From NCBI GenBank assembly GCA_025765615.1, contig JAIVFJ010000103.1, positions 161,963-225,962 on the forward strand: a stretch of 64,000 nucleotides of DNA, given 5' to 3'. Below are positions 1 through 64,000 of the stretch, one piece after another (position 1 is the first letter of the stretch; every line of letters starts with the position of its first letter). A program made the translations under genes and the position numbers. The notes beneath the pieces were generated by a model. That model was not told the origin of the DNA and ran no database searches. It saw only the letters and a list, made by a program, of their open reading frames with translations. This DNA is from Zopfochytrium polystomum (Eukaryota; Chytridiomycota; Chytridiomycetes; Chytridiales; Chytridiaceae).

Positions 1-3000
1 CTCCCCGACCTGGTCGTCCCGGCGTACTCGGGCCTCCCGCTCACCCCCGCCGGCCTGAGCCCGTTCTTCACGAGGTTGTTCACCACCGCCGCGTTCCCCA
101 AGCTGGACATTAGCGTCAAGCAGAATGTCAACTTGAGCGCGACGACCACCGCCGATGTTACGTACCAGCTGAACACTATGGCATTCTCGACGGATTCGTC
201 TGTCGCGGCACCGTCGTTTGTTGGTAAGACTTCTTTTCTTATCTCTCTTGTATTCTTTCTTGTGCGATGGTGTCTTGTCCGCTGAACTCTACGTGTCTGT
301 CGTTCTTTGATCAACAGGGTTCAACAACTTCCCCAACTCGGGTTTCACCGGAGACTTTACCTTGACGAGCATCACTACGTTTACCGCCACGAAGCTGGTC
401 TATAGCAACACGTTCAACTTGGTCATCCCTAAATCCAGCATCTTGGTCGACAACATTGGCACCGTGACACTGTTTGTGAACGTCACCGACACAGCGCAGT
501 CCAGCACCACGCCGTTCTTGCTCGGAAGCTTCCAGCTGTCCAACTTCAAGTTGGACGCGGCGACCGGCACCTTCTCGGCCCCGGTTTCGCTCGAAATCAA
601 CTTTAAGTTAAAGGACGGAGCCATCGACACCACCGACCCGCTCTACAAGCTGTTCGAACGCAAGTTCCAGAGCTCGGACAAGGCGAACGGAGCAGCCAAC
701 AACGACCCGCTGACGATCTCGGTGTTCGGCTCGGCGGCCTCGACCCCCATCACCGTCCTCCAGGACGCATTCACCGCCCTCAACATTGCGTCGACCATCA
801 GGATCCCCCCCATCCCGGACACGGTCACGTTTGCACCGTCCTCCATCGGCCTCGCGACACTGACCAGCTACACGACAAACACCCTCGTCTTCAAGGCCAG
901 CGTCAAGTTTGCCAACCCGGACGCACTCACCCTGCTCAGCATCGGCGCCGTCAACTTTACAGTGTCGCTGGCGGCCGACGGGGCTGCCGTCGGACAGTTT
1001 TCGATCCCGGACTTTTCCCTGCCGGTTGGCGGCAAAGAGTACCCAGTGACGTTGACCGTCACGTTTGGCCAGGGCCAAGCCCTCGACACGTCGTCGTCGG
1101 TGTACAAGACTTTCTTGCGGGCCTTTGACTCCTCGCAGAGTCTCATCCCCCCGCAGGGCGCACTGTGGCAGGCCGCCGCCGCTCCAGTGGTGTTCTCCTC
1201 CTTCTTCTACTTCAACAAACCCCTGGTCTTCGACCCCGTCCCGTCCGTCACAGCCGCAGTGTCGTCTCTCTCCCTCTCGGCCCTGTCGGGAGCCAACTCG
1301 ACCGCCCTCACCTTTGCCGGCAGCCTCACCCTCACCGTCTCGGCCCCCATCGTCGACCTGAAAGGCGCCGTCTTCAAGCTGATCGCGACCAGCCCCTCCG
1401 CCGTCGTCCCCGACGCCACCTCCGCCATCGAGATCTCGTCCGACATCGCCGTCGCCGACCTCGACTTTTCCACCACCCAGACCCAGACCTACACCTACCC
1501 GTTCACCGTCAACGTCGGCACCGCCCAGGCCCCGTCGTCCCTGTACAAATTCTTCCTCACTCAGTTCTCCGCCGGCGCCACCGCCCCCACGGACATCCCA
1601 GTCTCCGTCGTCGCCACCGGTCCCATCGCCGCCCCTGCCGTCGTCAGCTTCCTCAACTTCACCTCCTCCCTCCAGTTCGTCCGCTCTCCCGCCCCGTCCG
1701 CCACCGCGCTGGCAGACGTCGACTACTCGAAGCTGGGAACCGTCACCGCAAAGTCGCTGGACTTCACTTCCAGCCTGACGCTGGCCGGCGCCGCCGCGAA
1801 CGCCCTGTCGGTGCCCGCGGACTTCCACTTTGACTTTGCGGTCTCCGTGCCGGCTGTCAGCAGCTCGAGCTTTGCGTTGGCGTCGAACGGTAAGTTCGGG
1901 GATTCCTCGCGTTGGCGCACATGTTTTCTCTTTCTTTTTTCCAACCCCCTCTGGCGTTGGTCGTTTGCTCGGTGCTTGGAGCTAATGCTAGAAAATTTTC
2001 ATATGATCTTTGCAGCGTCGGCCACCCAGGTCACTTTCAAGGCGGACCCTGCGTCTTACCCGCTCACGTTTTCCGTCGTGTTTGCCGAAACCGACGTCGA
2101 AACCACCGCGCTCTACCAGCTTTTTGAGAACCTGTTCTTCAACCCGAGCTTTGGCGGCTCGCTCTCCGTCTCGGTCAAGTCCAAATCGTCGAGCATCCCC
2201 ACGCTCGAGAACCTGTTTGACTTTTCCACCTCGCTGAAGTTCAGCCTTGGCAATTTGGTCGCATCGCCCACGGTGTACTTGGACACGCCAGACGGCATCA
2301 CGTACTCTCCGATCGTCAACTCCGTGGACAGCAGCCCGATCACGATCCAGTACACCGCCGAAACCGGCGCAACCTACACCTTTAAAAAGTCCGACACCGA
2401 CTCCTTTGTCGCCACTGTGACCGCCACGCAAACCTCAGACAGCCTCGCCCCGAACGGCTCGTTCAACGTCTCGAGCCTCTCCTTCATCCCGACGCCGCTG
2501 ACGGCCGCCATAACGGCCTACGATCCCACCACAAAGTCGTGGCCCGCGCCCGTCTCCGGCTCCCTGCAGAGCGCCCCCAGAATCACCATCCCTGCCACCG
2601 CCGGCAGCGGCGCCGCCGGCTTCTCCATCAAACCCGTCTCCGTCGCCCCCGTCACGACCCCGGCCACCGCCGGCGCCGTCGGCACCCACCTCGACACCGA
2701 CGTCACCGCTCTCTCCTTCGGCGCCGTCTCCCTCGACGCCGCAAACCTCCCCGCCGGCCTCACCCTCTCCACCGTCGTCCTCAAACTCGCAAAGTCCCAG
2801 ATCCGCAGCACCCTCAACAACCTCGCTTACACCTCGGCGAAAGTGGCGGGCTCCCTCGCCCTCGACGGCGCCGAGCTCTCTAGCTTTACGGTCTCGGCCA
2901 CCCCGGCCGCCCTCGCCGTGACCTCCGTCGACGGCGCTGCCCCCGCGCTCCCGGACGTCGTCGTCGCCGCATTCGCCGGCCTGCCGTTGACCCTCGACGG

Positions 3001-4892
3001 TGCGAAGGCGCTGTTCAAGAAGCTGTTTACCGAGGCGGCTTTCCCGGCGCTGACGGCCGCCGTCACGGTGAACGTTGACCTGAGCGCGACGACTACCAAG
3101 GATGTGACGTACTCGCTCAACACCATGACCTTTTCGACGAGCACGCTGGCCCCTGCATCTGTTGTCGGTATGTTTGTTTGTTTTTCTTCTCCCATTCCAT
3201 TGTTTTGGGGGGTTTTTTTTGGCTGTGCTTCAAACTGATCGCTCCTGCTCACCCACCGTCGCAGGCTACAACAACTTTGCTGGTTCTGGATTCACTTCCA
3301 ACCTGGACGTTTCGTCCTTGACGGACTTTAGCCAGACGTCGCTGACGTTCAAAGCCAAGTTTACGCTGGTCGTCCCTGAAAATGCGGTCCACATCTCGAA
3401 CGTGGGCACCGTCCCGCTCGCGGTCAAGGTCATCAGTGGCGGCAACACAATCGACTTTGGAACCTTTTCGCTGGCCGCCGTCGACCTCGCCCCCGGCTCC
3501 AAGACCGAATACGACGCGCCCATCACCGTGACGATCCCCGCGGACCCGGCGGCGCCGCTCGTGACGCTGCTGACCAGCCTGTTCCAGACCACGACGGCCA
3601 CCCCCGTCAACGTGCTGATCACGGGCGCGGCGGCCGCGGCGAACGGCACTGTGGCGGAGGCGCTGGCCGATGCGTTCGCCGCGATGAGCATCGCGTCCAC
3701 CATCACGTTCAACGCCACGCCGTCCAGCGTCGCCACCGGCGGCTTTGTCGGCGCCGTCGCGCCCGCCAGCGTGCAGGACGCCTCGGCCGCCGGCTTCACC
3801 TTTGGTGCGTCCATGCTGCTCATCACGACGCTCGCCGTCGCCGGAAAGGTCGACTTCAAGTTCAAGTTCGTGCTCACCCCCTCCGGCGCCGACCCCATCG
3901 TCCTCGCCGAGGACGTCGCCGTCCCCGGCGTCGCCCTCAACGGCGCGGACACGTTCGTCTTCCAAGTCGCCGCCCGCCCACCATCCGACTCGTCGCCGCT
4001 TCACAAGTTCTTCGAGGACCTGATCGTCGCCGGCAAGGACGCCGTGCAGGTCCCAGTCGCCGTCACCTCCACGGCCTCCAGCAACCTGGCGTTCGCCGGC
4101 CTGTTCAAATTTTCGTCGTCCCTGACCTTCTCGTTCGGTCAGCTGCTCGCCCCCGCCGTCACGCTCGACACCGCCGACGGCCTGACCTTCCTCCCGCGCC
4201 TCGCCCTCACAAACCAGTCCCCATTCGCCCTCACCGTCACCCTCTCCGACGCGGCCCCCGTCAGCTTCACCCCCTCAGACGACCCCACCGCGACCCTCAG
4301 TTTTGCCCCGGCCGCCGGCGCCGGCAACGTGACGCTCGCCGCAACGGGCGACCAGGCCAACGTCTCGGCCGCCGCGCCCGCCGACACCAACGCCACCCTC
4401 GTCGCCGCCGCCGTCGCCTACGCAGATGGCTCGTACCCGCCCGCCCGCGCCGGGTCCGTGTCGCTGTTCGCCGTCGTCTCGATCAAGTTGGGCGACTCCG
4501 CGGGCGTGGGCGGCTTTGTCGTCCGCGCCATCGACGCGCCGCTCGTCCGTCCCGCCACGCTTCAGGCGACCGGCGCCGCGCCGCCGACGCCGTCGCCGTC
4601 GCCGTCGCCTTCGAAGTCAGAGTCTCTGTCGGATTCCGCGTCCTCGTCGCCGACGGACTCGACGACGGACACCACTTCGACGTCGCCGACGGATTCCACT
4701 TCGCCGACGTCGCCAACGGACACCACAACGACGTCGTCGACGGATGCTACCACGACGACGTCTCCAGCTGATGCCACGACGACGACGCCGGCGGACGCCA
4801 CGACGCCAACATCCCCGACGGATACCACGACGTCCACGGACCCGTCCAGCGGCGGCAGTGGGCTCGCGCGGCGGTGGCACTGGCGCGCGTAA
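1..4892 (+). CDS. Large repeat-built secreted/cell-surface-type protein (DUF3712/LEA2-like repeats), 5' partial
   Basis: The gene enters from the left edge already in frame. Visible exons are 1-223, 318-1889, 2016-3167 and 3265-4892, about 1524 residues. All three introns are phase 1 with GT/AG ends. The protein is made of repeated, mostly beta-rich modules. A recurring unit has an NNF...GF opening, a D..S LT..F...KF segment, 'V..IGTV' turns and a closing 'DVTY.LNTM.FST' segment; compare the end of exon 1 with 3070-3150. The pattern resembles fungal DUF3712/LEA2-like tandem domains, which are usually extracellular or membrane-anchored; this is pattern recognition, not a search. The C-terminus (about 4590-4860) is a Ser/Thr/Pro stalk of TTTSPTD-type repeats, as in wall proteins, but ends in a basic, non-hydrophobic tail, so no GPI signal is visible. 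The signal peptide, if any, lies upstream. Long antisense frames here are shadows of strong GC bias at third positions. Confidence 0.75.
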
Positions 4893-5425
4893 GAGCCAGA
4901 AATAGAAGGACGGGGCGGAGGGAGCGGCGCCGGCAGCAGCGAACATTTTTTTGCGTCTTCCGGAGTGCGTCCCGTCTGCCTTTCTTTCGCTCTTTTCTTT
5001 CTCTCTCTGTCTTTTTCTGGAATGGTCTGTCCGTATGGGTAGGGTCGTAGAATGGCAGTAGTGGGTTGTAGCTATAGTGGGCTTGCTGTAGGAACTTTTG
5101 CTCCCTCCCCCTGTACCCACTGCATGCTTGCGCGCTTGCCCATCCCCCGTTTTCCCTTCTACGTAATTACTTGTGTGCTTGTGCCTTCCCCCTTCTTTCC
5201 TCTCTCTCTCTCTCTCTGTCTTCCTCTCTCTGCCTCTCTGTCTCTGTCTCTCTCTCTCTCTTTCCCTCTATGGCGCTCTCTCTATTTTTTGGGGGTAGCG
5301 CGACCTGTGACTTTTTTTTTTTCGTTTGTGTCCAGAGCGACCATCACGCGAAAGACACGAAAAAGAAAAGAGAAATTATGACCAAAACGGGCCTACGGAC
5401 GGACGGACAGACAGACAGACAGACC

Positions 5426-5457
<32 letters not shown>

Positions 5458-5543
5458 GGACTCCTTCGTCCTTGTCAGTTCAGTTCCACCAACGACCTTC
5501 CTTGTCAAAAACAACAACCAAAACGATCATCTGAAGGCACAAG
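4893..5543. other. Intergenic: 3' flank, pyrimidine tract, GACA tandem repeat
   Basis: Between the surface-protein stop and the ZGPAT-like start lie a CT-rich tract (about 5180-5275), a poly-T run near 5312 and a GACA/GACG tetranucleotide array at 5398-5459. The array ends about 85 bases before the next ATG, so it probably lies in that gene's 5' leader or promoter. No conserved gene is seen. Confidence 0.7.
5398..5459. repeat. (GACA)n microsatellite
   Basis: About 15 near-perfect copies of GACA, with a GACG variant and one interrupting ACCGAC unit. All three frames stay open across part of it, which creates spurious long reading frames. Confidence 0.95.
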
Positions 5544-7611
5544 ATGGACGGCGGCGGGGACGGCGGCCGCGACGACGGCGCTGAAGAACAGCCGCAGCCG
5601 CAGCAGCAGCTGCTACACGACCACGACGGCGACGACAACGACGGCCTCGACAACCACCACTACCGCCACCAACTCGAGCTCCTCAACCAGCTGGAGGCCC
5701 TCGACGTCGCACTCTCCGCCGACCCCGCGAACGAGGACCTGCTCGCCCTCAGGGCCGACCTGCTCGCGTTCTTTGCAACAACCGCCGATGCCGCCGATGC
5801 CGATCCTCCGGATCCAGCAGCAACGACAACCGCCGCCGCCGATCCCGACCCCCCCGACGATCGCGACCCCGATGGCGACGAGCGTCGCGATCGCGAGGCA
5901 TCTCCGCGGTGGCCGTTGGACGATCACCAGCACGACACCGCCGCTGCCACCGCCACCGCCGCCGCCTTTGCCCCAGGCGACCGCTGCGCCCTCCCCTTCC
6001 CCGTCGGCCGCCGCGTCCTCCTCCTCCCCGCCCTCGTCGTCTCCACAAACCCCGCCGCCGGCACCGCCACGGTCCGCCCCACCACCCCCGTCTCCGCCCG
6101 CTGCCGCCGCCCGCCGGGCCACACCGTCCCCGCCGCCCTGCTCCTGCCCTTCTCCGCCGTGCACCCCGCCGCCGATGACATCGACGACGACCACGACGAC
6201 AAAGGCGCCAGCCTCTTTGCCGTCGGCGCCGAAGTCCTCGCCCGCTACGACCCCGACGGCCTCTTTTACGAAGCCCGCGTCGTCGAGCGCCGCACCGCCG
6301 CCGTCGTCGTCAGGTACAATGACTACCCGGACCACCCGCCCGTCCCGCTCCCCGCCGACGCCGTCTTTCCCCTCGTCGACACCGGCATCAGGGTGCCCCG
6401 CGACGACGACGACGGCGGCGGGGAAGACGGGGATGAGGAAGAGGTGGTGGACGGCGCTGGAGGAGACGTAGACGCGAGCGACAGCGAGTGCGATGGCGCA
6501 GAGAGCGGGCCGGGGGATGCGGACGCGGCAGCCGAGGAGGAGGAAGATGACGTGCCGGCGTCACCGAGGCTCTTTAAATACGAGAACGGACAGGTGCGGA
6601 CGGAGGGGGGGCCTGAATTGACCGATACAAATCTTTCTAACTGCCCACGACTGGAACACGCAGGAGTTGGGCGCGTGGGACGTGACCGGTAAGAACTTGC
6701 GTGAACTTCCAAATGCTTTCGGATTGAAAGGTGAAACTGACTAGGTCCTTGATCTGCAGGCGTCGCGTCCCGCTACCTGGCCAGCATGGGATACAAAGTG
6801 AACGGGACGGGTTGGGGGGTTGTGCCTGCATCCATCCCCACCCTTTTTTCTCTCATCATCTCATCAGCGCTGTTGATTCAAAACAAAAATCCAAACAAAA
6901 CAGGGCGAAGGCCTCGGCCGGCGCGGCAACGGCATCGTCCGCCCTATCGAGGCCGTCATCCTGACGCCCGGCCGCGGCCTCGGCTTCGAACCGAAAACCC
7001 GGAGCCGCAGCCGCCGCCGACGCGGCGCGAAGCGGAAGCGCGAGGAACCGAACGGCAGCGGCGACGAGCCCGGCGGCCGCCGCGGCGCACGGAAATCGTC
7101 GCGCGCCGTCGACGCCGCCGCCGCCGCCGCCGCCGCCCCGCGAGACCTGTTCGCCTTCCTCAACGCCGCCGTCGGCGGCGGCGCCGACGGCGACGACGAC
7201 GGCGACGGCGGCACCCATACCCGCACCGAAACCCACGCCGCCTCCAAGCCCGCGCCCCCGCGCGCGTCCCCGTTCCCTGCCCGCGGCCGTCCCACCCCGC
7301 CACCACCCGCCCCGCGCCACCCCACCAAACCCGCCGCCGCCGCCGCCGCACCCGCGACCCCAACCCCTGCAGCCGACCGCGCGGCCCTGCTCCGCCTTTC
7401 GCAAAAGCAGTCCGCGCTCCGCGGCGAGATCGCGCGGGCCCGCGCCGCCGTCGCGCGCAACGCGCGGGCGCGCGACGCCGCCACCGCCGCCGCGTTCGCG
7501 AGGCGGATCGCGGCGCTGGAGGGGAAGCTTGGGGAGGTCGAGAGGGAGGAGGAGAGGGTTAGGAGGAGGGTCGAGGGGGAGAGGGTCAGGAAGGGAATGG
7601 CGGCGTTTTGA
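5544..7611 (+). CDS. ZGPAT: ZGPAT-like protein: Tudor-like region, G-patch, C-terminal coiled coil; CCCH finger not visible
   Basis: Exons 5544-6593, 6664-6688, 6760-6797 and 6904-7611 join in frame to 606 residues. Small introns separate parts of the G-patch. Order: an N-terminal helix LELLNQLEALDVAL; a low-complexity Asp/Pro segment; a Tudor-like segment with FAVGAEVLARYDPDGLFYEA and VVVRYNDY (about residues 230-275); an acidic stretch; a G-patch spliced as ASRYLASMGYK + GEGLGRRGNGIVRPIEAVIL; a DLFAFLN motif; and an Arg/Ala-rich coiled coil ending KGMAAF. The order G-patch, FDFLN-type motif, coiled coil ending K.M..F matches animal and fungal ZGPAT, a nuclear splicing or transcription co-factor. 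The CCCH zinc finger normally between the N-terminus and Tudor part is not recognisable here. The start is the first ATG after the GACA repeat. The longer frame at 6786-7562 is a shadow of exon 4. Confidence 0.8.
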
Positions 7612-8732
7612 GGTTTAGGGCAGAGGCGGGCGGGCGGTGAGCGGGCGGTGAGCGGGTGGTGGTCGGGCGCGCGGGGCGTGTGCGTTGCGGTTTTTTTTTT
7701 TGTGTTCATAAGAGAAGATAAATATTCATGGCAGTTCGAGCGTCGCGTTTGCGCCCCGCCTTCCCTTCTTCTTCCGACACTGGACAACGTCTAATCAGCC
7801 AAAGTACACTTCACGCTCTCTCTTCCTCCTTCCCTTCTCTAGTGGGAATTATTAATATATTATGTATGTAGGGTATTAATATTTAATATGAAGAAGAAGA
7901 AGAAGAAGAAAACGGGGGGGAAAGGGCGTGATTTTTTTTTTTTTTCCTTTTTTTAGGAAGAGTGAGATGCCACGCAGGTATGGCAGGAAGCCAAGGACCT
8001 TGACAGAACCAAGCGCGTTACCGCACACAGGCCACCCTTGCTGCTAACACTACTGGGAGCCAAAGTAAACAACAACAAGAAAACTACAACAACAACGAAA
8101 GGTGGAGAAAACATAAGGCCTCGGCCTTGCGGAAAGTGTCAATCTGACAGCGGAGTAAGTGGTTGGAAGGAGTCAGGAAGGAAAAGGGCAGAGCTGTGGA
8201 AAAAGGGTGGAGCAGGGGAGGTGGGAGGCGCTTAGTGCATGTCTGGCGGTACAGGATGTGGGGGACGCATAATTGGTGTGTGGAGTTGGATTGGAAACAG
8301 TGAACCGTGTGCCGAATCCAGAGTGTTCCAAGAGCTGGGCGAGCAAGGCCAAGGTAGTTAGTGTTGGCGCCAGATCCGAATACCGCCTTGCAAGAGGAGC
8401 TAATCAGGAGGACAGGTGTTGGAGTAGTGGCGACTGCATGTACCGCATTGAGGAGCACGAGGGGGCGTTGGGTGCTGCTGCGTGAGGGCGTGTGAGCCGC
8501 GAGACAATTGAATCTAGACAATTTTATTGCTATTTAATATTTCTTTGCTTGTCTTTTTTTTTTACCTCCTTTGAGCCGGGCACGTCACATTCTTTGTTTT
8601 CTTTTTCTTTGTTGTACTGTACTTTTTTTTTTTTTTTTTTCTCGTGTCCGCACGCAGAGGAGACAAGACAGACAAAGGGAGAGACATCGTTGAAGAGAGC
8701 CTCTCTTTGTTGCTCGCTCTCTCACTCTCACA

Positions 8733-8775
<43 letters not shown>

Positions 8776-8937
8776 ACTCTCTCTCTCTCTCACTCTCACT
8801 CTCACTCTCACTCTCTCTCTCTCTGTCGCTCTCTCTCTCTCACTCTCACTCTCTCTCTCTCTCTCTCTCTCTCTCGCTCTCTCCCCTCTCTCTGTCTCTC
8901 TCCGCGTCCCCTCGGAACAGGCCCAGCCACACACTCA

Positions 8938-8976
<39 letters not shown>

Positions 8977-9254
8977 CAAGCTTAGCTGTCCTCACTCCTC
9001 ACTCCTCACTCCTCACTCACTCAAACCACCCCTCCTCCTCCTCCATCTCCACTTCTTCCCCATCCTCTACCTCCACCCCCACTCACACACCCCCTACTCC
9101 ACCTACCTACTACTCACACCAACTCATCCTCCTCCACCTGCGCCGCCGCCTCTTCTTTGGCTCTTTTTTAACCGAGTCCTCCTCCTCCACCTCCTAACGC
9201 TCCTCCTGCTCCCCTACTCCCCATTTCCTTGCCCGGGGCCAGCTTTCTCAATGA
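7612..9254. other. Intergenic, low complexity
   Basis: Contains an AT-rich stretch with AAG repeats (7845-7910), poly-T runs (7932-7957, 8620-8640), a long interrupted CT array (about 8700-8900), a CA array (8937-8974) and C-rich triplet repeats up to the next gene. Open frames across the CT/CA arrays encode only Ser/Leu or His/Thr repeats and are not genes. Nothing else recognisable is seen. Confidence 0.7.
8700..8974. repeat. Compound (CT)n-(CA)n microsatellite
   Basis: Interrupted CT dinucleotides with CACT variants run for about 200 bases, followed by a nearly pure CA tract at 8937-8974. Confidence 0.95.
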
Positions 9255-11068
9255 CCTCCGTCGCCGAAAGCCCCCGCGAAGCGCCCCCAACAGCGAAACA
9301 CATCCCCCGCCCCCGTCCTTGCCCTGCGCTCCTCCAACACCTCGCTGCCGACAGCCGCAGGCGCAAGACGAGGAAGCCCAGCGCGGCTCGCCCCCCCACC
9401 CTCTTCCGCCTCAGCACGCGCCCCACCCGCGTACACTCAAAGCCCGCCCGCCACGCCGCCGTCGCCGTCGTCCCCTCGTCTGTCGCCACTGTCGGTGGAC
9501 GCCGCCGCTCACCACCGCCAACATCAAGAGGCCGGAGCCGCGCGCACGCCGCCCGCCTCGCCCTCCCCCTCCACCACCCCGCTCGACGAAAAACCCCTCA
9601 TTGCCGACACCTCCACCCTCACCCCGGCCTGGAGCGCCGTCCACGCCGCCGCCGGATCCCCCAGCACCGTCACCACCGCCCACACCGTCGGCAGCGGCGG
9701 CGACTCGCCCGACGAGCGCCGCAAGTCGCCCAGCATGCGCTCCATCGAAGCCTTCTTCGTATCCCACCCGCTCAGCATCTCCGTCGACGCCGATCCCCCC
9801 GCCTCCTCCGCCTCTTCGTCAACCGCCGCCGCCCCGCCGCAACCGCCGTCCCCATCGCCGTCGTCGGCCCCGCCGTCCCCGCGCCCCGCCTCTGCTACCC
9901 CGTCCACCCCGTCGCGCTGGCGCCGGTCCCGTTCCCCGTCCCCGTCCCCCTCGCCCGCCGCACCTGCAGCGGCGGCGGCGGCCGCCGTCGACGCCGCCGT
10001 GAGAGTCGAGGTGCGCCAGGTCGCCCGGCGCCTCGAGCAGACTCGGAGAAGCGTCCTCTGCGAGATCCCCCTGCGGTAAGCCGTGCGTGCGTGTGTGCTG
10101 GCTGTGTGTGCTGTGTGTGAGTGTGTGTGCGTGCGTGTGTTGCTGTGCGCCGCGTGCTGTGTGTGTGGCGCGCTTTCACGAAGTTCTATGTGGTGGCACT
10201 CACCACCCTTCGTCCACCCCGCCCCTCCACAACCTCGTGCCAGCTACGACAAGGGCTCCAACTTCCTCGACCCCGCCCTGCCCTTCGAGCTCGTCGGCCG
10301 CGTCGTCAACACCGAGTACGCCAGCCGCGTCCACGACCTCAACGCCCACCTCGCCAAACAAGCCTCCGTCGCCGACCCTGCCCCCACCGTCCGCTTCTAC
10401 TCCATCGTTGCCGCAGTCGCAGTCACCGTCGTCGCGGGCGCCGTCGCCGCAGTCAGCAAAGCCACCCTCGTCCCCGCCGCCCTCGTCATACTCATCTCCC
10501 TCCCCATCGCTGGAACATTCTACGCCTACGCCGGGTCTACCACGCTCAAGGTTCGTGGCCCAGCGCCGGGGACCCGCTTCCAACTGAAAAAGCCATTCCC
10601 GAAAAAAAAAACAAAAAAAAAAACAAAAAACAAAAATGTAAACAGGCCGAAACCACCCTCCGCCTCCACCTCCAAACCTGGACCGCCCTCGACGCCCCGC
10701 GCGCCCTCCACTGGTCCTCCCGCCGCCTCGTCCCGGATTCGATGCCCCGCACCATCCGCCCGCGTCCCGTCCCCGTCCCGTGGTCCGTCGTCTGCGAATT
10801 CGTCCCGCGCGCCCACGCCGTCGCCGCCCAGACGTACGAGACGTTGCCGATGTACCGGAGCGCGGACCGCCATGATGACGATGAGGATGAGGACGTCCAC
10901 CACGTCGACGACCGCGGCGATCACGCCCACGCCGACGAAGACGGCAACGGCGAAGGCGGCAACGGCGAAGGCGGCCACGGCGAAGCCCCCGTCTTTGTCG
11001 TCGTCGTCGTCGAGGAGCCAAACGCGAGCACCGCCCCGCCGCCACCACCGCCCTCGGGTTCTGCTTAG
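9255..11068 (+). CDS. ERF4: Erf4/golgin-A7-family protein, palmitoyltransferase accessory subunit-like
   Basis: Exons: an uncertain 5' end through 10075, then 10244-10550 and 10646-11068; the two visible introns join in frame. After a long Ser/Pro/Ala-rich disordered N-terminus comes SVLCEIPLR, an intron, then YDKGSNFLDP and ALPFELVGRV, with a helix around HDLNAHLA. This matches the Erf4 signature 'R.P.DY..G....F...FP.EL.GR'. Two hydrophobic segments (about 10400-10540) form a hairpin, followed by a helix (TLRLHLQTWT) and a PWSVVCEF strand, then acidic and Pro-rich sequence. Erf4 and golgin-A7 partner the DHHC acyltransferase Erf2 at ER/Golgi membranes. The coding frame is closed by TGA at 9252, and the first in-frame ATG comes late, so the start is unresolved. 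An ATG at 9251 lies in another frame and would need a small frame-changing intron. Confidence 0.6.
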
Positions 11069-12153
11069 GGCCCGGGGGGATGGTGGGGGACCAGCGCCCA
11101 TACCCGACCTTCTCTCTCTCTCTTTCTCCCTGCACATTGTGGCAAACATTTCGAGCGCGGTAGACTAATAACGAAATCGGTGTGATTTTCATGATGAGGA
11201 AAAAAGAAAAAAAGAAAAAAAAAAGAAGTAGTGTACAGCTTTGCCGCCACCCCCTCAACTCCTCGCAATCACGTCTCATTTTGAACCAAAAACAATCAAG
11301 CAAATCGACACCAACGACCTCGTCTTCCCTCAAAAAGACACATGTCACTGGTGTGGTGTTGGCGCTGTGATGTCCTCCATAAGCTATCCATGTTCTGCCT
11401 CTCTACGCGTGTGCTACGCCCGTACCTCCTCTCACCTCACACAGTCTTTCACTTTAACAGTATTTTTTTCTTTCCCTCTCCCTTTTTTTCATGTTTTTTT
11501 TTGTTTTTGGATTCTCCGTGGTTCTCTTCTTTTCTTTTTTTTTTTTTTTTTTTTTTTCACCATGTGAACTGGGGGAGGGAGGGAGGGTCTTATTCTGCTG
11601 CTCTTCTTCTTCTTCTTCTTCTTCTACTTCGGAGTTTTAAACTGAATATTGCGACTCACCAAACTGTGCAATCATACTGAGTCATACTTCTGAGTGAATA
11701 TTTGAACAACATGCAAGCAAGGAATTTGGGTACAATGACTGTCTTCATGACTGTCATCCTCCAAATGAAACAACAAACTATAGCTGTTGTCGTCATCATC
11801 GTCTTCCATATCTTGTGGGGGAGTTGGCGGTTGATCTGAGGTGTTTGTCAATGATGATGGCGGCCGTCCCCTCAGAAGCCTGGCACAGTTGCTGGCGAGT
11901 ACTAGAGGAGGGAGCACTGTCAGGAGGAGAGTTGGATAATCAGCAGTAAGAGTCAAGTGGTGGCTTGACAGGCTCAAAAGAAGGAGAGTCGTCAGTTTCA
12001 GGAAAGCCAGTAAAATCATCAGAAAGAGAAGTTAAGAAATCAGAATTAAGAGATTGAAGCTTAGCGTTGCTGCAGACAAGGCCAGGAAAGGCATGCTCAA
12101 TGCAAGTTGCAGTGGCGTGCCTGAAGAATGGTCTGTCCAGCAAGGTCGTGGCT
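11069..12153. other. Intergenic
   Basis: Poly-A/GA-rich sequence just after the Erf4-like gene (11190-11230), poly-T at 11530-11560 and a CTT triplet run at 11600-11625. The 11.7-12.15 kb part has short acidic reading frames on the minus strand without recognisable similarity. No gene can be supported. Confidence 0.5.
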
Positions 12154-12450
12154 TGTCAGGAACAGGGCAGGACAGGGCAAGGCAGACAAGGAACTGAGAG
12201 GAGTGATGATTGTATTGGAAACAATAATTCACTTGTGGGATGGGACAGGTCCCCCATCCCCCTTTTATACCTTTTGAGAGTCTTCCTTGTCAAGACTCAA
12301 AGAAAGTTCCAGAAAGAGCAATTAGTAATACAATGATACCAATGATACCAATGACAACAAGACAAGTCAGGAAAGCAAAGAAGGTTCCACAAGGTTCCAT
12401 GAGGAATGTTCTAGAAGGTTCCAGAGGTTTCCAGAGGGTGACTCATAACA
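12154..12450 (-). mobile_element. Solo LTR, copy 1 (297 bp)
   Basis: Read on the minus strand it starts TGTTATGAGTC and ends CCTGACA, the TG...CA ends of an LTR. Flanks are tggct (12149-12153) and tagct (12451-12455), a 5-bp target-site duplication with one mismatch. It matches the copies at 18240 and 36856 throughout. A TATA motif (tataaaag on the minus strand, near 12263-12270) and repeated GAA/TTC units upstream of it match those of the other copies. No retroelement coding region is attached. Confidence 0.85.
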
Positions 12451-12685
12451 TAGCTGAGGGCAATACACTCGCTGTCTGTGTTGAAGCCCACGAAGAGTCC
12501 AAGTGAGGCCCAATGAGAGAACTTGGCTTTGTGTGAGTTTGCAGGTTCTGTGTAATCATTGTTGAGTGTGACACAAGGTGGCGTTGGTTGGGTTTTCGGC
12601 CTTGGGAATATTCAAATGGAATTCGGCCAGTGTGAGTGTGCTGAACACAATTGCACAGGGATGAAGCATGGTGTATTGCGTAGTT

Positions 12686-12825
12686 TGTCAACAGCACAAG
12701 CCAGCGCCCAGGTCTGCATTGGCGGTGGCTTGCTCTCCCCATGGGTATCGTTCTCACAATAAATTACAGTCACAATAGGTTCGGGTCTGTCTTGTGCCTC
12801 TTGCTGCTAACCAGTCGACAATATG
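12686..12825 (+). repeat. Dispersed repeat R3, copy 1
   Basis: About 140 bases starting at the tttgtcaacag motif, including the core gcccaggtctgcattggc, recur at 55157-55310 (+) and 26819-26975 (-) with about 80-90% identity by eye. The sequence is non-coding and its ends are not clearly defined. It may be part of a larger mobile element. Confidence 0.7.
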
Positions 12826-13651
12826 GTGTTTCTTTTGGTTGGTGTTGGTTCCACCAGCTAGGTGAAAATTCCAACTTTGATCCAATCCAAAAAAATTAAA
12901 AAAAAATTAGCAATAAAAAATGGGGACATGCAGAAACAAAACATTAACCTCCAAGGTCCAACCTGATCACAGCTGCAATGACGACAGGAAGTGTTGCGAA
13001 AGTTGCAATGGTGAGATTAGTGGTGGTATTTGTTGAAATTCAATGGGGACGGGACGGATGCACAGTCGAGGGCGAGCAGAAGGTCTGACTGTCCCTCCAA
13101 AAGGTCTAATCCCATACAGCCATTGGTGGGCACTTTTGTGGGCGTCAGTGGGGGAGGGCGATAAAGCCAAGTGCCACTCAGACTGCGACCCTGTGTAATC
13201 AACTTGGGTGATTTGTGCTGTCTAAAGTTGTAAAAGGAGGAGAAAATCTCAAACTGATCGTTAGAAGCCTGGAAGTCAACAGCCCAGGCGTCGTCACTCA
13301 CATTGTGATCACAATCTCCAACTCCACAGTGTTGATCAGGTGCTAGTACAAGAAGAGCTGTTCATTGAGGTGGTTTTTGGTAGTGCCAGCAGCGAAAAGT
13401 TGATTGGATGTTTTTGATCACGTCAAAAATGCCGTCTTCGCAGCGCTAACAGCAAGGGAGGGGATAGGCAACTGTAGGCACAGCACCATGATTGCCACAG
13501 CACCAAAGCTGTCTGAGGGAGCAAGCAACACTGGAACATCCTCAATCTCCACAAAGCCCATTGACGTTTCTTGTGTGGGGTGCATCAGGAGGGAAACCCC
13601 TCACCACCGTTTCTGGTGCACAGCGCCAAGGCAAAACCCGGTCACAAGCAA
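12826..13651. other. Intergenic, nothing recognisable
   Basis: AT-richer sequence with short runs of A. No frame or motif is convincing. Confidence 0.5.
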
Positions 13652-13722
13652 GCCCATGGTGGGGATTGAACCCGCAATCTCTCCCTTTGGAGAGGGACAC
13701 AATACCACTTTGCTAAACGGGC
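13652..13722 (-). pseudogene. tRNA-like sequence (tRNA-Trp(CCA)-like), decayed
   Basis: The minus strand shows an A-box-like TAGCAAAGTGG and a B-box GGTTCAATCC and can fold into a clover-leaf with loop CTCCAAA. The acceptor, anticodon and T stems each carry a mismatch. Probably a tRNA pseudogene or the head of a tRNA-derived repeat. Confidence 0.5.
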
Positions 13723-14220
13723 CTTGACACTTGGCAAGCACAGCAGTGGCCCCTTTCAGAGTACAAGATTTGACTTTTTCAAATTTTTGTTTTGATAAAG
13801 AAAACAATTGTTTGAAAAACAGATCTTTTATCAAAACAAAAATTAGAAAAAGGCAAATCTTGCACTGTGAAAGAGGCTATGGTGTGGACAAGAAAAGGTG
13901 TGCGGTCCTCTAATAGGGAAGGGGAGTATGCTGAGCACAGTATGCTCAGCACCAACCTCTTCAATTTGTGCCTGCTTGTGCTTTGCGGTTGTTTGGTAGC
14001 TTTTACTAGCCCCTGCGTTCGCAATCTTCCTGTTCCAGCACTCGCACGTTGTGGAACATGTTTGAAGCTAATGCACCAAGTGTGCCAGCACGGTGCTTAA
14101 GGCTGAACTCACCCCCTGCATCTGGAGGTGGTTGCGCTTGGCACATTCCCCACCAGATGAGAATCTAGGCAACTCATTAGACTAACTGCTATCAAAAAAC
14201 CCACTTTGACAGGGCGCTCC

Positions 14221-14291
14221 TCCCAAACCGGGAATTGAACCAGGGTCTACCCCGTGGCAGGAGGTGATACTAGCCACTATACTAACTGGGA
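14221..14291 (-). pseudogene. tRNA-like sequence with GCC anticodon and Asp/Glu-type body
   Basis: The minus strand folds as a tRNA. The anticodon stem ACCTC/GGGGT is intact with loop CTGCCAC (GCC, Gly), and the B-box is GGTTCAATTCC. The T stem has one mismatch, and the acceptor stem ends in a T-T pair plus a wobble. The D-arm TAGTATAGTGGCTAGTATC is typical of fungal tRNA-Asp/Glu rather than tRNA-Gly, so a mutated tRNA-Asp copy is likely. Confidence 0.55.
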
Positions 14292-14533
14292 ATGCCACTT
14301 TGTGAGCACAAATACTCATAATGTGGTCTCTGAAGTTCCTAACAGTTGAAGCCACTGATGCCAATGGACCACTTTACGGCATGTTGAAACTCACTTCTTG
14401 ATTGGCTGGTTTGTCTTTTCATGTGCAGTCTTTTTGCATGACAATTCCAAGCTGTTGAGGGGGTTTTCCACCTGACAAAATCTTTGTTGTCCTGCCACTT
14501 GTGATTCCTCGCCCGTGCAACATGGGAGGCTCT

Positions 14534-14580
<47 letters not shown>

Positions 14581-14967
14581 TGTGGAAAGACCGCTTGCAA
14601 ATTCCTCAGCACAAACTGACTTCTTATGGAAACTATTTGTCCTGCTGTGCCTGATCCAGGAAATTTGCCTAGCAATTCGGTATGAATTTTGAAACTGTGC
14701 ATCAGCCACACTCCTTGCACTTTCATTGAAAAGGCGGTTTTCCATAGCAATTTGTGTGCAGAACATTTTCAAGGCATTTCTCATCTTACCCTCTCTCCCC
14801 CTGCCCCCCATTTTGCCAAGAGGTGCAGATCTGCCACTCAGCCTCTTTATCTGCGTAATGGTTACAAATAAGACGCACCCAGCTCCCGCGCAGCGAGACT
14901 GGATGGAATGTCACAGGCTTCACAACAAGTTTTGTTACTACTGCCAGGGGATCCCTACACTGCTATT
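14292..14967. other. Intergenic with (GT)n array
   Basis: A nearly pure GT array lies at 14538-14578. The rest holds no supported feature. Confidence 0.6.
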
Positions 14968-15040
14968 GGGGGTATATATCAGTGGTAGATAGCTCGCTTC
15001 GCATGCGAGATGCCCAGGGTTCGATCCCCTCTGTGCCTCC
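14968..15040 (+). pseudogene. tRNA-Ala(CGC)-like pseudogene
   Basis: D stem TATC/GATA and anticodon stem CTCGC/GCGAG with loop TTCGCAT (CGC, Ala) are perfect, and the B-box GGTTCGATCC is intact. About two extra bases between the T stem and acceptor strand break the fold. A more damaged relative lies at 54214-54279. Confidence 0.6.
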
Positions 15041-15771
15041 ACAGTGTCGTTGAAATGCATTTGAGTTATTTGTGTAACTGCCATTCTGACAAGAGGAGCT
15101 GTTCGGCGATGCACTCACAAAGCCTGTGTTCCAAACAGTCTCCCTGACTGGATGCACAAATCCAAGAAAATTGCTAAGGATTTCAATTTTATGTTCATCA
15201 CGTACTTGCCAAAAAGGAGTGACAAGGGCCACTTGGCTGCAGCCACACCAAAATAACCAGCAAGCACACAAACAAAAACCCACTTGCACCTTCTCCTGCA
15301 TCTCAGTATGAGATTCTTGAGTATCTCACACAAGGTGTCAGTCATAGATTTGGTTCTTCAGCTCTTACTCTACGATGATTCGGTACAACGCATTGTACAG
15401 TTTCACATGAAAATATTGTACCCCATCAGAAAGTGTAAACAGTCTACTCTGGAAGTTGGGGCACCTGAGGCAAATCTGTTAAGGACATTGAAAATGTAAT
15501 GCATAACTATATGAATCATTGATAATTGGGACAAGTGAGGGTGGGGGTGGCGTGTGTGTCTGTGATGGTGGGGGTGGCGATGGTGACAGAGGAGACGGAT
15601 GGAATCAAAGTCAAATTTTTATCCATTATAATGTATGCAGGGGCATATTCCAACAGGGACTATGCTTGGGTTTGTGGTCCAGTGGTATGATTTCAGAGGA
15701 GACAGATGGAATCAAAGACAAATAACCTTCTTCTTTCTTATTGATTATAATGTGTGCGGTGTATATTGATT
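15041..15771. other. Intergenic with short internal repeats
   Basis: A segment ending in gatggaatcaaag occurs at about 15590-15625 and again at 15695-15722. Between them lies the 5' half of a tRNA-Pro-like sequence (15671-15690). This suggests tandem copies of a small tRNA-headed element. Confidence 0.45.
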
Positions 15772-15842
15772 GGGTTTGTGGTCTGTGGTATGATTCCTCC
15801 TTCGGGTGGAGGAGGTCCTGGGTTCAATTCCCAGCAAGCCCG
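15772..15842 (+). pseudogene. tRNA-Pro(CGG)-like sequence, D-loop one base short
   Basis: Acceptor GGGTTTG/CAAGCCC, anticodon stem CCTCC/GGAGG with loop TTCGGGT and the T arm are all intact. One base of the D-loop (the A of CTAGTGG) is missing compared with the complete gene at 39122-39193. It could still be functional, but more likely is a pseudogene or SINE head. Confidence 0.55.
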
Positions 15843-16299
15843 GTTAATCCTTCTGGCGGTGCAGGAGGAAAGGGGAGGAACTCAGTCAGGCCAAGGAGGA
15901 GCTTATTTCACCCAGTTATGAAGAGTGTCTCTTCTCCAAGAATACTGCAATGCAACAAAGCGCAGGGCAGAAAGCCACAGTTATTACCTTGCCACTGGAT
16001 GATTTGTCTGAGCGTATTCCAACACAGTTACATGGTCAAAGCTGATGAATGTGCCAAATTAAGCCCTTGTTCTGGTGCTTAGGGCATGACTGCACTTGTA
16101 CTGGGTCTCAGGACTTTTGCTAATGCAGAGAGACAGACAAACTGGTTTTCCTTGAAGGCAGGCTCACATTCAGACCAGAACGAAGCCTGTTTTAGAGGTC
16201 AGAATGCCACTGTCCCTTTGATCTGAGGAATTGAGCTAACTTAAAATGTGGACTGTAAAGAAGAGTCACACCCCACGCACATCCATGCGTTACTCAGAG
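15843..16299. other. Intergenic
   Basis: No supported feature. Short open frames only. Confidence 0.5.
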
Positions 16300-16395
16300 T
16301 GCTCTGTACAGGGATCGAACCTGTGATTTTAGCGTGCCTCAAGCCCACAAGAGGGCTTATTAGCACTACACTCTAACCAACTGAGTTAACAGAGC
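16300..16395 (-). tRNA. tRNA-Ile(AAU) with 22-base intron
   Basis: Minus strand: acceptor GCTCTGT/ACAGAGC (7/7 pairs), D stem ACTC/GAGT, anticodon stem TAGTG/CGCTA, anticodon loop CTAATA+A, T stem ACAGG/CCTGT with TTCGATC, discriminator A. The intron occupies 16336-16357, exactly between positions 37 and 38, the canonical eukaryotic site. Both pol III boxes are intact. This is the best-preserved tRNA gene of the valley. Confidence 0.93.
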
Positions 16396-16937
16396 CTCTG
16401 CCTGATACTAGCTCGCTGCCTTACTCATACAGAAGGGAAAAAGGCAGAGGTTGGCTTCACCAATTTGCCTTTTTCCCTTCATTAGTAATTTCGTACATGC
16501 TAGATAACGAAAATTTGTCAACTGGCGTGCGGTTGGAATATGGTCAGGATACAGTTTTGAAAATGGTCAATCTGTGAAGTGGGATTTGTATAGTTGAGTC
16601 CTTTGTGCAGCAAAACACAAGGACAGAGGGTTGATCCTGCTTGGTTGACCATTTAAACTTCTTAGTTTGCAGTGACAGTTCTATTACCATTAAGCCACCT
16701 CCGCTTCAGCAGTTAGGTTAAACTAGAACTAAGGATGGCTGAGATAATGGGAGGATAGAGCAGAGTGTGATTATCCAGAGAGACCAGAGCCTTAATCTGG
16801 CGCCTTTTGCCCCCATTGTTCCTTGTCACCAACTGGGTTAAGGTGACAGACTCAAAAATCTATTACTCTCTGGGTGCACAGGTTTGAGTCCTGCCTTTTT
16901 TGACAACGCAGGACTGAAGGGCACGTAAAGCTTGTTG
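16396..16937. other. Intergenic with decayed tRNA-Leu-like segment
   Basis: At 16825-16904 (+) a GGTTAAGG A-box-like motif, a GACTCAAAAATC anticodon-arm-like stretch (CAA, Leu) and GGTTTGAGTCC as B-box occur in order, followed by T6. The acceptor stem does not close, so this is at most a tRNA-Leu pseudogene. Nothing else is seen. Confidence 0.4.
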
Positions 16938-17990
16938 ATATCAATATAGATAGCCAGGTAAATAGGCAGTTAAATAGCCAGGTAAATTGCCAGGTAACTA
17001 GCTGGGTAAATAGTCACTGGACCAAGCCATAAAACACTAATATGGGTCCAAATATCACTATATTCTATTGATTTAGATCCTCAGAAATGACCCCAAAACA
17101 ACCAGCAAACAAAACCTGTGGTTTGCCAGTTGCTGGCTGCCAGTGTGAGGATCTGTATTGTGGCAGTGGCGTTTGGAACCTGCTAGGGTTGTAGATGCAA
17201 CCCAAAAGCTTTGGGTGGCCTATGACATTTCTAATCTAATGGGTCAGTAGTAAGCTGGGATTTTACAAGTGCTCCGTGAGATAATTATTGACAACTACCA
17301 ACGTAGTAGGCCCAACGCCATGAAAATTCTAATTTTAAACTTTCCTGTTATTTATCCTGCCCAACAGCAAACCTTTGTCCTGTCCTCCGCATCATAAAAG
17401 AGCTCCTTGTGTTCTTTATGCTGACTGGGCCACAGCATAGAGGACACACCCCGTTTCTTTCCTGTTTACTTTTTGTTGCTTTGGTTGATGTGGCTCCCTT
17501 TTACCATTCTTCAATCCCCTTTCTGTGCATTGATGTGTGGCCTCCCAGAGCTCAAATTTAATCCATCGTCAATTTTGAGGAAAACTCTTCAAATTTGAGA
17601 GAGGTGTGGCTGAACGTGTGGCTGTAACCTTACAAATTGTTCTTTCCTTTCCTTTTCTCCTTTTTTTTGATTCTTTGTGTTGTTTCATTTTCTTCCTTTC
17701 TTTCTTTCTTTCTTCTTGTCTTTTCTTTTTTCTCCTTGACTGCTAAAAACACTGCCACCCATTCCCTTATCCCTTTCTCTTTACCTATGTTCTATCTTAC
17801 TTTCCTCAATAAATCTCTCTCTCAGGCCCGTCATATTGTTCTTTGTTTGTTGAGGTGGTTCTCCTTGGCCAGTGCGTTGTTGACCAAGGATGGAGAAGAT
17901 GAGTCCTCTTAGGCCAGAGCCACCAGATCAAGCTGAAGTGGCAAGAACAACATTTCCCTTGGGCCAGTATGTGAAGACCAAGCCTTGCGT
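16938..17990 (+). repeat. Dispersed ~1 kb repeat R2, copy A
   Basis: Aligns by eye almost end to end with 55958-56933, and its middle part matches the minus strand of 36443-37375 and 27165-27335. It begins with tandem 'agccaggtaaat' units, has a conserved central part (gcaacccaaaagctttgggt) and ends in a pyrimidine-rich stretch and an 'agagccaccagatcaagc' segment. No coding capacity is seen. It lacks the LTR present in copy C and therefore shows the pre-insertion site at about 17418-17422 (tgttc). Confidence 0.8.
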
Positions 17991-18239
17991 GAATACCATC
18001 CCCAAAGCAAGTGTGTGGCAGACCAACTTGGATTGGGGTAGCTATAGACATACATGTGGGGCCATAACATGTGGGGCCAGAGTGTTGCAGGCCAAGCCCA
18101 CTTGAAACCATAGCCCACGTTTTAACCCCTATTTGTGAGCATCTTCTCTACCAATATGAGGTACCACCCATCACAAAGACGTCACCACAATCACAAGTTA
18201 CCTGGGCTGAGCCCTTAACAGTGTTGATCGCTCACTGCA

Positions 18240-18541
18240 TGTTATGAATCACCCTCTGGAAACCTCTGGAACCTTCTAGAACATTCCTTCATGGAACCTT
18301 GTGGAACCTTCTGGAACCTTCTTTGCTTTCCTGACTTGTCTTGTTGTCATTGGTATCATTATTGTACTACTAATTGCTCTTTCTGGAACTTTGTTTGAGT
18401 CTTTACAAAGAAGACTCTCAAAAGGTATAAAAGAGGGATGGGGGACCTGTCCCACCCCTCAAGTGAATTTTTGTTTCCAATACAATCATCACTACTCTCA
18501 GTTCCTTGTCTGCCTTGTCCTGTCCTGCCATGTTCCTGACA
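18240..18541 (+). mobile_element. Solo LTR, copy 2 (302 bp)
   Basis: Starts TGTTATGAATC and ends TTCCTGACA. The probable U3 carries clustered GAA/TTC pentamers at 18268-18287, 18293-18321 and 18381-18393, and TATAAAAG at 18426-18433, followed by a probable R/U5 region of about 110 bases. The flanks (ctgca/accag) do not match, so the target duplication is eroded or the locus is rearranged. No internal retroelement sequence adjoins it. Confidence 0.85.
18268..18321 (+). promoter_or_regulatory. Two heat-shock-element arrays in LTR U3
   Basis: First array GGAACCTTCTAGAACATTCC is four contiguous alternating nGAAn/nTTCn pentamers, a perfect HSF-binding consensus. The second (18293-18321) continues GAA-cc-TTg-tg-GAA-cc-TTC-tg-GAA-cc-TTC, with one degenerate unit. 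A third shorter array at 18381-18393 (TTC-tg-GAA-ct-TTg) lies about 33 bases before the TATA box. HSF binding is inferred from the known consensus. Confidence 0.75.
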
Positions 18542-19304
18542 ACCAGGCTGCGGGTTTTTTTTTGTTGTTGGCGTGTTCTGCTTTTTCATTTCACTCCCCC
18601 TCCCCCCCCCTAACCGTTCTGCAGGTGGCTAGTGTTCAAGAGGACCAATGGCAAGGGGATTAACAGCATGAAGGTGCAACAATCAGGATCCTGGCAATCA
18701 AACTGGACTCGAGCAACGAGACTTTGCCCTCTGATGCTGTCTGTTGTAACTTGTGCTTGCTGTCAGTTTGGCATTTAGATAGCTAAAGGAAGGATAATGG
18801 TCAGTTGGAATTGGCTGGCCAAGTATCCCACCCCAGCAACCCAAGTGATTGCATTGCAATTTTGCACTGTTTTTTTTGCACAAGGAGAAACTATTTTCAA
18901 TCAATGTAGCAAACGTTGCACATGCTGCACAACGTAATGGTCAGGCTTCCACAGTCGAACCCCCCACATCATGCTGGATTCGCAACCTGACTTAAGTTTT
19001 TTGTTTATCTCTATTTTTTTTCTGCTCAGTCTGTCAGCCAGGAGCCAGACAGTAGAATAAAGAAATTTGCAATCTTTCAGCTGAACAAGACTAAAGCAAA
19101 CACTCAACAGAAAGTTGAAGCATTTTTCCAGCTTGTTCAAACAAATGCAAATGGCTGGTTTTGGCAAAGAACCCATTGGCTTGTTAGTTTCCATTGAATG
19201 ACTGCCGTCAGCCAATGAAATTTGACAAGGCCCAACTCAGACGAAGTCTGTTCACCGGAACCACCGTAATTGGTGCAACACAGGTCATGCGCACTGTTCC
19301 TGCA
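18542..19304. other. Intergenic, nothing recognisable
   Basis: Mixed-composition sequence without a credible gene. Confidence 0.5.
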
Positions 19305-19378
19305 TGGTTTCACCGAGGTTCGAACTCGGGACCTCCTGTGTGTGAGACAGATGTGATAACCAACTACACCATGAAACC
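19305..19378 (-). tRNA. tRNA-Val(CAC)
   Basis: Minus strand: acceptor GGTTTCA/TGAAACC plus A, anticodon stem TCTGT/ACAGG with loop CTCACAC (CAC, Val), T stem CCGAG/CTCGG with TTCGAAC, D-arm GTGTAGTTGGTTATCAC. All stems pair, allowing one G-U. No intron. Confidence 0.93.
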
Positions 19379-20103
19379 ACATGGCTAGCCTTGTCAATAT
19401 GCACTTGCTGCCAGAAATCGTTTGAACGTTTGTTGAAAAAGTGAATGAAATGTAGGCTGGAGTTGGCCTGGGTTGAGCCACCATGATGCATGCAGCCACT
19501 CATCTGCTGCCACACCACAGTTCAGTCAGGCAAACCATCTCCTTCTTAAAGCAGAAAGCGTTTTGTAGGCAGTTCCTGCTTCTAATAGCAGCAACAATGC
19601 AACAAAGGAACAGCCAGCTGCTCAGACAGGTTAAGTTTTAAGATATTGTGTTTTTGTCCCCCTGATTTTTTGATCTGTGTTTTGACTTTCTGACAAACCA
19701 GCATTTCATGCAGGCAGACTGTGGTTTGGGTGTGCTGATTGCGTGTTTTTTTTTTTGTTTTTTTTTTTTTTTTTTTGACACTTTGTCTGATATCTTGTGG
19801 CAAGGGCAACGAAGATTTAACAAACGTTTGGAGCAAAACATTAGGCTGCAAAAACTGTGTCCACTGTCCAACATCCAGTTACATCCTCCATGACTGACTC
19901 AGGCTGTTTGCGTTTGTAGAGATTTTGTTGCTCTTGGGGCAAGAGACAAACTTTTGCCACCCACCCCCAGGCCAGTGGGGGTAGCCTGTAGGTAACAAAG
20001 GAAGGTGGCCTCCAGGCTGTACCTTTTCCTCCTGAATAGGGTCTGCCACAGACTGAACTGGGTCAAATCTGAAGTAAATTTGAGTTTGTTTTGAACTAGA
20101 ATC
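19379..20103. other. Intergenic
   Basis: A poly-T run at about 19746-19776; otherwise nothing recognisable. Confidence 0.5.
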
Positions 20104-21921
20104 AGACTTTAATCCTGCACCTCATGGTGGCTCTCCTCCCCAGGCCCATCCCATTTACTGTCGCTCCTGCCCTGAATTTCTCTTTGATCATCAATCTTGT
20201 ATCAATTTTTCCTCCCTCCTTCGTGGCTTCATCCCTCAATCCTTTTATGACTCCTTATTCTCATGTGATAACCCTGCTGCCTCTGTCCTTAAAACCCTTG
20301 TCACTGCTTTCCATCAGCTCCTTCTTGACGCTCATCAACTTATTTGGATTCCCAGTTGCAACGACACTACCTCTTGGGAGACGTCAAAGTCCATCAAGAC
20401 CTCTGACAAGCACTCCAAACCCCACAGATCCCCTCCACCAAATTCCCAGGCCTCTCACCCTCGTTCTGCAGCCTCTCACCCACTGTCTTCTCCAAATGCC
20501 AACTCCTCCATCCCTCCCACTCCATCATCCCACAGAACTCGTAACAGCTCTTCACAACCCTCTCAACCTCGCTGCACCACATGTAGTCGCCGGCACTCCA
20601 TTGACACTTGCCCAGGCATCTGGCCTTTGCGCTTCTTCCAGATGGATTGATCACTACCTCAGCCGCATAAAACTTGTTGCAGGCATTATCTGGCTTCACC
20701 ACACAATGTTGGAGTTTGCACACATTACCTACACCTTTTAAGATCCTCTGACCTGTCTTCAAGAGTAACAATAAGTTAAGATGGCATAAGGGCTGAACCC
20801 AGTGTTATCTAGACTTTTCTCAATCTCTGACACTGTACAAGTGCTTAGAGGTGGTTTCAATCCCCAGTCTGGGTAGACCACATCAGTGTGCTTCACTCTT
20901 GCAATTTGATAGGAATGATTACAGGAGCTTGACAGGGAGCCTGACTTACTTCTTTGCACTCATAACTCCATGGAAGTTCTGGCCAAATCAGCGTGATGCA
21001 ACAATGATGTCATGCCTGCCTCCTGACTCCTCAAAGTCTAAACTCTATCTCTCAGAGCTAAAAGGCTATCACCAAAGTCTGATTCCTGAGACCACCTGCA
21101 GTATAAAAGGGGGAGCCCCAGCAGCTCCAGAGGAGCATCATCCCAGATCCTGATCACATCTGCCTGCGCTCTCTCTACCCTCGAATACAACAAACAAAAA
21201 CCATTATTCTTATCTGAGTCAACATACCCTCTACCTTGACCTCCGAAGCTCTTCAAGTTCTACCACGGGTTGATACCTCGTTTGTATAGGGCGCTTTGCT
21301 TTTACAAGAAAAGGGTGTGCTCTGCACTCTAAACAAGACCAATCTGTCTGAGAGCATCGGCTCTCCATCTACTTTGGCAACAAAGGGCGCTTCGCTCTTA
21401 ACAAGAGAAGGGCTCTCGCTCTAAACAAGCTTTATCGCTCCACGCCGACTCAAGTCTGTTGGTGCCCTTCTGACACGCCAGGTGCAATCACCAACACACA
21501 ATACAACTTCCCTCATGCCAACAAGCAAGAGCCACTCGTCATCTATCTCCTGCTGAGCCCCCGACGTTCACTGAGCCCATTGTTACCCCTCTCAATCTTG
21601 ACATGGGCCGTAGCCTAATCTGACTTATCCCAACCCTCTGACTTTTCACAGCTGTTCCCCTCTCTTACACTGACCTCCTTCCTATCTACTTCTCTATTTT
21701 CTTGATTCTGTGTTTTTCCCTTCTCCTTTGATCATTGTGGCTTTATGTGCAGTGGAGATGCCTGATGACCCTGTAAGTCTGTAGCGCATGGGGTGGGTTT
21801 GCTGAGGTGACACCTGGACGTAGTCCATTACAGTTCACCGTTGATGGCTCTTTCTCTTCCTGCCAGCCCCTCTGGGGCTGGAACAATAAAAAAAATAAAA
21901 ATAAAAAAAAAGACTTTAATC
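20104..21921 (+). mobile_element. 5'-truncated LINE-like retrotransposon with 11-bp target-site duplication
   Basis: The 11 bases agactttaatc occur at 20104-20114 and again at 21911-21921, bracketing 20115-21910. The right end is an A-rich tail of the type (T)AAAA(T)AAAAA. Just before it is a perfect 8-bp hairpin CCAGCCCC-tct-GGGGCTGG, a typical LINE 3' signal. The 5' part is an open frame to the TGA at about 20647 whose end carries a CX2C-X3-H-X4-C zinc-knuckle-like motif (CTTCSRRHSIDTC) and an upstream helix FHQLLLDAHQLIWIP, reminiscent of LINE ORF2 C-termini. The rest is 3' UTR. A fragment of the same 3' end recurs at about 57738-57800. Assignment to LINEs rests on TSD, tail and truncation; the clade is unknown. 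Confidence 0.75.
20115..20649 (+). pseudogene. C-terminal fragment of LINE ORF (zinc-knuckle-like end)
   Basis: Open from the 5' truncation point without any in-frame start; about 178 residues. It reads through a segment rich in Cys and Phe, a helical part (TLVTAFHQLLLDAHQLIW), a long Ser/Pro/His linker and the CTTC...H...C motif, ending QMD. A second 205-residue frame over the same bases has no recognisable features and looks like the shadow. Confidence 0.5.
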
Positions 21922-22446
21922 AAATGAATTCTCAAGTATAGAGTGATTTGAATTCGATTTGATTCAGGTTTTATGAGTAAAAAATCGAATTTTCATTTGA
22001 TTTGGCGCAATTTGAGTGCAAAAACAGCCATTTGTCAGATTCAAATGTCAGGAAAATACATTTTTTGTTGTCATTTGGGTCTGGAAAGCAGAATCAAATC
22101 AAATCAAACCCAAATAGGGATCTGGTCTGTGGCAGACGCTACTCGTAATAGAAATCATTTTCAGCTCTGCTGCTGGCAAACTTGCTGCATCAGGGAGATT
22201 GTTGCCCTCATTGCAGCATATGATGGCAAAATCAGAAAGAAACGACTCTGGCGCGTATGGCCCTGCTTTGGCAAGTGATGGTTTTGGTTTCCTGAGAGTG
22301 CCCCCCGGCACAGTAACTCTGTCACCTTCAGGTGCTGTTCCCCCTTGTCTGGGGATCCAACTTCCGCGGAAGACAACGGAATGCCGACCAACAGTCCAGG
22401 TTGGTCAGCGGTCAGACATCAGTCACACAAATCTATAGCCCTGAGC
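21922..22446. other. AT-rich intergenic, GATTTGATT-rich
   Basis: Repeated GATTTGATTC/AATCAAATC-type words at 21930-22110. Similar words recur at 23300-23515. The LINE inserted into this sequence. No gene. Confidence 0.5.
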
Positions 22447-22536
22447 GCCACTGGGTGGACTCGAACCACCAACCTTGCAGTGTGCTGCTAACCATGTCTA
22501 ACAGACGCACGCGCTAACCAGTTGCGCCACGGCAGC
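22447..22536 (-). tRNA. tRNA-Asn(GUU)-like with possible 17-base intron
   Basis: The minus strand has D stem GCGC/GCGC, T stem GGTGG/CCACC with TTCGAGT, and loop CTGTTA (GTT, Asn) followed by about 17 extra bases before the 3' anticodon-stem strand. The acceptor stem has one mismatch and two wobbles, and the anticodon stem one mismatch. May be an intron-bearing gene or a recent pseudogene. Confidence 0.5.
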
Positions 22537-24177
22537 ATACTGTAGTTTGGAGATGGTTGCCAATTGATCCTAATCTTTTCACACTTTCCCATTCAAGGAA
22601 GCGTTCAAAATGTGTGGCAGAGATTGCATATGACCAAAGGATTGTTGGGTATTGTGTTGACTCTCCATTCTCAAAATGGCACGCCAGTGCAGACTCAAAG
22701 GCCAGGCTGCAGGGCAAAGTATGTAAATCAAACAATAGACCACCCCCCAAAAGCCATTGGACTTCACAAAATGCAATGCAGTCAATTTTCTGTCTGCACC
22801 CCTGCCATGCACCCGTGACAGCAAATGTGTCAGACACCATTTGCAAAATTGCAGCACAAGGCGACCCAATGCTGGACCATGTCTAATGACTGCAAATACC
22901 ACAGTCTTTTGGGTAAAGGCACACCCTTGAAGATCCAAATACAATCACTGATAACAGATAAAACGGGGTTTTCGCATAATAGTGGTATGCGCAAAGGATA
23001 CTGAAAAGAGGTTTTCTGTATCTGTTATCAGTTCAGACATATTAGAAACATGCTGCAGGCTGCACCACACAAAAAAAAAAAAAAATTGTTAGTGTTGTCA
23101 GCATTTTGCCCAGTATGGAAGCCTGCAGACGCATGAACCAATTTGGCAGGTCTGAAAAAGCAAACACTGCCTTCTCAAGGAAATTTGCTTTTTGGCAATT
23201 CGACACTAACACAGGGCGAAACATCCCAAGCTTCACTTTGAGACTGAAAAACTTAACACACATTCACCTTTCACTCATCCCACTGTAAATGCCCAAACTG
23301 CTGAATAGGGTCTAACACAAATCGAGTCATTTTCAATGTTGGATTCGCTTTGATTTGATTTTCCGAATACAAATAACAATTCCAATGTTATTCAGCCATT
23401 TGATTCAGTAAATTTTCAATTTTTAGGCTGAACAGTCAGACATATGAAAATTTCACTAATGATGAAATCACTTTTGAATCAAGTCCAAATGGTCATTCGA
23501 ATCAAATGCAGGGTTCGTGTTCCATCCTAGTGCTGTAGCTGACAATGCCCTCGCTAAATCTACGCTCTACCGATTGAGCTAACCAGGCAACACACGATGC
23601 ATTTTTCCACCCAATTCGCTCGGGAGAATGATCACAACTCCCTCCATTGGCCTGTTCTTGGGTCATCATACAGCCCTTCCTGCAGAAAACTGAATAGTGA
23701 TAGAGAGTGGACAAACTCTGTGTGCAGTGTCAGAGGCATCGCACACTCCTCCTTGCTGCAGTACACGCAGCTGTAACTGCTTGCAATAGGCTCAAATAAC
23801 ACACGCAGATCCCTTGCTCCCAGCTGGGAGCAATTCTACTGTGGCAGCAGTTGATGAGCACTGTTCACCTTTCACACACCAGTTTGCCTGGAACCCACCC
23901 CCCCTTCTGCGGAACCCACATTCCGAATCTGACTGATTGCTTGCACAGTGATTGTTTGAATACACTTGGCCCAAGCCGACTGTTAAGCGTTTGCCTTCCA
24001 TCTGTTACCTGTGCCCTAACTCTGTGTCCCTTTTGCTCGCATGATTGCAAAAATGAATGAAGCTCCCCCAATAGTTTATAATCACTCCAGCTAATCATAA
24101 TCATAGTAGAACCATTTTTGTTGATAATCCTTGGCTTCTAGGATTTTTAGAAGCTGAAAGATGCTTTCATGTGGGCT
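22537..24177. other. Intergenic with a 5' half tRNA
   Basis: At 23560-23590 (-) an isolated tRNA 5' half (GCCTGGTTAGCTCAATCGG) is present without a 3' half. GATTTGATT-like words occur at 23300-23515. No protein gene is supported. Confidence 0.5.
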
Positions 24178-25763
24178 TTAACCCTTTAGCAATCATCGTG
24201 CCAATGGCAGCATGATGACCTACTTTTCCGCCATTACAATTAGAAGAACTTCACCAAAACAAAACAAATCCTCGTGAAACTTTAATATGTTGTAGTCCTA
24301 CCAATTCTGCAAATGCGGTTCCAATTAGCTTGCTCCTTTTGTTAGTGAAAAAAAGTTGTTTCAAACCAACGAAACAGTGTTCCATTACAGCACAGGCCAC
24401 CAATCACAACCTGCCTGCTCTCCACATCCGTGTGCCACAAAAAGAGTGATCATGCAACATTGCTGCAATTCCCAATTGCGATTTTTGGCATAGAGGTAGA
24501 TCCAGGATGTGTGCATCTGTGAACACCTCATTTGTTTAAATCTGTTTGCTGATCAGCTAACGCAAATATGCCGTTGAACGCACAGCTACACCAAAACTAC
24601 CAAAGAAGCCAGGAAGAAACACAAAGGCATATTGGGAGATCCATTTAATCAACTCAGGACACTCCAAGGAATCACTGGCTGGTCTTACTTTGAAAGAATT
24701 GAAAGCTTGGGCTGGTGTTATATGTTCTTAATCCAAAAACTCGCAACTGACAAAATCTAGGTGATCGTGCAGCTCAAAGTGGCTCTCGTTTGCACTGTCA
24801 AGCAGCAACAGATATTTCTAACATACACAGAGAGCACACAAAAACCTTTGGTGCTGGATGTGGAAGTTTGGAGCCCTCCACACTGCCTGGTGCTCATGGA
24901 AAATTGGATGCTTCTGGATCTGCTGCAAGTGCTGAAAACAGGACTTTGATGTGTGGACAAGTGGTTGCTTTTCCATTGGAATCTGCTGTTGGGGGGGTGA
25001 TGGGTTCTGCTGGAAGTGGACCGATTTCTTCAGCATTGATTCATCTGGCAAATTCTGGGGCACAAGTTGGCTCCACTGGTGCTTCTTGCTCTGGAAGTGC
25101 TCTCTTGGCTGATGAGAGTTCTGATGGACCTCCTCCTCTTGAGATGATTGATGACATTGTGATTGTCAACGCTGAGCAGTTTGAAAGAGACATTGTTGCG
25201 CTTCTTGCAGAGGGTGAGCAGTGTACAACCAGCCCAGCTGAGTGGGTTGAATCGTGACAAAAGCACAGACATTGCATCCATGCTGTCATCTACATGAGAC
25301 TGGAACACTGTCAAAAATGTGGTGCAAGTAGCAAAACAACCAAATGTGCCACATTTGGAAATCCAGTTATCACTGGTCTTTTTCTTTGTTTTTCCAACTT
25401 TTGCTCAACAGAATCATCATAGAAAAAAAAATTGGAGCAACAGCCACTTAGACCATTTATTTCATGTCCATTTTCAGAGTAGCACGCAAATTTTTAAAGA
25501 CTTTGGTGCAGTTTTTACATCAGTCCACTAATAAGAGAAAAGGCGTGCTGCAATCAGCACAGCTGCAGTTTTGTTGGAATTATTATTTGTCTAGATTGAG
25601 TAAAACAAGATGAAAAGGTACCAACAGAAAGCCCTTTCAATTCTGAACGTGCTGGTACTAGTTTCATCACGAAAGTCGCGTTGGTGCAGAGGTTAGGTAT
25701 GGGACAACTTTGAGGGTCATTGTGCAGCATGTGGCACAGTGGCACAGACCCTTAAATGGTTAA
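24178..25763. mobile_element. piggyBac-like element with TTAA ends (non-autonomous or decayed), copy 1
   Basis: TTAA lies at both ends (24178-24181 and 25760-25763). The inward sequences match imperfectly: left ttaaccctttagc...gcatgatgacc, and the reverse complement of the right ttaaccatttaag...gcacaatgacc, both containing GTGCCA. TTAA target sites with CC-starting ends are the piggyBac hallmark. The segments 24390-24740 and 25315-25763 match 48350-48720 and 49258-49703 closely. The centre (24790-25257, +) holds a 155-residue Gly/Ser-rich open frame not shared with the other copy; no transposase is seen. Confidence 0.65.
24790..25257 (+). CDS. Hypothetical open frame inside the TTAA element
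   Basis: A 155-residue frame that starts at an ATG, with a Gly/Ser/Ala-rich middle and an acidic C-terminal part (EMIDDIVIVNAEQFERDIVA) that looks helical. No family is recognised. Coding status is doubtful because the second copy of the element lacks it. Confidence 0.25.
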   Translation: MHCQAATDISNIHREHTKTFGAGCGSLEPSTLPGAHGKLDASGSAASAENRTLMCGQVVAFPLESAVGGVMGSAGSGPISSALIHLANSGAQVGSTGASCSGSALLADESSDGPPPLEMIDDIVIVNAEQFERDIVALLAEGEQCTTSPAEWVES

Positions 25764-26818
25764 GTCACATTCTCTCAAATGTCATGTGCACACCTTTGGA
25801 GGTACGCAGTTCTTGTATGGGGCACAGCAGTGCAGAAGCCAGCTGCCGTCTCCTGCGATTGAACCTGGTGCTTTAAATCACTCCTCTCAGTTCCTTGTCT
25901 GCCTTGTCCTGTCCTGCCCTGTTCCTGACAGGGGTGGAAGGAAGTTTGGTGTTTTGCATTCTTTGCACTCTGTGCAGCAATTTCTCCTTTTTGTTGGCGC
26001 TTGACCTCGCTTTGTTGTTTGCTAGGGTTGACAAGAGTGGTGGTTTTTATTTTGTTCTTTTCTTTTCTTTTTTTTTTTTATTTCCCACACTGCTAGTCTC
26101 CCACAAGTCACGTGACTGCCATGGGATCTCCAGTCATAGATGTAGCTGGTACCACTGTTACACTACCAAATGCATTGGGTCGCAGGGCGTCCCCTGTGTC
26201 CAAAGCAGTAAGTCCGTATCCCTAGTAGGCCCAGTAACGCCCTGACCAAATTGCCTTACCTCAGCTCCAGTGTTGTCACTGTATACCACTTTTTTGAGGT
26301 GGTCATGTGCTGGGGCTCTGTGGTGAGACCCCAATGCCTTCATTGCTTGCCAACCCTGCACCAACACATGCAGCAGCTGCCTTGCAATCACCTCCACCTC
26401 CAGTGCTCCACAACCATTGCTGTGATGCAGTTGTGGTGGAAGGGCTTGCACGACGCCAGCTGACGTCATTGGCAAGGCAGATTGACCAAGCAAAAGTGCT
26501 TGACAAAAAAATTTTTGCACAAGAGCCTACCTAAAATGCCCATGCAGGACTGTTTGGGGCTGACTTGAACAGTTTCTGATGCAAATTAGAGACTGCCAGG
26601 GGGCTAATAATGAAGTTTCAGGCTAAGTTTAACTTTCCAGACTCAATGGCCAGCAGGACTTCAGCTGTTGAAGCTGCAGTGTAGAAGGCGACATTGTGAG
26701 TGAAGGTGGCATTGCAAGAAGGTGGAAGGGTCGAGGAACTGAGGCTTGAATCGAGAACTTGTACAAGGGAGCAAGCAATCCTAGCGCAAACAACAAAGGT
26801 GGTCAAACCCCAACACAT
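25764..26818. other. Intergenic with LTR fragment
   Basis: At 25880-25930 (+) the last ~50 bases of the solo-LTR family (ctcctctcagttccttgtct ... ctgaca) are present alone. Poly-T at 26066-26083. No gene. Confidence 0.6.
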
Positions 26819-26975
26819 AGGAGTGTTAGGCAGAACTGACTGGTTAGCAGCAAGAGGCACAAGATGGACCTGATCCTATTGTGACTGTCAGTTATCATCC
26901 TCACAATGCCCATGGGAGAGCAAGCCACTGCCAATGCAGATCTGGGCGCTGGCTTGCGCTGATGACAAATACTCA
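26819..26975 (-). repeat. Dispersed repeat R3, copy 2
   Basis: Reverse complement of the 12686 and 55157 copies, including the gccaatgcagatctgggcgc core. Confidence 0.7.
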
Positions 26976-27164
26976 TGACAAAAGTTTTCATGGAAACCCC
27001 AAAATTGAAGTGCTGGTGGACAGAATCGCATAGAACGACTAGGGTTAGTTTGAAATGTTATGAAACAAACTTTGCGCACGCGGTGTCAATCCGCCGAGGA
27101 CGCTGACGCATGCATCTGACCAATAGAAAGGGGTGTTGCTTTGGCCCGTTTTGCACAAAGAACA

Positions 27165-27335
27165 CAGGATACTCTTTTATGATGCTAGGCATCAAAGAAC
27201 TGCCAGGCAGTAAGGTGTGTTAGTTTGGAGGGAAGATGAAGACAATCAGCCTTGTATCCAAGGAAGAGCTTATTAGGGAGACCTCAACTTGTCAGTGCCC
27301 CATGAGATTGGGAAGTTGAGACGAGTCCCTGCTGG
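27165..27335 (-). repeat. R2 fragment (copy D), upstream of the AP endonuclease gene
   Basis: Reverse-complement match to part of R2: the 'gcatcaaaagag' segment and the 'ccaatctcatgggg' segment in the same order and spacing as 37161-37375. It ends about 190 bases before the AP endonuclease ATG, so mobile-element debris lies in that gene's promoter region. Confidence 0.55.
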
Positions 27336-27522
27336 TTCTCCAGCAGCGGAAGCAAAAAACGCATTCTGTGCGGCTTCGCACCACGTCCGGACCAATCGGA
27401 CGCGACCAGCCTTGTCAGAGTCAGTCAGTCTTTGTAGGGAAAGGACGAGATGGAGACAGAGACAGAGACAGAAACAGAGACAGACCACACACAAACACAC
27501 ACACACACACACACACACAAAC

Positions 27523-28704
27523 ATGCCCGCCAAGAGGAGCAAGACGGTCGCCGTTACGAAGGCGCCGGCGACGACAGACGCTCCGGCAACGGTGGCAGCA
27601 GCAGCACCGTCGCCGCGGAGGAGCACCAGAGGCAGGCCGGCAGCGGCGGCAGCGGCGGCGGCCAACGACGAGGAGGAAGAGGAGAAGGATGACGAAGAAG
27701 AGGAGGAGGAGGACGAGGAGGCACCGCGCCGCAAGCCGACTGCAAGGAGCGCCGCTACAAGGGGGGCGAAGGCAAAGTCGGCCGCCAAGGCCGCTGCCCC
27801 CGAGGCGGCGGAGGCCTCGGTCCCCGCTGGTGCTGCTGCCGACGGCGACGGCGATGAGGATGACGCCGCCGCTGCCGCCGCCCCGAAGCGGAAGCGTGCG
27901 CGGAGCGCGACCAAGAAGCCAGCTGCCGCCGACGACGGCGACGACGAAAACAAGAACGACGGCGACGACGACGCTGCCGCCCCCGCCGCCGCCCCGCCAA
28001 AGCGCAGCGGCGGCAAAAAGCCCAAGCTCGAGTCCGCAGCTTCCTCCTCCGCCGCGGCCGACTACATCCTCCCGGCCTCGCGCCCCACAAACTCGGTCAT
28101 GCCTGGCGTCTACACCTTCCACACCCTGCCCCCCGCGCCCGCCGGCACCGCCGGCACCTCCGCCAACCCGGACGAGGTCAAAATCATCACCTGGAACGTC
28201 GCCGGCATCAAGGCGGCGCTCGGCAAGGGCATGCTCGCCTACATCGCGGCCGAGAACCCGGACGTCGTCTGCCTGCAGGAGACCAAGACCGTGGGCGAGC
28301 CCGACGGCGGCCTCCTCCGCGACGTCTACCCGTTCCAGTACTGGTCCGGCCTGCCCGCAGGCGAAACCAAAAAGAGCAAGTACTACGGCGGCGTCGCGCT
28401 GCTGTCAAAGATCGCCCCCGTCGCCGTCTCGGGAGAGATTGGCGTCGGGATGCCCATGGACGGTGAGGGCCGCGCCGTCGTCGCGGAGTTTAGGGACTTT
28501 CACTTGATCAATACGTACGTCCCCAACGCGTCCACCGCGCTCGCCCGCTTGCCCGACAAGCAAAAGTACAACGCAGCGCTCGAGACCCTGATGAATAGGC
28601 TCGACAAGACGAAGCCTGTTCTGTGGACCGGCGGTAACCCTTCCCTTTGTGCTTTTCTTTCTTTATTCTTTGTGCGGGGCGTAATCGCTACTCCGCACAC
28701 TCAA

Positions 28705-28743
<39 letters not shown>

Positions 28744-29128
28744 ACACCCTCACACACACAAAGACCTCAACGTCTCGCACAAAGAAATCGACCTTGCCAA
28801 CCCCAAAACCAACACCAAAAGCCCCGGCTTCACCCCGGAAGAGCGCGCCGACTTTTCGCGCATCCTCGCCGGGCCATCCGACCCGTCCTCCTCCCCGGCC
28901 TTTGTCGACGTCTGGCGCCACCTCAACCCAAACGTCCAGGACTACAGCTACTTCAGCTACCGCTTCGCCGCCCGCGCAAAGTACATTGGCTGGCGCCTCG
29001 ACTACTTTGTCGTGTCGCGCCGCGCGGTTGACAACGGAAACGTTAGGGGCTGCGTCATGCGTACCGAGGCGTACGGCGCTGCGGACCATGTGCCCGTCGT
29101 GCTGGGGCTCAGGAGTTTGAGGCTGTAG
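27523..29128 (+). CDS. APE1: APE1/ExoIII-family AP endonuclease
   Basis: Exons 27523-28633 and 28764-29128 give 491 residues; the intron splits the Asp codon of WTGDLNV and contains a (CA)n array. The first ~190 residues are disordered with Ala, acidic and basic blocks and NLS-like motifs (KRKRAR, PPKRSGGKKPK). The catalytic domain shows the family motifs in order: IITWNVAGI, CLQETK (metal-binding Glu), KYYGGVALLSK, INTYVPNA (catalytic Tyr), WTGDLNVSH (Asp/Asn), YSYFSYR, RLDYFVVSRR and GAADHVPVVL (Asp-His pair). These cleave DNA at abasic sites in base-excision repair. There is no C-terminal Zf-GRF, so it is APE1- rather than Apn2-type. The reading frame is open upstream, but the first ATG is at 27523, just after a GACAGA/(CA)n tract. 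Transcribed toward the kinase gene. Confidence 0.9.
28690..28762. repeat. (CA)n array inside the AP endonuclease intron
   Basis: CA dinucleotides fill the 3' half of the 130-base intron up to the acceptor aaag. Confidence 0.9.
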
Positions 29129-29200
29129 AGATGGGTGGTTGTTAAGACGGTGGGGTGGAGTTGTTAAGCGGAAGCGCAGAAGGAGTTTTTTCTGTCCTTT

Positions 29201-29232
<32 letters not shown>

Positions 29233-29677
29233 GTTGGCGCAGCTAGCTGTGGAGACCCGGGGGGGTGCTTGAAGAAACACGTCGTGGGGGGACATGACCA
29301 CCCACTACCTTTTCGTGATAAACTTCCCTTGTTTAGTGTTTTGCTGGGTTCTTTTTGCCTTTTCGGGAAGAAGGAAACATCCTGCAGAGAAACGCGTGGC
29401 CCACAAGAGAAAAAACAGAAAAGGGAAAAGAGAAAAGCAGGGGGGGGGATACACACAAGCACGAGCGACACGCTGGCGGATTGGTTAATTACTCGAACAG
29501 CAAGCAAGCTACACACACACATTAGAGAAAGTATCAAACCGGGGGGTGGTGGCGAGGGCCATCTAAATAAGGGGGGGAAGAAATGGTGAAAAATTGATCA
29601 CGCTACATCCGCTCAAGGCGAATACACAGGAAGACGCGCCAATGGGGGAAGGAACCCCGCCCGAAATCCCCTCACTC
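29129..29677. other. Convergent intergenic region
   Basis: Space between the converging AP endonuclease and kinase genes. It carries poly-T (29204-29232), G runs and no coding signal. Confidence 0.6.
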
Positions 29678-30363
29678 TCACCCCGCACCGTCAAGCAGAA
29701 CGGCCTGCAGGCACGTCTGCGCCTGCTCGATGCCCCTCGCCGCCAGCACTTCGAGGTCCGTCCGCGCCGCCGCGACCCCCTGCGCGGCCGCCCGCCCAAG
29801 CCACACTATCGCCTCCTCGCAGCAAGCAAGCCGCTTCCGCCGCCGCCGCCGCCGCCCGTACCCGCGCCCGCGCCACAACCCGCGCCCAAATCCAAACCAC
29901 AGGTACAAGGCAAGAGCGTACTGCGCGTGCCCGTCCCCGCCGCCGCCGCCGCCGCCGCCGCCCACAGAGTCCTCCGCACCACCGCTCGCGTGCCCCCGCG
30001 CCCACTCCGCTGCCCGCTCCAGCAGCACCTCGGCGTCCGCGCCCGCCGCCACCAACCGCTTCACGTCCACGTCCGTCAGCAACCCGCGCCCCTCGCCGCC
30101 GCCGTCGCCGCCGTAACCGCCCCCGTCCCATCCCCACGCCGACGTCGACCCGCGCCCCACCGCCCGCGCCGCCTCGCCCACAGATCGCATCGCCGCCCAG
30201 TGCGCCAGCGCAAAATGCACCGCCCCGCGCCCCACCGCCGCAGACTCGCACCCCCACGCCGCCCGCTCGCCGTCCGCCTCTGCCCCGACCCCAAACTGGT
30301 GCCGCAGCGCCTGCAAAAACACCGCCGTCTTGGGCCGCTGCAAACCGCACCCGCAGCAACAGC

Positions 30364-30399
<36 letters not shown>

Positions 30400-33300
30400 G
30401 ACGACGACGGCACCTGAGCATCTTCGTTGTCGCCTTCGTCGAGGTCTTGGCTGTCGGCGCTCGTGCTGCTCGCCGTGCTGACGCTGCTCAGGCTGGTGCT
30501 CCGGCTGCGGTCGCTGCGCGCACGGCCCCACACCCGCTCCGCGATCGGCAGCTCCTCGCCCGCCCGCGCTCCCGCTGCAGACGCCGCGCCGTCGCGGCAC
30601 TCGACGTAGCCGCACTCGTCGCCGGTGTCGTAGTACGCCTCGTCGCCGTCGGGCGAAAACGGCGACTCCCCGCCGACATAGGAGAGCATCTGCGCCATGA
30701 TGTGCGGTGGGGGCGATGGCGGCGGCGGCGGCGGCGGCGGCGCCCGCGTCGGGGGCGGTTGCGGCCGCAAAGGTGGGGATGCAGGTCGCGGTAGGGATGA
30801 AAACGGCGACTCTCCGCCGGCGCCGACGTTCCCATCATAGGAGAGTGTCTCCGACAGGATACGGGGAGAAGGCGATGGCGGCGGCGGCGACGGCCGCGTC
30901 GGGGGCGGCGATGGCGGCGGCGGCGACGGCCGCGTCGGGGGCGGCGACGGCGGCCACAAAGATGGGGATGGAGGTGGCGGCTGCCGGCCTGAAGGCGGGT
31001 ATGGCGGTCGCCGCCACGACTGTAGCCGTAGGGGGACATAGTCGCGCATGGCAATATCACACTCGGCTCCGACCTCTCGACTGACCTCACTTTGAACGAA
31101 CGCCTCGGCAGCTGCATGACTCGCGCGGCAATCCGACTGCGATGGAGAGGGCGCATCGGACGCAGGGTCCGCCATTATTACTGTGGCTCGCACCGTGTTG
31201 CCACCCCCTGCATTGTCTGCGACACTGGCCGCCAAAGATAGCCCGGGCGATCCAAGCGCCGAGACCCCGTCGCCGTTCGCCTCTGCCACCGCCGCCGCGG
31301 CCTCGCCTCCGCCTCCAAAAAACCGTTCGAGATAATCCGCCGCGCGCGCGTATGCGCTCTCCCACCCCTTCAGCGGCCGCATCCTGTTGCCGCCGCCGCC
31401 GCCGCCGCCGCCGCCGCGCGGCGACGTAGAATAAGGGTACACCACGCCGAAAATGGGGCTACTGCCGGCGAACGGCGACGACGGCCACGGCGCCGCGCGC
31501 AGTTGCAGCGGCAGCGCTGGCGGAAAGGTCTGCATCGGCGGTCGCTCCGGCGGTGGAGGTAATTGCGGTGGGAGCGGCGTCAGGTGCGGTGCGGGAGTCG
31601 ACACTTCCTGGACTGGCGGCTCGTCGCAGTCGATGACAAAGGGTGTCCACGGCCCCAGGACCGAGTCGTCGCCTATGCAGTCGCTGGTGAAACCGTCGCT
31701 CATTCCCTCGCGCGACGCCGCGTCTGCCACGACATCTCCAGGATCCGAGCTTTCACCGGGCAGGCCCAGCGATATCGTCGGCGGCGGCGGCGGCGGCGGC
31801 AGGAGCAGCTGGGTCAGCGGCGGCAAGTCCGCTGGCGTCGGAAAGGGTGAGGTCTCGCTGCCGCCCCGCTGCCGTTTGATGCGGGCGCCCGTGCCGTCAT
31901 ACAGTATCGAGCCCCCCGGCAGTGCATCGCCGCCGTCCCCGCTATCGCCACAAGTCCCAGACGTCACCGCACCGGCCCCAGGATCAGCATCTCGCGAGCT
32001 GCTACCCTCTGTCGCAATCGGCTCGTCGTCGTCCACCTGCATTGCCGGCGACGGAAACGGCGCGGGGCTGTCGCTATCACGCCGTCGTTTGACGCAAACG
32101 CCGGTTTCCTCCTCTGCAGGTGTCCAAGGTCTAAAAGCCGCAAAGTCCTCGCCGTCGACGTGGTTGCTACCCTCTGCCGTTCCTGCTGTTGTCGCTGCTC
32201 ATCCCAACAATCGCGGTTCCAGTGTAGCCGGGGCTGCCATCGAAATCGTCGACGTCGTCGTCATCGCCGTCCTCATCGTCATCGTCGTCCTCGTCTTCAT
32301 CCTCATGGTCGCCATTGTCGCCGTCACGGCCTTCGTGATCGCCTTCAACGTCGACGGCGGGGTGTCGCTGCAAAGGACCGCCCGGACTTCGGAGACTCTG
32401 GCACCGGCGCCGCTGCTGCTAACTTCAGAGCCGCTGTCGAATCTGCCTCGTCGAAATAACCGCCGCTGCGGCTTTTCTCACGACTCGACAACGCCACGCC
32501 GCCAACGCCGCCGCCGTCGTCGACTTCCATCCCCACGAATTCCTCAGGTGGTCCGGAAGGCGGCTGCGGTAGCGACGGCGCCCACGCGAAGCCGCCGCCG
32601 CCCTGCGCCGCCGAATTCCTGCGACGCCGGTCGCTCTGGGCATCGATCCCACTCTCGTTGCCCGACGTCGACGCCGCCACGTCGCAGCCGCCGCAGCCGC
32701 CGTCTCCGCCAAACTCTCCTTCGTCACTGCCGGTTTCCATCGCAACCGTCGTCGATCGCGATCGATGCGGAGCCTGCAAAGGCGGCGGCGGCGGCGGCGT
32801 CGGCGTTGGCGGTTGCGGCGGCTGCGGCGGCGACCACGGCGCGGGCGGGCAGAGTTTCGCGGCGCCCTCGCCGTCGCTGTCGGTTCCGTCGCTCTCCGTC
32901 CCGTCGCTGTCCGTCGCGTCGCTGACAGTTTCGTCGCTGTCCTCGTCGTCGCTTGAGGTTCGCGCGTCTTCTTCGTCGCTGCTGTCGTCTAGCCTTTCTA
33001 CAAAAGGGGGCAGCATGCTTGGCGGCGGCGGCGGCGGGGACGGCGCCGGCGTGAAGCCGCCCGCGGCTTGCTGACTAATTCCGCCTCTGCCAGCCAATTC
33101 GGATTTGTTTGCTGAGCCGTCGACCAGCCCCACGCCGCCGCCGCCGCCACCGTCCCCGTCGTTGTCGCCACTACTTCCGTCGTCCCCACCGGGCGATTTG
33201 ACTCGAAGCGCTCTCAAAGACTGCTGCCGCGGCTGCTGCGGCGGGGGCGGCGACGGCGTCGGCGTGAGCCCGTCGTGCAACGGCTCGACGGTGGCCCCGC

Positions 33301-34917
33301 ACTGCGGTTTGGCCGCCGACGCCACCGCCGCCGCCACGGCCGCGTTGGCTGCGCCATTTGGCGACGCCACGGTGCAAACGGGAGCAACACGCATGGCAGC
33401 GGCCGGAGCGGGATCCGGCGGAGTGCGTGAGAGCACGATCTGGAGGTCGTCTGCGATTTGCGGAAACGGTGGGCGCGAGTCCATGTCGATAGCCCAGCAG
33501 GAGTGGAAGAGGCCGGCGAGGGTCTCGCCGGCTGGGTCGGGTATCGGTTGAAAAATTTCGCGGTCGAGGTGGGCGAGAAGCTCCTTGCGCGCCAAGGGGT
33601 CGGCTGAGGCGCGCGGAAACGCGTCGGCGTCGAGGCTGTCGGTGGGGAGTCCGAACTCGCCAATCCAGCTGACGACCTCGGTGAGGAGCACCGCAAAGGA
33701 GAATACATCGTTTGCTTTTGAAATCTGGAAAGAGGTTCCCCTTTTTCAGAATGCTTTTCCCTGTTTGGAGCAGAAAGTCCCTTTCCTTACCCGCCTGTTC
33801 CGAATGATAACCGAGGCGAGCTCAGGCGCTTTCCAAAACAACGCGCGGTTCGAGTCCTTTGCGCGCTTCCTGACGCCAAGTTTCAGCTCATTCATGCCGT
33901 AATCGGACACTTTCGCGACAAGCGCTCCGTCAACGATCGAGCGCGTCAGCAGCACGTTTCGGCTGTGCAGGTCGTGGTGGATAACGTTGACGCCGTGCAG
34001 GGCGGCCATGCCGAGGGACACTTGGTGGAGGAGCAGGACGCGGCTGCGGAGCGAAACGGAGAGCGCATCGTGCGACCGATAGTAGTCGCGCAACGATCCG
34101 TGCGGCATGAACTGTAGTTGTTGTTGTTGTTGTGTGGGAGCTTGTGAGCTTACGCATGTATGTGCCGGTGCGTGCGGTTCTTTGAAGATGGCCGGAAACG
34201 TCCGCAAGGGTAGGCTTTGCAGCAGGCGCACACACGCACAACGCGCGTACCCGTACTCACCTCAGTCACGAGCGAGAACCTTGCCGTGCCCAATCCGCCT
34301 GGGTGATCGTCGATCACGGCGCCGTACAGTCCAACCACAAACGGCAACAGCATCCGCGACTTCTTGACGGCGGAGTCAACCAAAGCCAACAGCTCGTCTC
34401 TAGAGGACGCAAGCGCCTTGAGGCGCTTTACGGCTACGTGAATGTGCTGAAGGTAGACGCCCCTGAAGACCTCCCCCAAGCTGCCGCTGCCGAGGCGAGC
34501 GACTGCTTCCAGGTTAGGGTCGGTGTGGTCGTGGTGGTCGTGGTAATGGTGGTGGTGGATGTGGTGGATGCGATGGTCCGCAGAAGATGCGGCAGGGATG
34601 AGATGCACGTCGCCTGGGCGGATGGAGGAGGCTGGCGAGAAGAGCGGTTCGAATGGAGGAGGAGGAGGAGGAGGAGGAGGAGGTGGTGGTGGTGGTGGTG
34701 GTGGCGGTGGTGGGTGGTGGTAGTGAGCATTAAGGCTGGGGTGGTGGTGGTTGCCGCTCTGCGGCGACGACAGGAGGTGGTGGTGGGCTTGGTGGACGGC
34801 GCCGGGACTGTTGCTGACTTTATGGTTGAGGCCGCCGCCGCGGTCGCCGCCGTCGCCACTGCTATTGCTGCGGAAGCGGTCATGGAGGCGCTGCTGCTGT
34901 TGCGGCGGCTCCTCCAT
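29678..34917 (-). CDS. TKL-type protein kinase with long disordered linker and C-terminal Sel1-like repeats
   Basis: Firm exons (minus): 34917-34261, 34111-33791, 33724 to about 32380, about 32150-30414 and 30337-29678. The first three join in phase 0. The N-terminus is His/Pro-rich (poly-Pro near residue 70-88). The kinase domain starts near residue 142: GSGSLGEVF (G-loop), HVAVKRLK (Lys), FMPHGSLRDYY, VIHHDLHSRNVLL (HHD in place of HRD, catalytic Asp kept), KVSDYGM (DYG), FWKAPEL (APE) and NDVFSFAVLL. Then follow ~1000 residues of Pro/Ser/acidic sequence with recurring PWTP motifs, and a C-terminal part with Sel1-like helices (EAIVWLGRAAAQGVAAARTD, IEQAQTCLQAVL). Sel1 repeats usually mediate protein contacts; kinase-Sel1 combinations are known in chytrids and protists. 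The reading frame changes near 32.37 and 32.17 kb without clear introns, so two adjacent genes or small errors are possible. Confidence 0.65.
30338..30413 (-). other. Probable 76-base intron containing a (CAG)n tract
   Basis: On the minus strand GTGCCG follows a Gln codon and TTTGCAG precedes CGG. Splicing keeps phase 0 and moves from the acidic linker frame into the Sel1 frame. The intron contains about 12 CAG triplets, which would read as poly-Gln if retained; retention leads into the wrong frame. Confidence 0.55.
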
Positions 34918-35239
34918 CTTGTCGTAGTGCGATTTGCGAAAGGGTGTGGATCCACGCAGGATCTCGCAAGCAGCACTCGGCCCGACCTATCGCAGGCAGC
35001 GCCCCACGACCTCGGCACCCTCCCCCACTCCCCAACCCCCGACGGCGAGAACGACGCCCACGACCTCCAGCAATGATGATACTGATGATGATACTGATGC
35101 TGATGCTGACGCTGATGCTGATGCTTATGATGGTGGAAGATGATGATTATGACGCCGACGGACGACGCGACGGGGCGAGACGGTGACTGCGACGGCGACG
35201 GCGACGGCGGCGGCGAGCAAGGCCGGCAAGGCAAGAATA
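34918..35239. other. Promoter side of kinase gene
   Basis: GC-rich, with GATGMT trinucleotide-type repeats at 35075-35135. An in-frame stop (TAG on the minus strand) lies upstream of the kinase ATG, supporting that start. No other gene. Confidence 0.5.
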
Positions 35240-36069
35240 GATCTGAAGTTTGGTTCGGGTTGGTTCAGCCACCACCCTGTTGACTTGAAAGCAATCCTTG
35301 CCCTTGGGTTCAGAAACTGTCTGCATGAACAGTTCTGTACATTCCTTCAAGATTTCCAATCAATGGAAGCACAGTACATCCACACAAGCCAACTTCAGGC
35401 TGTGTCCCTGCCCCACTGCTCTTTCCAGTATAGACTTTGAAGTTGTAAAGAGAGCTTGATTGAGCATCACTCACACCAAAGAATTTAATGCCAGGCTTGA
35501 TGGGTTTCAGAGGCTTGTACTGAAGAATGGACAGTCGACCTTTGAGTGCAATCATCATTTCATCAACTGAAATGTGTAGTTGACTTGGAACCTTTGTTGC
35601 ACCAGCTCAAGGAACAGATCAACTTTGTACGTTTTGCTTGTCATAGCAGACTGTGAGATCCTCTACATCTCTGAAGGCTCATTCTATAGTCTAGTGGATA
35701 TGTGGGTAAAGGACAAGTCATCAATGATGGGGAGCTCCTGGTTCTAAGGGCCAGTACCCTGGTGTTGGTGTTAATACTACTCTTTATGTATGCTCTGAAA
35801 GCACAGATATACCAACCAACAACTGTCATGAGTCATTGCTGACTCATGAGTGCCCTGGGCAAACATACAGAGATGAGTTTCCACATGAATGAATCATGGG
35901 TGCCATAGGCATGAGATGACAGGGTTAAGCCCTGGAGCGCCCATACAGGACGGAATGGTATCTGACATACCAACTTGATGTGGAAGATGAGACAGGCTTG
36001 ACTTGAAGAGGGAAAAACTTGATGGTGAAGTTGTGCTCAAAAGAGGGGTGCAATGGCAGATTACTGTAA

Positions 36070-36420
36070 GTAACAAAGAAAGCTTGGCCCACTCTGCACT
36101 AGCCTCTCTAAGTTCTCATCTCAGTAGACCCGACCCAACCTGGTCTTCACACACTCTTGCTTTGGGAAGGGGGCACTCACACAGCTTGGCCTACTCTGCA
36201 CTTGCCTGGGGGAATGCTACCTCTACTTGCTTGGTCTGGGGGCTCTGGCCAAAGAGGACTTCTAATCCACCCTGCTTGGCCTACTCTGTACTTGCCAGGG
36301 GGATCTCCTACACAAAAAGAGGACTCCATCTTCCTGCTTGGCACACTCTGCACTTTGCCAGGGAAGGTCTCCAATCCACCACACACATGGTCTTTTGGGG
36401 AGGCACTCACCTTACGACAC
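36070..36420 (+). repeat. Degenerate tandem repeat, about 60-85 bases per unit
   Basis: The word cttggccyactctgyacttgcc recurs near 36088, 36186, 36273 and 36337, each followed by cc/aggggga-type sequence and spaced 64-98 bases apart. Non-coding; part of the R2-like insertion. Confidence 0.55.
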
Positions 36421-36442
36421 CCGGAAAGGAGATATGAGGGAC

Positions 36443-37375
36443 GCAACTAGTCAAACAGGGGCTGCCCAAGGGGGAGTCTTATTGATTGTTTTGAGTTGAG
36501 AGTTATTATTGAAGAGAAGAAGGGGGAGAGGGGCAGTATTTATGGGGATCAGAGAGAGAAAGAAAGAAGGAGGAAGAAAAGAAGAAAAAAGACAAAGATA
36601 GTAAGGAGAAAAGGAAGAAAAGAACAATTTGTAAGAATGAATCATCTTTCAGCCGCACCCCCCTCCACCCAGTGTCTCTCCTGCCTCAAATTTGAGATGG
36701 GCTGAATTTGAGAGCTGGAGGCCACATCAGTGCATGGACAGAGGCTTGAAAGGTCGGAAAAAGGGAAAATAAGAGAAAATGAGTAAAAATAAGAAGAAAT
36801 AAGAAGAAATAAAGGGTGTGCCCCTTGTGCTTAGGCCCATTCAGCACAAGGAACATGTCAGGAACTGGGCAGGACAGGACAAGGCAGACAAGGAACTGAG
36901 AGGAGTGATGATTGTATTGGAAACAATAATTCACTTGAGGGATGGGACAGGTCCCCCATCCCTCTTTTATACCTTTTGAGAGTCTTCCTTGTCAAGACTC
37001 AAAGAAAGTTCCAGAAAGAGCAATTAGTAATACCATGATACCAATGATACCAATGACAAGACAAGTCAGGAAAGCAAAGAAGGTTCCACAAGGTTCCTCA
37101 AGGTTCCATGAAGGAATGTTCTAGAAGGTTCCAGAGATTTCCAGAGGGTGATTCATAACAGAACACGGGATGCTCTTTTTGATGCGGGGCATCAACACTG
37201 AGATACTTTTGAAAGAAGGAATAAGTATTCAAATATAGGAATAGAGTGGTTGTTTGTGATTGATGGGGGGCCACTATATGTTAAGGTAAAACCAATGAAC
37301 TAGCCAAGGAAGAGCATTTAAAGAGACTTCAACAGCTCAATGGCCCATGAGATTAGGAATCTCATAAGACACGTT
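36443..37375 (-). repeat. Dispersed repeat R2, copy C, interrupted by a solo LTR
   Basis: Reverse-complement match to 17300-17800: the 3' part is at 36443-36855 and the 5' part at 37161-37375, with the LTR between. The junction falls at the TGTTC present once in copy A. Confidence 0.7.
36856..37160 (-). mobile_element. Solo LTR, copy 3 (305 bp) with perfect 5-bp TSD
   Basis: Flanked by gaaca at 36851-36855 and 37161-37165. On the minus strand it runs TGTTATGAATC...CCTGACA, with the same GAA/TTC arrays and TATAAAAG as copy 2. R2 copy A shows the empty site with a single tgttc, confirming the boundaries independently. Confidence 0.93.
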
Positions 37376-38599
37376 CATTTCATCACAGAAATGAAGGTAC
37401 TTTATAATCTCCTCAAATATGTTCTGAGATATGCGGCTCATTTGGTCCATGCTTCTTGCAGTCAAATTATTATCTGACCAGTATAGATCAGCACCTTCAA
37501 GCTGGACAAGCCCTATGTACAGAATTATCCAAATAAATGACCAAACTCATATCTGGAAAGTGATTTCCAGGGCAATTCACTTAAAGTTCCAGCGAAAAAA
37601 CCCGCTGATGTCTTCCTATGTGCGTTCACATTGGTGAATTTGACCACAATATCTTGAATCTCCTGAGTCCACCGCTGACTGAAAGCCTCAATCAGCCTGA
37701 AGGAAGCCTTTTGGCCAGGGGTGAGTCTTTTGGAAGAAAGGCCCGTCTCTGGTCTATGAAATGGATGATTTTTACAGCTGCTTTCAAGATGATGATTCCA
37801 TGCACAGATTTCTGACCCAACAGGTTCAATTTCTGCCTCCAAATCCAGGTTTGAATCCTGCCATCTTCTCCCTAAAAAAACAGGGCTGTCCTCCAAATCA
37901 TATTCTTCTCCATCTGACCCACTCAAAGAATCAGCAGAGACAGCAGAATGTACAGAGACTGGAATGATTGTAACAGAGTTTTCTCCACTTTCAGTTGATT
38001 GCTGAGAACTTTCATCAGAAGAAGATCCTGAAATATCTGGCACATCACGATGAAGTGTACGACTTCGGTTAGAACGTAACCTCTTTCGATGTTATTACTT
38101 ACTTCCAATTTGTGATTCTCCCAACACAAGCCTTTTCTTCAACAAGTCTTGCAACTCCTTTTTCTTCATGCTTCTGACAACTTTTGGGTCAACCCCTCCT
38201 TTGATTGCCTCATTTCAAAGATCTGCAACAAGAGGCTTTTTGGAAAGCCCAGGTGGTCGATTCTTCACATTTCTGTCAGTTGTGCTGGGAGGGCTATTAT
38301 CATGCATGATGGTGGGTGACAATGGGTACTTGGGATGTTTAATGAGAAATTTTTGCTTACCTGCTCAGAATCAAGTGAGGTGTACTAGCTCGGCTGGCTT
38401 TGCAAATCTGATTGTCGATTCTACAAAAACGATTAGAGCGTAATTAGAGCTTAACGGGTTATTGGCGAATTTGGGGCTGCGTGTCAGGGGGGGAATGGAG
38501 AAGAGGAGCAGCTCCTGCGCGACCATGCTGCCTGTGGAGGTTGACCTCGCAGCAGAGGTTGTCGCCATTGCAGTTGTCATTGCCTTTGTCTTGGTTGTT

Positions 38600-39080
38600 C
38601 AAGAGGGAGGGAGGTACCACCACGTTGGATGGTGAAGCACAGCGACAGAGCCAGTGGTGAGGTCGGTGACAGTAAAGCGTGGGATGCGGCCGCTACCGCT
38701 GCCGCAGGTCAAGCAGCACAGTGCAGCTGTTGATGGTGAGGATCTGCAGCGCGCCTGCTGGGTACTGCGTGAGTGCGGTGGGATCGACACGTATGTAGCC
38801 AGTGGTGGTCCGGACGGGGTCTTTTGAAAAGTCGATGGCAGTTGCTGCTGGTGCAGCTGTGGGGCAATATCAGGGGTCGGCGTGAGCGCGATGGGTGGGA
38901 TAACGTGAGGATGGAGTTCCAGCAGTGGGTGCCGAGGTTGAGGCTCCAGATGTTGGTGTTGTAGAAGACTGGCGTTTGGATATTTTCAGCGAAGAAAGAG
39001 CAACAAACGCGAACACCGCACCTTTGTTGGCCAACGCTGAGTCAGAGCAAACGACACTGACAAGAAAAATGAGATGCAAC
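38600..39080 (-). pseudogene. Remnant of an unrecognised GC-rich gene
   Basis: Read from 39080 down: a hydrophobic start-like stretch (LHLIFLVSVVCSDSALA) without ATG, a Ser/Thr linker, a stop, then in the same direction TTGYIRVDPTALTQYPAG and LQILTINSCTVLLDL, another stop/frame change, then IPRFTVTDLTTGSVAV. The beta-like segments and GC-rich third positions look like host coding sequence, perhaps a secreted protein. With two disruptions and no start it is probably decayed, or spliced in a way not visible here. No family is recognised. Confidence 0.35.
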
Positions 39081-39121
39081 GGTCAACAACAAAGATGTTT
39101 TTAAAAGTGCACCCCGTATGG

Positions 39122-39193
39122 GGGTTCGTGGTCTAGTGGTATGATTCCTCCTTCGGGTGGAGGAGGTCCCGGGTTCAATCCCCGGCGAGCCCC
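39122..39193 (+). tRNA. tRNA-Pro(CGG)
   Basis: Acceptor GGGTTCG/CGAGCCC (one G-U), D-arm GTCTAGTGGTATGATT as in other fungal tRNA-Pro, anticodon stem CCTCC/GGAGG with loop TTCGGGT (CGG, Pro), T stem CCGGG-type with TTCAATC. All parts are intact. No intron. Confidence 0.92.
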
Positions 39194-40600
39194 GATAGCC
39201 CATTCCACAACCATTAGGATATTGTTCTTATCTATGCCTCTCGTGGATCGCTCCGAACAATGTTGGTTCACTTGCATCATATTTTTGATCCATGGGAGTA
39301 TTTGGGATTTGAAAGTCGTCCAGTCTCAGGAAATCTGTTGTCTCCAACTGGATAAATTCCCCCAACACCTTCGGAATCAAAACCTCCGCAGCCGCCAGCT
39401 GGGAAGTTTGATCTTTTCGAGCATCCTGTTTTGGAAGGAAGGGGAGACAAAATGGACCTTCAAAAGTTCAGTAGCTATCCACATCCAGCATAGCATCATC
39501 AGCACAAAAGGGTATTCATTGGCACATCGGCGCTCATCGGCGTCCACCGTTAATGTGCACCGATGCAAGACCGAGGGGTCGACGTGAATCGAACCCCCCT
39601 GTCACAGCATCATCAAGTTTCATGGGCAAACGTCTGTGTGTGGGAGTGATTGCGCGCTCCGCTCGCAATCACTCCGTCCTTCACTCCCAGAGAACAACCA
39701 CTAACCTATTTCCAAGCGAAAAGCCTTTGGCTTAAAAAATAGGAAAATGCAAATAATTTAGGGCCGCTCGCGCCAGCGGTCGACGCACTCGCGTGCACGC
39801 CGTGCGCACGACGCAGGTCAAAGGATGTGTGCGGGTTCAGGGAGAGTTGGAGAAATGGTTATCGATTTCGGCCCTCACTGGTTTTAAAAAAACACACGGA
39901 AAGAAAGTGGGATTCATTATGGTGTGTCCTTTGTTGTCGTTTTGTTGTTCTCACCAGCCGTCGTCCGTTGACTGACTCGATTGGATCACTACGAAGGACT
40001 CCAGACGACTAGGGGCATTTCACGGCCGCAACTAATTCACAAATTGGGGGAGTTTCCAACTGGAAAAAGAACAAGAAAAAAAGGAACAGAAAGTAATAAT
40101 CGACCGTGTTTGAGTTTTCAGTTTGCTTGTGCCAGTGAGAAGAGCTGTGGCTCTCCATGGATAATCTATCCTTTGCTCGCGATTGGGAAAAGTGAAGGAA
40201 TGCGGGGCGGCGGCCGGGAAATAGGGGTCTGCGATGAATGAGAACGGCAAGCGCGGCCATTATGACATGGTATTACCACTACGTTACTGAGCAAGTGGCT
40301 TTGCTTGTATAACCCCGAAAAGAACAAAGGCAATCAAAAAAGCAAACAAAAAAAAAAAAAAAAAAATAAATCACTCAAAAGGACTCTCGCCGTCGTCGCC
40401 TTCGACGCGCGTTCCACACTCCCCGCTGACAAGCTATACTACCCCAGCAGCGGCAGCGGCAGCAACAGCAGCAGCACGCACGCACGCAGGCAGCACGCTG
40501 ACAGACAGTTCGGGCAGGCACATCCCACCCTCAGCCATCCCATCCCCATCCATCCCGTCCATCGGTCACCTCCCGCCTCGCCCCGCTCGCCAAGAACACA
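39194..40600. other. Intergenic, with a 12-bp perfect hairpin
   Basis: 39643-39675 forms GGAGTGATTGCG / CGCAATCACTCC with a 9-base loop. Nearby (39583-39600, minus) is an isolated tRNA T-arm-like motif. Poly-A at 40350-40370 and GCAGCA-type repeats precede RAD23. No protein gene. Confidence 0.55.
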
Positions 40601-42255
40601 ATGAAGCTCACCATCAAGACGCTGCAGCAAAAGAGCTTCACGGTCGACGTGGAGCCGGCCACCACGGTGAGTGAGAGAGAGAGAGAGCACGAGAAAGAGA
40701 GAGAGAGAGTGTGTGTGTGTGCGTGTGTGTGTTTGTGTACGTGTGGTGCGCGCGTTCGGGGGCGAGAGGGCGTTGGCTGGAATCCACCAACTGCCCTCAC
40801 TGCTGACCCTGTTCCCAACGCCCCTTGCCGCGCCGTACCCGGACAACCTTCTTTCTTCCCCGCCTCCGAATCCACAGATCGCTCAGCTCAAGGAGCAGAT
40901 CGAGTCGCAGCAGGACTTTCCTGCATCCCACCAAAAGCTGATCTATTCTGGTTCGTTGCAAAGGGTGCGCGTGTATGTGGAGAGCGAAGGGAGAGAGAGA
41001 GAGAGCGGCTTGGATGGATGATCGACGATGCAGCACACTGGATAGTCGACTAAGCCGAGATCCGCACGTTTTTGGCAGGTCGCGTACTCCCCGACGATCA
41101 GACCGTTGAGGGTGCGAAAATGAAGGAGAACGACTTTCTCGTCGTCATGGTCACAAAGGTTTGATGCCTCTCGACTCTATCTCTCACCCTCTCGATTTGT
41201 GTGTACGTGCCTGCGTGGTGACTGGGCCCGACCCTTTGACGCGCACCGCTATACTAACCCTTTCCAGCCTAAAGCTGCGCCCGCACCCAAAGCAGCTGAC
41301 CCAAGACCAGCCGCCACGACCACTCCCGCTTCCGCCGCCTCGGCGCCCGCACCCGCGCCCGCATCCGCGCCCGCAGCGGCACCGGCACCGGCCTCTGCTG
41401 AAGCGGCGTCCGCCACTGCGGCTCCAGCTGCCGCGCAACCTGCTCCAGCGGCCGAAGCCCCGGCCGCGCCAGTCCCGGCGCTCGAACAAACTACTTTCGA
41501 TGCGTCGACCTTAGGTAGGAGGGTCACGAGGGTTCAACCGCATGCTGACCATTCTGACTTTGAGCGACCGGCACGGCGTATCAAGCAGCCGTCCAGAACC
41601 TGGTTGAGATGGGATTCCCCCGCGCCGAGGTCGAACGCGCTATGCGCGCTGCATTCAACAACCCGGATCGTGCTGCAGAGTACTTGATGACGGTACGGAA
41701 CCGGAACCGTCAGTCATTTTTGGGTCGCTTGGGTCCGTCCCTGAAACTCGGTCTGGACTCGAAACGTCCAAATTCCTTATTTACAGGGCATCCCCGAAAG
41801 CGTCCAAGCCGCGACTGCTCCTCGCGCACCTTCCGCTCCGCGCGCAGCATCCGCTACCTCCCCTGCTGCGAACCCATCCGCCCCAGCAGCCGCCGCAGCA
41901 GGAGCAACAACAACAGCGGCAGGAGGAGGAGGAGGAGGGGCCGCCGCACCCGCAGCCGGTGGTGACACGGGCGGCTACGTGAACCTGTTTGACGCCGGAG
42001 CCGAGGCCGTCGCGGCCGACCGATTCCAGCCGCGGCCGGAAGCCCTCGCCAACCTCAGCCGTCTGCCGCAGTTCCAGCAGTTCCGCGACCTCGTCCGCAC
42101 TAACCCGCAGCTGCTTGCTCCGCTGCTGCAGCAGCTAAGCCAGACGCAGCCCGAACTGTTTCAGGTTTGGCTTCCCCAATGTCGCGCTCTTTTTTGCTGG
42201 GTGTGTTGGTACTAACTGGCGAGTCGAACCAAAAATACGTCAAACTCCGTTCTTC

Positions 42256-42321
<66 letters not shown>

Positions 42322-42708
42322 GTTCTCAAGGCCATCCAACAAAACCAAGACGCGTTTATCCACATGCTGAACGAAGGCCTCGCCCCTGGAGGTGGCGGCG
42401 CGGCCGGCAACTACCTTGACGAGGACGACTTCGAGGACGGCGACGACGATGCGGTGATGCAGGAGCTTCTGGCGGCCACCGTCGACGACAACGGCGGCGG
42501 CGGCGACGGCCAACAGCAGCAGCAGCGGCGCTTCCCGCGCGGCGCGCAGGTGGTCAACATCACGCCCGAGGACGACGCGGCGATCACGCGGCTGACGGCG
42601 CTCGGGTTCGGCCGGATGCGCGCGGCCGAGGCGTACCTCGCGTGCGACCGGAACGAGGAGCTGGCGGCCAACTTTTTGTTTGACAGCATGGGCGGGGACG
42701 AGTTTTGA
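40601..42708 (+). CDS. RAD23: RAD23 nucleotide-excision-repair/proteasome shuttle factor
   Basis: Seven exons join in frame: 40601-40666, 40878-40950, 41079-41158, 41268-41514, 41565-41692, 41787-42164 and 42331-42708; 449 residues. Domain order is canonical. The UBL (residues 1-~75) has MKLTIKTLQQKSFTVDVEP, IAQLKEQIE, HQKLIYSGRVLPDDQTV and DFLVVMVTK. Then come an Ala/Pro linker, UBA1 (YQAAVQNLVEMGFPRAEV), a second Ala/Gly linker, the XPC/Rad4-binding STI1-like domain (NLSRLPQFQQFRDLV, QNQDAFIHMLNEGL) and C-terminal UBA2 (DAAITRLTALGFGRMRAAEA, NFLFDSM). RAD23 stabilises Rad4/XPC in repair and carries ubiquitylated clients to the proteasome. The family is usually 340-410 residues; the excess is in the Ala-rich linkers. 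Several introns carry GA, GT or CT arrays. Confidence 0.96.
42256..42322. repeat. (CT)n array in the last RAD23 intron
   Basis: A nearly pure CT tract just upstream of the acceptor, acting as an oversized pyrimidine tract. Confidence 0.9.
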
Positions 42709-43487
42709 GATTCACGGATGTTGGGGTAGTTGAGTGTGTGCGGTGAGTTGTATCTAGGAGGGAAGAGGAGAGGGTTGGGGAGGAGGGGGTTGTAGTCGGC
42801 ATCCCTATATTTTTTTTTTCTTTCCCAGTTTTTCTGTTTGCTGTAGTTGATGTCTTGTTCTCCGTTTGTTCGGCCCCCTTCGCGCTCGAATAAGTACTAC
42901 TACGTGTTTAGCTTGCGATTCCACTGATTGTTTTCTGTTTTCTCTTTTTTCGTCCTCCCTCGGCCCCACCCCCTACTCGCTTAGCCCACACAAAGCCCCC
43001 GAAACCAACACCCGTCCCGTGCAAAAAAAGCATTGCCCACAGCGTTGACTCTCTGTGCTCTCTCTCACTCTGTCGCCCCCCCCCTCTTTTCCCCAACAAG
43101 AAGTTTTCCACACCGGGCCAAGTTTACTTTTTACTTTTTCGTATTCTTTTGTGATTCTTTTGGACACTCCAATACACGTGGGCGAGGGAGGGAGGCGTTG
43201 GTTCCCTACTCAAGGATTCAAAAAAAAAAAAAAAAAAAAAGGTCTTTACAAGGGCGGGAAGGATTAAGGCGGGGTGGGTGTGCACAGCTCAAACAAAAAA
43301 AGGGAAATCACCTTATCTGTTGGTTGTGAAAAAAAATAAGTTTGGAATGTGCAGGGAAGGTGGGTATCAAAGGAGGGGGGGAACAAGGAAACGAAATATA
43401 AGCGGGACGGGCGGATCTAGTCGGCCAAAAAAAAGAAGAAGATTTTGCGCGCTTTCTTGATCTTGAATCTTTCTTATTGTTTCTTCT
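42709..43487. other. Convergent intergenic region
   Basis: 3' flanks of RAD23 and the tetraspanin gene. Contains poly-T (42810-42820), poly-A (43220-43240) and no coding signal. Confidence 0.6.
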
Positions 43488-43948
43488 TTACACGTACTGG
43501 TAGTTTGCGTAGCTGGGCGCGCCCAACGAAAAAAAAAAAAAAAAAGTAGTTAGAAAGCGAGAAGCAGATTCGCGTCGCGCGCGCACATACTCACACACAC
43601 ACTCAAAAAAAAAAAAAAAAAAAAAACCCCCAAACCCCTCGGCCTCACTCACCCGTACTGAATCTTGTCCCTGTTAATCCGCCACGCCTCTCCCAGCAAG
43701 CTCTCGCTCGCCCGCTCCCGCCGCGCGATCCGCACAAACAGCAGCGCCGAAAACGCGATCCCCACCAGCTCCACCACGCCCAGCCCCACCCCGGCGCCGC
43801 CAATGACCGAGAGCGACCCGCGCAGCGCGTCTTGCAGGACCGAGAAGCACGGGTTCGGGTACCCGAGCGCGAGAGGGCAGTCGGTCGCGGGGACGGAGAG
43901 GGTGGTGGGGGTGCGGTAGCCGCAGCATTGGAACTTTTTTTGTGTTTT

Positions 43949-43981
<33 letters not shown>

Positions 43982-44719
43982 TTGTTGTTGTTGTTGTTGT
44001 TGTTGGGGAATTGAGGGAAAAAAAAAAAAAAAAATCACTGACCGTGTGCTCGATCTTGAGGATCGTGTTCGTCGACGCCGTCGTGTTGTCCGCGATCAGC
44101 TTCTCCCACTGCCGCTCGACCAGGTCGGCCACCTTGTATGGTTGCAGTACGACACGCGCACAAAACAAACGTTAACAACCTGAACGAAACCAGAAAAAAA
44201 AAAAAAAAAAAAAAAAAAAAACCAAAAAAAAAACACAAGGCGCTCACCGCGTCCCGCTTCGCGTACGCCGCCCCGCCCACCCCGAGCTCCAACACCACCA
44301 GCGCGCACAGCAACCCAAAGTACGTCTTGAGCAGCATCCCCTTCTCGTTCGCCGCACCGAAACACCCGAGGAACGAGACCACGACCACCACGATCCCCAC
44401 ACCGAGCGACCCGGCCGCAATCGTCGTCGACAGGTGGATTAGGTCGCCGGTGGAGGGAGCCGAGACTTGGAGGTAGGCGCCGGCGGCGAGGAGGAGGATT
44501 CCGGCGAGCTGGGGGGGTTTTTTGGGGGGCGGGGGGGGGGGGGCGAGGAGGTTAGTATGTGCGGGGAGGGGAGGGGGAGAAGATGTTTTGCCGTTAATTA
44601 TTTACCAGGGCGAGAAAGTTGATAAACAACAGCAGGTTCTTGACGATCATGAACCCGCCGACCGTCCAAAAGGTCTCCTTGTTGAACGAGAACGTGGTGA
44701 TGCGCGACAGGAACGGCAT
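43488..44719 (-). CDS. Tetraspanin
   Basis: Minus-strand exons 44719-44606, 44508-44248, 44132-44043, 43933-43653 and 43512-43488 give 256 residues. Four membrane segments: FMIVKNLLLFINFLAL + LAGILLLAAGAYL, LGVGIVVVVVSFLGCFGAA, YFGLLCALVVLELGVGG and GVGLGVVELVGIAFSALLF. The large loop carries the hallmark QCCGY and further Cys residues (TDCPLA, NPCFSV). Tetraspanins organise plasma-membrane microdomains; fungal members act in polarity and infection structures. Exon 4 can read through to a TGA at 43649 (ending KIQYG), but a perfect GTGAGT donor there splices to a 25-base last exon ending YANYQYV, adding a YxxPhi-type sorting signal. Introns hold very long poly-T/poly-A runs. Confidence 0.9.
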
Positions 44720-45147
44720 GGCTTTCTCTTTTTTGCGGGCTTGGCTTTGGTCTTGGCTTCGGTTGTTTTTTTTTTTTTTTGTTACAAGCTTTGGAGAATT
44801 TGTGCGCACACCGCGTCGCGCGGGGTTGGCGGGTGTGAAGCGGCGGCGGTGGGCGGCGGGGGGAACGGGCGCGGGGAAGCGAGAAGGGGAAAGGGGAGAT
44901 TGGTAGTGCGGAGGGTTGTTCCGAGTTTCTCGTTTGTTTTTTTTTGTTTTTTTTTTAACCCCCTCCTTTTTGGACTTTGCGTTTTTAATTTATTTTTTTT
45001 TTTTACTTTTAATTTTAATTTTATTATTATTTATTATTTGTTTCGCGAACGCGTGGGACAGAATGGGGTTTGTCGCGGTTCCCCTTCTTCCACTTCTTTT
45101 TTTTTCCCTTTCTTGATTTGGCGGCGTTCTCTCTCTGCTTTTCTTCG

Positions 45148-45233
<86 letters not shown>

Positions 45234-45771
45234 CCGTCTATCTGCTTGTCCTCCCGCCTACCTGGACGCTAACCCCGCTAGCGCGTCGCGCAACACGCCA
45301 TGTCCCAGCCCTGAGATTGTTGCCTGGTCCTTTTTTTTATTTTTCATTTTTACTTTTTTTTCTCTCGCTCGGTAAGCGAGGGACAACAAATGGCCTCCTT
45401 CCGCTTGAAGCAAACCAACTAACCCGACGAGAGTCACGCTAATATAGCGAGTTATGCTCGACACTGGTTTTACTGTTTTATATTAAGAGGTGTATGTTCA
45501 CTATGACGCGCCGTTCAGCGAACCAGCAAAACCCAGTGAGCCGGAACCACTTGTTGGAGACGGAGCGGGCCCAAATAAAAGCATATGCAGAAAGCGCAGG
45601 CCAAAACATTGGCGTTTGCAAGAGAACGGCCAGACCTCCCAGACCTCCCATCCCCGAGGAAGCCCGCATGGGACTCCGGCTCTCGTGTTTGTTGGCGAGG
45701 CTCGGACTTAATTGTTGACAGTTCCGGCTCCAAAGGGAAGACACCGCAACCAGCTGTGACGACTGCGTGCG
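44720..45771. other. Intergenic with long CT array
   Basis: Upstream of the tetraspanin: poly-T stretches (44770, 44935-45020) and a (CT)n array at 45150-45232. Divergent short frames (45490-45850) show no family resemblance. Confidence 0.6.
45150..45232. repeat. (CT)n microsatellite
   Basis: About 40 CT units. Confidence 0.95.
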
Positions 45772-47423
45772 TCAAAGCTGGTTGCGGTATTTTCTGTCCC
45801 TCCTCCTCTCCTTCCGATCCCAATAAAGGACGTCCAAAGACTCCTCTTCTTTAACCCTCGGAGGGTACCTCAGCTCAAGTATGCTACGCGCGCGGACCTC
45901 GTCTTTCGGGAGCAACCGACCGCTCTGCAAAATGCGTCTGGCCAAAACCGGATTTTCCCAACAAGCCTCCACAAACCCGTACATCAGCCAACCCGACACC
46001 CTCGCCTGCAAATGCGCCAGCGGCGCGCATTTGCCAGCATCGGCGGCCGCGGTCCTGCTTGTCTGCGGCGAGGTTCGGATGGATTTGAGCGCGACGTCGA
46101 GGACGGGCAGGTCGCCGTTCGTGGCGGCGATCATCACTATGTTTTCTGCTCGTGGCGGGAACACGATGGCGGGGACTCCGTCCAGGGGGTCGGGGAGCGC
46201 CTCGGCCTGGATTTCGGGGAGGGCCAGCAGGCGGGCGAGCACCGCAGCGCTTCGTTTGTTTACCGCGGCGATGAGGGCTTCGCAGTTGTTTTCGGCCGGG
46301 GAGAGGGTGGAGGTCGGGACGCGTGCGTGGAGCAGGTCGATTAGGTCCGGGTCGCCGCTGGCCGCAACGTCGGCGTAGCCTCCGCGGGGGAAGAGGGTGT
46401 CGACAAAGGGCGGGCTCGTGGTCGGGTGGGCAAGGAATTCACGGACAGTTTCCGAGCGGCCGCATTCGCAGGCGGCCGAGAACGGAGGGTAGAGCGGGAG
46501 AACGGGGGGAGCGGCGTCGGTGTGTGGGTTGCCTATGGAGCCCGTTCCCGGCCGTGCGTGCGGGGACGTGTGGGCAGAGAGAAAGTACCGCACAATGGTT
46601 AGGGCACCGGCACCAGCCGCGAAGCTGAACAAGTGATCAAAATGAGGCTGCAGACGACCCGCCGGGGCTGCGCGTGCCCACGCTCGCCTCGTCTGGACGA
46701 TCGCGACCAGCAGCGGCAGGTTGTCCGTGACAACCGCCAGCTCCACCAGCGTCGCACCGTAGAAGGGGTCGTCGGCTTTCGGCAGCGTAGGTTCGTAAAC
46801 GAGAAAATGTCGCAACGCGATGCGCGCGACCACGAGCGACAGCGCTGCATTGCGCGCATCGGTCCAGCCGACCCTGACGTTCCACCACGGGCGCCGAGGC
46901 CTGCCGTCGAACAGGTAGAACGCGTCGTAGGAGAAGCGGGTGAGGATCAAGGCGGCCCGCGGGGAAGGCGGGGGCGAGGCGGCGCCACGGCACGGCCTTG
47001 CGCAGCTTGGCGCGCTCGGTTTGGCGGATTCTCCCGTCCGAACCGCACGGGAAGCAATCGCTGGTGGCGTCGAAGCTGCGGAGGCTCGCGACGGCGAAGG
47101 CGATGGCTGCGGCGCCGACGGAGGTCGCGCGGTGGCGCGGCGGGGCGGTGGGGTCGGGTACGGCGTTTTGCGGTGGCGGCGGCGACGGCGGCGGCCACGG
47201 CGCGGGAGACGGACGCGAGCTCGGCGAGGGCGGGGGGAGGGACGTGCGTGACGATGCGATGGAGCAGGCCGTTTGCCGTGAGGCGGAGGAACGCGCTGCG
47301 CGGGGGCGAGTGCGGGCCCGACGTCGATGCCATTGTCGTCGTCGTTGACGCCGTCGCTTGGCTGCTGGGCCGGCCGGGGAACCTGGCCCAGAACTGTGCG
47401 GATGCCTTCTGGCTGTCTCGCAT
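45772..47423 (-). CDS. F-box/ankyrin-repeat-type protein
   Basis: Start ATG at 47423 (MRDSQK...). The N-terminus has an F-box-like helix pair (NGLLHRIVTHVPPPALAELA, SVSRAVAAAV). A 55-base intron (47161-47107, GTAC...GCAG) moves to a frame reading IAFAVASLRSFDATSDCFP. A second frame step near 46.96-46.99 kb leads into the long frame ending at 45772, whose cause (tiny intron or error) is unresolved. The rest shows degenerate ankyrin-like 30-residue units: ATLVELAVVTDNLPLLVAIV, FSFAAGAGALTIVRYFLS, SAACECGRSETVREFLA, VAASGDPDLIDLLHARV, ALIAAVNKRSAAVLARLLAL, MIAATNGDLPVLDVAL. F-box/ankyrin proteins typically recruit substrates to SCF ubiquitin ligases. The C-terminal tail (SLDVLYWDRKERRRDRKY) is duplicated upstream at about 47.6 kb. 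The open frame upstream of 47423 is probably not coding. Confidence 0.6.
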
Positions 47424-47579
47424 TTGGTCGATGATGGTGAGGTGATCGGATGCGGCAGAAACCCGATGTCTTCGATTTAAATATGCCAGCGCTTCGCTGC
47501 CACAGTCCAGTTACTTTGGCGCATCGGCAAAGTCGTGCGCAAGACGCGCGACTTTGCGTTTCGCGCCCAGCAAGGTATA

Positions 47580-47700
47580 TTATGATGGCCCCTGTCGCAG
47601 AAGGCTGCCGTTTCTTCTGTCCCTCCTCGTACCTTTTTTTTCCCAATAAAGCACGTCCAACGGGTTCCAGCCACCCTCCATTCTCGCCCGGCGGCAAGCG
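47580..47700 (-). pseudogene. 3'-tail fragment of a second F-box/ankyrin-type gene copy
   Basis: The minus strand reads NPLDVLYWEKKGTRRDRRNG, matching SLDVLYWDRKERRRDRKY at the end of the neighbouring gene. The DNA match (ttctgtccctcctc...cccaataaag.acgtccaa) spans about 70 bases. Only the tail is recognisable, so this is the end of a lost tandem paralogue. Confidence 0.5.
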
Positions 47701-47819
47701 GATTGCTGTCGAAGCGCGTGGCGTCGTCGAACGCCAAGGCATGACCAACGGACATGGTCCTCCAATTCCGCCCTATCCTTTTTGATATAGATAGATCTCC
47801 CCCTCACCTGTAAGATAAC

Positions 47820-48026
47820 GCGTTGGTTAGACTAAAGGCCCTCTGTCCTGAAGCTTCAGCTTATCTCTTTCGACGAAGAATGACGTCTAAGACCAGACCA
47901 TGGTCTCGTGTTGGATCCTAAAGGTGTTGACTATTTGAGTACTGTATATAATCCTATTTTGTGCGATGCTGAATATTCAATAAAGCAACAAATTAAGGCG
48001 TACTGAGGTGCTTTATTCCATATCTA
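47820..48026. other. Intergenic
   Basis: AT-rich with an AATAAA at about 47980. No gene. Confidence 0.4.
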
Positions 48027-48340
48027 CTACTGTGGAATCATCTGGTGCTTCTTTCGATACAGCTCCTCCTCGAAGAACCGCTGGTAGTCTTTTGGCCAGA
48101 AAGACTCAAAGGTTGACTGGATGAGCGTTTCCGAATTCATCTCATTTCGCACGATTTCGATGATTCCATGGATTTTTTCATTGATGGATTGATTTGATTT
48201 GATTTGGTAGACTCGGGCAGAGTTGGACAGTGGACGGTGGCGCCGCCCGGATGGATGAACGAGGCGGTTGATAGGGCTCCTCCTCTTCTTCGCCCTGTCT
48301 CTGTGCCTCGAGCTTCTCGTACAGGAAATCAAGGTTTTTT
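48027..48340 (-). pseudogene. 3'-terminal gene fragment cut by a mobile element
   Basis: The minus strand reads FLYEKLEAQRQGEEEEE, a Pro/Ser linker, a one-frame step, then INEKIHGIIEIVRNEM and ESFWPKDYQRFFEEELYRKK to a TAG at 48027. The sequence looks like genuine helical protein, but its 5' side ends at the palindrome where the TTAA-element copy begins. No family is recognised. Confidence 0.4.
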
Positions 48341-49703
48341 GTGCCATATATGGCACAGTGCCACCAATCACAACCTGCCTGCTCACCACGTCCGTGTGCC
48401 ACAAAAAGAGCGATCTGGCAACATTGCTGTGATTCCCAATCACGATTTTTAGAATAGAGGTAGATCCAGCATGTGCGCATCTGTGGACACCTCATTTGTT
48501 TGAATCCATTCACTGATCAGCTAACACCAATCTGCAGTGGAACAAACCTTCAGAAAAAGATGGCTGATGAAAACACACCCCCAGCTACACCAAAACTGCC
48601 AAAGAAGCCTGGAAGAAACACCAAGGCATGTTGGGAGATCCATTTAATCGACTCTGGACACTCCAAGAAATTGCTGGCAGGTCTGCTTTGAAAGAAATGA
48701 AATCTCGGGCTGGTGATATCTGTTCTTAATCCAAAAACTTGCAACTTCAAAGGACCTCGACTATCTGTGCACAATGCTGCATTGGATTTTGTGTTGGAAA
48801 GTGTTTCTCTGATCATAGTTTTGGCAGTGGAAACTTTTGATATGATCAAAAGAAAGGTGTTTGACAATGCTGAGGGGCAAGCTGTCAAAAAAGGAAAGCA
48901 AAGGGTATCTTTGTAGTGGATTTTGCACCCATCATGGATACCGTCTATGACCCCCCTAAAATCATTTAATTCTTTCAAATTTTTTGTGGCCAGACTTATC
49001 AATAAAAATTCATACAAAAAGCAAGATTTTGAAGCTTAGTCATTTCGCTATGCTCTATGGAAATTTGGTCTCGTTTGGAGAATGCTGGGATTGCTAAAAC
49101 GACAGTAAGTGGCTCCATGACCATTCAAAAGTGCTCCCTACATAATGGACCAAATCTTCATCAAAACTCAATTAAAGGATTCAAACAGCCAGCATCATCA
49201 GAGAGCCCTTATCCAAAGCAGTCTTTGTTACTAAGTAAGTAGTTGTGTATCTTTGTTTTTGCAAGTGTGGTGCAAGTTGCAAAACACCAAATGTGTCACA
49301 TTTCGAACTTCAGTTTTCACTGACCTTTTTTCTTCGTTTTTCCAACTTCTACTCAACAGAATCATCATAGAAAAAAAAATTGGAGCCATAGTCACTCAAG
49401 CCATTTTATTTCATGTCCATTTTCGGAGTAGTACGCAAATTTTGAAAGACTTTAGTGCAGTTTTTACATCAGTCCACTAATAGGAGAAAAGGCGTGCCAC
49501 CATCAGCACAGCTGCAGTTTTGTTGCAATTACTATTGGGTAAAACAAGGTGAAAAGGTACCAACAGAAAGCCCTTTCAATTCTGAACTTGCTGGTTCTAG
49601 TTTCATCACGAAAGTTGCATTGGTGCAGAAGTTAGGTATGGGACAACTTTGAGGGTCATTGTGCCGCATGTGGCATGGTGGCACTGACCCTTTTAAGGGT
49701 TAA
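48341..49703. mobile_element. piggyBac-like element, copy 2 (left end truncated or rearranged)
   Basis: Shares 48350-48720 and 49258-49703 with the element at 24178-25763 at high identity by eye. The right end is ...agggTTAA at 49700-49703 with a self-complementary accctttTAAgggt. The left end begins with a 16-bp perfect palindrome GTGCCATATATGGCAC instead of TTAACC. A short frame (MADENTPPATPKLPKKPGR...) at 48560-48690 is partly conserved in copy 1 without its start; its coding status is doubtful. Confidence 0.6.
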
Positions 49704-50332
49704 TTAGTGTACAGGCAGGAATCGAATCCAAACCCTGACAACAGTACGTGACGCAGAAACCACTGCGCTAAACGGTATGACACCAATATATTGCTAAATG
49801 TGGCGATAACGTATCAATTTGAAACCTTACTTCCCCCCTCTCCAAGCAAATTTCGTTTGTGCCTTCATACCAGATCTGGACCATGACGTTAATGAAGCAG
49901 CAAACGACAAGAGGTGAGGGCGAGCGAATGCCCAACAGACACGCAGTACAGTAGGCCCGGTCCAACAGGCCCACAGAGCTTGGATGATCACTTCAAGCCC
50001 TCCTTTTGGGCAGTGCTGCCTTTGCTAGTTCCCCTCTGACATTATGAACAGAGGGTTTGTGTCAGGATCGTCAGCAATGCGCTACATCCGCTTCAGGAAG
50101 GAGACTCTGTCAAGAGTGTCCATGCTGCTAACTTTGTTCAATTTCGACATGCTTCAAAGAAACCTCTGAATATTAGCTGTTCCGTTGCCAAAGCTAACAC
50201 AAATACTCTCCCTTAAACTGTCTCACCCTCTCAATGCCCTGTTTCCAAATCTCTCTCTTCTCTTGTCGCCCCCCAATGTAACTGTGATTTCCATTTCACA
50301 GTGTCTGTGATTGATTGTGCTTTTGAAGAATT
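49704..50332. other. Intergenic with a decayed tRNA-like segment
   Basis: 49711-49785 (-) contains TTTAGCGCAGTGG (A-box) and GGATTCGATTCC (B-box-like with an insertion) around a TCACGTA loop (CGT, Thr). The stems do not close. The rest is AT-rich leader sequence of the following pseudogene. Confidence 0.4.
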
Positions 50333-53150
50333 ATGGCGAGCCAAGTGAATTCCTGGACTTTGGTTTTTGAGCTGGGCATTACTGGAAGGAAGATCGAAGT
50401 TCCTACCAGCACCGGCTTTGACAATCTGCACCAGCTTGTGGCTTCCCGCTGGAATATCACTGGTCCCATTGAATTGGTGTACGTGGACTCTGCAACTGGT
50501 TGTAAAATGATCCTTGATGTGAAAGACAACCTGGCAAGCCTTCTTTCTCAGAACTTCAAGTGGAAGGTAAGATTGCTTATCATCAGTTGTTCTTTTTCAT
50601 TCTTCTGAAATTTTTTAAGGTGCTTGCTGAGCCAGTTTCGAACCCTTCTGGAGCAACCCAAACTGTTCCAACTGCATCATCTGGAGTAAGCACAACCACT
50701 GCTGCTGCTGCTAATGGTGATAGCTTTGATGTGAGCCTGGTGCCTGACAAGGATGTCATGAAGTTTAGGAATGATCATCAGAGTGTTGTTTCTAATTCTC
50801 CATCAGATAAGTGGATGGGGTTGATTCCAAGAGATTGGAAGTGTGAGGACCAGTGTTCAAAAGCATCCTTTCATTATCAGGTCTGTGCTGCATGTTTGTT
50901 CCAATAATCATATCTGACCCTCCAACAGCCACCGACAGGCATCAGAAACGGTGTTTGCGAAGGACCTTTTCCATGAAATGGAGAAAGCTTTGGGAAGAAC
51001 AGTGCCACTGAATGATTTCAACCAAGAGACCAAAATGAATGGTCTCCAGGCTTTTTGGGATGCAAAGTGCCTTGCTTTTGGCCAGAAGTGGGACGTCAAC
51101 TTCATGTCGGTCTTGTATCACTCTTCAGTTATTATTCTGCTGTGTTCTGATTTGAGCATGAAGCGGATGCTGGAGGCTGACAAAAAGCTGGACAATTGCT
51201 TGTTGGAGGTGAGCTTGTTGATCTGATTTTCTGGTTGCTAAATGTAATCATTAGTGGGAACTTGCACTTCAGATGAAGGAAGAGAGAGGAGTCGACATCC
51301 TGCCTGTTCTTCTTTCGGGGCAGGTGGCTGCAACTCTTGAAGCTGGGAGGAAGGAGTTGTTGGAGAAAAACTTTAGCACATTTGATCACTCCAAGTTTCC
51401 TGACTCACTTCATGCTCATCCTTTGAGCCCTGCCGCCACACTGTATCTCAAATTGTCAAGATGGTGCTGGAGCTGAATGGGCCCTTTGCCCATCCTGACA
51501 GCGATGTCCTCAAGTAATGCAATTGCATTTTTTTGTTTTTGTTGTGTTTCTTGAACCTTTCTCACACAACTTTGGATATGCAACAGAGTTGTCACCGTTG
51601 CAAGGAACGTGTACAGTGAAGGAGAACAGTCTGAGAAGAAGACTCCCAATGCAATTTCGGATATTTCACTCTCCAGACCAAGATTGAATGAATTGGAAAC
51701 GTGGCTGACTCCCCTGTCTGACATCATGGACAATGAAAGGCAGACCCTTCTGAAGAATGTGCTTTCTGGGTCCAGACAGTGGCTCCTCAACAGAGTGTTT
51801 CAGTTTCTGTCTCCTGATGATCTGTCAGCAGCAAGCAGCAACAGGGTGATGTGGTTGAAGGGTGTGGCTGGCGTGGGCAAGTCTGTGATGGCTGCCATGG
51901 CTCCAGAGAGCTGGAGGCTTTCGGCATGCTTGGTGGCATGTTCTTTTGCAAGCATGACAATGAACGTCGCAACAGTGCTCGCAACCTGGTTCTGACCCTG
52001 GTATTCAGTCTTGCAAAGTTCAGCTTTCAGTATGGAGAAATTCTTCTTCAAGTCAAGCAAGACAATCCAGATATTTTGTCCAGACCGGTGTTTGAGATGA
52101 TGAAGGTGCTGCTTGTTCAACCGCTGCAGAGCGTTGTTGATGCCAAGCAGCTGGAAGTGCCAGTTGTGCTAGTTGTGGATGCCCTGGACAAGTGTGGTGC
52201 TGTTGGCAAAAGGAGTGATATTCTGTCATTGTTCAAGAGCTGAACAAGCTCCTTCCTTCAAATGTGAAATTGCTGGTAACTGGATGCCCTGAAGTAGACA
52301 TGTCAAAGGCCTTTGAGATGATTCCGGTCACTGAAATTGAGCCAACTGCTGAAGACAACATCAAGGATCAGATTGAGTACACGTGGAATTTTCTGATAAC
52401 ATTGAACGCTGAGCAATCTGTGGTGGATGATGGATCCAAGCTCCTTGTGTCAAAGTCATCTGGGATTTTTGTCTGGCTTGTTACTGCTTGCACCTACCTG
52501 AGGGATTCCAATGCTGAGGTCATTACCCTTGATGAAGTCAATGCACATGCCAGAGGGAGACAAGATGAATGGCCGCAGTGATAAGATGTATGACAGAATC
52601 TTTGCTGGCATTTTGGACTCGGCCAAGTTGAGCCAGTTGGAGTCCTTGCTTCACACTGTGCTGTCCATCATTGTCCTCGCATATGAACCACTGACTGCAG
52701 CAGCCATGGCGTCTGCCATTTGACAAGTTTCACACTGAGATCCCTGATTTCAATGAAAAGTTGCAAATGGGCTCCCTGAGCATGTCAGATCTGCAGTGAA
52801 GCATTTTTGGGAGCACTGCTTTCATGACTCAGGGGAACTCTCCCCAAAGACATTTTCAGTGGAGTATCAGACAACCTCAAAAAGCCTCTTGGCGGAGGGT
52901 GCAAACTTTTCTTGAAAATCACAGACATCACTTCCTTGAGGCCTGCAGCTTATTGGACTCACTCAGTCTGGTGATTCCTGCCATGACGAAGCTTCAGACT
53001 TTGTTGAATGATTCTGGAAAGAAAACCTTGGAAACGTTGATGACAGACATTAAAAGAGTTTTTGCAAAAGTTTCTCATTCCACTCAAGGCATCAGCGTTA
53101 CAGGTTTATTTCACTGCCATTCCTTTCTCTACAAGTGGTTCTGAATTTCA
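50333..53150 (+). pseudogene. TIR-NACHT (STAND) receptor-like gene, disrupted
   Basis: Early exons splice well: 50333-50566, 50620-50880, 50939-51208, then 51273 onward, and 51587 after an intron at 51514. Residues 1-78 form a ubiquitin/PB1-like domain (FDNLHQLVASRW, IELVYVDSATG). A TIR-like domain follows: ASETVFAKDLFHEMEKAL, AFWDAKCLAFGQKWDV, SSVIILLCSD, DNCLLEMKEE (possible catalytic Glu) and VDILPVLLSG. The NACHT region has Walker A GVAGVGKSVM (51861-51890), LGGMFFCKHDNERRN and Walker B-like VPVVLVVDALDKCG. Frameshifts at about 51430, 51900, 52235, 52555 and 52725, and a stop near 52797, break it; matching fragments continue in shifted frames to about 53.1 kb. TIR-NACHT proteins are innate-immune/incompatibility sensors. 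No WD40 or TPR sensor domain is seen. Codon use is less GC-rich than in the housekeeping genes. Confidence 0.7.
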
Positions 53151-55156
53151 CAAGAAACTTGTAGAGAAGTTGCCACGCAGCTTGTCATTCCCAAGTGCTG
53201 GACACTCGCTGGAGCAGCGTGGAATAAAGCATCTCCTATCATCTCAGTTTCCTGTAATGGCCCTGCGCTGCATTTTTTTGAGCAGACCCCACCAAAGTCA
53301 AAGAATGCCAACATGAACTGACATATTTGAGGAGGTTCAAAGGACTGTTGGTAGGTTGCACCCAATGAGTGGAGACCCACCTGCAATACCTGCAATGGCC
53401 AACAACGCTCGGCTCACAGTTTGCCTTTTGAAAAGAGAGCCGAATTTGTACAAACTTGCAAACTAGGGAATGAAGCATGTGCAGCTGCTGGGATTCACAA
53501 GCAGTAGCACAACATGTGCAGCAAGACCATAGTGCAGTTGCCAGAGTAAACCAGAAGCAGATGGCTGCATGTCCATGGGCAGATGGCCAAGTCAGCCTAA
53601 GTCACCAGATTACAGCTCCGGTCTCCCCAGAGGCGTGGGTTTGCATCCCATGCACATTTAGCCCAGCAGCTGCATTGCCACCAACAATAAGTAGTACTGG
53701 CCTCTCCCACTTGAGGGATCTCTGACTGTTGGATTTTGCTTTAAACCCCCCTCTGCCAGACACTTAGCTAGATTTGATTCAAGCATATCATCCACTGATG
53801 CACCCTTCCCATGGTTCCCAGTCTATGCCATCATCTGAAAACCAGGATCATTAGAGAACTGCTGCCAAGGCGAGAAGCGAACCAAAGAACCTTGCTGATA
53901 AGTTGGCAAATTTGGAAAGGTGTTGGTCTCTGACCCTTTCTGCACAGGCTGGGTTCTATGTGAAACAAGAACAGAAACACCTTCCGTCATAGCAGAGGGG
54001 CAGAGGGAGCATTAGCCCCAGGTTCCATTCCCCATCACCAGGCAGTGCATCCCAAGAGAGAATCTTCTACCACTTGTACTGATGCGTGATGCCTTGGGTT
54101 GCAGTGAGTGTTGAGCAGGTAGAAGCGGCCAGTTGGCGCAGCAGCCCAGCGCCCTGATGGACTCCAAGACAGCTTTCTTTGGTTTGAGTTTACAGTCAAC
54201 CATGGACATAAAGGGGGGTTTATATCAGTGGTAGATAGTTTGCATGTGAGATGCCGTGGGTTTGAGCCCCACTACCTCATTGCTGGAGTAGGGTGTCATT
54301 ATGTCTCCCAGCAACGCCACCTGAAAGAATTCGTTGGGGTGGATTGTCTATGGGTTGTGCTGCTGTGGAGATGGAGGTAGTGCACTACTGAAGGTGGTGG
54401 TGAATGGGAGGTTGAGTTTGGCTCCAGTCGGTCTTGTGTTTGCCTTTATACAAAACTGTTACAAGGACCATCACTTACAAAATGCTGCAAGTCATCCTTG
54501 CACAAGGTGCCCCTGTGCACCACAGTGTCAGGTCAAAGCTCCTGCTCACTGCTTACCTCAAAAGACCCAAAACTAACACCACCTGAACCTCTCCCGACTC
54601 TGTGCCTCCAGGTACTGTGACTCAGAGATGTCTCCAGGCGTGTGCCACTGCCTCCCAAATTCAAAGGGGACAGCTGGGCAACTCTCAGCAGTTTAAGCAA
54701 GTTGGAAACAGCGCACCCACACATGAAAAAACAAGCACATTGACTGTCCGCCTCGATCCCCAACAGCAGCAGCACACCTTAGCAAGACCAGGTTGGGAAT
54801 CAGTGACATCGCAGTCATTGATCCACAACATTGACAACACTCACACAACACATCACCTCGCTACATAATCGCCAGCAACCACAACACTTGATGTAAACAG
54901 TCTACTTTGAGTGAGTGAGTGGAAGGAGTGAATGAAGTGGAGATGTGTGTTTGTGGGTGGTCCTTCTCCCCAACTTGGAGAGAAAGAGAAAAAAACTCTG
55001 TTATGACTTATTGATAAATAATGATGATATGCACTCTATAATAGTTGCTAGGCAAGCGTGACTGGCACAGGGTAAAAAACCCCTCCTATATGCTCTGCTT
55101 CAGCAGAGGAGGAGGAAAAACTGTTGACACCAGGTTTCTGTTCCACTTAATACTCA
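53151..55156. other. Intergenic with tRNA debris
   Basis: 53583-53656 (+) resembles the 3' two thirds of tRNA-Leu/Ser (CACCAGATTACAGCTCCGG, variable arm, GGTTTGCATCCC). 54214-54279 (+) is a tRNA-Ala pseudogene related to 14968-15040 with its anticodon loop deleted. No protein gene is supported. Confidence 0.5.
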
Positions 55157-55310
55157 GAGTATTTGTCAACAGTGCAAGCCAGCGCCCAGGTCTGCATTGG
55201 CGGTGGCTTGCTCTCCCATGGCCATTTTGAGAACAATAACTGACAGTCACAATAGGTTCAGGTCTGTCTTGTGCCTCTTGCTGCTAACCAGTCAGTTCTG
55301 CCCAACACTT
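55157..55310 (+). repeat. Dispersed repeat R3, copy 3
   Basis: Matches 12686-12825 in the same orientation; the best shared core is ccaggtctgcattggcggtg. It extends slightly further (ccagtcagttctgcccaaca), as does copy 2. Confidence 0.7.
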
Positions 55311-55957
55311 GAGTCATCCACCCTCTGCAGCTCAAAAGACTTTTGCACAAGGTTACACACTCCAGAAGCGTACTTCAAAAGTCCTGACCGTGCGTGTTCA
55401 TTGGAAGCATGCTGGAGTCAAGTGGCATTCATTCTACTCTAAGAGCGATTATGGCCACCAGCTGGGCTAATAAAGGGGTGGTGTGAAGGGTGATGTAATG
55501 GGCAATGTAACAAAACTCTATAGAAAAGTTTACACCACATCGCTTGCTCCCCCACCCTCCCCACTAGTCAGTGCATCTATTCCTTGTCCTTTCTGCCTTC
55601 TTTTTTGGACACCCCCAAGTCGAATCAAAACATGTGTCAGCAGGAGCAGATGGAAAATGAGCCTTGTCAAGGATACACTGCATTTTGGCCCACAGGACAT
55701 GCCGTGCCAAATTTTGGATGAATTTGGCCTGACTTAACCACCTGGTGGCACACAATCCAGTGGGAAATTTTTGTCTTAGCCCAGATGGTGGCCACTGGCC
55801 ATGCTCCAAGAAAGAATTCCTTTCCCTGGAACCTTCTGCTATGGCTACGTTCATGATTGAATTGGGATGATTGCTGCGTAAAACGCAGTTGTATGCCTTG
55901 TAGGTCCACTTGGACTATAGCTTCTGTCTAAATTGACCATGGAGATCTCACACAACC
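55311..55957. other. Intergenic, nothing recognisable
   Basis: Short frames only, no similarity noticed. Confidence 0.5.
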
Positions 55958-56933
55958 AGATAGCCAGGTAAATAGCCAGGTAAATAGCCACTGGACCAAG
56001 CCATACAACACCAATATGGGTCCAAATGTCACTATATTCTATTGATTTAGACCCTTAGAAATGACCACAAAACAGCCAGCAAACAAATCCTGTGGTTTGC
56101 CAGCTGCTGGCTGCCAGTGTGAGGATCTGTATTGCGGCAGTGGTGTTTGGTGCCTGCTAGTGTTGTAGATGCAACCCAAAAGCTTTGGGTGGCCTATGAC
56201 ATTTCTAATCTCATGGGTCAGTAGTTAGCTGGGGTTTTACAAGCGCTCCCTGAGATAATTATTGACAATTACCAACATAGTAGGCCCACCACCATGAAAA
56301 TTCTAATTTTAAAACTTTCCTATAATTTATCCTGCATAACAGCAAACCTTTGTCCTGTCCTCTGCATCATAAAAGAACAGCATAGAGGACACACCCTTTC
56401 CTTTCCTGTTTTTTGTTGTTTTGGTTGATGTCGCTCCCTTTTACCATTCTTCAATCCCCTTTCTGTGCAATGAGGTGTGGCTTCCAGAGCTTCAAATTTC
56501 ATCCATCATCAATTTTGAGGAAAACTCTTCAAATTTGAGAGAGGTGTGGCTGAATGTGTGGCTGTCGCCTTACAAATTGTTCTTTTCTTCCCTTTCTCCT
56601 TTTTTTAATTCTTTTGTGTTGTTTCATTTTCTTGCTTTCCTTCTTTCTTTCTTCTTGTCTTTCTTTTTCTCCTTGACTGCTATAAACACTGCCACCCCTT
56701 CCCTATCCCTTTCTCTTTATCTATGTTCTATCTTACTTTCCTCAATAAAACTTTCTCTCTCAGGGCCATCATATTGTTCTTTGTTTGTTGAGGTGGTTCT
56801 CCCTGGCCAGGGCGTTGTTGACCAAGGAGGGAGAAGATGAGTCCTCTTAGTCCAGAGCCACCAGATCAAGCTGAAGAGGCAAGAACAACATTCCCCTTGG
56901 GCCAGTGTGTGAAGACCAAGCCTTGTGTGATGG
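55958..56933 (+). repeat. Dispersed repeat R2, copy B
   Basis: Near full-length match to 16938-17990 in the same orientation, with about 85-90% identity by eye and a deletion at the site where copy C carries the LTR (about 56375). Confidence 0.8.
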
Positions 56934-58667
56934 CTGGTTCTGGGACAGTACTGGGCAAAAACAGGAAAAGCCAGACTTTACCTAGGCCAGGTTTCAGGCG
57001 GTATCTCAAGAATTCCTCAACAGTCTGAAACCTTACCTGCATGTACGCAAGCCCGGACTTGGCACAGACACAAACTTCTTGGTATGTTTCACCTCGATAG
57101 CAGCCTCAATGTACAACCAAATAACAGCTTTGTTGTGTAGCTGCTTGGATTGCACTTGAACTCCCTCTGCCGCCACCCTCAGCGCCTTACCCGTACCTGC
57201 AGATTGCCGATGAGCGGCAGCTGGCTCCTGGTCCATCCTGAAGTAAGGGCTCAGCAGTTTGACCAAACTGGTGCTTTATCCGACTGGTTTAAGGCCGGCA
57301 CAGAGCTTAAAACAATGTAAAATTTCACCCAGTGACATATATTGCTGGAAAGTTTCATCTGCTCTGCTTTCACTGGAATATTTCAGGGCAGAGCAATGCA
57401 AGTCAGAACTCTGGTTAAGCAAACCACCGAGCCTTATCCTGAAGCAACTCTGGGTATCAGCAAGATGCTGTGCCAGATGCTGTGCCTGTGCAAGCACCAT
57501 GGAGGTGCCTGCCCATACAGCTACACGTAAGCCCACACCCATAGGTGCACCTGTGCGTACTCCCTCGAAGGATCTGTCAACTCGATCAAGTTCTGTGACT
57601 TGACCCGCCTTGTTGACAGAGGCCACAAATGTTTGACACTGATGACAAGAGATTGGGCTGGCTGACAAGTGATGACACTGTCAACTTCTGAAGTGTCCTG
57701 GTTGCTGCAGGTCTGCAGTTGCTGTTGCTGGAGTGGGTTTGCTGAGGTGATACCTGGACATAGTCTATTACGGTTCACAGTTGATGGGCTCTTTTTCTCC
57801 TCTCGTTCACTCAGTCGGCAGGTGGCTGTGTGAAGTCTTCAGGGTCACGGTTGTGAGTCTCCATAATCTTCAGGTTGTCAAACAAACCAGTGATGTCTGT
57901 GATGGTGCTGTCATCAATCTTGCCCATATAATGGTTGACTTGGGGAAACTAGTATTTGTTGTTCTTGAAACTTTGGTTTAGTACATGGACAGCAGAACAG
58001 AAACTTAGAGTTATGTCAAACTGGCAGAGAATGTCGATTGGGGGTGAGTTACTGTGTGTGCAGTAGGGATGTGTAGTGCATCTCAAATTTACAAGGGATT
58101 GGGAGTGGTAGTGGCTGTTTAGCTGGCTGGTGAAGAGGATTGTTCGATTGGTGGTGGTGATCGATGGATGGTCGGTTCAACTCACTCTCTTCGTGTTGAG
58201 AACGTTGTCGTGTGGCGAGTCGTTCGTCACGATCGTTGTTGTTGTTTTTGGGTTCGCTCGAGGGTACGCGGGGGTCAGTCGCAGGCAGGCAGGTGATTGC
58301 AATCACTTGTTCTTGTTGTTCACTTGCTTGCGAAGTAAATGCGCTCGGGTCGCGATGTCGCACTCGCTCTGGAGAACTCTCCCTGGTAAGGTGTTGAAAT
58401 TCGAGCGATAATTTGCAGTGGGCCAAGTGGGCCTGCGGGCGAGTGTGTGTGTGACTGCGAGGGCGAGCGAGTGACGGGGGCGAGACGTTGGTGGGTGGAA
58501 TCAAACACAAATTTTCTCCCTTTTTTTTTTTTTCCTTTTTGATTATCACGTGCACACGGGGGCGAGACGTTGGTGAATCAAACACAAATGTTCTTCGTTT
58601 CTTTTTTTTGTTCCTTGTTGATTATCACGTGCACGCGGGGGCGTATTCCAACAGAGACAAGGACTCC
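56934..58667. other. Intergenic and 5' region of the NTPase-nuclease gene
   Basis: Includes a 3'-end fragment of the LINE (about 57738-57800, gtttgctgaggtgatacctg). Immediately upstream of the next gene an ~83-base unit (gggcgagacgttggtg ... gattatcacgtgcac) is tandemly duplicated at about 58476-58557 and 58560-58638. No other gene is supported. Confidence 0.55.
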
Positions 58668-61600
58668 ATGGACGCTGACGATGACCGTCGCTCCAGTAAC
58701 AGTTTGCTGGACAACGAAACCGAGGAGCCGATGAGTGTGGATGAGGACAATGGCGATCGCCGAGGCGACCGAGGCCAACACCTTCCCCTCCAGTCTGTGA
58801 GCTCGGACTCGGCCGTTTCAGAATCAACGCTTCCTGCTTTACCAAGCCATCTCCATCTCCTCGAATTCATTAACGGAAACTTTCCAACGACGGCTGAGGG
58901 ACGGAGAGAGGCCTTGAAATCGTTCGAACAGGCCCGCTTCGACTTTGTGAAGGATGTAGTCATTCCAGCCGTTGCAGGCAACAGCCCAAATGCGACAAGG
59001 CTTGAGCGTGTGTTATCGGGGAGTCTTGCCAACATCATTCTTGGCGAGATGGAGAAGCCAGGATCGACTGTAGCGAGCGTTCGGGACGTCATCAAGAGAA
59101 ATACCGATGTTGATCTTTCCTCACCTCACGATGTGTTCCAAGACTACGACAAAATAGAGTTGGAGGAGGCGTTCTCACGGACATTCGCGGACCCTGACGA
59201 ATATCTGGAAATCCTGCGGCGTCAACTCCTGCAGTACGCGGAAGAATACAGCGATCGTTTCTACTTTCCGGGCGTCTCGATTGTTCAAACGAGCGGTTCG
59301 GGAAAATCGCGGGCCATCGCCGAGCTGTCAAAGTCCTTTTACGTCGTGTACTGCAGCTTCATGAGGAAGGATTCTTCAGGATATCCCCAGCGCTCGTATA
59401 TTGCAGACGAGCTTTACAAAGGCAACAGCGACTTTGCAACCTATTTTAAGGCATGCTACGAAATGATCGGAAGGTATGAAAGGCAGAACAGTCTTTCCGA
59501 ACTTTCGCAGGAACAGATTCGCCGCCGGTTTTTTCAGCAGCAGATCCGGGAAGGGACGACCTTTTATCAAGACCTGGAGCAGACGATGTTGGAAATTCGA
59601 GTCGCCGGCACTGGTAGTGGTCTCAGCAACCCCTCCTCCTTGAAGGCGCTTTTTGTTTTCGATGAGGCGCGCCAGTTGCGGAGTGAATACACCATTCCTG
59701 GACCCAGCGGGATCGGTGAGACAGCTTTTGTCAGAATGCGGAGGGCGGCGGCCAGCCTGATTAGCAAGCAGCGCCCGCCAGCATTCATTATTATGATGGA
59801 TACGACGTCTCGAGTCGCCACGCTTTCGCCAGCTGCTGAAAACGATCCGTCGATGCGAGTCGTAAAGGGGCACCAGATATTCCCTCCATTGTTTTTGATA
59901 GGGAGCATCGACGTTGGACAGGCCAGTGCGTACGGTCAATCCATGGACGATGCATTGGATGAAGGTCGACTGTTCTGCCTCGGTCGACCACTATGGCAGT
60001 CCATGTTGAAAGAGAAAACGTCCAAGTTTAAGAGGAGGGTGCGCACCCTTGCTATTGTAAAGTTGGCAGGCGGCTCCCCGAATCCGGAGTTCGATGAGAC
60101 CTTTGCTATTGCCGTCATCCGTACAAGAGTGCCATTCGTCGTCTTGCGATCACATGTTGCGACAGACCTTGTTGCGTCGCATATGTGGTGGTGCCTGGGG
60201 ATCGATGATACCCGGCAGCACGTTGTTGCGGGGCTTCCCTCCGAACCCGTTCTCGCAGAAGCCGGTGCTTGCTGGACGCACATTGCAAGCTACCGCGATT
60301 CGATTTTCCAATATTTCCGCAAAGCGGTGACGGCTGGTTTCATTGATGTTGGAGAAGGAGGCGAGACAGTTGCTCAGCTTGTTCTCATACTTGGGCGAGA
60401 CTCTGCCGCTGCGAGCTTGGGAAGATCTGTGTCGCCTATCTCAGGCGAGCCTCCTGTCGTTCAGGTACTTGTGATTGATATGTTGCCGATAAACATCTCA
60501 CAAGTCTGTTCACGAAAATAGAGCCCGCCGATGAGTGTCAAAGTCAGCGCAGAAAACCTCACAACAGAAACAGAACAGAATCCGTCTCAAACTGAGGTTC
60601 GTGGTTCCCAGCAGCAATCTTTGTTTTTTTTTTCTTTCTTCTTTCAAACCCTAAGTTGTGTCTCTGTCATCTGCAGGCCCGTAGACAGCTTCTCGATCGC
60701 GCCTACACAGCAGCAGACTCTTGTCTGTTTAGCGGGGCCGTGAGTGTACTTGCCTTCCTTGAAGCAACTCTCCCGACGGTAGCGGTGCAGCAGTTACGCG
60801 GGGCGTCGGCATTGCTTGCGTCGCAAACTGGGTTACCGGACCCGGTGACTGAAGGAAAAGTGTCCTTCACTCACTTTGTTCCTATGTTCGAACGAGTCAC
60901 GAGCATGAGAGACCTGGCCACCCTTTTCTCGCGTGGCGCGGCCGTAAAGTGTTCCCCAGGGTGCCCCGGGGTGGACTTGATAATTCCAGTGCTCATGCCG
61001 GACGTCACTGGGAACTTCCGGATCCTCGAAGGGAACATGTCGTTTCTGCTTGTTCAGGTTAAAAACTACCACCTTCGTGGCCAAGACCGGTCGTTCCCGG
61101 ACTCTGCTACAGTCGACAATTCGCCGCAGCGGTGTGGTCTGGATCCTTTCCCGCAGCATTTGTATCTGTCTGTTTACATGGGATTGGATTTTGATCCCGC
61201 AGTATGTCAAGTATTGGCCCCAGTTGCAGGATTAGACAAGGACGATCGGGTTGGCTTTGGCGAGTACGCGTTGTTGCTGCATCAGGGCAGATGGACCGCA
61301 GAACTTCAAAACCTCCGACAGAAGGCGAGGGACCTGTGGCGGCAGCATCAAAAGCAGAAAAAACGCGTGAGGCTCGAAAAATCAACGAGATTGACGATTG
61401 AGAGAGCTGACAGTGTCGGCAGCGCTGCCCGTGGTGGAGAGGAATCGGGAACGGACCCGGCCGACTCATTGGTGGTGAATCTCGTGGAGGCCCTTCGCAA
61501 GAGGCGGCAGGTTGCGATTTCACTGCGCGGTTTCAACGAGCGGCTGTATCCCTGCCTTGCTGGAAAGCCAGCCGTGCTTCAATGCCTCGGCGACATTTTA

Positions 61601-61753
61601 CGCGGTCCAAGCAACCCGTTGAGCTCTGCGACGGAGAAATCGAAGGCCGTTTTGGCTCGAATGACGTATCCTTCGAGCGTAGCAAAAATGCGCTCAGTTG
61701 AAGCCTACACAGGCGACGACTCTCGGGCCTATTTGGAAATGGATACTGCCTAA
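58668..61753 (+). CDS. Crinkler-like protein: P-loop NTPase plus PD-(D/E)XK nuclease-like domain
   Basis: Exons 58668-60464, 60522-60596 and 60677-61753 join in phase 0 to 982 residues with no internal stop. After an acidic N-terminus and a helical region comes Walker A at about residue 209 (VQTSGSGKSRAIAELSK), a segment FYVVYCSFMRKDSSGYPQRS, and a Walker B-like ALFVFDEARQL at about 327. The C-terminal exon carries GVDLIIPVL (about 722) and SFLLVQVKNY (about 747), a D...QxK arrangement typical of restriction-endonuclease-fold nucleases with Gln replacing Glu. NTPase plus REase-like tail is the architecture of many fungal and oomycete Crinkler-type effectors (CR-toxins). Whether it acts between organisms or inside the cell cannot be told; no signal peptide is visible. 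It faces the HET gene across about 390 bases. The frame upstream of 58668 is open but low-complexity. Confidence 0.8.
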
Positions 61754-62140
61754 GGCCGGCGAGATTCATTCTTTGGTTAATTTGAAAATCGCTATTTGCA
61801 TGTATCAACGACTATTCAACTTGGTTTCGCATCGAGATCAGTTTTTGCAAGCCTTTTTATTGCGCACAGCACGTCCGAAAGGCGACATAATGATTGGTGA
61901 ACAAACGAATAAATTGCATTTTACTCCCTCAAGAGAAACAGCGAAATAAATATCTTCAACTCAAAAGAAAGTGGTGCTCACCCATTTGTCAAGTGTATCG
62001 TCCTAGATTGTCAAGATTGTGAATATTTCTCGCCAATCCGCAAAAAAAATAATCGCCGTGGCCACCAATGTGTGCTTGGTGGTTGGGGATCGTGGCTTTT
62101 TGATGCCATCTCCGGTGCCGCCGCCGCCGCCGACAACAAC
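61754..62140. other. Convergent intergenic region
   Basis: AT-rich, with AATAAA-type signals at about 61907 and 61946 (aataaa) for the upstream gene. Confidence 0.6.
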
Positions 62141-63857
62141 TCAGACAGCGTACACGTCGGCCAGGGCTGCGCCGAACGCGTGCAACGGGTCGTCAACGTC
62201 GTTCCCGACGGCCGAGCCGGCGAGCACGAGCACGATCTGTCGGGCGGCGTCGACGGCCTCACGGATGCGGCTGGCGTCGCCGGGCGATGCCCGTCAAGGA
62301 TGTGCGGGTTCGTCCGGCGGACGCGGCGGAGGCGTGGCAGAGGGGCTGCGGGTAGGCGATCAGGCCGCCGGCCGAGTATCCGCGAAAGGCGGCGGAGGCG
62401 GCGGCTTCGGTGAGGGCGGCGGCGTGCTGGGCGGCGGTGGTCAGGGCGGCGCGGGCGCGGGAGAAGATGGTTTGTTTGGGGGACGTCGGGGTTGCGGTTG
62501 GATCGGCGGCGGTGGCGGATTCGGAGTAGAACACGTTGTCTTTTGTGAAGAATGCCGGCTCGCCGCAGTCGATTGTGGAGACCTGGACGACGGGCACTTG
62601 GCGCAGGAGCACGCCTGTGGGGGTGACGAGCGGGTTGACGTCGACGCGGGTGAAGCGGGCACCACGCGGGGCGTCGATGCGGAACGGGGGGTAGTCTGCC
62701 GCGGAGAAGTCGTCCTTAGAAAGAAACTCCTCGTGCTCGCGGTTGGTGCGGAGGAGACGGGGGTTCCGCCGGCGACAAAAGAGGCCAGGCTGGAACCCGC
62801 CGAACCAGCTGAGCGTGTTTGCGCTGGTCGTGGCGGTTGCTGTCGCGGTTGCATCGGATTTCGCCCGCGGCGCGTCCCGTGCCTTCTTCGTCAACATCGT
62901 GTTCCAGCGGTGCCAGCGAGACCAGGGAAAAGCTCTTCACGACCGCAGGGCCTAGTGCCTCGGCAAACTCTGCCGCAACCTTTGTTCAAACGGTTTCTGA
63001 TAGTCTACAATCACCTTGTCCGCGTCGAAGACGTCCGGGCGATCCCGGGGCAGAAGGCCCAAGATGCCGTACAGGCGGTCGACGGGGTATCTACACTCGC
63101 GAACGCTGGAGAGGAGCAGGGCTGTGCGGACGGACGCCTTGCGCACGGTGAGGGGCAGGAGCTGCAGGGCGACGGCGGAACTGATGACTTGCGGGGAGCG
63201 TTTTCCCGACGAGCATTGACGACGCGGGTCATTCACAAGAGCGCGATGAGGTGGATGCGGGACACCCACTCACTGACCGACCGCCCTGGAGTGGGTCGCT
63301 GGCGATCCCCGATTCGGCGTTCACGTTGCAGTGCTGCCGTCGATCCATTCGACGTCGTCACCAAGCGCGTCGTCACGGTGGCCGTCCCTTCTGCCTGCGT
63401 TTTCGTTCCAGCGGGCACAAGGAAAAAGAGCTTGCTCGGCAGCACGCACTCCTGCAGCGTCCACAGCCTCGTGAACCGCTGCTTTGGCTGGCCGTCGTCG
63501 GCGTCGAGGACTGTGGCGCGGCCTGCATAGATCGCGGCGAGGGGCGTGGTTGAGTGCGGCGGGGGGTACAGCTGGGAATTGGCCTGGCCAAGCGGACGAG
63601 AACGGAACTGTCGAAAGGTGTGCACCACGCCGGAAGAAATCGCGGGCGGCAGTGATTAGGGCGGCGGATGACCAGGGGACAACGACTTGCTGCTGCTGCT
63701 GCTTCCTTCCGTGTGGCGGCATCGGGGGCGGCGGCGGCGGCGGCGGCGGGCCACAGGTACGAGGGCGGGGGCATTGGCGAAGTCGTGCTCCTCGACGGCG
63801 TTGGTGAGGATATGAGGGGAGCCGCATGTGTGGCGTTTGTGCGGTTGACGTTGTTGT
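62141..63857 (-). CDS. HET-domain (heterokaryon-incompatibility-like) protein, 5' end unresolved
   Basis: Minus strand. Landmarks in order: SPHILTNAVEEHDFANAPAL (63.8 kb), VVVPWSSAALITAARDFFRR (63.67), RFTRLWTLQECVLPSKLFFL (63.47; RxWTLQE is the HET hallmark), SEWVSRIHLIAL, an intron of about 61 bases (GTGAAT...CATCAG), CRYPVDRLYGILGLLPRD (PxDRxYgiLGL, the second hallmark), VIVDYQKPFEQ, LGPAVVKSFSLVSLAPLEHD, SANTLSWFGGFQPG, and a C-terminal VDAARQIVLVLAGSAVGND ending at 62141. HET proteins trigger incompatibility cell death in ascomycetes, and HET-like domains are found more widely. Frame changes at about 62.98, 62.86 and 62.28 kb are not explained by clear introns, so it may be a young pseudogene, or contain tiny introns or errors. 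The N-terminus is cut off by intron-like sequence and the GA repeat at the window end. Confidence 0.6.
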
Positions 63858-63888
63858 TTTTCTTCCTGTCTTTGTTAATACCTGCGCA

Positions 63889-63889
63889 A

Positions 63890-63963
<74 letters not shown>

Positions 63964-64000
63964 TTGAGAGAGAGAGAGAGAGAGCAGAGAGAGAGAGAGA
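63889..64000. repeat. (GA)n microsatellite to the window edge
   Basis: GA dinucleotides with a few CAGA and TTGA interruptions. Confidence 0.95.

Follow-up and report, generated by a model that had tools for sequence, protein, structure and literature searches.

What kind of gene left the broken TIR and NACHT blocks found in the genome of a chytrid, Zopfochytrium polystomum, and what family does it belong to? The window analysed here is a stretch of 64,000 nucleotides from this fungus, and at 50333-53196 it carries a pseudogene that belongs to a large family of NOD-like receptors (NLRs). Large repertoires of TIR-NLRs are known above all from plants and some animals, and the best-studied fungal NLRs rely on HET and further effector domains. 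The window locus is ordinary as a single gene and is interesting as a pointer to a remarkable family. The reading that we hold to be probable is that of a dead gene of a birth-and-death PB1-TIR-NACHT-WD40 family, signalling likely via a TIR NADase, in which we infer both the function and the role of the PB1 domain. The features of the locus are as follows.

50333..50566, + strand: exon 1, the N-terminal PB1-type domain of 78 aa, open, with a start codon and a GT donor.
50620..50752, + strand: exon 2, a low-complexity Ala/Thr/Ser linker, placed by eye against C161 and C92, two intact relatives.
50806..50880, + strand: exon 3, the start of the TIR domain (first strand), placed by tblastn with the C92 exon; its frame is broken in the window copy.
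50929..51208, + strand: exon 4, the core of the TIR domain up to and including the catalytic-type glutamate (..LLE), placed from genomic matches with 50939-51208.
51255..51513, + strand: exon 5, the end of the TIR domain (WELAL...DILPVLL), placed by tblastn, with a frameshift at about 51.43 kb.
51587..52710, + strand: exon 6, the NACHT domain (NPHP3_N), with its P-loop at 51861-51884 and three one-base frameshifts at about 51.90, 52.23 and 52.55 kb.
52711..53196, + strand: a remnant, 242 bp being gone before it; homology with C161 ends at about 53196 and the WD40 part is missing.
54917..55311, + strand: a stretch 81.6% similar (blastn) to the DNA 3' of the C161 stop codon.

An earlier note on this DNA had described a broken TIR-NACHT gene with an N-terminal PB1-like block and a TIR-like segment ahead of the NACHT P-loop. 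The blocks lie where it placed them, with the TIR exons at about 50806-51513, and the lost WD40 C-terminus and the size of the family are additions to that description. No open reading frame spans all the domains of the window copy, which carries nine frame-changing events and has no WD40 region. After exon 2, where a donor is expected from C161 and C92, it has AT instead of GT. Furthermore, two conserved NACHT motifs read DALDKC and TGCPEVD where two intact relatives have DALDEC and TGRPEED, and an altered Walker B motif accompanies the broken frame. The resemblance of 54917..55311 to DNA beyond the C161 stop codon points to loss or replacement of the WD40 part in between. The DNA at 53197-54916 occupies the place of the C161 WD40 domain, and the alignments of two other copies, C416 and C137, continue through it. 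In an exon-by-exon Pfam scan of the window copy, the sole match over its cut-off is NPHP3_N (4.1e-10, piece 51899-52240), and the TIR and PB1 exons match nothing when scanned singly. The TIR and PB1 assignments could therefore not be settled from the window copy alone.

The intact relatives that the earlier note had proposed to look for exist in the same genome and supply what the window copy lacks. C161 and C92 splice into proteins of 1631 and 1634 residues, respectively, with a terminal stop only, and both present the order PB1, linker, TIR, NACHT (NPHP3_N) and 12 clear WD40 repeats. Within residues 1-1062 of C161, Pfam places WD40, NPHP3_N (86.3 bits, cut-off 24.8) and TIR_2 over their cut-offs, and the NACHT profile itself (PF05729) reaches 25.5 bits, slightly below its cut-off of 26.7. 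TIR_2 (PF13676) scores 29.3 bits in C161 and 31 bits in C92 against a curated cut-off of 28. The dN/dS ratios between C161 and C92, a single gene pair compared by the Nei-Gojobori method, are 0.20 for PB1, 0.32 for TIR and 0.26 for the NACHT region, and 0.66 for the linker, 0.78 for the WD40 region and 0.67 for the C-terminus. In this one pair, selection appears to keep PB1, TIR and NACHT and to leave the sensor freer.

The family is large. The TIR exon has at least 121 genomic matches, whose identity to the window exon runs from 100% down to 32%; the NACHT piece has at least 150 (180 candidates, 150 of them scored) and exon 1 at least 115, all of these being lower bounds that may also include haplotype contigs and genes split in two, which would inflate them. 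When exons on one strand are paired by distance (TIR at most 1.8 kb and exon 1 at most 2.8 kb upstream of NACHT), 85 of the 150 scored NACHT matches have both TIR and exon 1 upstream, 17 have TIR only, 10 have exon 1 only and 38 have neither. Of the 85, 54 also have an open frame of 1000 residues or more. Weighing against the family reading are 48 of the 150 NACHT matches that lack a TIR exon at the stated distance of 1.8 kb and 19 of the 121 TIR matches that lack a NACHT downstream. Uncollapsed haplotypes may have inflated these numbers, leaving a true family of modest size, a possibility that we take seriously and still doubt. It draws on near-identical groups with equal scores (C128/C291 and C66/C171/C191/C285) and on the near identity of C750, C416 and the window copy; against it, the spread of identity over the 121 TIR matches marks many members as clearly distinct. 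The 85 NACHT matches with both N-terminal exons fit the birth-and-death receptor family that the earlier note had suspected, and copies of the window gene that bear the same lesions, with their flanks, on other contigs are as expected of such a family.

The WD40 region, absent from the window copy, resembles in the intact relatives that of known fungal receptors. The 12 clear repeats have a mean pairwise identity of 0.75 in C161 and 0.741 in C92; a pooled count that adds one degenerate C-terminal segment of C92 gives 25 segments and an identity of 0.664. Both counts, drawn from these two proteins, find the same most variable positions among the 42 of the repeat: 7, 25, 9, 6, 27 and 5. The HNWD receptors of Podospora anserina (HET-D, HET-E and HET-R) likewise combine NACHT with WD40 repeats of 42 residues that are near-identical, and share with the Z. 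polystomum family both high repeat identity and fixed hypervariable positions, as judged from the two proteins in an assumed register. In its available portion, Paoletti et al. 2007 (PMC1805685) gives the selected HNWD positions as 7, 9, 25 and 27, and that of a 2025 paper (PMC12222747) gives positions 10, 11, 12, 14, 30, 32 and 39, which we read as the former numbering shifted by five. All six of the top variable positions (5, 6, 7, 9, 25 and 27) fall within this published set, in a register that was assumed and fixed before the comparison and that agrees with the set in its spacing. For six top-ranked positions out of 42 to lie within a given set of seven has a probability of 1.3e-6 in a fixed register, which a floating register would raise at most 42-fold. 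The seventh HNWD position is not variable in C161 and C92. The N-termini differ: the Z. polystomum family has PB1 and TIR_2 where the HNWD proteins have HET, and a Pfam search of the N-terminal 355 aa of C92 returned no HET domain, with TIR_2 and a weak PB1 as its sole matches at E≤10.

This likeness bears on what the family recognizes. The correspondence of its variable WD40 positions with those of the HET-D/HET-E incompatibility receptors would suit a role in allorecognition, that is, in incompatibility between fused cells or thalli and not in defence against viruses or parasites. We consider such a role unlikely: the vast majority of fungal NLR genes are not in allorecognition according to the accessible text of a review (PMC12881547), and the portion available of a mycovirus survey (PMC7482067) has Z. 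polystomum WB228 among the isolates from which purified dsRNA had been made ready for sequencing, so that a viral target is possible.

In the mechanism that we favour, a WD40 propeller whose repeats are alike save at a few positions would bind a varied protein target. By analogy with the STAND family, target binding would lead to nucleotide exchange in NACHT and to oligomerisation, which would bring the TIR domains together. Cleavage of NAD+ or a nucleotide signal would follow and cause the shutdown or death of the cell, a step proposed because the kept TIR glutamate aligns with that of SARM1. The PB1 domain, with its acidic OPCA-like motif, may dock a partner PB1 protein or aid assembly, the weakest step of the scheme. 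The window copy would have dropped out of this pathway with the loss of its sensor, its frame and its NACHT residues.

The enzymatic step depends on the identity of the TIR domain and of its glutamate. The TIR reading of the earlier note holds through the relatives: the intact genes pass the TIR_2 cut-off, and all 12 aligned sequences (11 loci of Z. polystomum and P0003 of Cladochytrium, with L056 left out) match TIR_2 at E≤1, the best at 6e-15, while the single exons of the window do not. At 26 of the 28 distinct places compared, the window included, the glutamate at the exon 4/5 junction (LLE/WEL) is present. These places derive from 34 loci considered, of which 31 had a readable TIR; L024, L026 and L051 had stop codons or lacked exons and were left out. 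One exception, L056, has Q, and the alignment of the other, L016, ends before the residue. SARM1 shares this glutamate with the family in a weak profile match (E 0.39), and we take it, from that alignment and from what is known of TIR NADases, to be the probable catalytic residue. SARM1 has an extra association domain, SAM, to which PB1 would be the counterpart in the Z. polystomum family, and, unlike that family, SARM1 is not known to have NACHT or WD40. A PDB search with one TIR sequence returned no matches.

A TIR domain without enzymatic activity, acting as a scaffold for self-association with signalling through PB1 partners, would be compatible with the weakness of the SARM1 alignment, with purifying selection on PB1 in the one pair tested and with the Q found at one of the 28 places. 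Against it stands the glutamate kept within LLE|WEL at 26 of them, and we regard this alternative as improbable. NADase activity of the family TIR is the prediction that we retain.

The PB1 domain is conserved, and its role is the least certain step of the mechanism. As PB1 domains elsewhere do, it may dock to a partner PB1 protein or assemble front to back. The earlier note had seen an N-terminal ubiquitin/PB1-like domain, and support for it comes through the relatives, the window exon itself scoring nothing. PF00564 matches 11 of 15 family members at E≤1, the best at 6.1e-9, these 15 being taken from 20 distinct exon-1 sequences; the N-terminus of C92 alone is a weak match (E 0.11). In a scan of the genome with the PB1 profile, 35 places exceed the cut-off and 19 of them overlap exon 1 of the family, as checked against 24 of the at least 115 exon-1 places, picked by eye. 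The 16 matches outside exon 1 include possible PB1 partners, and one of these 16, at C110, precedes a TIR of the family. The exon-1 alignment conserves a Y-x-D...G motif with acidic residues, which we take to be OPCA-like. A single-sequence fold of the window exon gives the order strand-strand-helix-strand-strand-helix at low confidence (mean pLDDT 52). Compared with the PDB, exon 1 itself reaches a best E of 0.17 and the PB1 profile a best E of 0.012, to an NBR1 homolog. A Crinkler (PF20147) origin of exon 1 was also considered and found no Pfam support. C110:9000-13500 (L067) is a variant of the family in which two PB1-like domains precede TIR and NACHT; one scores 6e-7 and the other, under the cut-off, 5.6e-4.

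Related architectures have been described in part. In Cladochytrium replicatum, the protein BJ742DRAFT_871831 (P0003) resembles the family in its TIR, NPHP3_N and WD40 domains and its LLEWELAL motif, with 33% identity across 85% of the C92 region used as query (E 4e-116). It differs in that its public model has no PB1 visible by eye, and the first 80 residues of that model look mis-modelled. A search with the P0003 TIR returned P0003 itself and no other protein. In wild peanut, Arachis stenosperma, AsTIR19 and AsTIR57 also carry an N-terminal PB1 before TIR and a STAND NTPase; in AsTIR19, the available part of the source (PMC9786959) places PB1_UP2 at 9-111, TIR at 135-294 and NB-ARC at 339-525. 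As described there, these are two plant proteins with NB-ARC rather than NACHT and without WD40 or LRR, and their PB1 is treated as an integrated domain. Fungal NLRs with Crinkler (of the ubiquitin clan) or SEFIR/TIR-like N-termini share domain clans with the family, and TIR is stated as reported in NLRs of Chytridiomycota, in the sections available of PMC9815663, whose main text contains no occurrence of PB1. Earlier surveys, in their accessible portions, found no NLRs in chytrids (PMC4986451) and no TIR (PF01582) in 49 fungal genomes (PMC2939053).

The claim of the earlier note that a TIR-NACHT layout is rare in fungi and a PB1 N-terminus unusual is thus to be narrowed. Chytridiomycota TIR NLRs are already in print (PMC9815663) and PB1-TIR fusions are known from a plant (PMC9786959), so that, on the available text of these two sources, neither chytrid TIR-NLRs nor PB1-TIR as such is new. 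In the open-licence literature, as far as its texts were available, we found no PB1-TIR-NACHT(-WD40) protein in a fungus, no such copy number and no such HNWD-like variable positions, and the combination of PB1, TIR, NACHT and variable WD40 looks new for fungi. With PB1 directly before the TIR enzyme in a large chytrid repertoire, one speculative possibility is that PB1 partners act as common helpers through which many diversified WD40 sensors feed into a single TIR/NAD network, an arrangement that would have been reached independently of the PB1-TIR-NB-ARC proteins of wild peanut. With such a family it could be tested whether the HET system and TIR/NAD immunity go back to a common origin among early fungi, and why a plant and a fungus have each joined PB1 to a TIR receptor.

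When did the window gene die, and how much of its damage is real? Counted against intact C161 and C92, nine frame-changing events lie in the window copy up to 53.2 kb, in keeping with the "at least five" frameshifts of the earlier note. Five of the nine are common to C137: the one-base frameshifts at about 51.90, 52.23 and 52.55 kb, which C416 and C750 also have; the 242-bp deletion at about 52.71 kb, again found in C750 and C416; and an event at about 53.06 kb that is absent from C750. Two more, at about 51.43 and 52.76 kb, are in C416 and C750 but not in C137, the change near 51.43 kb being longer in C750 than in the window and C416. The remaining two, a length change in exon 3 at about 50.85 kb and an event at about 52.90 kb, are private to the window copy and are probably assembly errors.

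The alignments of the copies indicate why caution is needed. C750 differs from the window by 1 substitution and 20 indels (13 of one base) over 4320 columns, and C416 by 1 substitution and 33 indels (32 of one base) over 7021 columns; both may be alternative haplotypes of the window locus. One substitution against 20 or 33 indels means that much of the indel load in near-identical copies is assembly error and that assembly noise accounts for some of the broken frame. It rules out the view that all lesions are biological, and single-base indels in C103, C416 and C750 need read support before genes are called dead. C137, in contrast, differs by 63 substitutions and 22 indels over 4627 columns, a divergence of about 1.4%; its alignment begins at about 50.70 kb of the window, and it has no exon 1. 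A gene that is whole in the organism, with errors of uncorrected long reads behind every frameshift, is very improbable despite the excess of indels in C750 and C416 and the two events private to the window, as five of the nine events recur in C137, 63 substitutions away, which rules out that all frameshifts are errors, and the 242-bp deletion and the WD40 loss are not base-calling errors. By this comparison of copies, the window gene appears dead, and its death to have preceded the split from C137. The "recent decay" of the earlier note is therefore half right: five of the nine lesions are older than a duplication with about 1.4% divergence, and some of the indels are probably assembly errors.

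Other TIR genes were noticed in the same genome and beyond. A search with the PB1-TIR block of C14 found one chytrid protein with TIR, P0005 of Entophlyctis sp. JEL0112 (38% identity over 44% of the query), which has no PB1 match; its model fuses the TIR to a methyltransferase followed by LRR-like sequence (LRR_1 only 0.016). In Z. polystomum, NACHT lies within 1.8 kb downstream of 28 of 85 TIR_2 matches, and one of the 28 (C99) belongs to the family of the window gene. A second TIR class, at C241:75500-82500 (L064), pairs TIR_2 (1.3e-19) with a protein kinase behind it (2.5e-11) in two tandem units; the LRR-like sequence downstream of them is weak (LRR_6 0.00099, under its cut-off), and C415 (L065) resembles this TIR-kinase arrangement by eye. 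Finally, a third class, to which 26 other places may also belong, is arranged at C436:4500-8000 (L066) as TIR, NACHT and ankyrin repeats, the ankyrins having been checked at C436 only.
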